DNA of 40,473 nt from NCBI GenBank assembly GCA_020073105.1, contig JAIQFW010000009.1, positions 1-40,473 on the forward strand, in the 5' to 3' direction. The first letter of the stretch is position 1; every line of letters begins with the position of its first letter. Below are positions 1 through 40,473 of the stretch, piece after piece. This DNA comes from Terriglobia bacterium (GTDB lineage Bacteria; Acidobacteriota; Terriglobia; Terriglobales; Acidobacteriaceae). The position numbers were made by a program, and so were the translations under genes. The notes under the pieces were generated by a model, which was given only the letters and a program-made list of their open reading frames with translations, did no database searches and had not been told where the DNA came from.

Positions 1-1461
1 CTGCCGCGGCTGCCCCGGCGGTGTCGGCGCGGCCTGGGACCGGCGAGCTGTGCCCAACCGAGTTCGCTCCCCGGCCCGGAGGCCAGGACAATAGCTCTCC
101 CTATGCTGCGCCTCAAGCACGAACTTGAGCCCGGCCGTGCCGCGTTCGGTGAATTGGTAGATCCCGGCAAGTACTGTGTGGGGCCGGATCTCCGATCCGG
201 CCAGGCGGAGCGCAGCTCCGCAGCTGAAAATACGGGAGCAGATACGCCTGCTCAGCGCATTGACGAAGTCGTCGTCACCTACTTCGCCAAACCTCACTCC
301 TACACCACTGACGACGTCATCGAAATCTCCGCCCACGGCTCGCCCGTGGTCCTCCGCCACATTGTCGAACTCGCCCTTGCTCGTGGCGCGCGCCTCGCCG
401 AGCCTGGCGAGTTCACCATGCGTGCTTTTCTCAACGGACGCATCGATCTCACCCAGGCGGAGGCAGTCCGTGACCTCATCGACTCGCAGACTCTCTACCA
501 GGCAAAGGTGGCTGCTCAGCAGCTCGAAGGCGCGTTGTCCAAGCGCCTGCAGCCCATCAAGCAGAAGCTGGTTGGGCTGATCGCAGTCCTCGAAGCTGGG
601 ATTGATTTCGCCGAGGACGACGTTTCGGTCCTGCCAGGTGGCCAAATTCTTGAGCGCATCGCCACGATCCGCGCGCCGCTGGAACAGCTTGCCAGTTCAT
701 TCGCCTACGGAAAGATCGTTCACGAAGGCCTGACCCTCGCCATCGTCGGTCGTCCGAATGTTGGCAAGTCGAGCCTCTTCAATTGCCTGGTCGAGCGTGA
801 GCGCGCCATCGTGACCGCCACTCCCGGCACCACCCGGGATCTGGTCAGCGAGACCGTGGCCATCGGTGGAATTCCTGTGAAACTTGTGGACACTGCCGGC
901 ATTCGCCGCGCGCTGGACGAGGCCGAGAGCATCGGCATCCGCAAATCGATGGAAGCACTCGCCGAAGCAGATCTCGTGCTGGTCGTACTCGATGCCTCCC
1001 AGCCGCCCGCCATCGAGGACGCAGACTTGCTCGAACACGTTGAGGGACGCCTGGCTATTGTGGTGGAGAACAAATGCGACCTAAGCCCAGACCACGTAGG
1101 GGCAGGTGTCCTCACCTGCCCAGCCGAGCGTAGCTCGGCAGAGGCGCCTCGCGTCCGCACCTCGGCTATAACCGGGGCCGGAATTCCCGAGCTTCGCCAC
1201 GAAATCCTGCGACACGTCGGCGGAGACACCGGGGTCCAGGCCGAAACTGGATTTCTCACCAACCTGCGCCACGAAAAGCTCATAGGTGAATCCTTGAATG
1301 CCCTCACCGCAGCGAAAACTGCCGTGGACAACCGAGTCCCTCACGAGATGCTGCTGCTCGATCTCTATAACGTCTTGCGTCCGCTGGACGAGATTACCGG
1401 CGCCACCACCACCGACGACATCCTCAATCTGATCTTCAGCACGTTCTGCATCGGGAAGTAG
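1..1461 (+). CDS. mnmE: tRNA modification GTPase MnmE, 5' partial
   Basis: MnmE (TrmE) works with MnmG to modify the wobble uridine of certain tRNAs. The frame is open to the left edge. Clear homology starts near base 73 ([10 protein letters not shown]) and the first ATG is at 103. Counting from that ATG, the N-terminal beta domain is followed by the helical domain, the G domain with P-loop [10 protein letters not shown]3 DTAG and G4 NKCD, and the conserved C-terminal CIGK. Bases 1-72 do not give the expected P-G-R-G / V-R-L-S motif in any frame. Inserting one base near 68 would restore part of it, so a frameshift or assembly-edge problem is possible. Two palindromic elements are inserted in frame: about residues 22-51, before [10 protein letters not shown], and about residues 329-351, between G4 and the G5 segment. 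Both places are loops in the family. The identification is firm; the N-terminus is not. Confidence 0.9.
181..221. repeat. Palindromic element family A, copy 1 (inside mnmE)
   Basis: Two adjacent hairpins. The first has arms GGCCGGATC (182-190) and GATCCGGCC (194-202) with loop TCC. The second has arms GCGGAGC (205-211) and GCTCCGC (215-221) with loop GCA. In the mnmE frame the second hairpin reads QAERSSA. The same layout recurs at 1100-1139, 9381-9418, 13125-13160 and (reverse orientation) 37192-37255. Confidence 0.75.
1100..1139. repeat. Palindromic element family A, copy 2 (inside mnmE)
   Basis: The first hairpin has arms GGGCAGGTG (1100-1108) and CACCTGCCC (1113-1121). The second has arms GCCGAGC (1123-1129) and GCTCGGC (1133-1139) with loop GTA. 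It is translated as part of mnmE, reading CPAERSSA, between the NKCD motif and the following SA-containing G5 region. The reading frame is kept. Confidence 0.75.
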
Positions 1462-1623
1462 GATTCGGCAAGGCACCTCACATTAATCAGTGACCAGAAT
1501 CACATCTTCATCGTGCCGCGCGATGGTATTCAAACCCATCACAAAAACACGCCGGGGAATTTCCAAGACCCTGCTTTCCGGCAGCGATTCCGAGCGTACT
1601 CCCCGGCGCACAGAGGTGAGCCG

Positions 1624-2724
1624 ATGCTCCCGTCCAATCAGACCCTGTCCGGGGCCCTGCAGCAAAAGGGTGTAAACCGCCGCCGCTTCGTCAAGTTCTG
1701 CACCGCCATGGTAGCGACGCTGGCGCTTCCGCCACGTTACGTAGCTCAGGTAGCGGCCGCCTTGGAGAAGGCTAGAAAGCCCGTGCTGGTCTGGCTGCAG
1801 TTCCAGGATTGCGCCGGCAACTCCGAATCCATCCTCCGTTCCAGCCATCCTTCGGTTCTGGAGGTTGTTCTGGACCTGCTTTCCTGGGAGTACCACGAGC
1901 TGGTCATGGCCGGCGCCGGTCACCAGGCGGAAGCGGCGCTCGAGCGCGTGGTGCGGGAGGAGAAGGGCAAATTTATCGCCGTGGTGGAAGGGGCGATTCC
2001 CCTGGCCGACGGCGGTGTCTACTGCACAATTGGCGGCCGGACTGCTTGGGACATTGCTCGCCATGTGTGCGGCAGCGCCGCGGCGACCATTGCCGCAGGC
2101 GACTGCGCCTGGGATGGTGGCCTGGTAAGGGCCAATCCCAATCCCACCGGAGCGGTTGGCATCGAGGAGGCGGTTCCTGGGGCCAAGGTCATCAACCTTG
2201 GCGGATGCCCACAGAATCCCGCCAACACCGCTGCCGTGCTGGTGCATTACCTGACATTTGGTGAGTTACCGGCCATGGATCAGTTCAACCGTCCACTGTT
2301 TGCCTACGGACGGATCATCCACGACCAGTGCGAACGGCGGGCGAACTACGACGCCGGCCGCTTCGTTCAGGAATGGGGCGACGAAGGCCATCGCAAGGGC
2401 TGGTGCCTGTACAAGATGGGTTGCAAAGGTCCACAGGCGACCTTCAACTGTCCTTCGGTGCGCTGGAACGATGGCACCAGTTGGCCGGTCAAGGCGGGTC
2501 ATGGCTGTCTGGGATGCGCCTCGCACCGCTTCTGGGACACTCGTTCTCCGTTCTATGACCGCTTGCCCACCGTTCCCGGATTTGGTGCGGACGTGACCGC
2601 GGGTGAGATCGGACTGGGCGTGACCGCCGCCGTTGCCGGGGCCACCGTCATACACGGAATTGCCAGCGCCGTCCGCGACCGCATGAGACCACCGGCGAGC
2701 CCCGAGCCGCCGACGAAAGCATAG
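1624..2724 (+). CDS. hyaA: [NiFe]-hydrogenase small subunit (membrane-bound, group 1 type)
   Basis: This is the electron-transfer subunit of a periplasmic-facing uptake hydrogenase. The start at 1624 follows an AGAGGTGAG Shine-Dalgarno and gives 366 residues, normal for the family. A twin-arginine signal (NRRRFVKF) is followed by a hydrophobic stretch. The distal cluster ligands are present (H and C of IHDQC, then WCLYKMGC), as are the medial-cluster cysteines (FNCPSVRWN and HGCLGC). A C-terminal hydrophobic helix (about GEIGLGVTAAVAGATVIHG) should anchor it. The proximal-cluster motif, normally C-T-G-C, reads C-A-G-N here, so one cysteine ligand is replaced by asparagine. The other two (GDCAW and GGCPQNP) are present. 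It heads a four-gene operon with the large subunit 9 bp downstream. The family call is firm; the exact subgroup cannot be settled by eye. Confidence 0.93.
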   Translation: MLPSNQTLSGALQQKGVNRRRFVKFCTAMVATLALPPRYVAQVAAALEKARKPVLVWLQFQDCAGNSESILRSSHPSVLEVVLDLLSWEYHELVMAGAGHQAEAALERVVREEKGKFIAVVEGAIPLADGGVYCTIGGRTAWDIARHVCGSAAATIAAGDCAWDGGLVRANPNPTGAVGIEEAVPGAKVINLGGCPQNPANTAAVLVHYLTFGELPAMDQFNRPLFAYGRIIHDQCERRANYDAGRFVQEWGDEGHRKGWCLYKMGCKGPQATFNCPSVRWNDGTSWPVKAGHGCLGCASHRFWDTRSPFYDRLPTVPGFGADVTAGEIGLGVTAAVAGATVIHGIASAVRDRMRPPASPEPPTKA

Positions 2725-2733
2725 GAGGAGCTT

Positions 2734-4446
2734 ATGGCACGCATCGTGGTGGATCCGGTGACCCGCATCGAAGGTCACCTGCGGATCGAAGCTCAATTGG
2801 ACGGCGGCACTGTTTCCGACGCCTGGAGTTCAGGCACCATGTTCCGTGGCATCGAATTGATCCTGCGTGGTCGCGACCCCCGCGAAGCCTGGATCTGGAC
2901 GCAGCGCATCTGCGGAGTGTGCACCACCGTACACGCTTTGACGTCGGTGCGCGCCGTAGAGGACGCGCTGGGGATCGAGGTCCCGGAGAATGCCCGCATC
3001 ATCCGCAACATCATCGCCGCCAGTCAATATGTCCAGGACCACGTCATCCACTTCTACCACCTGCACGCACTGGATTGGGTGGATGTCACCCTGGCACTCA
3101 AGGCTGATCCCGGGAAGACTTCGCAGCTGGCCGAGTCCATCTCCAGTTGGCCGAAATCCAGCCGCAATTATTTCAAGGGTATTCAGGACAGGGTGAAGGC
3201 CCTGGTGGATAGCAAGCAACTGAGTTTGTTCAGCAGTGGGTACTGGGGGCATCCCGCCTACCACTTGCCGCCGGAGGCGAACCTGCTGGCCGTCGCCCAC
3301 TACGTGGAGGCGCTGGAGTTTCAGAAGGATTTCATCCGCATCCACGCTGTGCTGGGAGGGAAGAACCCGCACTTGCAGACCTACCTGGTGGGCGGCATGT
3401 CCACTGCCATGGATCCCAACGAGCCGCAGGCCACGATCAATCCTGAACGAATTACCTTCCTTGAGGAACTGGCCAGCAAGGCGCAGGCATTCGTGGATCA
3501 GGTCTACATTCCGGACGTGCTCGCGGTGGCCAGCTTCTATCGCGACTGGTTCGGCCGTGGCGAGGGATTGGGAAACTTCCTCGCCTATGGTGATTATCCC
3601 CAGGGGGGCATCAAGGATGCGTCGCGCTTCTTCCTGCCCCGCGGAGTCATCCTGAATCGCGATCTCTCTAACGTGCATCCGCTGGACCCGAAAAACGTGG
3701 CCGAATACGTGACCCACTCCTGGTATGAGTACTCGGATGGGGACAATGCCGCGAAGCATCCGTTCCAGGGCGAGACCAAACCCAAGTACACCGGGCCCAA
3801 ACCGCCATACGAGTACCTGCAAACCGATGAGAAATATTCCTGGCTCAAGGCGCCGCGCTACGAAGACATGCCGATGGAGGTCGGACCGCTTTCCCGCATG
3901 TTGGTGGCCTACGCCTCCGGGCATCAGGAGGTCAAGGACCTGGTGAATGGCGTGTTGAAGAAGTTGAATGCGCCGGCCACGGCACTGTTCTCCACCCTGG
4001 GCCGGATTGCCGCGCGCGCCATCGAAGCCCAGCTCATGGCGAGATATGTAAGCAAGTGGATCGGCGAGCTCGGCGCCAACCTTGGCCACGCTGATCTGCG
4101 GGTCCACAATGGCGAGAAGTGGGACCCGGACACCTGGCCGCGGGAAGCGCAAGGTTTCGGCTTCCACGAGGCTCCGCGGGGTGCGCTCGCCCACTGGGTC
4201 GAAATCGAAGACAAGAAGATCAAGAACTACCAGGCCGTCGTTCCTACCACCTGGAATGCCGGGCCACGGGATGGGAAGGGCCAGCGCGGAGCTTATGAGG
4301 CATCTCTGCTGAAGACGCCGATTGCCGACCCGGAACGTCCGCTGGAGATCCTGCGCACCATTCACTCGTTCGATCCTTGTCTGGCTTGTGCGGTGCACGT
4401 GGTCGATGCGCGCGGACGCCGCTACCTGGTCCAGAAGGCCAGTTGA
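2734..4446 (+). CDS. hyaB: [NiFe]-hydrogenase large (catalytic) subunit
   Basis: This subunit carries the Ni-Fe active site that splits H2. It is 570 residues, typical of group 1 enzymes. The N-terminal motif RICGVCTTVHA provides the first CxxC nickel ligands, and the C-terminal motif DPCLACAVH provides the second pair. About 14 residues follow the final histidine, as expected for the peptide removed by the maturation protease, which is encoded two genes downstream. The nickel-ligand codons are all Cys, so this is not a selenocysteine ([NiFeSe]) type. The start has a strong GGAGGAG Shine-Dalgarno. It is tightly packed between the small subunit and the cytochrome b gene and must be co-transcribed with them. 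Confidence 0.97.
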   Translation: MARIVVDPVTRIEGHLRIEAQLDGGTVSDAWSSGTMFRGIELILRGRDPREAWIWTQRICGVCTTVHALTSVRAVEDALGIEVPENARIIRNIIAASQYVQDHVIHFYHLHALDWVDVTLALKADPGKTSQLAESISSWPKSSRNYFKGIQDRVKALVDSKQLSLFSSGYWGHPAYHLPPEANLLAVAHYVEALEFQKDFIRIHAVLGGKNPHLQTYLVGGMSTAMDPNEPQATINPERITFLEELASKAQAFVDQVYIPDVLAVASFYRDWFGRGEGLGNFLAYGDYPQGGIKDASRFFLPRGVILNRDLSNVHPLDPKNVAEYVTHSWYEYSDGDNAAKHPFQGETKPKYTGPKPPYEYLQTDEKYSWLKAPRYEDMPMEVGPLSRMLVAYASGHQEVKDLVNGVLKKLNAPATALFSTLGRIAARAIEAQLMARYVSKWIGELGANLGHADLRVHNGEKWDPDTWPREAQGFGFHEAPRGALAHWVEIEDKKIKNYQAVVPTTWNAGPRDGKGQRGAYEASLLKTPIADPERPLEILRTIHSFDPCLACAVHVVDARGRRYLVQKAS

Positions 4447-4459
4447 AAGGAGGCTGCCG

Positions 4460-5197
4460 ATGATTGAGTTGAGGCAATATGCCTGGGGGGAGGTCCATCG
4501 CCCTGAAGCCACATCGGCGCCCGTCCGGGTCTATGTATGGGAATTGCCGGTGCGGGTCTCACACTGGTTCATATTTCTGCCCATCGTCGTGCTCTCCTTT
4601 ACCGGTTACTACATGCACAATCCGTTCATCGTCGCCAAGGGCGGGACCACTTTCATGATGGCGACCATGCGCTTCATTCACGTGGTCTCCGGCTTTGTGT
4701 TCATTGCCGCGTTCTTGCTGCGCATGTACTGGTTTTTCCAGGGAAACAGTTGGTCGAATTGGCGGGCTTTCCTTCCCCTCCGCCGCCGCCAATGGCGCGG
4801 CATGGGCAACATGGTGGCCTACTACAGCTTCCTGCGCAAAGACCTGGTGCATCACGTGGGGCATAACGCACTGGCAGCCGTAACCTATCTCCTGATGTTT
4901 ACCTTCATGTTGATTGAAATCCTCACCGGACTTGCCCTGTACAGCCAGGTGCGCGGTGGCAGTGTGCTGCCTGTGCTGATCGGATGGTTGCCGCGGCTTA
5001 TCGACATCCAGCATATTCGCCTGCTTCACTTCTGCATCATGTTCAGCTTCTTCGCGTTCGTCATCCACCACGTTTACAGCGCTGTCTTGGTCTCGTGGGA
5101 AGAGCGGAACGGACTGATCGAAAGCATCTTCACCGGCTACAAGTTTGTCCCCGGAGATGAGCTGGAGGAAGACGCGGCTGTGCGAAAGGCGGACTAG
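4460..5197 (+). CDS. hyaC: Hydrogenase-associated b-type cytochrome (HyaC/HupC-like)
   Basis: An integral membrane di-haem cytochrome b that passes electrons from the hydrogenase small subunit to quinone. The start at 4460 follows GAAAGGAGG and gives 245 residues. Four hydrophobic segments are visible: HWFIFLPIVVLSFTGYY, FIHVVSGFVFIAAFLLRMYW, ALAAVTYLLMFTFMLIEILT and RLLHFCIMFSFFAFVIHHVY. Histidines in the first, second and fourth fit haem ligands for this family. The gene lies 13 bp after the large subunit and 3 bp before the protease gene. Its presence indicates respiratory H2 uptake rather than fermentative H2 production. Confidence 0.92.
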   Translation: MIELRQYAWGEVHRPEATSAPVRVYVWELPVRVSHWFIFLPIVVLSFTGYYMHNPFIVAKGGTTFMMATMRFIHVVSGFVFIAAFLLRMYWFFQGNSWSNWRAFLPLRRRQWRGMGNMVAYYSFLRKDLVHHVGHNALAAVTYLLMFTFMLIEILTGLALYSQVRGGSVLPVLIGWLPRLIDIQHIRLLHFCIMFSFFAFVIHHVYSAVLVSWEERNGLIESIFTGYKFVPGDELEEDAAVRKAD

Positions 5198-5200
5198 GGA

Positions 5201-5695
5201 ATGATGTTGCCACCGCCAAGTACCGTCGTGCTCGGTCTCGGCAATATCCTTCACTCCGATGACGGAGTAGGTCCACGCGCGGTAGTGCGTCTGAAGAAAC
5301 ACCCAGGGGTGCCCGAGGGCGTCGCCTTGATCGAGGGTGGCACGCTGGGCCTGGAGTTGCTCACCTATGTCTGGGACGCTTCTTACCTCCTGGTGCTCGA
5401 TGCCGTGGATGTGGGCCAACCGCCGGGCACGCTCATTCGGATGTCCGGCGAAGAATTGCATAAGATGCCGGGCAGTGGCAGTGTGCACCAGCTGGGATTC
5501 GCCGATCTAATGGCAGCGCTTCGGATTCTGGCCAAGCGCCCGCCCGAGGTTGTGCTCCTGGGCGTCCAACCCGCTTCAACCGAATGGGGCGCCAGCTTGT
5601 CCCCCGCCGTCGAGGCAGTTCTGGGCCGGTTGGTAGAACAAGCTGTCAACGAATTGCTTCGCAAATCAGCCGCCACATTAAGCACGGTAGCGTAA
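5201..5695 (+). CDS. hyaD: Hydrogenase maturation endopeptidase (HyaD/HupD family)
   Basis: This nickel-dependent protease trims the C-terminus of the large subunit after the active site is assembled. It is 164 residues and begins with the family motif GLGNILHSDDGVG. The candidate nickel ligands are the acidic residue of SDDG, the Asp of LVLDAVD and the His of SVHQLGF, matching Glu16/Asp62/His93 of E. coli HybD (here Asp replaces Glu at the first). It begins 3 bp after the cytochrome gene and closes the operon. No hyp accessory genes (hypA-F) are in the window, so they must be elsewhere. Confidence 0.93.
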   Translation: MMLPPPSTVVLGLGNILHSDDGVGPRAVVRLKKHPGVPEGVALIEGGTLGLELLTYVWDASYLLVLDAVDVGQPPGTLIRMSGEELHKMPGSGSVHQLGFADLMAALRILAKRPPEVVLLGVQPASTEWGASLSPAVEAVLGRLVEQAVNELLRKSAATLSTVA

Positions 5696-5735
5696 GCCGC
5701 GTCTGCAGTTTTCTTTAGGATATTGGGCTGCGATT

Positions 5736-6326
5736 CTATCTCGACAGCACGCCCAACGCTTCCCTGAACATCGCATCAAACGGCGCGCCTTGGTTGCGCT
5801 GTGCCACGGCGGACACTGCCCTCTCCGCTGCCACACGCTGATATCCCAGATTGGTGAGCGCCGACAGCACATCCTCCTCGACAGCGGTGAGCGATGGCAT
5901 CGCCTTTACCGCCTCGGCTCCCTGAGGCGGCAGCTTGTCCCGCAACTCCAGCACCATGCGCTCGGCGGTTTTCTTCCCGATTCCGGGGATTCGCGTCAAT
6001 CGCGCCACATCGTTCCCACGAATCGCACTCGCCAGATCGTCTGCTGCCATCCCGCTCAGAATGGTGATGGCCAGCTTCGGTCCGATCCCGCTCACCGTCA
6101 GCAGCTTTTCGAAAAGCTGCTTCTCTTCCGGTCGTCCGAATCCGTAAAGCGCCAGCGCATCTTCACGAACGTGTGTATGGATGTGCAGCGAAACCTCGGT
6201 GCCAACCTGAGAAAGCTCGGTGAACGTCGGGACGGAAATGGTCACGTCGTAACCCACGCCACCCGTCTCAATCACGGCCTGGTTGGGATGTTTGTCGAGA
6301 AGCTTTCCGCGGAGATGCGCAATCAT
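5736..6326 (-). CDS. ruvA: Holliday junction DNA helicase subunit RuvA
   Basis: RuvA binds four-way DNA junctions and loads the RuvB motor for branch migration. The start at 6326 gives the usual N-terminus MIAHLRGKLL and 196 residues. An OB-fold N-terminus (GGVGYDVTISVPT) is followed by two helix-hairpin-helix motifs (VSGIGPKLAITILSG and IPGIGKKTAERMVLEL) and the C-terminal RuvB-binding domain (EEDVLSALTNLGY). An upstream in-frame extension to 6410 overlaps hicA and is rejected. The gene follows hicA by 7 bp on the same strand, so it is separated from ruvB only by the hicBA pair. Confidence 0.96.
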   Translation of the reverse strand: MIAHLRGKLLDKHPNQAVIETGGVGYDVTISVPTFTELSQVGTEVSLHIHTHVREDALALYGFGRPEEKQLFEKLLTVSGIGPKLAITILSGMAADDLASAIRGNDVARLTRIPGIGKKTAERMVLELRDKLPPQGAEAVKAMPSLTAVEEDVLSALTNLGYQRVAAERAVSAVAQRNQGAPFDAMFREALGVLSR

Positions 6327-6333
6327 GCAGTTG

Positions 6334-6555
6334 CTACACTTCGAAAAGAGATCGTGGTAATTGACACTGCCGGGTGATGGACATGAGCGTTCCAATCCGA
6401 AGCTCGGCATGATTCGGGACTGGAACAGTAACCGTGGTGTTCTCTGTCCTCTTCTGCATTACGATATGGCTGCCCTTTCGTCGCACTTCTGAAAATCCAT
6501 GACGCGCGAGAATAGCGCAAACCTCCTTGCCAGAGAGAACTCGCAGCTTACCCAA
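6334..6555 (-). CDS. hicA: HicA-family toxin (mRNA interferase)
   Basis: A 73-residue HicA-like protein with a dsRBD-like fold. Family landmarks are LSGKEVCAILARHGF, the catalytic-histidine segment RKGSHIVMQK, and TVPVPNHAELRIGTL. HicA toxins cleave mRNA and tmRNA and are neutralised by HicB. It starts with TTG at 6555, preceded by AGAGGTAGAGG, and overlaps the end of hicB by 8 bp, which indicates translational coupling. Antitoxin-first order is the reverse of the classical hicAB layout. It sits inside the ruv cluster. Confidence 0.9.
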   Translation of the reverse strand: MGKLRVLSGKEVCAILARHGFSEVRRKGSHIVMQKRTENTTVTVPVPNHAELRIGTLMSITRQCQLPRSLFEV

Positions 6556-6775
6556 CCTCTACCTCTAGGCGCGTAACAAATACTTCTCCGTGACGTCGTC
6601 GCTGGATTTCGGTCTCGCTGGCGGTTTCCAAAAACAACTCAACCGCCTCCTGAAGATTCTTGCGCGTGGTCTCGATCGTGTCGCCTTGGCTGGCAATATC
6701 GAACTCGGGGCACAATCCGACATAGCCATCTCCCTCGCGCTCGATAATGGCCGTAAGCTGCTGCACACTTTTCAT
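6548..6775 (-). CDS. hicB: HicB-family antitoxin, short form
   Basis: A 75-residue protein with the partially degraded RNase H-like HicB fold: IIEREGDGYVGLCPEFDIASQGDT followed by an alpha helix (NLQEAVELFLETA). It lacks a C-terminal DNA-binding domain (HTH or RHH), so it is probably a pure toxin-neutralising partner or needs another factor for repression. The start at 6775 has a GGGAGAT Shine-Dalgarno. It follows ruvB by 17 bp and overlaps hicA. Confidence 0.9.
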   Translation of the reverse strand: MKSVQQLTAIIEREGDGYVGLCPEFDIASQGDTIETTRKNLQEAVELFLETASETEIQRRRHGEVFVTRLEVEVG

Positions 6776-6792
6776 AGATCTCCCGCTACATT

Positions 6793-7845
6793 CTAGAACA
6801 ACGAACTCTGCCGCCGGTTCGGGCTGATCCCGAAGTGCTCGTACGCCAACTGCGTGGCCACGCGCCCCCGCGGGGTCCGGTTCAGAAATCCAATCTGAAT
6901 CAGGAACGGTTCGTAGATCTCTTCGATAGCATCCGGTTCCTCCGCCAGCGCCGCCGCCAGGGTGTTCACCCCCACCGGTCCGCCCTGGTACTTTTCGATG
7001 ATCGTCAGCAGCAGCTTGCGGTCCACCTCGTCGAATCCGTGGCGATCGACTTCCAGCATCTGCAGCGCTGCCTGCGCCGTCGGCAGGTCGATTTTCCCGG
7101 CGCCTCGCACCTGCGCATAGTCACGCACCCGCCGCAGCAAGCGGTTGGCGATTCTGGGCGTGCCCCGCGAGCGGCTGGCAATTTCCATGGCTCCCGGCTT
7201 GTCCACTTCTACCCCTAAAATCTCTGCCGACCGCTCCACGATCACGCGCAAATCCTCGTGCGTATAGAACTCCAGCCGCAACACGATCCCAAACCGCGAC
7301 CGTAGGGGCGCAGAAATCAACCCCGCCCGCGTGGTCGCGCCGATGAAAGTGAACGGCTTGATGTCCAGCGTATGCGTGCGTGCCGCCGGCCCTTGCCCGA
7401 TGATGATGTCGAGCTTGTAGTCCTCGAGCGCCGGGTAAAGAATCTCTTCCAGCGCAGGTTGCAAGCGGTGCGCTTCATCCACGAACAGCACCTGCTTGTC
7501 CCGAATGTTGGTCAGGATGGCTGTCAGGTCGCCCTTGATCTGCAGCAGCGGCGCGGCCGTCGGCTGGAAGTACACCCCGAGCTCATTGGCAATGATGTTG
7601 GCCAGCGTGGTCTTACCCAGTCCCGGCGGCCCATACAACAGCACATGATCCAGCGCTTCGCCGCGCGAGCGCGTGGCCTCAATCGCCACCGCCAGATTCT
7701 CTTTGACTTTGTTTTGCCCGATGAACTCCGCCAGCCGTTGCGGCCGCAGTTTTAGTTCAAACGACGAGTCATCCTCGACCGGCGCCGCCGAGACGATCCG
7801 CTCGCGGTCTTGCGGGAGCTTGGGAATGTTCCTGAGCGTGGCCAC
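6793..7845 (-). CDS. ruvB: Holliday junction branch migration helicase RuvB
   Basis: The AAA+ ring motor of the RuvABC system. It is 350 residues, standard length. Walker A is GPPGLGKTT, Walker B is FVDEAHRL, sensor 1 is IGATTRAG and the arginine-finger region is PLRSRFG. A C-terminal winged helix follows ([17 protein letters not shown]). The start is GTG at 7845; I see no close Shine-Dalgarno. A 21-bp segment around the start recurs upstream of the lipoprotein gene at 9349-9369. It is the first gene of the ruvB-hicB-hicA-ruvA run. Confidence 0.97.
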
Positions 7846-7861
7846 TGGCGCGATAGTACCA
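7841..7861. repeat. 21-bp direct repeat over the ruvB start, copy 1
   Basis: The 21 bases here are identical to 9349-9369. Both lie on the 5' side of a minus-strand gene and both include a GTGGCC. On the minus strand each reads TGGTACTATCGCGCCAGTGG, where TACTAT could be a -10 element. The function is unknown. Confidence 0.6.
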
Positions 7862-7990
7862 GCACCTCAGCCCAGCTTCTAGCTCCTAATTGTCACGCAC
7901 TGTGGAATTTCTGTTCGTGCTTGTTTCATATCCATTTCGCTTGTCTGCCGGCATATTGTATTTGTAAATTGCTTATTCTATTAGTGTTAC

Positions 7991-8036
7991 AAATATATTC
8001 TATATATCTATAGTCAATGGTATAATCTAGAATGAT
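7991..8036 (+). promoter_or_regulatory. AT-rich promoter of the vapBC operon, near-leaderless
   Basis: A very AT-rich patch in a GC-rich region. A perfect TATAAT lies at 8021-8026. The start codon is at 8037, so a transcript starting about 7 bp after the -10 would have almost no leader. No Shine-Dalgarno is visible. The -35 is poor (TTCTAT at 7998-8003). The repeated TATAT runs could be VapBC operator sites. Confidence 0.55.
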
Positions 8037-8291
8037 ATGGGCATCAGTATCAAGAACGATTCCACCGAGCGCTTGGCCCGGCAAGTGGCTGGGGAGGCCG
8101 GCGAATCCTTGACCGAGGCGATTCAGAAGTCTCTCGAAGAACGCTGGGACCGCCTCAAAGCAAGACGCAGGAGCCGGCTTCTCGCAGCCCAAATTGAGGA
8201 CCTCCTGCGACGTGTGGATGCGCTTCCCATTCTTAACTCCCAGCCCGACGACGAAATACTCGGCTACGACGAACACGGGATGCCGCGCTGA
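8037..8291 (+). CDS. vapB: VapB-type antitoxin (Rv0623/PSK-operon family)
   Basis: An 84-residue antitoxin. The N-terminus (SIKNDSTERLARQVAGEAGESLTEAI) fits the short ribbon-helix-helix-like domain of this family. The C-terminus ends GYDEHGMPR, the toxin-wrapping tail typical of the group. Its stop overlaps the toxin start by one base (TGATG), giving translational coupling. It likely represses its own promoter together with VapC. Confidence 0.88.
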   Translation: MGISIKNDSTERLARQVAGEAGESLTEAIQKSLEERWDRLKARRRSRLLAAQIEDLLRRVDALPILNSQPDDEILGYDEHGMPR

Positions 8292-8686
8292 TGGTCATCG
8301 ATACTTCCGCACTGCTTGCCATTTTCCTCGCGGAGCCCGAGCGGGCGTCATTTCTTGATCAGATCCTGCAGGCGGGAACACGCAGGATTTCCGCGGCCAA
8401 CGTCTTAGAAACGGGCATCGTGTTGGAAGCGCGCAAAGGCGAAGCTGCCGGCCGCGAGTTTGATCTCTTTGTGGTTCGTACGGACCTCGAAATCGTCCCT
8501 GTGGATGGAGAACAGGTTGAGATTGCGCGCTCGGCTTGGCGCCGATACGGGAAGGGCCGTCACGCTGCAGGTCTCACCTTTGGAGACTGCTTTGCCTACG
8601 CGCTTGCACAATTCTCCGGCGAACCGCTGCTAGCGAAAGGCGCCGACTTCGCGCGCACCGATCTCGAAGTCTGCAAGGGCACGTAA
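8291..8686 (+). CDS. vapC: VapC-type PIN-domain toxin (ribonuclease)
   Basis: A 131-residue PIN-domain RNase of the type II VapBC class. The expected acidic residues are present: Asp in MVIDTSALLAI, Glu in NVLETGIVLEAR, and Asp in LTFGDCFAYALA. It ends with the usual FARTDLEVC strand. It is coupled to vapB by a 1-bp overlap. It is the second of three toxin-antitoxin pairs within 4 kb. Confidence 0.93.
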   Translation: MVIDTSALLAIFLAEPERASFLDQILQAGTRRISAANVLETGIVLEARKGEAAGREFDLFVVRTDLEIVPVDGEQVEIARSAWRRYGKGRHAAGLTFGDCFAYALAQFSGEPLLAKGADFARTDLEVCKGT

Positions 8687-8714
8687 CAATCCGTTCGAGT
8701 CCCCTCCGACGACC

Positions 8715-9329
8715 TCAGAACACCTTTGCCAGCTCAGCCAGCACCCGGTCGCCGAACTTGGCGTCTTTTATGCCAAATTCCGCTTTATGGTTGACCGGGT
8801 TGAAGTTGAAATAGACCTCGGCGGTGTCGTTCGCCAGAAATATCTTCGTTGTCGTCCAGTTGCCCTTGGGGTTGGAGCTGAAGCTGCCATCGGAAGCCCG
8901 GCTCTGGCTCTCGCCGAGCAAGAGGTAGCTGAACGGCAAGTCCTCTGCCTTCTCGGTATGAATGGGAACGTGCTTCGCCTGCAGGGCCTTCTTCAGCAGG
9001 TTCAGTAACGGTAGCGGATCGGATTGCTCTTCGGCGACAAACCTTCCTTTTCCCATCGACGGAGCAGCGCTGGTGTCATTCGAGGCGGGCAGCGAGCCGA
9101 GTTCAAAGGAGAACTTGGTAGTTCTCCCTTCATCGGTATAAACGCCCAGCCAACGGGGAGCGCCGTCAGAACTTGCCAGGGGAATGATGTCGAATCCCGC
9201 TGCTCCGGCGGTTTCGATGTAAGGCTCAACCGGCGTTTCGGTTTGCGCGGGATGCTTCTGACAGGAGATGAGAATAGTGGCAACCGCCGGCAGAACAAGG
9301 GACAGGAGTGCGCTGCGGGAGACGCTCAT
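8715..9329 (-). CDS. Putative lipoprotein of unknown function
   Basis: A 204-residue protein starting MSVSRSALLSLVL. A hydrophobic segment ends in the lipobox-like LISC, so it should be lipidated and membrane-anchored. The mature part alternates strands with conserved-looking aromatic and charged patches (WLGVYTDEGRTTKFSFEL, AEVYFNFNPVNHKAEFGIK). I do not recognise the domain. A longer in-frame start at 9620 would run through the toxin-antitoxin operator and is rejected. The gene lies between two toxin-antitoxin operons and is transcribed away from the second. Confidence 0.75.
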   Translation of the reverse strand: MSVSRSALLSLVLPAVATILISCQKHPAQTETPVEPYIETAGAAGFDIIPLASSDGAPRWLGVYTDEGRTTKFSFELGSLPASNDTSAAPSMGKGRFVAEEQSDPLPLLNLLKKALQAKHVPIHTEKAEDLPFSYLLLGESQSRASDGSFSSNPKGNWTTTKIFLANDTAEVYFNFNPVNHKAEFGIKDAKFGDRVLAELAKVF

Positions 9330-9348
9330 GATTTGGTCTCTGAGAGCG

Positions 9349-9369
9349 GCCACTGGCGCGATAGTACCA
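9349..9369. repeat. 21-bp direct repeat, copy 2
   Basis: Identical to 7841-7861. It lies 20 bp upstream of the lipoprotein start on the minus strand. See copy 1. Confidence 0.6.
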
Positions 9370-9380
9370 CGGGGCACGCG

Positions 9381-9418
9381 GGGCAGGCACCCTCGCCTGC
9401 CCGGCGGAGCGCAGCTCC
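9381..9418. repeat. Palindromic element family A, copy 3 (intergenic)
   Basis: The first hairpin has arms GGGCAGGC (9381-9388) and GCCTGCCC (9395-9402). The second has arms GGAGC (9406-9410) and GCTCC (9414-9418) with loop GCA. It closely resembles the copy at 1100-1139 but lies between the lipoprotein gene and a toxin-antitoxin operon. Confidence 0.75.
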
Positions 9419-9437
9419 CACAGGTGCCGTACAGCTC

Positions 9438-9467
9438 TTGACAATGTGACACATTATGTGTCACATT
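9438..9467 (+). promoter_or_regulatory. Promoter -35 and 11-bp operator palindrome of the second toxin-antitoxin operon
   Basis: TTGACA at 9438-9443 is a consensus -35. A perfect inverted repeat overlaps and follows it: AATGTGACACA (9443-9453), spacer TTA, TGTGTCACATT (9457-9467). It would cover the core promoter and ends 6 bp before the antitoxin ATG at 9474. This fits autorepression by the antitoxin-toxin complex. Confidence 0.75.
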
Positions 9468-9473
9468 AATACC

Positions 9474-9713
9474 ATGCCTTCGGTCAACATGCGCCAGCTC
9501 CGTGACACTCGCCGCCTGAAGGCTTGGCTGCGTGCCGGAAAAACGGTTGAACTGCGCGAGCGGGATCGCCTGATTGCAAAGATTGTTCCGCAAAAGCCGG
9601 AAAAAGGCACACCAGTTCAATACCCTGATTTTGGCGCCCGCCGCAAGAAAATCTTCGGGGATCGCATTATACCGGCAGTGGAGCTTCTCATCAGGGAGCG
9701 TGGTCGTTATTGA
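9474..9713 (+). CDS. Phd/YefM-like antitoxin
   Basis: A 79-residue protein with the N-terminal pattern of prevent-host-death family antitoxins: MRQLRDTRRLKAWLRAGKTV, then ERDRLIAKIVPQ. In these proteins that part dimerises and binds DNA, and the tail binds the toxin. The ATG at 9474 is chosen because the upstream in-frame ATG at 9456 lies within the operator palindrome. Its TGA stop overlaps the toxin start (TGATG). Confidence 0.82.
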   Translation: MPSVNMRQLRDTRRLKAWLRAGKTVELRERDRLIAKIVPQKPEKGTPVQYPDFGARRKKIFGDRIIPAVELLIRERGRY

Positions 9714-10135
9714 TGGTTTACGCGGACACCAGCTTCTTCGTTTCCCTTTACATCCAGGACGTTCATTCGAAGGCCGCCGAGAATCTGTTCAATGCGGACG
9801 CTCGCCTTTGGTTTACGCCACTCCATTACGCGGAATACGCAAATGCAGTGGCGCAACAAGTCTTCTATAAAAATCTGACGGTGGCGGATGCGCACCAAGC
9901 GTACAGCGATCTGGACCAAGACCGGGCGTCAGGGCTGTGGGTGGAAGCGCCAATGCCGGAGAGTGCGTTCAACCTCTGCGCTGACCTCGCCCGCCGCCAC
10001 GGACCCAAACTTGGTGTCCGCACGCTCGATAGCCTGCACGTGGCCTGCGCCTTGGAACTCAAGGCCGAGCGATTTTGGACGTTCGACGAGCGGCAGGCGA
10101 AACTGGCAAAGGCAGAGGGACTCAAGATCTCGTGA
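9713..10135 (+). CDS. VapC-type PIN-domain toxin
   Basis: A 140-residue PIN-domain protein. Catalytic acids fit Asp in MVYADTSFFVSLY, Glu in HYAEYANAVA, Asp in RTLDSLHVACAL and Asp in FWTFDERQAKLA. Family members are RNases that cut tRNA, rRNA or mRNA. The start at 9713 overlaps the antitoxin stop; a TTG one codon earlier is possible. Confidence 0.92.
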   Translation: MVYADTSFFVSLYIQDVHSKAAENLFNADARLWFTPLHYAEYANAVAQQVFYKNLTVADAHQAYSDLDQDRASGLWVEAPMPESAFNLCADLARRHGPKLGVRTLDSLHVACALELKAERFWTFDERQAKLAKAEGLKIS

Positions 10136-10190
10136 ATGCCAGTCGGCGGGCATGCGACGAACTCGCCAATCTCCTGTGAAGGTGATACGC

Positions 10191-10976
10191 ATGAACACTA
10201 AGGATCAGGGGCACTCGGATGAGTTGAATGAAGCAATGTCTCAAGCAGTCGAGAGGGTGCGTCAGCTCTGCAGGGGCATTCAGGAAGCGACGGCCAACGA
10301 GGAAGAGGTCTGGTTCGGCAATTTGATCTTGGGAATCCTCAACTGCGCATTGCTAGACTACTATTCGGTTGAGATCGGTGCTCGGAAGTCTATCTATCTG
10401 GCAGCTTGGGGCCGTCGGAATCTATTAGAGCTGAAAGTGATCACTACATATGTCCTAGCGTCGGAGAAGAATGCCATCGACTTTAGAAACGATCTCGTAA
10501 TTGATGCGAAGGAGTTCTACGAGGCAATGACCAAGCATCATCAGGCCTCACACAAGAAGCTTCTCACCACATTGTCCGAGATCGCTAACCAAGAAAAAGA
10601 CGCAATAAGAGGAGCGGTAGAGCAGGCGCTGCTAAAAGAGACTGAGCGAGGTCCGCAAACCGGCGCGACAGATTCAGAAGCTGCGACATACAAGCAGTTG
10701 ATGGTCGATTTTGGTCTTAAGGAGAACGCCAAGCCCAAGAGAGTTAGCGAAATTGCGCGTCTGATAAGCGAAGAGGCAGAGTTCAACCCCATGTTCAAGA
10801 TCTGCTCCAAGATCATGCACAGGACGGTCTTGTCGATTGCCTCCAGTACTACACGAGGCAGCTTGGATGAGGCGATTCCACTCCTGGTTGATTCGAGCGC
10901 ATGCGATTTGCTATCGATCTACGAGTCGATCAATGTCTACTTCAGGGAAAGGGGGATTCGGCCTCCCGAGAACTGA
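10191..10976 (+). CDS. Hypothetical protein, mostly alpha-helical
   Basis: A 261-residue soluble protein I do not recognise. The start at 10191 follows GAAGGTGAT. Its composition is helical and charged with no signal peptide or membrane segment. Visible patches include ILNCALLDYYSVEIGARKS, WGRRNLLELKVITTYVLAS and NPMFKICSKIMHRTVLSI. The RNLLEL pattern and late histidine recall DUF5677-like proteins, but this is only a guess. It follows the second toxin-antitoxin pair by 55 bp and converges with the EF-G gene, 10 bp away. Its codons look more AT-rich than its neighbours, which fits an accessory gene. Confidence 0.75.
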   Translation: MNTKDQGHSDELNEAMSQAVERVRQLCRGIQEATANEEEVWFGNLILGILNCALLDYYSVEIGARKSIYLAAWGRRNLLELKVITTYVLASEKNAIDFRNDLVIDAKEFYEAMTKHHQASHKKLLTTLSEIANQEKDAIRGAVEQALLKETERGPQTGATDSEAATYKQLMVDFGLKENAKPKRVSEIARLISEEAEFNPMFKICSKIMHRTVLSIASSTTRGSLDEAIPLLVDSSACDLLSIYESINVYFRERGIRPPEN

Positions 10977-10986
10977 ACACTCGCTA

Positions 10987-13095
10987 TTACTCTTCCTCTT
11001 CCTTCACCTCGCCCCGCTCCGCCTTGGCCTTCTCGATGATCTTCTCCTGCAGCTGTCCCGGTACCACGTCGTAGTGGTGCATTTCCATGTTGAAGCTGCC
11101 GCGGCCCTGGGTCATCGCGGTGAGATCGACGCCGTAGGTCAGCATTTCTGACATCGGCACCTCTGCTTTCACAATGGTGTTGCCACCCTTGTTGTCCATG
11201 CCCTGAATGCGCCCACGCCGGCTGTTCAGGTCGCCCATGATTGAGCCGGCGAATTCATCCGGCACGGTGATTTCCACGTTCATGATCGGCTCGAGCAGCG
11301 TAGGCTTGGCCACTTCCATGGCTTTTTTGAAGGCGATGCGCCCCGCCATCTGGAAGGAGAGGTCATTCGAGTCCACATCGTGATACGACCCGTCATACAG
11401 GATGACCCGGAAGTCCACAACCGGATATCCCGCCAGGTAGCCGCGCGCCGCCGCCGTTCTGATTCCCTTTTCCACCGCCGGAATAAAATTCCTCGGGATC
11501 GCGCCGCCGAAAATATCGTTCACGAACTCGAAGTCACCCCCGCGCGGCAGCGGTTCCATCTTGATTTTGCAGTCGCCATACTGGCCGTGCCCGCCGGTCT
11601 GCTTCTTGTGACGCCCTTGCACATCGGCCTTGCCGCGAATCGTCTCGCGATACGGGACCTTTGGGGCCTTCAGGATCACTTCCGCGTGGTAGCGCTTCTT
11701 CATCTTCGCCACCACCACCTCAATGTGCTGCTGTCCGGTCCCTGCGATCAGGAACTCCTTGGTCTGTGGATCGCGGAAGAACCGCAGCATGGCGTCTTCT
11801 TCCATCAGTTTGTGGATGCTCGGCCCCAGCTTGTCTTCATCCGCCCTGCTCTTTGGCTCAATGGCAAAAGTGATGGCCGGCTCCGGCAAATGGACCTTCG
11901 GATACTGAATCGGCGCACTCTTATCTCCAAGCGTGTCGCCAGTCAGTGTCTCCCGAAGCTTGGCCACCGCGCCGATGTCCCCTGCATGCAGCTCCGTGAC
12001 CGGCACGGCAGTCTTGCCTTGCATAATTGAAATGTGCGCCAGTTTCTCCGGCAAGTTCTTGGTGAAGTTCTGTGCCGTCGCGTCGTTCTTCACCACCCCG
12101 GAGAAGACTTTGAAGTAGGAAATCCTTCCCGCGAACGCGTCCGACACGGTTTTGAACACATAGAGCGAAGCCGGCTCGGAGTCCGTCTCATGCCGTTTCG
12201 GCGGCTCACCATTCCCCGAGGCGGCCGCTTCTCCCTGGACCCACTCATGCTCGGACGGCGCCGGCGTGTAGGCCACGATGAAGTCCATGATGCGGTCCGC
12301 CCCGACATTGCCCAGCCCCGACCCGAAGATCACCGGGAAGATCTTGTCCTCGCGAATCGCTTCATGTAACGCAGGAATCAGGTGCTCTTCAGGGATCGTT
12401 CCCTTCTCAAAGAACTCTTCCATGAGCGCGTCATTTCCCTCAGCGATCATCTCGACCAGCTTTTCATGGGCCGCCTGCGCCTGCTCCTTCAGGTTGCCGG
12501 GAATCTCGCCTTCCTTGCCTTTGCCGCTTCCACCCAATTCGTAGGTGTAGGCTTTCATGTTGACGAGATCGACCACGCCGGTAAAGTTCTTCTCGCTGCC
12601 GATGGGAAGTTCCAGCGGGATCACCGTCCGCCCAAAGGCTTTGGTCAGCGACTCCAACACTCGGCCGGCGTCGGCGCGCTCGCGGTCCATGCGGCTGGCC
12701 ACGATCAGCCGGGGCGTCTTGAATTCTTCGCAGTAATTCCACACTCGCTCGGTCACGACCTCTACGCCCGCCACGCCGTCTACGACTACGATTGCCGCGT
12801 CCACCACGGGAAGCACCATCTTGGCTTCGTGGACAAACATGTTGAACCCGGGCGTATCGAGAATATTGATCTTGGTCTTGCCCCACTCCACGTAGGCCAA
12901 GGCGGTCGAGATCGACATCTTGCGCGCAATCTCTTCTTCGTCGTAGTCGGTTGTCGAAGTGCCATCGTCCACACGGCCCAGCCGTTGCGTCGATCCCGCT
13001 GTCTGCAGCATGGCGGAGACCAGCGAGGTCTTGCCAGCCCTTCCGTGGCCGATCACAGCTACATTCCTAATGTTTGCGCCTTCATAAACTTTCAC
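10987..13095 (-). CDS. Elongation factor G-like GTPase (EF-G2 type)
   Basis: A 702-residue translational GTPase with all EF-G domains: the G domain, domain II (YVFKTVSDAFAGRISYFKVFSG), domain III, domain IV (KKQTGGHGQYGDCKI) and domain V (EPIMNVEITVPDEFAGSIMGDLNSRRGRI). The start is GTG at 13095 with an AAGGAG Shine-Dalgarno 8 bp upstream. The P-loop reads GHGRAGKTS rather than AHIDAGKTT, and the G4 motif reads SRMD rather than NKMD. These features mark the EF-G2 or EF-G-like paralogue group rather than canonical FusA. It stands alone, not in a str operon, which supports this. Members of the group have been linked to ribosome recycling or have unknown roles. Confidence 0.92.
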   Translation of the reverse strand: MKVYEGANIRNVAVIGHGRAGKTSLVSAMLQTAGSTQRLGRVDDGTSTTDYDEEEIARKMSISTALAYVEWGKTKINILDTPGFNMFVHEAKMVLPVVDAAIVVVDGVAGVEVVTERVWNYCEEFKTPRLIVASRMDRERADAGRVLESLTKAFGRTVIPLELPIGSEKNFTGVVDLVNMKAYTYELGGSGKGKEGEIPGNLKEQAQAAHEKLVEMIAEGNDALMEEFFEKGTIPEEHLIPALHEAIREDKIFPVIFGSGLGNVGADRIMDFIVAYTPAPSEHEWVQGEAAASGNGEPPKRHETDSEPASLYVFKTVSDAFAGRISYFKVFSGVVKNDATAQNFTKNLPEKLAHISIMQGKTAVPVTELHAGDIGAVAKLRETLTGDTLGDKSAPIQYPKVHLPEPAITFAIEPKSRADEDKLGPSIHKLMEEDAMLRFFRDPQTKEFLIAGTGQQHIEVVVAKMKKRYHAEVILKAPKVPYRETIRGKADVQGRHKKQTGGHGQYGDCKIKMEPLPRGGDFEFVNDIFGGAIPRNFIPAVEKGIRTAAARGYLAGYPVVDFRVILYDGSYHDVDSNDLSFQMAGRIAFKKAMEVAKPTLLEPIMNVEITVPDEFAGSIMGDLNSRRGRIQGMDNKGGNTIVKAEVPMSEMLTYGVDLTAMTQGRGSFNMEMHHYDVVPGQLQEKIIEKAKAERGEVKEEEE

Positions 13096-13124
13096 GGGAT
13101 GACTCCTTGTACACCGACCATCTG

Positions 13125-13160
13125 GGGACAGCCGCCCTCGGCTGACCGGCCGAGCGAAGC
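13125..13160. repeat. Palindromic element family A, copy 4 (intergenic, degenerate)
   Basis: The first hairpin has arms CAGCCG (13129-13134) and CGGCTG (13139-13144), extended by GGGGA on the left. The second is GGCCGAGC-gaa-GCCCGG, a decayed version of the GGAGC/GCTCC hairpin. It lies just upstream of the EF-G start on the minus strand. Confidence 0.55.
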
Positions 13161-13309
13161 CCGGGTATCCTCCACGATCATCGGATCTTCACTACGGCGG
13201 GCCCATAAAGAACGCAAGAAGAGGACTGTCTATAGGCCGACGTCGAGCAGCCTGCCGAAACCACCGATGCTAACACAGCGGAAATTCGGGGAACAACTCG
13301 GGGAAGGAG

Positions 13310-13341
13310 CTATATTGGGCAATAATATACTTGACTGACTA
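13310..13341 (+). repeat. IS left end: target duplication plus terminal inverted repeat
   Basis: The 8-bp target duplication CTATATTG is at 13310-13317. The 24-bp left terminal repeat is at 13318-13341 and begins GGCAATAATATA. It matches the reverse complement of 16030-16053 at 21 of 24 positions. Confidence 0.9.
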
Positions 13342-13365
13342 ATACTTTCCTGCTACATTTAGGGC

Positions 13366-14319
13366 ATGGAAAGCCCAAAAACACTCCAGCAGGCCATCCG
13401 GTTCTTCGCCGACTACGAGAACTGCCGTCAGTTCATGATCGCCGTTCGCTGGGCCGATGGCAAGGTGCGCTGTCCGCAGTGCGACTCCGAGAAGGTAACC
13501 TACCTCGCGAATGCGCGGCTCTATCGCTGCTACGGCGACCATCCCAAGCAGAAATTCTCGCTCAAGGTCGGCACTGTTTTCGAGGACTCTCCGATTGGCC
13601 TCGACAAGTGGCTCCCTGCCGTGTGGCTGCTCGTAAGCTGCAAGAACGGGATTAGCTCTTACGAAGTCGCTGCCGCTCTGGGTATCACTCAGAAATCCGC
13701 GTGGTTCATGATGCATCGCATTCGCCTCGCTATGCAGTCCGGCTCATTTCGCAAACTAGGTGGTGGTGGCGGCGAAGTCGAAGCCGACGAAACCTTCATC
13801 GGTGGCAAAGCGCGGAACATGCACATCAGCAAGAAGCAGCGCCGCATCACCGGGACTGGCGGTAAGGATAAAACCGCAGTCATGGGAATGCTTGAGCGTG
13901 GCGGAGAAATCCATACCGTAGTTGTGGGCAATCGGCGCAGAGGCACCTTGCAGGCAGAAGTGCGCAAGCACGTCGAAGCGGGAGCCGCGCTCTACACCGA
14001 CGCCCTGCCATCCTATAGCGGGCTGGCCCAGGAATACGCGCATCAGGTGATTGACCATGCAACCCAGTACGTGGATGGCCGCATTCACACCAACGGCCTC
14101 GAAAACTTCTGGAGTCTGCTCAAGCGCGGCATCTCGGGAACCTATGTGAGCGTAGAGCCATTCCATTTATTTCGGTACTTGGACGAACAGACCTTCCGCT
14201 ACAACAACCGGAAGGACATGCAGAACGCGGATCGTTTTCAGCTAGCACTCTCGCAGATTGTTGGGAAGCGTTTGACCTATGCGGAGGTGACTGGCAAGGT
14301 GGGAGAAACGGCCTTCTAA
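13366..14319 (+). CDS. IS1595-family (ISXO2-like) transposase
   Basis: A 317-residue DDE transposase. The N-terminal zinc ribbon has VRCPQCDSEKV as its first half; the second half is degenerate (YRCYGDHPKQKFSLKVGTVF). A helical DNA-binding part follows (ISSYEVAAALGITQKSAWFMMHRI). The catalytic core carries the acids in EADETFIGG, LYTDALPSY and TNGLENFWSLLKRG. It starts 48 bp inside the left end and appears full length. It should catalyse movement of the 13318-16053 element. Confidence 0.95.
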   Translation: MESPKTLQQAIRFFADYENCRQFMIAVRWADGKVRCPQCDSEKVTYLANARLYRCYGDHPKQKFSLKVGTVFEDSPIGLDKWLPAVWLLVSCKNGISSYEVAAALGITQKSAWFMMHRIRLAMQSGSFRKLGGGGGEVEADETFIGGKARNMHISKKQRRITGTGGKDKTAVMGMLERGGEIHTVVVGNRRRGTLQAEVRKHVEAGAALYTDALPSYSGLAQEYAHQVIDHATQYVDGRIHTNGLENFWSLLKRGISGTYVSVEPFHLFRYLDEQTFRYNNRKDMQNADRFQLALSQIVGKRLTYAEVTGKVGETAF

Positions 14320-14498
14320 TCCTTTGCGTGGGAAGCGCGGGAAGCGGCCTTCCGCTTCCGCGTCTTCACCCGCTTTTCGGCGTCGAGTTTCGCCTTGATT
14401 TCAGAGTGCGGGACTGCAACAAGTCGCCGCATGAAGTTCGTGAACTGGCCAAAGTCGCCTGTGGGATTCTTCGCGGGACTCTTTGGGCGATTAGCCAT
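14316..14498 (-). CDS. Small basic protein, opposite strand to the transposase
   Basis: A 60-residue Lys/Arg-rich protein starting MANRPKSPAKNPTGDFGQF. The centre (FMRRLVAVPHSEIKAKLDAEK) resembles small proteins I recall as common in bacterial genomes, often next to IS1595 transposases, with the pattern V-P-H-S-E-I-K. Its 3' end overlaps the transposase stop by 4 bp (tail to tail). A longer frame up to 14894 exists, but its extra part is antisense to the DUF3800 gene. The function is unknown; the basic tail could bind nucleic acid. Confidence 0.65.
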   Translation of the reverse strand: MANRPKSPAKNPTGDFGQFTNFMRRLVAVPHSEIKAKLDAEKRVKTRKRKAASRASHAKD

Positions 14499-14627
14499 GG
14501 TACCAGCCTGTGCTCTTTCAATCTTAGCACGGGAGGGTATGCGTGTATGGCAGGGTCGGCCTTTAGATTTCCAATTCATCACATGCTCGTAAGCAGGAAG
14601 GGCTTGAGATGGAAAGAAGGTCACATA

Positions 14628-15518
14628 GTGCCCTTTACCGTTTATTTCGACGACAGTGGTAGTGATCCGCAGCAGCTCGTTGCAAACGCGACAGGCCTCA
14701 TTATTCCGGCGCAACGCATTATTCCAATGGAGCGCGAATGGGAGTCCCTGAAAAAGAAAGAGGGCTTCAGCGACTTCCACACTTCGGAGTTCGTCGCAAG
14801 AAATCGTGATTCCGAATTCGCGACCTGGGATGACAAGAAGCACAAAAGAGTGTTTCGCCGCATCAGGCAGATAACTAGAAAATATGGCGCACAAGTATTT
14901 TCATTCTCGGTAAAGAAGGACGATTACGATTACTGCGTACCCACCGAACTTCGCAAGTACATGGGCGAGCATCATTATTCATGGGCAATTCGGCAAGCAA
15001 GTATGTTCGCCCAGCTTTGGAAGCGGGATAAAAAAGTTTCCGAACCCTATGAATGGATCTTCGACTGGATGGAAAAGCACGAGCCAGGACGCAAGGAAAT
15101 CGAGCGTACTTTTGAGCAAATGGAATATCTACATCATCGCCTCTACGGTATCAAAAATGAGTACGCGCATGCTGATTTTCGGAGTGGCAAAACTCTGGCT
15201 GGCCTCCGATGCGCCGATCTGCTCGCCTGGACTAATTTCAACTTTAGCCTTCATCAGTGGAACCTTTTAGGGCGACCACTGCATCCTTTTGCCGTGAAAG
15301 CATGGGATGACTTCGAGTCTATGCCGTCATCTAGATCACCATCTGTTGCGCGCCTGTTTCATAGCGGCAATGATCCGGTTGAGTGGAACTGCGCCGTGGT
15401 CCTCACCCGCAACCAGCTCGAAGGGCTGGTGCAATCTGAGTTGCAGGATGGGCATAGAGTGTCGCTCATTAAAGAGTGGGAAGAACATAAAAAAGCGGGA
15501 ACCAGTCAGGGCGTATAA
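14628..15518 (+). CDS. DUF3800 domain protein, IS passenger
   Basis: A 296-residue protein starting with GTG at 14628, preceded by AAGAAGG. The N-terminus FTVYFDDSGSD is the signature of DUF3800, a family with an RNase H-like core whose first acidic residues sit in this D-D/E-S-G motif. Later landmarks are FHTSEFVA, WIFDWMEKHE and GLRCADLLAW, the last matching the usual A-D-L-L/V segment of the family. DUF3800 proteins are frequent in mobile and defence-associated regions, but their activity is not well defined. Base composition is more AT-rich than the flanks. It is cargo of the IS1595 element. Confidence 0.82.
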   Translation: MPFTVYFDDSGSDPQQLVANATGLIIPAQRIIPMEREWESLKKKEGFSDFHTSEFVARNRDSEFATWDDKKHKRVFRRIRQITRKYGAQVFSFSVKKDDYDYCVPTELRKYMGEHHYSWAIRQASMFAQLWKRDKKVSEPYEWIFDWMEKHEPGRKEIERTFEQMEYLHHRLYGIKNEYAHADFRSGKTLAGLRCADLLAWTNFNFSLHQWNLLGRPLHPFAVKAWDDFESMPSSRSPSVARLFHSGNDPVEWNCAVVLTRNQLEGLVQSELQDGHRVSLIKEWEEHKKAGTSQGV

Positions 15519-15530
15519 TTCGCGGGGTTT

Positions 15531-15968
15531 ATGTCGGACGTGTTCATGCGCGAGGTGGAGTGCTCCAATTGTGGAGCGCTGACGCGGCACCACAGCTCCA
15601 TCCTTGAGCGAATAGCTGCGCTTCAATCATGGTGGCGGCAGGACGCGCTCTATATAAATTACGCATGTCCTGAATGCAACCTGTTAACGCTCTCTCCCGT
15701 TGTTCCGCAGGGAAAGATATTTCAAGGGGTAGACCTATCGAAATTCCCCGACGATCTAACTGATTGGATCGTAACTCTTGAATGCGAAGGAAAAGGCTGC
15801 GAATCTCGCGTAATACTTCTCGGAGCAGTGAAACGCGAACTGGGCTCGGAGGTTTCCTTGCTGGAAGGGATGAACCGCTGGCGTATCCATAACGCGCAGT
15901 GCCAAAGCAACTTCGCCCCAGCCTCTCAGCTCCGACTTGTCCATGCCGAGAAACTACCACATGAGTAG
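15531..15968 (+). CDS. Zinc-ribbon-like hypothetical protein, IS passenger
   Basis: A 145-residue protein with paired cysteines: VECSNCGAL and YACPECNLLT, then LECEGKGCESRV and a lone C near the end (NAQCQSN). The pairs probably bind one or two zinc ions. No further domain is recognised. It starts 12 bp after the DUF3800 gene, so the two are probably co-expressed. It ends 85 bp before the right end of the IS. Confidence 0.7.
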   Translation: MSDVFMREVECSNCGALTRHHSSILERIAALQSWWRQDALYINYACPECNLLTLSPVVPQGKIFQGVDLSKFPDDLTDWIVTLECEGKGCESRVILLGAVKRELGSEVSLLEGMNRWRIHNAQCQSNFAPASQLRLVHAEKLPHE

Positions 15969-16029
15969 TGTGGCATAATTGCCACACATGCGGCAAACTT
16001 AGCGCCCTGTCACGGCACTTCCAATTCTA

Positions 16030-16061
16030 TAGTCAGTCAGCTATATTAGTGCCCTATATTG
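16030..16061 (-). repeat. IS right end: terminal inverted repeat plus target duplication
   Basis: The right terminal repeat is at 16030-16053, ending TATTAGTGCC. The second copy of the target duplication CTATATTG is at 16054-16061. Confidence 0.9.
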
Positions 16062-16068
16062 GGCCTGA

Positions 16069-16812
16069 ATGGCACAAAGGAAGATGGCCCGCGCACAGCC
16101 CTCCGGCAAATTCCTCACCGCGGAATGGCGGGATCTCGCGATATTGAACTATGAGGTCGACCCCGGCCTACTACTTAAGTTTGTTCCAAGTGGAACAGAA
16201 TTGGACTCGTGGAACGGGAAGACCTTTCTCAGCCTGGTAGGATTTCGCTTTCTAAGAGCCAAGGTGTGGAGACTGTCCCTGCCGTTTCACCGCGATTTCG
16301 AAGAGGTCAATCTACGTTTCTATGTGCGACGTTCGGAGGGCAACCAGGTCAGGCGCGGGGTGGTATTCATCCGCGAGATCGTTCCTCGCTGGTTGACTGC
16401 CGCTGTGGCCCGCACCTTTTATAACGAGCGCTACGTCGCCCTACCGATGTCCTATGAAATCAAGCCGGATGGTTCCGGGCTGGCCGTCAAGTACGGCTGG
16501 AACTTCGGGACATCAAGGAACACAATGAAGATATCGGCAAAAGGGCCTCCGGCACTGCCGCAAAGCGGCTCACAGGAGCAATTCATTACTGAACACTATT
16601 GGGGTTATGCTGCTCAACCGGATGGCGGATGCATCGAATACCAGGTTGAGCACCCGCCGTGGAAAGTCTGGGCCACAGGCGCCGCCATGTTTGACGGAGA
16701 CATGCAGGAACTCTACGGAGGAGAGCTGAACGCAGTGCTGAATGGCCCACCGGCGTCAGCCTTTCTCGCGGAAGGGTCGGCGGTGGCTGTCCACCGTGGC
16801 AGGAGGTTGTAG
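16069..16812 (+). CDS. DUF2071 family protein (YqjF-like)
   Basis: A 247-residue protein of the DUF2071 family. Landmarks are FLTAEWRDLAILNYEVDPGLLLKFVPSGTELD, then FLSLVGFRFL, VNLRFYVRR, RRGVVFIREIVPR and ITEHYWGYA. These are typical of the acetoacetate-decarboxylase-like fold assigned to the family; the reaction is unknown. The IS1595 right end lies only 7 bp upstream of the ATG, so the native promoter has been displaced by about 2.7 kb. An alternative ATG at 16084 follows AAAGGA and may be the true start. The DCC gene starts 4 bp downstream. Confidence 0.87.
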   Translation: MAQRKMARAQPSGKFLTAEWRDLAILNYEVDPGLLLKFVPSGTELDSWNGKTFLSLVGFRFLRAKVWRLSLPFHRDFEEVNLRFYVRRSEGNQVRRGVVFIREIVPRWLTAAVARTFYNERYVALPMSYEIKPDGSGLAVKYGWNFGTSRNTMKISAKGPPALPQSGSQEQFITEHYWGYAAQPDGGCIEYQVEHPPWKVWATGAAMFDGDMQELYGGELNAVLNGPPASAFLAEGSAVAVHRGRRL

Positions 16813-16816
16813 GGAG

Positions 16817-17197
16817 ATGCTTGGCGCGCTGGAACAACCAAGCCGGGGCTGGGTCTTCTATGACGGCAAATGCGGCTTTTGTTCCCGCTGGCTCAAGTTC
16901 TGGCAGCCGACCTTGGCCAAGCGGGGGTTCGCAGTCGCCCCCCTGCAAGAACCCTGGGTCGTAGCACATTTCCAACTTCCTCTGGATGAGCTTATCTACG
17001 ATCTACGTCTGCTCACGCGTGACGGCCAGACTGCTTCGGGAGCGGATGTTTACCTGCAAGTGGCCAGGAAGATCTGGTGGGCGTGGCCGTTTTATGCCGT
17101 GTTCAGCCTCCCCGGATTCAACCGGCTGATTCATATCGGCTATCGGTGGTTTGCGCGCAACCGTTATCACATATCTCACGCGTGTAAGCTTTCTTAG
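16817..17197 (+). CDS. DCC-family thiol-disulfide oxidoreductase-like protein (DUF393)
   Basis: A 126-residue protein with the defining motif YDGKCGFCSRW (D-x-x-C-x-x-C) in a thioredoxin-like setting. The rest (IYDLRLLTRDGQTASGADVYLQVARK, then a hydrophobic WWAWPFYAVFSLPGF) fits the family. The start at 16817 is 4 bp after the DUF2071 stop and follows AGGGAG, so the two are coupled. A longer in-frame start at 16742 overlaps the previous gene and is rejected. Confidence 0.88.
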   Translation: MLGALEQPSRGWVFYDGKCGFCSRWLKFWQPTLAKRGFAVAPLQEPWVVAHFQLPLDELIYDLRLLTRDGQTASGADVYLQVARKIWWAWPFYAVFSLPGFNRLIHIGYRWFARNRYHISHACKLS

Positions 17198-17211
17198 AGA
17201 AAAGAGGATCC

Positions 17212-17598
17212 ATGTTTCCCCAACTCGCTCAATTCACGGACCTCGCCCTCCTTTTGCTACGTCTCATGGTCGCGCTGGTTTTTGTCACCAGCGGCTGGAG
17301 CCATGCCACCAAGTCAGCCGAGCGCAGCAAGAGCATTGGAATGAGCCAGGGCTTCACTCTCTTACTCGGCATCGCCGAAGTCGCCGGCGGCCTCGGTGTG
17401 GCGTTCGGGGTCTTTACTCAACTAGCAGCCATCGGACTCATCTTCGTCATGCTTGGCGCGATCCAGAAAAAGATCTTTGTCTGGCACATTGCCTTCTGGG
17501 GAGAAAAGACCTACGGGTGGCATTACGACCTTATGTTCATCCCCATGAGTCTGGTCATCCTCGTCACCAACGGCGGCCGCTGGGTGCTGATGAAATAA
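17212..17598 (+). CDS. DoxX family membrane protein
   Basis: A 128-residue protein with four hydrophobic segments: LALLLLRLMVALVFVTSGWSH, GFTLLLGIAEVAGGLGVAFG, LAAIGLIFVMLGAI and LMFIPMSLVILVT. The SGWSH segment after the first helix is typical of DoxX proteins. Members are associated with thiol and oxidative stress handling, which fits the DCC gene 14 bp upstream. The likely operon is DUF2071-DCC-DoxX. Confidence 0.87.
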   Translation: MFPQLAQFTDLALLLLRLMVALVFVTSGWSHATKSAERSKSIGMSQGFTLLLGIAEVAGGLGVAFGVFTQLAAIGLIFVMLGAIQKKIFVWHIAFWGEKTYGWHYDLMFIPMSLVILVTNGGRWVLMK

Positions 17599-17727
17599 AA
17601 TACTCACGGTTGCATAGTCCCTGACCTGCCCAGTTGCCCTCGGGTGAGACCGCTTGCAAGCCGCCGCGCGCTAACTTATCCTTACTGACATCGTCCGAGT
17701 AGTCGTGGGGTTTCTCGTCCGGCTCCT

Positions 17728-18075
17728 ATGCAACCTCTGACCGCCAGGCTTTTGCTGACCTTGGCGCTGGTGGGCGTGTTCGCCCCCGTGGCCATGGCGA
17801 TCTCTGCGCCTGCTCCCCATGCCTGCTGCATGCGCAAGCCGATGCATGACCCTGGCAGCCATGCCGGCGAATTCAGCGCTCCTCCGGCCTGCTGTAACCA
17901 TGACTGTTGCCGGCCGCTGACCGTCTCGCACTGGGCGCAGCTGAGGCCGCGGTCTGGTGCATTTGTCGCGCCTCTTGCAGCCGACCTCCCGCTCCCCGCG
18001 GCGTCAGTCAGTCTCTCCACTGCTGTCAACGCCTCCCATTCCGGCCGCGCCCCTCCACAGCCCTCCATCGCTTGA
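17728..18075 (+). CDS. Secreted Cys/His-rich small protein, putative metal-binding
   Basis: A 115-residue protein with a clear signal peptide (MQPLTARLLLTLALVGVFAP, cleavage near VAMA). The mature N-terminus has paired cysteines and histidines: HACCMRKPMHD and PACCNHDCCRPL. The C-terminal half is Ala/Pro/Ser-rich and low complexity. The CC pairs with nearby His and Met suggest binding of a soft metal such as copper, which is inference. It is 279 bp upstream of the TonB receptor on the same strand. Confidence 0.65.
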   Translation: MQPLTARLLLTLALVGVFAPVAMAISAPAPHACCMRKPMHDPGSHAGEFSAPPACCNHDCCRPLTVSHWAQLRPRSGAFVAPLAADLPLPAASVSLSTAVNASHSGRAPPQPSIA

Positions 18076-18153
18076 TTAGTCAATGTCGGGATTGGAGTGC
18101 CTTTGAGCAAGGGCACGGCTTTAGGGTTGCGGAAAATGCAGGTTTTGGGTGGA

Positions 18154-18212
18154 GCAGCGCTTCAGCGCTGCATTACACCGGTTCTTTTCCTGGCGCGCTT
18201 TAGCGCCCGAGG
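18154..18212. repeat. Pair of short hairpins upstream of the TonB receptor
   Basis: GCAGCGC (18154-18160), loop TTCA, GCGCTGC (18165-18171). A second hairpin is GGCGC-gcttta-GCGCC in about 18192-18208. They look like dispersed intergenic palindromes rather than a terminator, since no T-run follows. The rest of 18076-18354 shows no gene. Confidence 0.5.
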
Positions 18213-18354
18213 TACTTGCAGCGTATTTTTCCGCAGTCTGCTTAGCCATGTCGGTGCGCTCACGGATTTTTTGGGTCTTAGCCGCTGAGGCAAAGAGGTA
18301 CCAATGTTCTCCATCCCGTCCTAACTATGCGGTCTTGTCAGCTTTGGAGAACCC

Positions 18355-20580
18355 ATGCGTCTCATCCGAATTGCCGTCTCCGCCGTCCTGCTTCTGCTCG
18401 CGACCATGTCGCTTGCTACTATTTTTGGCTCCGTCACCGGCCTCATCCACGATCCCCAGCACCGCCCGGTTCAGGGTGCTCAAGTCACGATTCGTGCGCG
18501 CGGTTCCGACTGGAGCAAGACTACTGTCAGCGACGCTTCCGGCGAATTTCGCTTTGACGCGGTCCCCCTCGGGGATTACAACGTCGCCGTCCAGGCTCCG
18601 GGATTTGCCTCTCAAGAGCAAAGCATTGTGCTCACCTCGGGCCGCGAAGCCCGCCTGCACTTCCCGATGACGGTGGCCCAACCCAAGGAAACAGTCGAGG
18701 TCGCCGATATCGCGCCCACGGTTGATCCCCAGTCCTCCACCACCAGCAGTGTCATCGGCCGCGAGCAAATCTCGGCAACTCCCGGCGCCGACCAGACCAA
18801 CAGTCTGGCGATGATCACCAACTACGTCCCCAGCGCCTACATGGTCCACGACCAGCTGCATATCCGCGGCGGACACCAGGTTTCCTGGCTGCTTGACGGC
18901 GTACCGGTCCCCAATACCAACATCGCCTCGAACGTCGGCCCGCAGTTCGATCCCAAGGACATTGACTTCCTCGAAGTTCAGCGCGGAGGCTACTCCGCCG
19001 AATATGGCGACCGCACTTACGGGGTCTTCAATGTGGTGACCCGTTCCGGTTTTGAGCGCAATCGCCAGGGTGAACTTGTGGCTAGCTACGGCGGCTACAA
19101 CAACACCAATGACCAGATCAGCTTCGGGGACCACACCGACCGCTTCGCCTACTACGGCAGCTTGTCCGGCTATCGCACCGATCTCGGCCTGGAGACCTCC
19201 AGCATTCGGATTCTCAACGACCAGGCTGCGGGCCTGAGCGGCTTCGGATCTATCATCTTCAACAAAGATCCTGCTGACCAGTTTCGCCTGGTCACCTCAA
19301 TTCGCGGCGACCACTACCAGGTGCCCAACGATCCGGATCAGCAGATCCTCGGCATCCGCGACGTCGAAGATGAGCGCGACGACTTCGCCAACTTTTCCTG
19401 GCTGCACACCATCGGCACCGGCACGGTGTTGACCGTCTCGCCCTTCTACCACTTCAACCGCGCTCACTACAGCGGCGGATTTGTTGGCAATCCCGCCGAT
19501 GCGGTCGTTATTCCGCAGGACGACCGCGGCTCGAACTACGTTGGTGGAGTGGTTTCCATCGCGGTGAATCGCGGACGCCACAACGCCCGCGCCGGATTTC
19601 AAGTGTTTGGTGCCCGCGACAATCAGCTTTTCGGCTTTGCCGTGAGTGACGGCAGCACCATACCGTTGCAGCAGAGAGAAATGTTGTGGGGCAACGTCGA
19701 AACTCTCTTCCTGGAGGATCAGTTCAAACTGACCAGCTGGCTGACCCTCAACGGTGGTGTCCGCTTCACTCACTTCGGTTCCACCATCAGCGAGAATTCC
19801 GCCGATCCCCGGGTCGGTGCCGCTCTGCGCATTCCCCGGCTCAACTGGGTGTTGCGCGGCTTCTACGGGCGCTACTATCAGGCCCCACCGCTCCTCACCG
19901 TCAACGGCCCGCTGCTTGAGGAAGCCGCTCAGCAGGGTTTCGGTTTTCTGCCACTGCGTGGAGAACGCGATGAACAGCACGAATTTGGTCTCGCCATTCC
20001 CTTTCGCGGATGGACCTTCGACGTCTCCAACTTCCGCACCAATGCAAAGAAGTTCTTCGACCACGACATCCTGGGCAATTCCAACATCTTCTTCCCGCTC
20101 ACCATCGCCCGTGCCCGCATCCACGGCTGGGAAACCACTGTGACCTCGCCTCGGGTGGCCGGACGCGCGCAGTTTCACCTAGCCTACTCTCACCAATATG
20201 CTGAGGGTGCGGGCGCGGTCACCGGAGGCTTGACCGACTTTTCCCCACCGGACGAAGGCTACTTCTTCCTCGACCACGATCAACGCGACACGCTCTCCAC
20301 CGGTTTCGACATGTCGCTCCCGTGGCGTGTGGCCGCGGATTTCAATGTCAACTACGGTTCCGGCTTCCTGGATGGCGAAGGCCCGAATCACCTGCCTTCG
20401 CACACCACGTTTGATCTGGCGCTCCGGAGATCGTTTGGTGAGAAGTGGGATGTCAGCGTTACGGGATTAAATCTGTCGAACCATCGCTACCTGCTGGATA
20501 ACAGCAACACCTTCGGCGGGACGCACTACGTCAACCCACGGGAGATTTCCGCGCAAGTGAAATACCATTTTCACTTCTGA
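18355..20580 (+). CDS. TonB-dependent receptor with N-terminal carboxypeptidase-regulatory-like domain
   Basis: A 741-residue outer-membrane receptor. After a signal peptide (to about residue 22) comes a carboxypeptidase-regulatory-like beta-sandwich (GSVTGLIHDPQHRPVQGA, then GEFRFDAVPLGDYNVAVQAPGF). The plug follows (YMVHDQLHIRGGHQVSWLLDGV and GGYSAEYGDRTYGVFNVVTRSG). The remaining 500 residues form the barrel and end in an aromatic C-terminal strand (QVKYHFHF). The N-terminal domain is typical of Acidobacteriota and Bacteroidota receptors. The ligand is unknown; the Cys-rich secreted protein upstream hints at metal uptake. The Shine-Dalgarno is GGAG. Part of its C-terminus is duplicated at 21210-21345. 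Confidence 0.92.
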   Translation: MRLIRIAVSAVLLLLATMSLATIFGSVTGLIHDPQHRPVQGAQVTIRARGSDWSKTTVSDASGEFRFDAVPLGDYNVAVQAPGFASQEQSIVLTSGREARLHFPMTVAQPKETVEVADIAPTVDPQSSTTSSVIGREQISATPGADQTNSLAMITNYVPSAYMVHDQLHIRGGHQVSWLLDGVPVPNTNIASNVGPQFDPKDIDFLEVQRGGYSAEYGDRTYGVFNVVTRSGFERNRQGELVASYGGYNNTNDQISFGDHTDRFAYYGSLSGYRTDLGLETSSIRILNDQAAGLSGFGSIIFNKDPADQFRLVTSIRGDHYQVPNDPDQQILGIRDVEDERDDFANFSWLHTIGTGTVLTVSPFYHFNRAHYSGGFVGNPADAVVIPQDDRGSNYVGGVVSIAVNRGRHNARAGFQVFGARDNQLFGFAVSDGSTIPLQQREMLWGNVETLFLEDQFKLTSWLTLNGGVRFTHFGSTISENSADPRVGAALRIPRLNWVLRGFYGRYYQAPPLLTVNGPLLEEAAQQGFGFLPLRGERDEQHEFGLAIPFRGWTFDVSNFRTNAKKFFDHDILGNSNIFFPLTIARARIHGWETTVTSPRVAGRAQFHLAYSHQYAEGAGAVTGGLTDFSPPDEGYFFLDHDQRDTLSTGFDMSLPWRVAADFNVNYGSGFLDGEGPNHLPSHTTFDLALRRSFGEKWDVSVTGLNLSNHRYLLDNSNTFGGTHYVNPREISAQVKYHFHF

Positions 20581-20612
20581 TAGGTTCCAGCCGCGCCGCG
20601 GCGGCATGTGAT

Positions 20613-20632
20613 AGCCCGGCACGGGAGTGCCG
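20613..20632. repeat. Hairpin downstream of the TonB receptor gene
   Basis: GCCCGGCAC, loop GGGA, then GTGCCGGGT. It lies 32 bp after the receptor stop and may act as a terminator, but no T-run follows. The flanking sequence looks like dispersed acidobacterial intergenic repeats. Confidence 0.45.
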
Positions 20633-20688
20633 GGTAGGGTGGAATACCGAGTTAGTCCCGCAGGGACGGCACAGGTCTTCGCTGAACC

Positions 20689-21030
20689 TCAGCGCCGAAA
20701 CGCAGAATCGCCCCAATTGGTCACGTACTCAGTTCCACTCTTTACCGGCTTCACGGAAACGACGCGAAGCTCGTTCTTGTCCGGAACAACTTGGCAGCGG
20801 ATCACAATCTCTCGCCCGCCATAACCCTGCAAGGCCTCCGGATTACTGACCGTCCACACTTCGCTGTCGGCATCGCGCAGCAACACTCGGCCGTCCTTAC
20901 TCATCTTGCCGCTGATGCTGATGGCCTTTCGTGAAGCAGCCTGCGTCTTGGCGCTGGAGGTCTCCTGCGCGACGGCAACGGCCGAGAGCAGTAACACCAA
21001 CGCTATGGAACTGACACCCCACTTTTTCAT
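20689..21030 (-). CDS. Small secreted protein of unknown function
   Basis: A 113-residue protein starting MKKWGVSSIALVLLLSAVAV with cleavage near AVAQ. The mature part (ISISGKMSKDGRVLLRDADS, EVWTVSNPEALQGYGGREI, VIRCQVVPDKNELRVVSVKP) looks like a small beta-barrel, similar to OB-like secreted proteins common in Acidobacteriota. It is transcribed convergently with the TonB receptor. An upstream in-frame ATG at 21054 is possible, but the signal peptide fits 21030. Confidence 0.7.
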   Translation of the reverse strand: MKKWGVSSIALVLLLSAVAVAQETSSAKTQAASRKAISISGKMSKDGRVLLRDADSEVWTVSNPEALQGYGGREIVIRCQVVPDKNELRVVSVKPVKSGTEYVTNWGDSAFRR

Positions 21031-21209
21031 CTTGGTCCCATTTCCCCAGAACATTCTGGCAAGGTTTCGCGGGTTCAGTCTCCGAGTATCTGCTGGTTCG
21101 GAAACCGAAATATGGGCATTAACCTACCCGATCAGCGGCTTCTGTGGAAATTCAAAGTATTTATGGGAGCGATTAGAAATCACGATGTAGGCGCGGGTCC
21201 CGGCGAGAA

Positions 21210-21345
21210 CTGGAACGTCCGCCTGACGGGAACCAATCTCTCCAACGACTGCTACCTGCTCGACAACAGCAACACCTTCGGTGGGACACAGTACGTCAAT
21301 CCTCGGGAGATTTCCGTGCAGGTGAAGTACCGGTTCCACTACTAA
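21210..21345 (+). pseudogene. Duplicated C-terminal fragment of a TonB-dependent receptor
   Basis: Translated sequence NVRLTGTNLSNDCYLLDNSN and the final QVKYRFHY align with the last ~45 residues of the receptor at 18355-20580 (VSVTGLNLSNHRYLLDNSN and QVKYHFHF), including the shared block NTFGGT-YVNPREIS. No other part of a receptor precedes it. An ATG at 21112 gives a 77-residue frame whose first 32 residues are not receptor-like. This is best read as the 3' remnant of a second, deleted receptor gene or a partial duplication. Confidence 0.8.
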
Positions 21346-21427
21346 TCCGGCGGAAGTTTGATTATTGATTCAGAGTGAGTGGAAGACAAGGGTCGCAGCA
21401 ATCTTGGGGCAAGCCACGTTCCTTGCA

Positions 21428-21775
21428 TCAACGTGGTGGGTTCTTCGCCTGTCCCGCAAACAACTCTCCGAACAGTTCCTGAACCTTCTCTTTAGCGGCG
21501 GCAAGGGCCCTCCCGCCAGATGGAGTTGCTCGATATACTCGCCGGATCCGGCCGTTCTTCAACTCTTTGTCGGACCGCAACCAGTTCTTTTCCTCCATGG
21601 CATGAAGAATGGGATAAAGCGTCCCAGGGCCGATCCGATAACCATGCCGCGATAATTCCTGAATCATCTCCAAGCCGTAGATGGCTTCCTCGCACGCATG
21701 GTGAAGGACATGCAGGCGAATGAGTCCCGAGTAGAGTACTTGATGGCCCCTGACGGCTTCCTTACGCTGCAACAT
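21428..21775 (-). CDS. PadR-family transcriptional regulator
   Basis: A 115-residue winged-helix repressor. Landmarks are LIRLHVLHHACEEAIYGLEM, IQELSRHGYRIGPGTLYPIL and MEEKNWLRSDKE, followed by a beta wing (IRRVYRATPSGGRAL) and a C-terminal dimerisation helix. The start at 21775 has a GGGGAGG Shine-Dalgarno 6 bp upstream; longer in-frame starts at 21790 and 21796 are less likely. It lies just after the chromate-transporter remnant. PadR-type regulators are often found next to chrA in bacteria, so this may be the surviving regulator of a lost transporter. Confidence 0.88.
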   Translation of the reverse strand: MLQRKEAVRGHQVLYSGLIRLHVLHHACEEAIYGLEMIQELSRHGYRIGPGTLYPILHAMEEKNWLRSDKELKNGRIRRVYRATPSGGRALAAAKEKVQELFGELFAGQAKNPPR

Positions 21776-21792
21776 GCCATGCCTCCCCATTT

Positions 21793-21993
21793 TCATCCAA
21801 AACCGCCCTTCACTATGCCGAGCGCCGCCCCAGCAACTATGAGCCAAGCGGAATTGGCCTTCCGGAAACACAACAATACGACCGCACTACCTATCGCAAG
21901 CACGAGAGTCAACCAGTCAACAATGGCGGATCGCGCCAACTGCCATGTAACCACTGTCATGAGGGCCAGGGGACCATCCTCAGTCGCCGTCAC
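21793..21993 (-). pseudogene. C-terminal remnant of a chromate transporter (ChrA-like)
   Basis: The 66-residue frame contains ALMTVVTWQLARSAIVDWL, TLVLAIGSAVVLLCFRKAN and SAWLIVAGAALGI, which resembles the last two helices of ChrA-type chromate transporters. The rest of the ~400-residue protein is absent; upstream lies a DoxX gene that overlaps it by 14 bp. The assignment is from remembered family pattern and is moderately sure. Confidence 0.55.
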
Positions 21994-22420
21994 CGTGTTT
22001 CAAGCGAGAATCCGCTGAGCACGGCCCGCTACCAACAATCACCAAGAAGATCAAACCCAGGAACATGCAGAAGTCGGTACGGGCTTCATGCATGGCTCCC
22101 CAGAAGCCTGATTTCGCGAGCATGGGGATTTTCGTAGTGGCAATCGCTACAGAGATGTCGATGAGAAGAGGTATTGAGGCGAGACGCGTGAGCAGACCAA
22201 CGAGGAGTAGCGAGCCACAGACAATCTCTACCACTCCGACAAACGGAGCCGAGAAGGTCGGCGCAAAAATGCCAATCTTCTCGAAGCGGCCGACCCCGAG
22301 GGCGGCCGGAAACAGGAACTTCTGAATGCCCTCGGAGAGAAACACCCAGCTCACCATGACTCGGATCAGGACTACTGCGGCAGGAGCCTTCGATCGGAGT
22401 AACCATTCTCTCAACGTCAT
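21980..22420 (-). CDS. DoxX family membrane protein
   Basis: A 146-residue protein with four hydrophobic helices: AAVVLIRVMVSWVFLSEGIQKF, FVGVVEIVCGSLLLVGLLTRL, ASIPLLIDISVAIATTKIP and FCMFLGLIFLVIVG. The SEGIQKFLFP segment after helix one is typical of the DoxX family. The start at 22420 follows GGAGGAAAT. It is distinct from the DoxX at 17212. The C-terminus overlaps the chrA remnant, so it may have been truncated or fused by the same deletion. Confidence 0.87.
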   Translation of the reverse strand: MTLREWLLRSKAPAAVVLIRVMVSWVFLSEGIQKFLFPAALGVGRFEKIGIFAPTFSAPFVGVVEIVCGSLLLVGLLTRLASIPLLIDISVAIATTKIPMLAKSGFWGAMHEARTDFCMFLGLIFLVIVGSGPCSADSRLKHGDGD

Positions 22421-22753
22421 CAATTTCCTCCTTGGCCGAGATCAGTAGCGAAGTCGACGACCGCCCGTGAAGCTCGCGTTTGTCAGTGCCGCCTGGGTTC
22501 CCGGTTCGCCGCCCTTGTTACCCCCGCGCGCCACAAGGTCGTATTTGCTCCGAAATCCCAAACGTCCAGCCGGTAAAGAAGGGAGGCCCGGCGTAGCCAT
22601 ATGCTGAAAATGTACAGACCAAGAGCACGAGCCGAACTTGACAACGGCCGAACATTTACCTCACAAGTATCGAATAACGATAACGACATCCGATATTAAC
22701 CTATCCACCCACCTGCTGATGACCTGCCACTGCACCACAGGATCGCCCACGGA
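22421..22753. other. Intergenic region without a supported gene
   Basis: About 330 bp between the DoxX gene and the HTH gene. A minus-strand frame at 22483-22689 has no recognisable domain. On the minus strand near 22470-22600 other frames give protein-like patches (YGYAGPPFFTGWTFG and GGNKGGEPGTQAALTNAS) in broken frames, possibly a decayed gene. No terminator or RNA is recognised. Confidence 0.4.
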
Positions 22754-23188
22754 TCACTCTCCTTTAAGTTCGACCAGCCCGAACAAACACAGATCGGTTA
22801 GCGCGACATTGACCTCATCGACCGACACTCCAAGCGCCTGCGCCACCGACCGTGAGTCGAACCTGCTTTCTTGGGATTGGACCTGCGACACCGAAGCTCC
22901 CAGCCAGCGCATGTTGCCCGACAACTTTCTGATGGACTTCCAGGTCATCGGCCTTTTCCCTCGCAGAAGCTGCGAGAGAGTAGAGTGCTCGATCTGCACC
23001 GAGCGTGCGAATGCCCGCAACGAGTACCGGGGATTTACCTGTCGCCGCCGTGCCAACTCAGTTTGCAGAATTGTGCGCAGGCGGAGTACGAGGCATGCAC
23101 GGTAGCGATGCTGAAACGGCTTCACGAGCGGGAATCGTAGCAGACCCCATGCCGGGCAGAGAAGCCGCGCAGCAAGAAAGTGGGGCAA
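22754..23188 (-). CDS. Helix-turn-helix DNA-binding protein (XRE/TIGR02147-like)
   Basis: A protein of up to 144 residues. The core LRTILQTELARRRQVNPRYS is followed by LRAFARSVQIEHSTLSQLLRGKRPMTWKSI, a helix-turn-helix with S-T-L-S-Q-L-L-R-G-K-R. This resembles the DNA-binding part of TIGR02147-type proteins. The C-terminal part (DSRSVAQALGVSVDEVNVAL) looks like a second helical module. The start is uncertain; a GTG at VKPFQH is an alternative to the frame start at 23188. It diverges from the secreted protein gene at 23296, with three phased CTTTTAC-like repeats between them. Confidence 0.7.
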   Translation of the reverse strand: MPHFLAARLLCPAWGLLRFPLVKPFQHRYRACLVLRLRTILQTELARRRQVNPRYSLRAFARSVQIEHSTLSQLLRGKRPMTWKSIRKLSGNMRWLGASVSQVQSQESRFDSRSVAQALGVSVDEVNVALTDLCLFGLVELKGE

Positions 23189-23194
23189 TTTTGG

Positions 23195-23230
23195 TTGACA
23201 AGCTTTTACCTTCTTTTACAAAGTCTTTAC
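23195..23230 (+). promoter_or_regulatory. Promoter with three helically phased CTTT(T)AC repeats
   Basis: TTGACA at 23195-23200 and TACAAA at 23217-23222 (16-bp spacing) form a plausible promoter for the gene at 23296. CTTTTAC occurs at 23203-23209 and 23213-23219, and CTTTAC at 23225-23230, roughly one helical turn apart and overlapping the promoter. They could be sites for the divergent HTH regulator. Confidence 0.5.
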
Positions 23231-23295
23231 CTCTGCTCGCCACCGCCGGTGTTTAGGATAGAAAGCAAGAATTCCCCGACTTTAGGAGATAAGCA

Positions 23296-23760
23296 GTGAG
23301 AAGACACAGTTCCTTTGTTTTTGTTCTGGTATTTGCCCTGACGTCCTGCCTGCTGGCGCAGGATGCAGCTTCGGGCAGCAGCGAGTCCACCAACCTTGCC
23401 GGCAAGTGGAAGATGTCCTGGCAGGGCCGTAATGGCCAGCGACAGGGCACACTCCAATTGCAGCAGGACGGGTCTCAGCTTACCGGCACGCTGGCCGGAG
23501 AACGCGGCTCGGTTCCCGTCACCGGCAGCGTCAATGGGAACAACATTTCTTTCAGCGTGAAGATGCAAGGACGTCGCAGCATTGCTTTGGACTACACCGG
23601 TACAGTCGACGGCGACAAGATGAGTGGCACCATTAAAGCCGAAGGTGGCGGACGGTTTGGACGCCGCCGCGGCGGCCAGGGCCAGCAAGACCATTCCTGG
23701 ACGGCAACTCGCGATACGGGCAATTCCGGAAGCCCAAGCGCGCCCAGCAACGGTCTTTAA
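23296..23760 (+). CDS. Small secreted protein, Gly/Arg-rich C-terminus
   Basis: A 154-residue protein starting with GTG at 23296 after AGGAGAT. It has a signal peptide (FVFVLVFALTSCLLAQ). The middle repeats a beta pattern of W-K-x-S-W-x-G (LAGKWKMSWQG), GTLQLQQDGSQLTGTLAG and GSVNGNNISFSV. Similar lipocalin-like small secreted proteins occur in Acidobacteriota and Planctomycetes. The C-terminus is rich in Gly, Arg and Gln (GGGRFGRRRGGQGQQ). A strong terminator follows. The function is unknown. Confidence 0.78.
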   Translation: MRRHSSFVFVLVFALTSCLLAQDAASGSSESTNLAGKWKMSWQGRNGQRQGTLQLQQDGSQLTGTLAGERGSVPVTGSVNGNNISFSVKMQGRRSIALDYTGTVDGDKMSGTIKAEGGGRFGRRRGGQGQQDHSWTATRDTGNSGSPSAPSNGL

Positions 23761-23775
23761 TTTCGGTTCTGCCAT

Positions 23776-23817
23776 GGGACCTCTGCCACTCTCTCCCCGG
23801 CGGAGGTCCCTTTTTTT
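23776..23817 (+). terminator. Rho-independent terminator
   Basis: Stem GGGACCTCTGCC (23776-23787) pairs with GGCGGAGGTCCC (23799-23810) at 11 of 12 positions and is followed by TTTTTTT (23811-23817). It ends the transcript of the secreted protein gene at 23296-23760. Confidence 0.88.
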
Positions 23818-23905
23818 CTCTTCGACCTCGGCGGCTTTTCTCTGCGTACTCTGCGACTGAGGGTATTGATCTCGGACAGTTGACTGCCCTTCCTAGGCCC
23901 GCAAG

Positions 23906-24250
23906 ATGGTTGCCTTCGCCGCCTTCGGCCATCTGGCTGAGCACGTGGAAAAGCTGACCGTTGTCTCCCTCGATTCCGGTCAGGTTTTGAAAGCCACGGC
24001 TTTCGCGAAGCCAAGGACTGGGCCCATTCGCTTCTCTCCCGACGGCAAAGCGGTCGTCTACCCTGTCCGCACCGGCGGCGTCGATAATTTATGGTCCCAA
24101 CCGTTGGATGGTGCCGTCGGCAAGCCGCTTACCCAGTTCCCGGCAGAACATATCGTCGATTTTCATTGGTCGCCGGATGGCAAACAGCTTGGATTGATCC
24201 GCGGCCACACCGATTCCGACGTGGTGCTTATCCGCGACGCGCAACAATAG
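23906..24250 (+). pseudogene. C-terminal remnant of a TolB/WD40-like beta-propeller protein
   Basis: The 114-residue frame contains IRFSPDGKAVVYPVR, GGVDNLWSQPLDGAVGKPLTQF and FHWSPDGKQLGLIRGHTDSDVVLI. These are the last blades of the PD40/TolB propellers that end many acidobacterial Ser/Thr kinases and CadC-like proteins. No kinase or HTH domain precedes it. It is probably the surviving 3' end of a deleted gene; a short stand-alone protein is less likely. Confidence 0.65.
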
Positions 24251-24349
24251 GTGAGGGACTCCGGGCACCATGTGTAGAGGCAGGGGTGTCCCAGGTCTCG
24301 CCGGCTTTGCGAGACCTGGGAACAAGCAGGACGGTCGCAGAATCTACCC

Positions 24350-24829
24350 TTACAGGTACCGCCCTACTTTTTCCTGATACGCCCTGTAGCTCTCGCCAAA
24401 TCTCTCGGTGAGGTACCTTTCTTCCGGCAAGACCGCAGTGAAATGCACGACCAGCAACGAGAACGGCGCCAGCACAGATATCCAGAGATTCTTAAAGGCC
24501 AAGCCGAGACCGACTTGGACGAGCGTCACTCCCACATACATGGGATTGCGGGTGAACCGGTAGGGCCCACTTAGCAACAGTTCCGGAGACGGCGTCCAGG
24601 GCTTGGGGTTTTGGCCGGTGCGCGCAAAGAGAGTCCGCGCGGGGACACCGATGGTCAATCCGCCCAGCACAATGGCCACTCCTGCCCAGCGAACGAGGCT
24701 GCCATGCCCAGCCAGGGGAATGGGCGCAACCGCGTATCGTAGGACAACCCCGAGCAGCAAGGAGATCAGAAAGACAAAAGGAGGCGCAAAGCGCACATTC
24801 GCGCCCCGTTCGCTAGACTTGGCTTCCAT
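24350..24829 (-). CDS. Isoprenylcysteine carboxyl methyltransferase (ICMT)-like membrane protein
   Basis: A 159-residue integral membrane protein. Helices are visible at FVFLISLLLGVVLRYAV, WAGVAIVLGGLTIGV, VGVTLVQVGLGLAF and ISVLAPFSLLVVHF. The motif LLLSGPYRFTRNPMYVG and the C-terminal EERYLTERFGESYRAYQEKV are the signature of the ICMT/phospholipid methyltransferase group. In bacteria the substrates are mostly unknown. The start at 24829 removes a doubtful N-terminal extension. It follows the peroxiredoxin gene by 90 bp on the same strand. Confidence 0.88.
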   Translation of the reverse strand: MEAKSSERGANVRFAPPFVFLISLLLGVVLRYAVAPIPLAGHGSLVRWAGVAIVLGGLTIGVPARTLFARTGQNPKPWTPSPELLLSGPYRFTRNPMYVGVTLVQVGLGLAFKNLWISVLAPFSLLVVHFTAVLPEERYLTERFGESYRAYQEKVGRYL

Positions 24830-24919
24830 CAACGCGTTCCTTCCCCTGAATGTACGGCAAGCAGTGGACTTCAGAACATTTCCGTTTTGGAATCTGGTTT
24901 GTGGTGGCCCAAAGTGCAA

Positions 24920-25414
24920 TCAGTCCTGGGGGCTGAGTTTCTGCAGCGCCTCCAGCAACTCATCATTCTTTGGGGTCTGATCCAGCGGATACACCCTGGC
25001 AAACACAATCTTCCCGCCCTTGTCCACGATGAACGCCGCGCGCTCGCTGATTCCCGCCAGCGGCGGACCCTCCCGCATGATGCCGAACGCCTGCGTTACC
25101 GCACCGTGCGGATAGAAGTCCGAGCACATCGGAATGTGGATCTCGCCAATCTCAAATTTCTGCCACGCCTTGTGGCTGTAGATCGAATCTACGCTTATGT
25201 CCAGGACCTGGGCATCGAGGGCGGCGAACTTCTCGCGATCCGAGTCGAGCGCCGGCACCTGTTCCCCTCACGTCGGTGTCCAGTCCAGGGGGTGGAACGT
25301 CACCACCACGCGCTGTTTTCCGCGATAGTCGCTGAGCCGTATCTTGACGTTGCGCCCGTCCTCGACCGCCGGCAGCTCAAAGTCCGGCGCCACATCCCCC
25401 ACCTTCAGTGCCAT
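24920..25414 (-). CDS. Peroxiredoxin, probable selenoprotein (in-frame UGA at the catalytic position)
   Basis: A 164-residue AhpC/TSA-family peroxiredoxin if the TGA at 25268-25270 is read as selenocysteine. The start at 25414 (MALKVGDVAPDFELP) follows GGAG. The first 48 residues end PLDWTPT. Then comes TGA, and the same frame continues GEQVPALDSDREKF, AQVLDISVDSIYSHKAWQKF and GISERAAFIVDKGGKI to a final TGA stop. The family motif is P-x3-T-x2-C; here it is P-x3-T-x2-UGA, so the UGA sits exactly on the peroxidatic cysteine. No frameshift is needed and both halves keep family homology. A possible hairpin follows the UGA: CTCG and CGAG arms 24-36 nt downstream with loop GATCG, inside outer arms GGCG and CGCC. 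A nonsense mutation is the alternative. Two separate small genes are unlikely. Confidence 0.85.
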
Positions 25415-25500
25415 TTCCGTCTCTCCGTTGTCATCGCATTTTACTCTCGAAGCGACTTGATTTTGTCTTATCCGCAGAAATCCGCGGCGTGAGTTTGTCC

Positions 25501-25530
25501 CAAACACAAAGGGCAGCCTTTCGGCTGCCC
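25501..25530 (-). terminator. Terminator of the cold-shock gene
   Basis: Perfect stem GGGCAGCC (25511-25518), loop TTTC, GGCTGCCC (25523-25530). On the minus strand it is followed by the T-rich TTTGTGTTT. It lies 24 bp after the csp stop and 87 bp before the peroxiredoxin start, so the two genes are separate units. Confidence 0.85.
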
Positions 25531-25553
25531 TCGTTTCGGATTGTAAAAGTGGC

Positions 25554-25754
25554 TTACGCCGGCTTTACGTTCTCGGCCTGCCAGCCCTTGGGGCCCTTGA
25601 CCACATCGAACTGGACTTGCTGGCCTTCCTGCAGGCTGCGGAATCCACTGGCCTGGATTGCCGAGAAGTGTACGAACACGTCCTCGCCATTCTGACGGCT
25701 GATGAAACCATAACCCTTGGCGTCGTTAAACCACTTTACTGTTCCTGTTTCCAT
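25554..25754 (-). CDS. Cold-shock domain protein (CspA family)
   Basis: A 66-residue single OB-fold RNA chaperone. RNP1 is KGYGFISRQ and RNP2 is DVFVHFSAI; the N-terminus [18 protein letters not shown] is canonical. Residues and length are standard. The space upstream (25755 to about 25880) has no gene and may hold the long 5' leader typical of such mRNAs. Confidence 0.97.
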
Positions 25755-26030
25755 AGTGTTGCTTTGCTTCCTTTTCGTTGATATCGCGCTGAGTCAATCG
25801 CCGGACTTCTGCAGGCAGGTCACGCTGTGTAGCGGGAGTTACTGGGAACTGCAAAGACCGCAAAGTTCAAACGCACCTTTATTGTAAACGAAAGTATGCG
25901 AGAATGGCTATCGTTACTTAGATAATTGGCTCGTAAGTGTCCGGCCTGCAATGTCTTGCAGCGTTAGCCGCGTGGAAGTCAGGTTGTCGTGGGGCGAGAT
26001 TTTGCCCGTGCTCGGGTCTGGGGGAGTCGC

Positions 26031-27932
26031 GTGAAGCGCCTGATCCTTCTTCATGTTTTGGCCACCGTTCTGGTGCTCGGCTGTGCTGCATCCGGGCAGA
26101 AAGCAAGCCCTCTTCCCACCGCGCAAGCCAATGACAACCGCACCGCAGCAGGCGAACTGAAAAACTATGCCTTGGATCTCCACCTGGAATTGGTGGAAAC
26201 CACTTGGTATCCCGAGCAGGATCGTGGACCCAGCCTTCGTGTCTATGGGTTCTCCGAAACCGGCAAAGCACCTCGCATACCCGGCCCCTTGATCCGCGTT
26301 CCACAGGGCACTGAGATCCACGCGACTCTGCACAACACCCTACCCACTGTGATGTTTGTCCGCGGGCTGCACTCGCATGCCGCGACCGGCTCCGAGCCGT
26401 TGCGTGTCGCCCCCGGGGAGGCCGTCGAAGTTCGCTTCACCGCCAGCTCACCAGGTTCGTATTACTACTCGGCGCGAAGCACAAAAGATTCGATCGGTGA
26501 AGTCGGTTCTCTCCCCATTACCGAAGACCTGCCGATGGGCGAGGGCCCATTCGGAATCGAGGGCCAGCTAAACGGTGGTTTCATCGTAGATCCGCCCGGC
26601 AATGCCGCGGACGACCGCATCTTTATTATCACCTTGTGGATGCGGGGTGTGATCACGCCGCCCTTTCGTGAGATCGCAGCCATCAACGGGAAGTCCTGGC
26701 CTTACACGGAACGCCTGTCCCATCACGTGGGCGATTCGGTTCGCTGGCGCATCCTCAACCCGTCAGTCTCCGATCACGCCATGCATTTGCACGGCTTCTT
26801 TTTTCGTGTGGACAGTCTGGGCGACGGCGACCGAGACAAGAGTTACTCGCCAGACGAAGCTCCTCATGCGGTCACGCAGCACCTGCCTCCGGGCGGAACG
26901 ATGTCTCTGACCTGGACTCCGGAGCGTGCAGGCCAATGGCTTTTCCACTGTCACATGTCCTCGCACATGGCGGAACCAAGTGTGGCCTCGCAGCTGGAGC
27001 CGGATTCGCATGCATCAGATCATGCCGGCGCCGAGGATTCGTCGGGCATGAGGGGCCTCATCCTCGGCGTCACCGTCACTGGAGACCGAGCTGCTCCTAC
27101 CATGGCCTCAGATCGCAAGCCGCGCCAGCTCCGGCTCCTGGTACGCGAGAAGCCGGCAACCCGTTTCTCTCTTGCCCGCATGGGCTACCTGATCCAGGAA
27201 GGCGCGGGAGCAGAGACGTCCGATCCCCCGTCCATACCCGGCCCGCCACTCGTCCTCACCCGCGGCGAGCCCGTCGAAATTACGGTCGTCAACCAACTCA
27301 AGGAAGAGACTTCAGTCCATTGGCATGGCATCGAGTTGGAGAGCTATTACGACGGCGTGCCGGGATGGAGTGGTGCGTCGCCGCAGACCACGCCCCCGAT
27401 CCCGCCCGGCGGCAGCTTTCTCGCCCGCATGACACCTCCGCGGTCGGGCACCTTCATCTACCACACCCACTGGCATGACGTAGCCCAACTGACCAGCGGA
27501 CTGTACGGGCCCCTGCTGGTTCTTGAGCCTGGCGAGAAATACGATCCCGCGGTGGACAAGATTTTCATCATCAGCCGCGCTGGACCGGACGAATCGGAGT
27601 CGCCGCTGCTATTGAACGGCAGTCCCCAGCCGCCTCCCCTGGTTCTGAAGTCGGGCACGAAGTATCGCCTGCGATTCATCAACATCGCCAAAGACGATTC
27701 CGACCCCACGGTTTCGCTCGGCTCCAATGGCACCCCCGTGTCGTGGCGTGCCTTGGCGAAGGACGGCTGGGCCTCTCCCACGGTCCAGCCGTTGCAACCG
27801 GCGCATCAGCTTGTGTCAGTCGGTGAAACCTACGACTTTGAGTTCATCCCCGAACGTGCCGGCGAACTGACCCTGCAGATCACCTTGGGCTTCCTCAGAA
27901 CCCAGATCACTCAGCTGATTACGGTGCACTGA
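26031..27932 (+). CDS. Multicopper oxidase, permuted motif order, exported
   Basis: A 633-residue protein starting with GTG at 26031 after GGGGAG. The N-terminus ends in a lipobox-like LVLGCAA, suggesting a lipoprotein. All four copper-binding His motifs are present but in unusual order. HAMHLHG (249-255) and HCHMSSHM (306-313), which are normally C-terminal, come first. HWHG (430-433) and YHTHWH (477-482), normally N-terminal, come last. A degenerate cupredoxin domain (GLHSHA near 112-117) precedes them. The set still supplies the type 1 Cys-His site and the His residues of the trinuclear centre. The substrate is unknown; copper or organic oxidation is plausible for exported enzymes. It is divergent from the csp gene. 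Confidence 0.88.
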   Translation: MKRLILLHVLATVLVLGCAASGQKASPLPTAQANDNRTAAGELKNYALDLHLELVETTWYPEQDRGPSLRVYGFSETGKAPRIPGPLIRVPQGTEIHATLHNTLPTVMFVRGLHSHAATGSEPLRVAPGEAVEVRFTASSPGSYYYSARSTKDSIGEVGSLPITEDLPMGEGPFGIEGQLNGGFIVDPPGNAADDRIFIITLWMRGVITPPFREIAAINGKSWPYTERLSHHVGDSVRWRILNPSVSDHAMHLHGFFFRVDSLGDGDRDKSYSPDEAPHAVTQHLPPGGTMSLTWTPERAGQWLFHCHMSSHMAEPSVASQLEPDSHASDHAGAEDSSGMRGLILGVTVTGDRAAPTMASDRKPRQLRLLVREKPATRFSLARMGYLIQEGAGAETSDPPSIPGPPLVLTRGEPVEITVVNQLKEETSVHWHGIELESYYDGVPGWSGASPQTTPPIPPGGSFLARMTPPRSGTFIYHTHWHDVAQLTSGLYGPLLVLEPGEKYDPAVDKIFIISRAGPDESESPLLLNGSPQPPPLVLKSGTKYRLRFINIAKDDSDPTVSLGSNGTPVSWRALAKDGWASPTVQPLQPAHQLVSVGETYDFEFIPERAGELTLQITLGFLRTQITQLITVH

Positions 27933-28093
27933 GGCCCGCAGTGGCCTAAATTCACCCACGGCAAAGGGGATTTGCTCTGTGATCCTCTGTGTCCCCGGTG
28001 GTTAACTCAGGCCACTCCGAGGCTTGCAACGTGCCAGCAGTTAGAATGGATAGAAGCTCGAAACTTAATGGGCCCACCGTCGTCACTAACTAG

Positions 28094-29008
28094 ATGAAAT
28101 CACGGATTTCTGCAATTCTGCTCCTCCTCTGTTGTTCTCCCGCATTTGCCGACATCGTGACTGATGTTCGCATCGCCCTGTCGCAAGGCAACGTTGCGGC
28201 TGCCACGTCCCAACTGGAGAGTTACCGCGCTGCCCACGGCACCGACCCCGAGTACCTGGAAGCGCTCTCCTGGATGGCACGAGCTTTCTTGTCCGCACAG
28301 CAACTGGGCCAGGCTGAAACCTACGCTAAACAAACCGAAACTTCTGCCCGCCAACTCCTTCAACATCGCGCGCTGGACGCCGAGCCCCACCTGCCGCTTG
28401 CTTTGGGTGCTGCGCTCGAAGTACAGGCCCAAGTTCTAAGTGCCCGCGGTCAGAACGCGCAGGCGGTCGCTCTGCTGAAACGCAGTCTCGCAACCTACGG
28501 CAACACTTCCCTGCGCTCACGGCTGCAGAAGAATCTCAACCTGCTCGGACTTGCCGGACAACTTGCTCCCCCGCTGAGCACGGCAGAATATCTAGGAGTA
28601 CGGCCCATGTCCTTGAGCCAACTGAAGGGATCGCCCGTCCTTCTGTTCTTTTGGGCGCACTGGTGCGGAGACTGCAAGCACGAAGGCCCGGTTATCGCTC
28701 AATTGAAAGCGGACTTTGCCTCCCATGGCTTGAAGGTCGAAGCGCCCACCCAGCTCTACGGCTACGCCGCCTATGGAGAGGACGCCAAGCCCAAGGACGA
28801 ACTGGCTTACATCGGGCGCGTGTGGCAGCGCTACTATCCGGGGCTGCAAGATGTTCCCGTCCCCGTCAGCAAAGTCAATTTCGATCGCTACGGTGCCAGC
28901 ACGACGCCGACTCTGGTTCTGATCGACCGCAAAGGCCGCGTCGCTCTCTATCATCCGGGGGTAATGTCGTACGACGACCTGCGCGCCGCGATCGAAAAGG
29001 CAATGTAG
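28094..29008 (+). CDS. Exported thioredoxin-like (TlpA-type) protein with helical N-terminal domain
   Basis: A 304-residue protein with a signal peptide (MKSRISAILLLLCCSPAFA). Residues of about 20-160 are helical and TPR-like (GNVAAATSQLESYRAAHG and GQNAQAVALLKRSLATYG). The C-terminal thioredoxin fold has the active site WAHWCGDCKHEGP and a cis-Pro loop STTPTLVLIDRKG. The CGDC pair suits a periplasmic reductase or disulfide role. The domain order is usual for acidobacterial TlpA-like proteins. Confidence 0.85.
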   Translation: MKSRISAILLLLCCSPAFADIVTDVRIALSQGNVAAATSQLESYRAAHGTDPEYLEALSWMARAFLSAQQLGQAETYAKQTETSARQLLQHRALDAEPHLPLALGAALEVQAQVLSARGQNAQAVALLKRSLATYGNTSLRSRLQKNLNLLGLAGQLAPPLSTAEYLGVRPMSLSQLKGSPVLLFFWAHWCGDCKHEGPVIAQLKADFASHGLKVEAPTQLYGYAAYGEDAKPKDELAYIGRVWQRYYPGLQDVPVPVSKVNFDRYGASTTPTLVLIDRKGRVALYHPGVMSYDDLRAAIEKAM

Positions 29009-29103
29009 GCGCGGGCGTCCTCGCTCGTGCGGCTTCTTGTTCAATCTGCGTTGATCCGCGAAGATCTGCGGCGAACGCTTTTCTCTTCTGCGATTAGGGG
29101 TTC

Positions 29104-29505
29104 CTACCGCCGCCGGAACACCTCAAACACCAGATTGAACAGCTGCACCAGCGTGATCCCGATCGCCACGTACACCGCAACCTCCAACCTGCGAGCGGAG
29201 TCTTTGGTGGTTTTCAACTGGTCGGAGATCTCCGTGGTGGTGTGGTAAAGCGTATCGGCAAGTTGCTCGAAGTGCTCGGTCGAAGCCCGCAGCCGTTCCA
29301 GCACTCGCGACATCGCGGAAAGCGCCGCCGCCATCTGCTCGCCATTGCGCACATCGAGTTCAGTCTTGCAGGCCGTCCACCACGCGCTCCCCGGCGGGTT
29401 GTCATACATGCGCTGCCGGATCTCTTCGTAAGACCGCGTGCGCAACAACTGCACCAGCGCCTGGACGGTTCCAACCTCGCGCAAATCTGTTGTGGGGAGG
29501 GCCAT
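29104..29505 (-). CDS. Hypothetical protein with C-terminal membrane helix
   Basis: A 133-residue protein. The N-terminus (VQALVQLLRTRSYEEIRQRM) is helical. The middle is a long amphipathic, coiled-coil-like helix (MSRVLERLRASTEHFEQLAD). A single C-terminal transmembrane segment (AVYVAIGITLVQLFNLVFEVF) is followed by RRR, so the C-terminus is probably cytoplasmic. I do not recognise a family. It is divergent from rsmG. Confidence 0.7.
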   Translation of the reverse strand: MALPTTDLREVGTVQALVQLLRTRSYEEIRQRMYDNPPGSAWWTACKTELDVRNGEQMAAALSAMSRVLERLRASTEHFEQLADTLYHTTTEISDQLKTTKDSARRLEVAVYVAIGITLVQLFNLVFEVFRRR

Positions 29506-29690
29506 AAAGAGTGAGTCTAACAGCCCACCCGTGGTTACTTGAGATACCCAAAGTCCACTCCGGGCTTGGCTTTTCAGACATGCGCGGGCTGCGCGTAACC
29601 AGTTACCCCCTGGTGTGCGTGTGGCAGTTTTCTGGGATTTCGGCGACCCTCTGCACTCTCAGCGGTTAAGATGTTGTGCTCGGTACGTTC

Positions 29691-30419
29691 ATGGACACCA
29701 CCCGCATCGCCGAGTTGCTGCAGCCTTTCTTGACCAGGGTTGTTCCCTCTTCAGGCTTGTCATTGCGAGCGGGCGTTAGCCCCGAGGAATCTGCTGTTCT
29801 TTCCGCCGGCCAACTCGGGCAAATATCGACGTACATCGATCTACTTCTCCGCTGGAATGCACGCATCAACCTCACCGCTGTCCGCCAGCCGGAAGAAATC
29901 GTCACCCGCCACTTCGGCGAGTCGCTGTTCGCTGCCCGATGCCTGTTCCAGGAAACACCGGGGCTGCCCCACCCTGCGCGGTTTTCGCAGGGCGGGAGAG
30001 CAAGTGTCCATCTCATCGACGTCGGTTCCGGCGCCGGCTTCCCAGGACTGCCAATCAAGATCTGGGTACCCGACCTTCACCTGACACTGATCGAGTCCAA
30101 CCAAAAGAAGGCGACCTTCCTGTGCGAGGTCTCCCGTAGTATTACATTGACGAACATCGATGTATTCTCGGGACGAGCCGAGAGCTATACGGGAGATCTC
30201 GCCGATGTGGTCGCCCTCCGCGCCGTGGAACGCTTCGATATCACCCTCCCTGTTGCTGCGCGCTTGGTTGCTCGAGGCGGCCGCCTGGCTCTCCTCATCG
30301 GAGCGTCGCAGGCCATGCGCGCCCGAGACCTTGCGCCAGAGCTGGTCTGGGCGAAAGAGATGCCAGTTCCTCTCTCCTCCAACAGGATCCTGCTCCTCGG
30401 CACCAAGGCAGCAGGCTGA
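29691..30419 (+). CDS. rsmG: 16S rRNA (guanine527-N7)-methyltransferase RsmG
   Basis: RsmG (GidB) methylates G527 of 16S rRNA with SAM. It is 242 residues, longer than the roughly 207 of E. coli. The SAM motif is [17 protein letters not shown], and [14 protein letters not shown] is the conserved N-terminal block. Two in-frame palindromic elements explain the extra length. The first (about residues 21-39, [17 protein letters not shown]) lies between helix LLQPFL and [12 protein letters not shown]. The second (about residues 90-104, [15 protein letters not shown]) lies before VHLIDVGSG. Both are loop positions. The gene leads into parS-parA-parB, the usual origin-proximal arrangement. A GTG start at 29676 is also possible. 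Confidence 0.94.
29757..29806. repeat. Repeat family B, copy 1 (inside rsmG)
   Basis: About 50 bp beginning TTGTCATTGCGAGCGGGCGT and ending near TCTGCTGTTCTTTCC. Its reverse complement matches 31838-31884 inside parB over nearly its whole length (shared core AGATTCCTCGGGGCTAA). It is translated in frame in both genes but from opposite strands of the repeat. Confidence 0.82.
29966..29996. repeat. Repeat family C hairpin (inside rsmG)
   Basis: CCCCACCCTGCG pairs with CGCAGGGCGGG around GGTTTT. It resembles the hairpin CCCACCCTAGCGC/GCGCTAGGATGGG at 31737-31769 between parA and parB. It is translated as [15 protein letters not shown] without breaking the frame. Confidence 0.65.
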
Positions 30420-30626
30420 TGAGGAACCAAGCTTGACACGCCGCGATTCAGTAAACAGGTGGGAAGTCCAATTGAAAAGTCATGGTGAAATGGTGAGCCC
30501 AGCTCAGCCCGGCTACGTTATCACTGGTGAAAGTGGGAGAGAACCATCCACAAACCGCAGAAGCGGCATGCCATGCTGGATAAGGAGTCGAAAATGGCAC
30601 CAGGAGGCGATTTCGCGATTCACAAA

Positions 30627-30642
30627 TGTTCCACGTGGAACA
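30627..30642. promoter_or_regulatory. parS site 1
   Basis: TGTTCCACGTGGAACA, a perfect 16-bp palindrome matching the bacterial parS consensus (TGTTtCACGTGaAACA) with the C/G variant. It lies 194 bp upstream of parA. ParB binds here to load the segregation complex. Confidence 0.92.
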
Positions 30643-30672
30643 CTGCGCTCCGAATCTCCGAGCACAGTTGAA

Positions 30673-30688
30673 CGTTCCACGTGGAACA
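30673..30688. promoter_or_regulatory. parS site 2
   Basis: CGTTCCACGTGGAACA, identical to site 1 except for the first base. The centres of the two sites are 46 bp apart. The rest of 30420-30835 shows no convincing gene. Confidence 0.9.
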
Positions 30689-30835
30689 TCTGTGGAAAGG
30701 TGGTTCGTCATATCTCGTAACCTGCCAGCTTTCCTGAACGATCGCTTGTCTCTCGCCTTGCACCGAAATCTGTCGTTGCAATTGCACAGCGACTCGCACT
30801 ATGCTGCGCTCATCTCTGCGTTCTCCGAAAACTGA

Positions 30836-31720
30836 ATGGGACGCGTTATCGCGGTTGCCAACCAGAAGGGCGGCGTGGGCAAGACCACAACTGCCATCAA
30901 TCTGGCCTCGTCTATTGCCGCAGCGGAGGTCAACACGCTGCTCGTCGACTGCGATCCGCAGTCGAACGCCACCAGCGGACTTGGCCTAGCCAAAGACCCA
31001 GACCGGATCAACACTTACTACCTCCTAATGGGTGCGGCGCCCGCAGAAGAGGCCCTGCAGAATACCGAGCTCGAACAGCTCTGGCTCATTCCTTCCCACA
31101 AGAACCTGATTGGCGCGAACATCGAACTGGTCAGCGCGGATCGCCGGGAGTTTCGCTTGCGCGATGCCCTGGCACCCCTGCGCGAGCGCTTTCACTACAT
31201 AATTCTCGATTGCCCGCCGGCGCTCGACCTGTTGACGCTAAATGCCCTAGTTGCCGCCGACTCGGTTCTGATCCCGATGCAGGCCGAGTACTTCGCCCTC
31301 GAAGGAATTTCGGAGCTGCTGGATACAATCGAGCGCATCCGGGGCGGACTGAATCCTGACCTGACCATCGAAGGCGTCGTTCTGACGATGTTCGACGACC
31401 GGACGAACCTCGCGCAGCAGGTGACGGCGGAAGTGAGCCGGTTTTTTGGCGAGAAGCTCTGCAAGACCACGATCCCGCGCAACGTCCGCCTGGCCGAGGC
31501 GCCGAGCCACGGCAAGCCGGTGCTGATCTACGACGTGCGCTCCCGCGGAGCGGAGAGCTACATTCAGCTGGCGAAAGAGATCCTGGGGCACAGCGGTGTG
31601 GTCCAGGAGATGCCCAGCCCGGAGCCGCAGGACGAACAGCAGGTGGTGAACGCGCCGCGCTGGAAGCGTTGGATGAAAGAGCGAAATAAATTGATAACCA
31701 TCAATATACAAGATCGATGA
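30836..31720 (+). CDS. parA: Chromosome partitioning ATPase ParA (Soj)
   Basis: A 294-residue deviant-Walker ATPase that moves ParB-parS complexes. The P-loop KGGVGKTT starts at residue 11 (with the signature lysine), Walker A' gives LLVDCDPQSNATSGLG, and Walker B is IILDCPPALDLLT. The C-terminus is extended and hydrophilic beyond the usual end. It lies upstream of parB and downstream of two parS sites. Confidence 0.96.
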   Translation: MGRVIAVANQKGGVGKTTTAINLASSIAAAEVNTLLVDCDPQSNATSGLGLAKDPDRINTYYLLMGAAPAEEALQNTELEQLWLIPSHKNLIGANIELVSADRREFRLRDALAPLRERFHYIILDCPPALDLLTLNALVAADSVLIPMQAEYFALEGISELLDTIERIRGGLNPDLTIEGVVLTMFDDRTNLAQQVTAEVSRFFGEKLCKTTIPRNVRLAEAPSHGKPVLIYDVRSRGAESYIQLAKEILGHSGVVQEMPSPEPQDEQQVVNAPRWKRWMKERNKLITINIQDR

Positions 31721-31736
31721 ACATCGATGTAAAAGA

Positions 31737-31769
31737 CCCACCCTAGCGCAAAGAACGCGCTAGGATGGG
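31737..31769. repeat. Repeat family C hairpin (parA-parB intergenic)
   Basis: Arms CCCACCCTAGCGC (31737-31749) and GCGCTAGGATGGG (31757-31769) pair at 12 of 13 positions around AAAGAAC. It lies between parA and parB and may attenuate or protect the transcript. Confidence 0.7.
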
Positions 31770-31798
31770 GCACCCATCTTGGATTCGGCGGGGAAACG

Positions 31799-32824
31799 AT
31801 GACAACCACGGAAAAAGTGATAGGCAGTTCGGCAGTTGCGGAGAAAGCAGATTCCTCGGGGCTAAAGCCCACTCGGAATGACAACCTCCAGCAAAGCGAC
31901 AAGCGCCGCGCGCTGGGACGGGGGCTAGATTCGTTGTTGCCAGGGCCGCGCGTAGTGGCGGGAACGGCAATGGCAGCGATGGGTGCCGCTACTGCACCGG
32001 CGGGGCTTCCTGATGTGCAGGCGGCAGTTCGTGTGCCCGGTGATGTGATCGCGCAGATCGCGCTTGACCAGATCGACCACAATCCCTATCAGACACGAAC
32101 CTCGTTCGATCAGGCGACCTTGCAGGAGCTTGCCGATTCGATCCGCGCCAACGGCGTAGTTCAGCCGGTCGTCGTGCGGCATTCTGGGGACGGCCGCTTT
32201 GTGCTGATCCTGGGCGAGCGGCGATGCCGGGCATCCAGGCTGGCAGGGAAGACGACTGTGCCGGCGATCGTACGAACGGTCTCGGACGAGCAAGCAGCGG
32301 AGATGACCATTGTCGAAAACCTGCAGCGCCAGGACCTGAACTGCCTAGAGCAAGCCAACGCGTTCGCGCGGCTTAGCCGTGATTTCGGCTTGACCCAGGA
32401 GCAGATCGGGCAGCGCACCGGGTGCTCACGCGAATCGGTCTCGAACTACATGCGGCTGCTGAAGCTGCCGGCGGTAGTGCAGGAGTACCTGGCTGAGGGC
32501 AAGTTGGGATTCAGCGAGGCCCGGGTGCTGCTGCAGTTGACCGATCCAAGTCTGATTCCTGGCGTAGCAAAACAGGCGATTGATGCGGGGTTCTCCGTGG
32601 CGCAACTGACCATGGTAGTGAACCACCATAACTTTCCTCCCGATGCGCCAGCGCCGCCTGTCCGTGTGGTCGATCCGAATGTGCGCGCAGCCGAGGTAGA
32701 GTTGGAAAGAAGCCTGGGATGCAAAGTGCGCATCAGCGACCGCAAGGGAAAAGGGCATATCACGATTCAGTACTCGAGCCTGGAGGACTTTGATCGGGTG
32801 GTGGAGATGCTGGGGAGAAAGTAG
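31799..32824 (+). CDS. parB: Chromosome partitioning protein ParB (Spo0J)
   Basis: A 341-residue parS-binding CTPase. The conserved start RALGRGLDSLLPG appears at about residue 36, later than usual. Preceding residues include an in-frame copy of repeat family B (about residues 14-29, EKADSSGLKPTRND). The CTP-binding motif is GERRCRASRLAG; the HTH is LTQEQIGQRTGCSRESVSNY; the dimerisation C-terminus ends HITIQYSSLEDFDRVVEML. The initiation codon could lie inside or after the repeat, but no closer ATG before RALGRG is seen. Confidence 0.95.
   Translation: MTTTEKVIGSSAVAEKADSSGLKPTRNDNLQQSDKRRALGRGLDSLLPGPRVVAGTAMAAMGAATAPAGLPDVQAAVRVPGDVIAQIALDQIDHNPYQTRTSFDQATLQELADSIRANGVVQPVVVRHSGDGRFVLILGERRCRASRLAGKTTVPAIVRTVSDEQAAEMTIVENLQRQDLNCLEQANAFARLSRDFGLTQEQIGQRTGCSRESVSNYMRLLKLPAVVQEYLAEGKLGFSEARVLLQLTDPSLIPGVAKQAIDAGFSVAQLTMVVNHHNFPPDAPAPPVRVVDPNVRAAEVELERSLGCKVRISDRKGKGHITIQYSSLEDFDRVVEMLGRK
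31838..31884. repeat. Repeat family B, copy 2 (inside parB)
   Basis: About 47 bp, from GCGGAGAAAGCAGATTCC through CTCGGAATGACAACC. It is the reverse-complement counterpart of the repeat inside rsmG at 29757-29806. It encodes the ParB N-terminal extension. Confidence 0.82.
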
Positions 32825-32948
32825 CGAACATAGCCAGCGCCTAGTGCCTAGTAGTGAGAGGGCGGCCGGTCAGGCTGCCCTTCTGGCTTGTGGCTTGCCG
32901 AGGACTGCATCGTTGGCACGGACAAGAGTGCCGGCAGCACAAGGATAA

Positions 32949-32968
32949 GACGGGCGAGGACGCCCGTC
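32949..32968. repeat. Intergenic hairpin between parB and the methyltransferase
   Basis: GACGGGCG, loop AGGA, CGCCCGTC. It lies between the convergent ends of parB and the methyltransferase gene and could serve as a bidirectional terminator, although there is no T-run. Confidence 0.5.
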
Positions 32969-32987
32969 CTCTATTGCTAAGTCAGAG

Positions 32988-33545
32988 CTACGCCCTCTTG
33001 AGCAGCGCTGCCTGGCTGCGGCGAATGGTGGGACGGTCGGCCAAACGAAAGCCAGCTTCGGACGCAGCTTGCAGCTCGGCGTCAAACTCAGCGGTTTTCA
33101 CGTGGCCGGTGGGTTCTGTGAGCAAGAAGGAGGCGCCCGGTTTTGAGGCCGCGGCCACCTCGGCGAAAAACCGTGCGGCATCCGGGAACTCATGAACTAC
33201 GGCGAAGGCCAGAGTGAAATCAACCGTGCCTGCCAAGTCGGCGATGCCCATTGAGTCACACGAAGCAAGCCTGAGATCCAGCCGCTCCAGAAGGCCGGCC
33301 CCGGTGGCGCGGCGTTTCAGCTTGTCAAGCATCTTCGACTGAACCTCCACCGCGATGACGCGGCCTGAGGCGCCGACCATGCGAGCCAGATCAAGGGTAA
33401 AAAAGCCCATGCCGGGGCCGGGTTCGAGAACCGTCATCCCCTGGCGGACGTGCGGGGCCAGAATCTTTGCCGGGTTCTGCCCGTAGCGCCGCCACGGATT
33501 CAAGAGAAAATATCCCAGCCACCAAGGGCAGACGCGATGAGACAT
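32988..33545 (-). CDS. Class I SAM-dependent methyltransferase
   Basis: A 185-residue methyltransferase. Motif I is VLEPGPGMGFFTLDLA, motif II is GRVIAVEVQSKMLDKLKRR, and motif IV is FTLAFAVVHEFPD. The C-terminal half is SAM-family-like (SKPGASFLLTEPTGHV). The N-terminus carries an aromatic stretch (CPWWLGYFLLNPWRR). The substrate is unknown. The start at 33545 is chosen over an upstream ATG that lacks conserved sequence. It converges on parB. Confidence 0.87.
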   Translation of the reverse strand: MSHRVCPWWLGYFLLNPWRRYGQNPAKILAPHVRQGMTVLEPGPGMGFFTLDLARMVGASGRVIAVEVQSKMLDKLKRRATGAGLLERLDLRLASCDSMGIADLAGTVDFTLAFAVVHEFPDAARFFAEVAAASKPGASFLLTEPTGHVKTAEFDAELQAASEAGFRLADRPTIRRSQAALLKRA

Positions 33546-33639
33546 CGTGTGCCTCGCACTTGTGATCATAGCCGAGTACGGGATCCTGCTGCGCCAGGAA
33601 CGATGTTGATGGCCGTCGCCTCGCGGTTGCAGGAACGAC

Positions 33640-33674
33640 CAGTTGTCAGTTCCCAGTTCTCGGTTCTCAGTTTT
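33640..33674. repeat. Five tandem 7-bp repeats (CAGTTYY)
   Basis: CAGTTGT, CAGTTCC, CAGTTCT, CGGTTCT and CAGTTTT follow each other without gaps. It is a degenerate heptamer microsatellite in an intergenic region (33546-33800) with no supported gene. Confidence 0.8.
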
Positions 33675-33800
33675 TGGCGCCCGAAAGGGAGCGAATCTAT
33701 TCGTGCAAGAATCAGCATCGTAAACCGTGGGAGGAAGGACAAGTCCGGGGTGTCTTGTCGGGGGCTCGAGTGGTAGTCTGCGTATCGTCTGACGTGCGGA

Positions 33801-34112
33801 GTGGGAAGAGTGCTTGATATTGCAATGCTACAGTCGGTCGCCGAGCAGATGATGGAGGCCGCCCAGGTCATGGCTGGCGGGAAGAGTTTCCCGGTGAAGC
33901 GTACCAGCTCCAAGCGGCTGAAGACCGTCCGGTTCGAGGTGAACGGACGGGCGTATCAGGCGATCGAGCAGAATCCCGACAAACCTAGCCGATGGGGCCA
34001 GCTTGCGCGCGCAGGGCATCGCGTGGTCCAGTTCCGCGATATTGAGACCGGTAAATATGTAGCGGTCGCAGTGGATGACGATGTGCGGGAGTATGCGAAG
34101 CGCAGATCGTGA
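33801..34112 (+). CDS. Small hypothetical protein
   Basis: A 103-residue protein with GTG start; a second GTG at 33810 and an ATG at 33828 are alternatives. The first half is helical (MLQSVAEQMMEAAQVMAGG). The second half looks beta (KTVRFEVNGRAYQAIEQNPD, GHRVVQFRDIETGKYVAVAV). I do not recognise a family. Its frame is well-formed with normal codon use. Confidence 0.62.
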   Translation: MGRVLDIAMLQSVAEQMMEAAQVMAGGKSFPVKRTSSKRLKTVRFEVNGRAYQAIEQNPDKPSRWGQLARAGHRVVQFRDIETGKYVAVAVDDDVREYAKRRS

Positions 34113-34491
34113 ATTGGTAAGTCTCGCGCCCTCGGATGGAAGAAGATGAGGAACCTCAACTGTCACTAACCAAGAGAAGCAACCGTGGAACGTTGGGACT
34201 TCAATAGGCCCGTAGTCGCTCCATCTGGGTTAGGTTCTGCACTGCTGCAGGGCAGAAAGTGGGACGGAAGCAGCCCAACCCCAGGGCATTGGCGCACCCC
34301 CAAGTACTTCCCGGCTTTGTATCTACGAGACAGACTAGTAGTTAGTAGGGACGATAGGCTCTATTGCAAAACCCCAAGTTCAAGTATAGTTTTGGCGCGC
34401 AAATGTGGGTCTGCGTATTCCGAACGGACGAGGGCCCCGCTCCCGACTCGCCTTTCGAAGGAAGAAAAATTTCAAAAACTCAGGAGAGACA
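34113..34491 (+). other. Intergenic region, probable promoter of the kelch-like gene
   Basis: About 380 bp. Two overlapping frames here have no recognisable domain. TTGCAA (34364-34369) and TATAGT (34385-34390), with 15-bp spacing, give a weak promoter candidate about 100 bp upstream of the next gene. The stretch 34440-34491 provides its leader and Shine-Dalgarno (CAGGAGAGA). Confidence 0.45.
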
Positions 34492-35934
34492 ATGAGGGTG
34501 TTGAGAACACTTTGCCTAACGCTTATCGTTACGCTGATCGGGGCCGGTAGCGCCCTTTCGCAATCGTGGACAGCGTTGAAGCACCAACCGAGCTTTGCCG
34601 CCGGCGTGGCGCTGCTCCTTACCGATGGGACAGTCATGGTGCAGGACGCTGGGGGACAGAATTGGTGGAAGCTTACGCCGGATAGTCATGCCAGTTACAT
34701 CAACGGAACGTGGAAACAGCTAGCTTCGCTGCCGTCCAATTACAGCCCACTGTATTTTTCTTCTGCGGTGCTGCCCGACGGCCGGGTCATTGTTGAGGGC
34801 GGTGAATACAATTTCTTCAATCCAACCTGGACGAACCTGGGCGCGATCTACGATCCTCTTGCCAACAAATGGACGTCGGTAAGTCCTCCGAGCGGTTGGG
34901 CCAACATTGGCGACGCGCAGAGTGTGATTTTGTCTGATGGCACGTACATGCAGGCCAATGCCCTGAATACGCAGCAGGCGACGTTGAACGCCCAGACCCT
35001 TACCTGGACCAATCTCACCAATACCGGGAAGAGGGACAGGTTTGACGAGGAAGGCTGGACACTGCTGCCCGACGGCACGATACTCACGGTGGATGCACTG
35101 AACGCACCCAACGCCGAGAAGTTCATTCCCAGCACTGGAAAGTGGATCGACGCAGGGAACACGATCGTGCGGCTGGAGGATCCCGGCTCCCAGGAGATCG
35201 GGCCGCAGGTTTTGATGGCCGACGGAAAGGTGTTCTGCGTCGGAGCGACGGGACACAATGCGATCTACACGCCTCCGCCGAATCCCCAGGATCCGGGAAC
35301 GTGGGTTGTGGGTCCTGACTTCCCGAACATCGGAGGTCAGCTGGATGTCGGCGACGGTCCGGCAGCTTTGCTGCCCAATGGCAAGGTACTGGTCGCTGCC
35401 AGTCCCGGCATCTTCCTGCCCGACGTTCATTTCTTTGAATTTGACGGGGCGAAGCTGACCGAAGTTCCACGAACACCCAGTTCGCCGGGAGATACGTCCT
35501 ACCAGGACACCATGCTCGTACTTCCGACCGGACAAATTCTGCTTACCAACCAGGGTTCTGACGTTGAGGTCTACACTCCCAGCGGTGGACCCAAGGCGGC
35601 CTGGAAGCCGCGGATCACGTCGGTTCCCACACAGCTCACACGCGGGCAGACCTACCAACTCAGCGGCCGGGGGCTGAACGGCTTAGCGCAGGGAGCCATG
35701 TATGGGGACGATGCGCAAATGGCCACCAATTATCCGCTGGTGGTGATCTACAACAAAGCCAGCAAACATATTTTCTTCACTCGCACGCATGACCACAGCT
35801 TCATGGGCGTGCGTTACACGGGAGTGGTCAGCACCAATTTAGATGTGCCGTCCAACGTCGAAACCGGCGCCAGCTACCTGCTGGTGGTTACGAATGGGAT
35901 CCAGTCTTCTCCCGTATCGGTGACCGTGCAGTAG
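34492..35934 (+). CDS. Secreted kelch-repeat / galactose-oxidase-like protein
   Basis: A 480-residue exported protein. The start at 34492 follows CAGGAGAGACA. Signal peptide: LTLIVTLIGAGSALSQ. The body repeats kelch-type blades (LLLTDGTVMVQDAGG, AVLPDGRVIVEGGEYN, VILSDGTYMQANAL, TLLPDGTILTVDAL, VLPTGQILLTNQGSDVEVYT), about one per 50 residues, as in galactose oxidase propellers. The C-terminal part (ITSVPTQLTRGQTYQLSGRG and the final SYLLVVTNGIQSSPVSVTV) resembles the galactose-oxidase C-terminal Ig-like domain. The copper-Tyr-Cys site is not obvious, so enzymatic activity is doubtful. A strong hairpin follows. Confidence 0.83.
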   Translation: MRVLRTLCLTLIVTLIGAGSALSQSWTALKHQPSFAAGVALLLTDGTVMVQDAGGQNWWKLTPDSHASYINGTWKQLASLPSNYSPLYFSSAVLPDGRVIVEGGEYNFFNPTWTNLGAIYDPLANKWTSVSPPSGWANIGDAQSVILSDGTYMQANALNTQQATLNAQTLTWTNLTNTGKRDRFDEEGWTLLPDGTILTVDALNAPNAEKFIPSTGKWIDAGNTIVRLEDPGSQEIGPQVLMADGKVFCVGATGHNAIYTPPPNPQDPGTWVVGPDFPNIGGQLDVGDGPAALLPNGKVLVAASPGIFLPDVHFFEFDGAKLTEVPRTPSSPGDTSYQDTMLVLPTGQILLTNQGSDVEVYTPSGGPKAAWKPRITSVPTQLTRGQTYQLSGRGLNGLAQGAMYGDDAQMATNYPLVVIYNKASKHIFFTRTHDHSFMGVRYTGVVSTNLDVPSNVETGASYLLVVTNGIQSSPVSVTVQ

Positions 35935-35963
35935 GCGGTAACGCAGCAGATGGAGTGAGCTTG

Positions 35964-36008
35964 CAGGGCCGTTCTCCGGCTTCGAGTGTGAGCCGGGAAA
36001 CGGCCCTG
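35964..36008. terminator. Strong stem-loop after the kelch-like gene
   Basis: CAGGGCCGTTCTCCGGCT (35964-35981) pairs with AGCCGGGAAACGGCCCTG (35991-36008) at 16 of 18 positions, 9-nt loop. It begins 29 bp after the stop. No long T-run follows, so it may be a terminator or mRNA stabiliser. Confidence 0.65.
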
Positions 36009-36154
36009 TGAAGTCTTCCGCCCCGCGCTTGACACCCAGCCACTTTCCTATATAGTTCCTGCGCCAGCTTTTTCCCATCTCCTTAGCTCAGCCGTGGGAG
36101 CGGTTTTTGGCGGCTTGCAGCTGGGAAAAGCATTACTTTCGGGAGAAGACACCC

Positions 36155-37021
36155 ATGAAGAATTGCAGATCAAGCCTTTGCTCTTTAGTTGTGCTTTTGT
36201 CCTTACTCTCGGCCGCGGCGGCGGCCACTAGGCCGGTGGTAAACCTCAAGTTCAAAACCATAAATGTTCCAGGGGCACAGCAGACGGACATTTTCGGAGT
36301 AAACAACTCCTCGGTTGGGGTAGGTTCCTACGTCGACAGCCACGGCAGCCGCCACGGGTTTATGGCCGCCGGGGGAAAGATAACCGACATTGACGACCCG
36401 AATGGCACCAACACCTACTGCTTAGCCATCAACAATCACGGGGCGATAGTTGGCTATTACACCGCGGCAAACTTTAGCGCGCAGGCTTTCCTGTATGAGA
36501 ACGGAACCTTTACTGACATCGGTCCGGTGGGCTCTACCGGCTCACAGGCCCTGGGGATCAATGACCAGGGGGAAATAACCGGCAACTTCGGGGACGCCGG
36601 TGGCGTGCACGGTTTTCTGTGGGATGGAACGAGCTATACCGCTATCAACGTGCCCGGTGCCGCGTTCACACTCGGCGGCGGGATCAACAACGCCGGTCTT
36701 ATGACCGAGGTGTGGATTGATGCAGATGGAAGCGCCGAATCGTCGCTATACGACGGTTCGCAATTCACCACCATCAACGTTCCCGGAGCAGAGGATTCTT
36801 CCGCGGGTGCCATCAATAAGTTTGGCGACGTGGTCTTTTCCTGGGAAGACTCCAACGACAACTATCACGGGGCAGTGCTGCACGCGGGGAAGTTCTACAA
36901 CTTTGATGATCCCAAGGGTGTGAGAACTTTCGGCTACGGAATCAACGATCATCGAGTCATTGTGGGTGCATTCGTTCCGAGCGGAAGCTCGAACCACTCC
37001 GGGTACGGAGCGAAGCGCTGA
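36155..37021 (+). CDS. Secreted HAF-repeat-like protein
   Basis: A 288-residue exported protein. Signal peptide: SSLCSLVVLLSLLSAAAAA. It has repeated blades of type G-I-N-D/N-x-G-x-I-x-G: IFGVNNSSVGVGSYVD, LAINNHGAIVGYYT, LGINDQGEITGNFGD, GINNAGLMTEVWID and GINDHRVIVGAFV. These match HAF-type repeats that form secreted propellers. The start at 36155 is the one preceding the signal peptide; GGGAGAAG is upstream. Its 3' end overlaps the convergent YCF48-like gene. Confidence 0.8.
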   Translation: MKNCRSSLCSLVVLLSLLSAAAAATRPVVNLKFKTINVPGAQQTDIFGVNNSSVGVGSYVDSHGSRHGFMAAGGKITDIDDPNGTNTYCLAINNHGAIVGYYTAANFSAQAFLYENGTFTDIGPVGSTGSQALGINDQGEITGNFGDAGGVHGFLWDGTSYTAINVPGAAFTLGGGINNAGLMTEVWIDADGSAESSLYDGSQFTTINVPGAEDSSAGAINKFGDVVFSWEDSNDNYHGAVLHAGKFYNFDDPKGVRTFGYGINDHRVIVGAFVPSGSSNHSGYGAKR

Positions 37022-38127
37022 TCTGTAACTGCGGTGTGAATCTGACGATCACGCCCTTGGGACCGACGGCGATGGCGCGGCCGTCGGGCGCCACGCTAAG
37101 GGCGTTGAGATTCAGGTCCCAGATCTTCGTCCAGGGCTTGGCCGAAAGATCGTTAGAGCAGGCGGCGTGGGCGGAGCCAGCAACCAGGAGTGCGGAGCTT
37201 CGCTCCGCTGGACAGCCCCTTCGACTTCGCTCAGGGCAAGCTTGGGCGGCTGTCCCTACGCGAGAAGAGAAGGCCACTGCGGAGAAGTACCACTGCGGTG
37301 AGACCGCTGCCAGCTTCCAGGTAAGGCCGCCATCGTCGGTGGAGGCGAGGTTAGGGCCGCCTTTTTCGGGCTGCTTGTAATCTCCGCCGGCGATCACTCC
37401 GTTTTTTGAGTCGCGGAAGGCGATAGAGAAGATGCCGCTCGAATCCGCGCCGTGGACGATGGGTGTGTCGGCACTGCGGGGCGGAACCGGCGGCCGGTTT
37501 CATTACCACATGGCCGAGGTGAAGGATACCGACGCCGGCACCGGCTACTCCACGTCGCACGGCGGCGTCGTGGACCGCTATGCAGGTTCCGCTGGCAGCG
37601 AAGGCACCCTCGCTTTCGACCGCAGACGGGAGCGAGGCGGTGGGAATGGACTTCCAATGCTTGCCGCCATCTTTCGTAGTGATCAGCTCAAATTTGCCGT
37701 TTACGGGATCGCCGACCGCGATGCCGCGATCACGGTTCCAGAACGCCATGCAATCGAAGAAGCCCTTGGGGTTGTTGTTGGTGAATTGCAGGGCCCAGGT
37801 CTTGCCGGCGTCGGCGGTCTTGTAGATGCGCGATTGCTCGCCGGGGCCAGCCGCGAGCAAATATGCGACGTCGGCGCTGAAGGCCTCGACATCGCGAAAG
37901 TCGAGCGTTTCAGCGCCGGGAACCTGGGCGGCTTGCCAAGTCTCGCCGCCGTCGGTGGTACGGAGGTAGGTGCCGTGGGTGCCGCTGGCCCAGGCGACGT
38001 TGCGCGAGGGCGTGCTAATGCCGCGAAGATTCTCGGTGGTGTTGGACTTCTGCACAGCCAAGTCCTGCGCAAAGAGGCAGGACGACAGGAAGAGGGCGAC
38101 AAGAAAGACTCGCATGGGAGAGGCCAT
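36957..38127 (-). pseudogene. YCF48/BNR-repeat-like propeller gene, frameshifted and carrying a palindromic insertion
   Basis: The N-terminal part (38127 to about 37560) encodes a signal peptide (VFLVALFLSSCLFAQ) and sialidase-like BNR blades (YLRTTDGGETWQA, RIYKTADAGKTWALQF, ELITTKDGGKHWKSI), as in photosystem II assembly factor-like proteins. After ASGTCIAVHD the homology moves to another frame (PIVHGADSSGIFSIAFRDSK and NLASTDDGGLTWKLAA), ending near GPKGVIVRF. At least one frameshift in about 37450-37560 separates them. The palindromic element at 37192-37255 is read in frame as [16 protein letters not shown]. The gene follows dinB by 1 bp. Confidence 0.72.
37192..37255. repeat. Palindromic element family A, copy 5 (inside YCF48-like pseudogene)
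   Basis: GCGGAGC-ttc-GCTCCGC (37192-37208), then GGACAGCC (37211-37218) pairing with GGCTGTCC (37248-37255) around an inner segment (CCTTCGACTTCGCTCAGGGC). The orientation is reversed relative to the mnmE copies. On the minus strand it reads CPAERSSA, the same peptide as in mnmE copy 2. Confidence 0.75.
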
Positions 38128-38128
38128 C

Positions 38129-38611
38129 TTACGCCCACGCTCCCAGCAATCGCCGCACGTCGATCAATTGTCCCAGGTGATGAGAGTTGTGGTCGGCCAC
38201 GAGCAGGGCTTCGCGCAGAATGGTCTGGCCGTCTCCCCAGGGAATGCGGGCGAAGAGATCGGTCTTGGGATTCTTCACCAAAGCCTGCATAGCCTTCAGG
38301 TCGGCGCGAAATTTCTTGATGCTCGCGTTCCACGCAGCTGGGCTTGGCGGGGCCGCGGTCTTCGGCCAGTAGCCTTCGGGCCAGGCAGGAGAGACGTGCT
38401 TCGCGTTGCGGCTGAATTCCAGGATGTCCCACTGGGCAAGGCGCATGTGTTCGAGCAGCATCCACGGCGAGTGCGGCAGACCGACAGGTTTTTGGCCGCG
38501 GAGCTTGGCAGGGAGGTCCGCGATGACATCATCGAACTTGGCGTGGGCCCCGCCGCCTTGGAGAAGATAGAGAAGATGTTGGCGAAGAGAGCGGTCGTTA
38601 GCATCGGTCAT
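38129..38611 (-). CDS. DinB/DUF664-family protein
   Basis: A 160-residue four-helix protein. The metal-ligand histidines fit the segment [13 protein letters not shown] and the C-terminal motif [19 protein letters not shown], the hallmark of DinB/YfiT-type proteins. Members are often thiol-dependent transferases or of unknown function; the name reflects DNA-damage induction in Bacillus. The start at 38611 has GGAG upstream. It lies 43 bp after the UvrC-like gene, so an association with DNA damage is possible. Confidence 0.85.
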
Positions 38612-38654
38612 CGTAATCTCCATTCGATTTTCATGTAGCGCCGGGACGGCGGCG

Positions 38655-39794
38655 CTACGGTTCAGCCTCGGGCTTTTCTCCCTTATAGACGCGTGAGATG
38701 CCGCGAACGATGCGGCGCAGGGGGAAGACGCCTTTCTCGTCCGCAAAAAAGATTTCGCCGCCGCGTTGACTGCGGTAGTACCAGCGTTTCAACAGGGCGA
38801 GATGCTCCATGGTTTGCAACGCACTACTGGGGCCAGCGGGGGAAAGAGCGGCCAGCGCTTCTTCCACCCGGGATTCCATGGATTGGGACTTGGTGTGCTC
38901 GGCGGACTGGATGAAGAAGGGCGCCGGACCGATCAAGCATCCAGCACTCACGCGGAAGAAATTGACTGCCCCCGAAACGACGCTGGGTTGAATCATCAAG
39001 GCTGCAAGGCGATCGATGCGGCGCACAACCTCCGGGAGCTGGGCGAGGACGGGTTTGAGCTTATCCAGCCGCGCATGAAGAGCGGCAGCGTTCTCGAATT
39101 CCAGGTCCGCCGAAACGGCATCGCGCTGCGTCGAGATTTCCCGCACCAGGGAATGCCCCCCGGTATCGAAGTACGATTGCACGCGGGAAACTTCCGTGTG
39201 GTATTCCTCGTCGGTGCAGCCCTTGAAGCACGGCGCCAGGCACATCTTCATTTCTGAGTAAATGCAGCCTGGGAAACTCGGGTCGGGATTCAAATCGTCC
39301 ACGCAGCGGCGCATTTTGAAGAAGTCGAGGGAATCATTGGCGTATTTTTCCGCGGCAGAGCGCGAAGGGAATGGTCCGTAGTAGATGGAGCGGCCGTTCA
39401 GGCGTCCCAGACGCGTGGTGATCGAGGCGCGCGGATACTCGTTTTCCAGGTGAAGCTTGACCAGGGGAGCAAAGCGCAGGCGCAGGCGATCGGTGTAAAT
39501 CTTGGGAAACGTTGCTCGCAGGACCTGGTAGAGCAGGAACCCTGACTCGAAGTCAGAACCGGTGGGAGAGTACTCGACCACACGGACCCGCTCGCGCAAG
39601 TTCAGGCGCTTGCTGTGCTCCGTGGGCGGGCCCAGCAAACGCTGCAGCCGGCGGCGGAGATTGGCGGTCTTACTGATGTAGGGCTCGGATTGCGGATCGG
39701 TGGCCCGGAGCAGGAATACTGCGGCCGCAGCCGGTACGGCAGCGAAGAGTTCGGCGTCATGGGCAGGGGCGAACTCGATCCGGGTCGAGAGCAC
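38655..39794 (-). CDS. Short UvrC-like GIY-YIG protein
   Basis: A 379-residue protein with an N-terminal GIY-YIG-like nuclease half (GVYLLR-equivalent [29 protein letters not shown]) and a UvrC-type central part ([25 protein letters not shown], a Cys cluster [17 protein letters not shown], then a UVR-like helix [17 protein letters not shown]). The C-terminal RNase H-like nuclease and helix-hairpin-helix domains of full UvrC (about 600 residues) are missing. It resembles Cho-like proteins or shortened acidobacterial UvrC homologues. In the first motif the usual tyrosine of GIY reads F. The start is GTG at 39794. Confidence 0.82.
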
Positions 39795-39820
39795 CAGGAC
39801 ATTTTAGTCGGAAAAGCTTG

Positions 39821-39893
39821 CGCCGCAGATTTAAGCGGATGAACGCTGATTTCTGGTGGAACAATCAGCGTTGATCTGCGTAAATCAGCGGCG
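39821..39893. repeat. Long imperfect palindrome between dnaC-like and uvrC-like genes
   Basis: An outer CGCCGC/GCGGCG pair encloses AACGCTGATT (39842-39851) and AATCAGCGTT (39863-39872). Similar words (TCTGCGTTGATCCGCG) occur near 29045-29060 and a shorter one (TCCGCAGAAATCCGCGGCG) near 25470-25488, suggesting a dispersed family. Confidence 0.6.
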
Positions 39894-39900
39894 AAAAGCC

Positions 39901-40473
39901 TTACCGGAAGCTGGCGCTGCGGAGGGTCTGCCGGAAGTCGGCCCCTTCCATCTTTACGATGCGACACATTTCGTGCAGCCGTGAGCGCATGCGCTCGCCG
40001 ATGCGATCTCCCAGAGTTTCATTTTCAGCGGAGTGTTTCGCGGCTTCCAGGCTGCGGCTGCTGGCATGACGCGGGCGCTCCCTTTCCGAAACGTCGGGGA
40101 AATTGGTGGTGATAATAGTGGTCCGGTTGTCGTTGTAGCGAGTGTTGAGGATCAGACTCACCGTGTCCCAAACCCACTCCGTTGGTCTTACCGCGCCGAG
40201 TTCGTCGAGGACCACCACCTCGGTGTCGAAAACCGGGCGGAGCACCTCCAGTTCGGTGGCTCGGACGGATTCGTTGTAGGAGTTCTGGATCTGTTTCAGC
40301 AATTCGCGGTAGTCGTAAAACAGGCAGGGGATGCCCTTACTGCGGATGAGTTCTTTAAGAATGCCGACCGCCAGATGAGTCTTGCCCACCCCAATCCCGC
40401 CCACGAGCAGAAGCCCGGTACCATCTAAGGGATATTCTTCCACAAACCGGCAGGCCGCCATGCGGGCTGGAGC
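39901..40473 (-). CDS. DnaC/IstB-like AAA+ ATPase, 5' partial
   Basis: The frame is open to the right edge; 190 residues are visible. Walker A is GGIGVGKTHLA, Walker B is VVVLDELGA, and the sensor region is TIITTNFPD. The C-terminus (LGDRIGERMRSRLHEMCRIV) is typical of DnaC-like helicase loaders. The first residue could be the ATG at 40461, but preceding codons continue (APAR), and the family's usual N-terminal domain of about 100 residues is missing, so the real start lies beyond the window. It is probably a replication helicase loader rather than a transposition ATPase, since no IS is nearby. Confidence 0.88.
   Translation of the reverse strand, partial: APARMAACRFVEEYPLDGTGLLLVGGIGVGKTHLAVGILKELIRSKGIPCLFYDYRELLKQIQNSYNESVRATELEVLRPVFDTEVVVLDELGAVRPTEWVWDTVSLILNTRYNDNRTTIITTNFPDVSERERPRHASSRSLEAAKHSAENETLGDRIGERMRSRLHEMCRIVKMEGADFRQTLRSASFR

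Follow-up and report, generated by a model that had tools for sequence, protein, structure and literature searches.

The locus described here raises the question of whether a UGA codon that interrupts a peroxiredoxin reading frame at its catalytic residue is read as selenocysteine (Sec) and, if so, which RNA signal directs the recoding. The window analyzed is a 40,473-nucleotide stretch of the genome of a Terriglobia bacterium (Acidobacteriota), and the gene, a member of the AhpC/TSA family, lies on its minus strand at positions 24920–25414. The coding frame (25414–24923) comprises 164 codons when read through UGA codon 49 and is followed by a terminal TGA (24920–24922). A GGAG at 25423–25426 on the same strand, 5′ of the ATG (25412–25414), is a likely ribosome-binding site. 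A sequence-only reading of the window had placed a TGA (25268–25270, minus strand) at the position of the peroxidatic cysteine, with peroxiredoxin sequence on both sides. Our analysis confirmed this placement: the TGA is residue 49 of the 164-codon frame and falls exactly at the family's motif position (P42-x3-T46-x2-U49, with U the presumed Sec). Moreover, the Pfam AhpC-TSA profile matched the read-through frame at 109.5 bits (cut-off 26) over residues 5–138, and hence family sequence spans both flanks of the UGA.

The above-cut-off profile match is accompanied by the catalytic residues of the family (T or S, C or U, and R), and the in-frame UGA aligns with a conserved Cys between homologous flanks that lie in a single frame. 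P42, column 49, and R125 did not vary among 24 aligned proteins. When the catalytic columns were counted over 56 UGA and 51 Cys/Ser rows, the UGA rows had Thr at column 46 in 54 cases and Ser in 2, and Arg at column 125 in 56/56. Column 42 was Pro in 34 and Ala in 16 of these rows (Pro replaced in 22/56, mostly by Ala; the window keeps Pro). An AlphaFold2 model with C substituted for U had a mean pLDDT of 95.4, and the predicted structure matches PDB peroxiredoxins (peroxiredoxin fold). We infer peroxidase activity for the protein.

Homologs show that the UGA is a recurrent state of this codon. Among 90 loci from the same class, column 49 was encoded by TGA in 42, TGC in 42, TGT in 4, and AGC in 2. 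These comprised 30 loci returned by the search and 60 chosen from the listing, mostly from the top down. Elsewhere in the analysis, loci L247–L262 were chosen mostly for a listed TGA and do not form a random sample (2 of these 16 carry Cys codons), and two loci with identical proteins (L032 and L224) were both counted. TGA was also found at column 49 in 10/25 loci from the phylum, in 22/30 loci from the class of genome G565, and in 14 of the best 80 of 368 genome_contigs loci (the others having TGC, 56, or TGT, 10). Relatives thus carry TGA at this codon and not at random positions, as the sequence-only reading had anticipated for a selenoprotein. Since 42/90 class homologs carry TGA and 46 a Cys codon, the TGA at column 49 is not a product of chance, and on a 173-row tree at least 13 changes between TGA and Cys/Ser are needed. 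Neither TAA nor TAG occurs at column 49 in the 90 class loci, and the other stops inside these alignments are confined to columns 161–162, which is the protein end. Recoding of TAA or TAG at codon 49, hinted at by "TAG" and "TAA" entries in the search output, was considered separately and rejected for these 90 loci, in which TAA/TAG stand at columns 161–162. Two genomes carry second copies (L133 in G251, L145 in G236) in which the peroxidatic column holds Ser (AGC) and the motif Thr is replaced by E or Q; both genomes also carry a UGA copy, and the second copies are perhaps non-peroxidase paralogs.

If the codon is recoded, the source genome (308 contigs, 97.6% complete) would be expected to encode the Sec pathway, and the sequence-only reading had named selA, selB, selC (tRNA-Sec), and selD as the genes to look for. 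We found selA (551 bits, over the cut-off), selD (348 bits), and a tRNA-Sec (68.7 bits) with the anticodon tca (UCA) together in this genome; seven further matches to the tRNA-Sec model were, on inspection, other tRNAs. The selD gene (contig C206, L009) has an in-frame UGA of its own (AAGUASKL) and a hairpin at approximately 20 nt. For selB, two pieces were recovered at contig edges, each scoring below the whole-protein cut-off of 242.25 bits. The N-terminal part is cut off by the end of contig C215 (196.6 bits, profile positions 1–155), and the C-terminal part lies at the end of contig C110 (106.4 bits, profile positions 211–578). It is probable that selB is present as these two pieces and likely that assembly caused the split. 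A 406-aa frame on contig C33, taken as EF-Tu, also scores 195 bits with the selB profile, and the call for the N-terminal part therefore rests on its per-residue score and our own reading.

Across the class, selA was matched in 38/41 genomes with a UGA copy (listing compared by hand), with weak matches in two of those 38 (G034, 4e-44; G188, 2e-67). Three genomes with a UGA copy (G067, G092, and G124; 75%–84% complete) are absent from the selA matches listed. In the class of G565, which was reached via a Myxococcales locus, selA was over the cut-off in 22/22 genomes with a UGA copy. Because 218/299 class genomes overall pass the selA cut-off, selA alone discriminates weakly. A Chloroflexi genome (G564), perhaps incomplete, carries a UGA peroxiredoxin (L094) and had no selA match in the 1.8 Mb of its sequence that was covered.

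The sequence-only reading had offered a dead gene as the alternative to read-through. No positive evidence was found for a pseudogene or sequencing error, although the assembly is fragmented into 308 contigs; the same TGA recurs in many genomes between open flanking frames, the RNA structure is constrained (see below), and Sec pathway genes are present, so that a dead stop is highly improbable. A genome-wide code change, with UGA read as Trp or Cys, would also leave the peroxiredoxin frame open at UGA; against it, the gene itself terminates at TGA and the genome has Sec pathway genes, among them a tRNA-Sec whose anticodon is UCA, and we consider such a change to have next to no chance of being correct. 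Read-through with Sec, as originally proposed, is supported by the machinery genes, by the hairpins, and by the TGA-bearing relatives. Hence, the gene almost certainly encodes a Sec peroxiredoxin, with Sec at UGA 49. By itself, this is one more member of a known family.

The RNA signal is less conventional. According to passages of PMC13188914, the bacterial SECIS (bSECIS) model comprises a loop of 3–9 nt that lies 16–37 nt after the UGA, an upper stem of 4–16 bp, a G within the first two positions of the loop, and a minimum free energy (MFE) of at most −7.5 kcal/mol, and passages of three sources report that some bacterial SECIS elements break this model (PMC13188914, PMC9312934, PMC12013277). 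In the genes studied here, with the UGA numbered as bases 1–3, we identified two hairpins in the coding sequence 3′ of the UGA. The distal one spans 25197–25215 on the minus strand (bases 56–62 paired with 68–74), and its loop (GGUCC, bases 63–67, positions 25204–25208) begins 59 nt after the UGA. In 53 UGA genes it was the sole consensus structure obtained with RNAalifold, and the 46 Cys genes yielded no consensus structure. Cells of the distal helix were paired in 96.7% of cases in the UGA set versus 67.7% in the Cys set. In the UGA alignment, both partners had changed in 19 cells, and pair 57:73 accounts for 18 of these. For the UGA set, the paired cells, the changed cells, and the covariation were each matched by 0/500 shuffles, and two of the five measures were reached by 9/500; for the Cys set, the paired-cell count was reached in 179/500.

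A rule requiring at least four of five core pairs, the inner three pairs, and a G within the first two bases of the loop recognized the distal hairpin in 53/53 UGA versus 9/46 Cys genes of the set from which it was derived. Applied unchanged to loci fetched later, it recognized 41/45 UGA genes, for a total of 94/101 UGA versus 12/75 Cys/Ser genes. The same association appeared when phylogeny was taken into account: among nine independent pairs on supported branches, 7.5 on average differed in the same way, 0.0 in the opposite way, and 1.5 did not differ (median P = 0.008, range 0.008–0.125). A first, smaller tree gave six independent pairs (median P = 0.0625). The trees were built without two repeat fetches (L237, L260), two loci with gaps (L035, L040), and genome_contigs Cys loci with <38% identity; L094, L144, and L041 were left off the second tree and kept in its counts. 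Free folding from +4 to +80 produced the inner part of the distal hairpin in the MFE structure of 87/94 UGA versus 2/75 Cys/Ser genes, and folding from +13 produced it in 93/94 versus 3/75.

Constraint on the distal hairpin is also visible at the level of single positions. The loop reads GGUCN in 73/94 UGA genes, and its G64-U65 is invariant (53/53). Pair 58:72 is GC in 79, AU in 13, and GU in 2 of the 94 UGA genes, the AU form combining an amino-acid change with a synonymous change. For the 53 UGA genes, the third-position entropies of 24 conserved four-fold codons were lowest at codons 68 (0.23), 72 (0.26), and 70 (0.73), the fourth-lowest value being 1.14; in the 46 Cys genes, codons 68, 72, and 70 had entropies of 1.50, 1.43, and 1.11. 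Of the 24 codons, number 70 also shows the least variation in the Cys genes, where it reads GTG, compared with GTC in the UGA genes. The hairpin occurs, with compensatory changes, both in Acidobacteriota and in the class to which a Myxococcales genome led. No other RNA feature that we found was as constrained, and the hairpin is a real, conserved, UGA-linked feature of the family.

Seven of the 101 UGA genes do not have the distal hairpin, namely a TGG-U subclade (L057, L062, L255, L256, L258, and L259) and the Chloroflexi locus L094; three of these (L094, L057, and L062) were excluded from the 53-row UGA set and counted among the seven. Folds of L255, L256, L258, and L259 have a hairpin loop 22–23 nt after the UGA. 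Two Cys peroxiredoxins nested in a UGA clade (L127, L135) keep 6/7 distal-hairpin pairs, which might fit recent Sec-to-Cys changes.

Such constraint bears on the reading that the distal hairpin is a displaced SECIS, that is, the sole SelB site, acting from 59 nt through folding of the intervening RNA. Its standing as the most constrained RNA part argues for this reading, as does a loop that is the same as that of a formate dehydrogenase (FdhA) hairpin in the same class (discussed below), and the intervening region in UGA genes folds more stably than synonymous shuffles. On the other side, passages of PMC13188914 set the loop at 16–37 nt, the RNA path from the UGA to the distal loop is not significantly shortened (see below), and a proximal hairpin likewise accompanies the UGA. 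We regard a sole distal site as possible and rather doubtful.

The proximal RNA region (bases +4 to +54; 25217–25267, minus strand) contains an upper helix and loop (CUCG-GAUCG-CGAG, bases 27–39; 25232–25244, minus strand) with pairs 27–30:36–39, a loop at 31–35, and a spacing of 27 nt after the UGA. Below it lies a lower helix (bases 16–20 paired with 46–50; 25221–25255, minus strand, arms 25251–25255 and 25221–25225). The upper helix was 67.8% paired in the UGA set, with 42 cells changed on both sides and a covariation of 0.428 (0/500 shuffles), versus 33.7% and 0.151 in the Cys set (also 0/500). It was complete in 51 of the 94 UGA genes carrying the distal hairpin and incomplete in 43, versus complete in 1/75 Cys/Ser genes. 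The lower helix was 77.7% paired in the UGA set versus 37.4% in the Cys set, and at least four of its five pairs were present in 61/94 UGA versus 8/75 Cys/Ser genes. Compared with synonymous shuffles, bases 4–54 had a mean z of −1.70 in UGA genes (P ≤ 0.05 in 36/72) versus −0.10 in Cys/Ser genes (P ≤ 0.05 in 4/67). Under the strict stem energy (−7.5 kcal/mol), the proximal hairpin was no commoner in UGA genes (6/72) than in Cys/Ser genes (5/67), and with the flanks folded it was found in 33/42 TGA versus 8/42 TGC genes. The UGA is co-conserved with both hairpins. The downstream hairpin that the sequence-only reading had put forward as a check therefore exists in the UGA homologs, where both hairpins covary, and is weaker in the Cys homologs. 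That reading had not anticipated a second hairpin farther away.

These data can also be read as an ordinary bSECIS, in which the proximal hairpin alone recruits SelB and the distal one is a helper, such as an element that causes pausing or prevents termination in connection with UGA recoding. The spacing, loop length, and loop-start G of the proximal hairpin fit the published model, its upper helix covaries strongly, and the window and its close relatives keep it through compensatory change (CUCG-GAUCG-CGAG in the window versus CUCC-GACCG-GGAG in L024 and L104). Against this stand the presence of the complete proximal hairpin in just 51/94 UGA genes versus the distal one in 94/101, a proximal loop whose sequence is in part dictated by an Asp codon (33/53), and the match of the same-class FdhA loop to the distal loop. 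We give this reading serious weight, somewhat short of an even chance.

The RNA of the window itself illustrates both fit and misfit. Its proximal hairpin agrees with the bSECIS model in loop, G, stem (at least 4 bp), and spacing (27), and its MFE is −15.5 kcal/mol with flanks folded and −3.4 kcal/mol for the best bare contiguous stem (model limit −7.5 kcal/mol). The distal hairpin falls outside the distance range of the model (59 nt versus 16–37 nt), and for this reason can be called SECIS-like at most and not a member of the model. Alone it has −5.4 kcal/mol, and its stem contains a C59-A71 mismatch that is common to 7/94 genes. The MFE fold of the 77-nt window RNA is without the distal hairpin, the 5′ arm of which pairs with the GGG adjoining the UGA, and the distal pair probability is 0.055 when folding starts at +4 and 0.936 when it starts at +13. 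During UGA decoding, the first bases after the UGA sit inside the ribosome. If the first nine are taken to lie there, the distal hairpin could form.

For the window RNA alone, comparison with shuffles gave no significant z for the distal hairpin (−1.19), the whole 77 nt (0.44), or the proximal region (−0.78), and a further value was −0.20. The path from the UGA to the distal loop was 18.7 steps versus 19.2 in synonymous shuffles (P = 0.064), and we accordingly make no claim of a special fold that brings the distal hairpin near. An Rfam scan of 1,001 bases around the gene gave no match that reached its gathering score. The best of them, a weak match to the cspA thermoregulator (32.3 bits; gathering score 78), lies just upstream of the gene at 25504–25700 on the minus strand and is cut off at the edge of the 1,001-base stretch searched.

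The best explanation, which we hold with high confidence as a whole, is a Sec peroxiredoxin whose UGA is recoded via a two-hairpin element. SelA and SelD would help to make the Sec-tRNA with which SelB reads UGA codon 49 as Sec, and the selenolate of residue 49 would be the peroxide-attacking group. The recoding signal would be the two-hairpin RNA element in the coding sequence 3′ of the UGA, in which the proximal hairpin has the customary spacing (loop at +27) and the distal hairpin, with a mostly GGUCN loop at +59, is the more conserved of the two. We infer Sec insertion itself from the codon, the family, the machinery genes, and the UGA-hairpin co-conservation. Because the proximal hairpin covaries too, the idea of the distal hairpin as the sole SECIS is weakened to one of two hairpins, and the proximal-helix data imply that the position and loop of the window's proximal hairpin agree with the usual model, with two hairpins family-wide. 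A role of the distal hairpin in UGA recoding appears probable, given its conservation with the codon. That it is the main SelB-binding site is a putative assignment toward which we incline less than halfway. For Acidobacteriota and the Myxococcales-containing class, we lean toward Sec insertion via a two-hairpin or displaced SECIS, with a putative SelB-binding GGUC loop at +59 that cooperates with the proximal hairpin or replaces it.

The importance of the distant, highly conserved second hairpin lies in the limit of 16–37 nt that the published model sets for the loop and that the SECIS-based gene finder applies. If the +59 loop does serve SelB, both this rule and the tools would have to be broadened, and selenoprotein genes may be escaping detection. 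With two hairpins that have been lost naturally in Cys relatives, the question lends itself to direct testing.

Among known systems, the Sec peroxiredoxin (TxxU; PF00578) is a listed known family in passages of PMC13188914 and PMC9312934; the window's protein belongs to the same AhpC/TSA family and has U at the peroxidatic position of PxxxTxxU. It differs in that this clade has a second conserved hairpin at +59 nt, which the passages on known Sec peroxiredoxins do not mention. The open-licence literature searched, in the passages obtained, likewise made no mention of a bacterial SECIS at approximately +59 nt or in tandem (PMC1794560, PMC13188914, PMC1088965, PMC9312934, PMC8659212, PMC4513850, PMC12013277, PMC4561486). 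The best PDB sequence relatives are Mycobacterium tuberculosis AhpE and Arabidopsis 2-Cys PrxA (E = 7.4e-22 and 1.4e-23), both of which are also among the structural fold matches of the predicted peroxiredoxin and, unlike it, are not selenoproteins. A Sec peroxiredoxin was reportedly described from Eubacterium acidaminophilum.

Other UGA genes of these bacteria offer a comparison for the RNA. The FdhA UGA genes of nine same-class genomes (L274–L282) have, at a spacing of 18 nt from the UGA, a stem of approximately 7 bp with the loop GGUCU. This SECIS-like loop resembles the GGUCN of the distal peroxiredoxin hairpin, but its spacing is 18 nt and not 59. For selD, 30 loci were checked (two have Cys and eight missed the motif used), and 20 UGA genes carry a hairpin approximately 20 nt after the UGA with a loop that, by eye, is mostly GGU/GG-like; RNAalifold on the UGA selD genes gave four outer pairs only. 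Set against the bSECIS model as passages of PMC13188914 give it, the proximal peroxiredoxin hairpin fits in position, loop, and G, and the distal one in loop size and G; the departures are a distal loop 59 nt away and the conservation of two hairpins.
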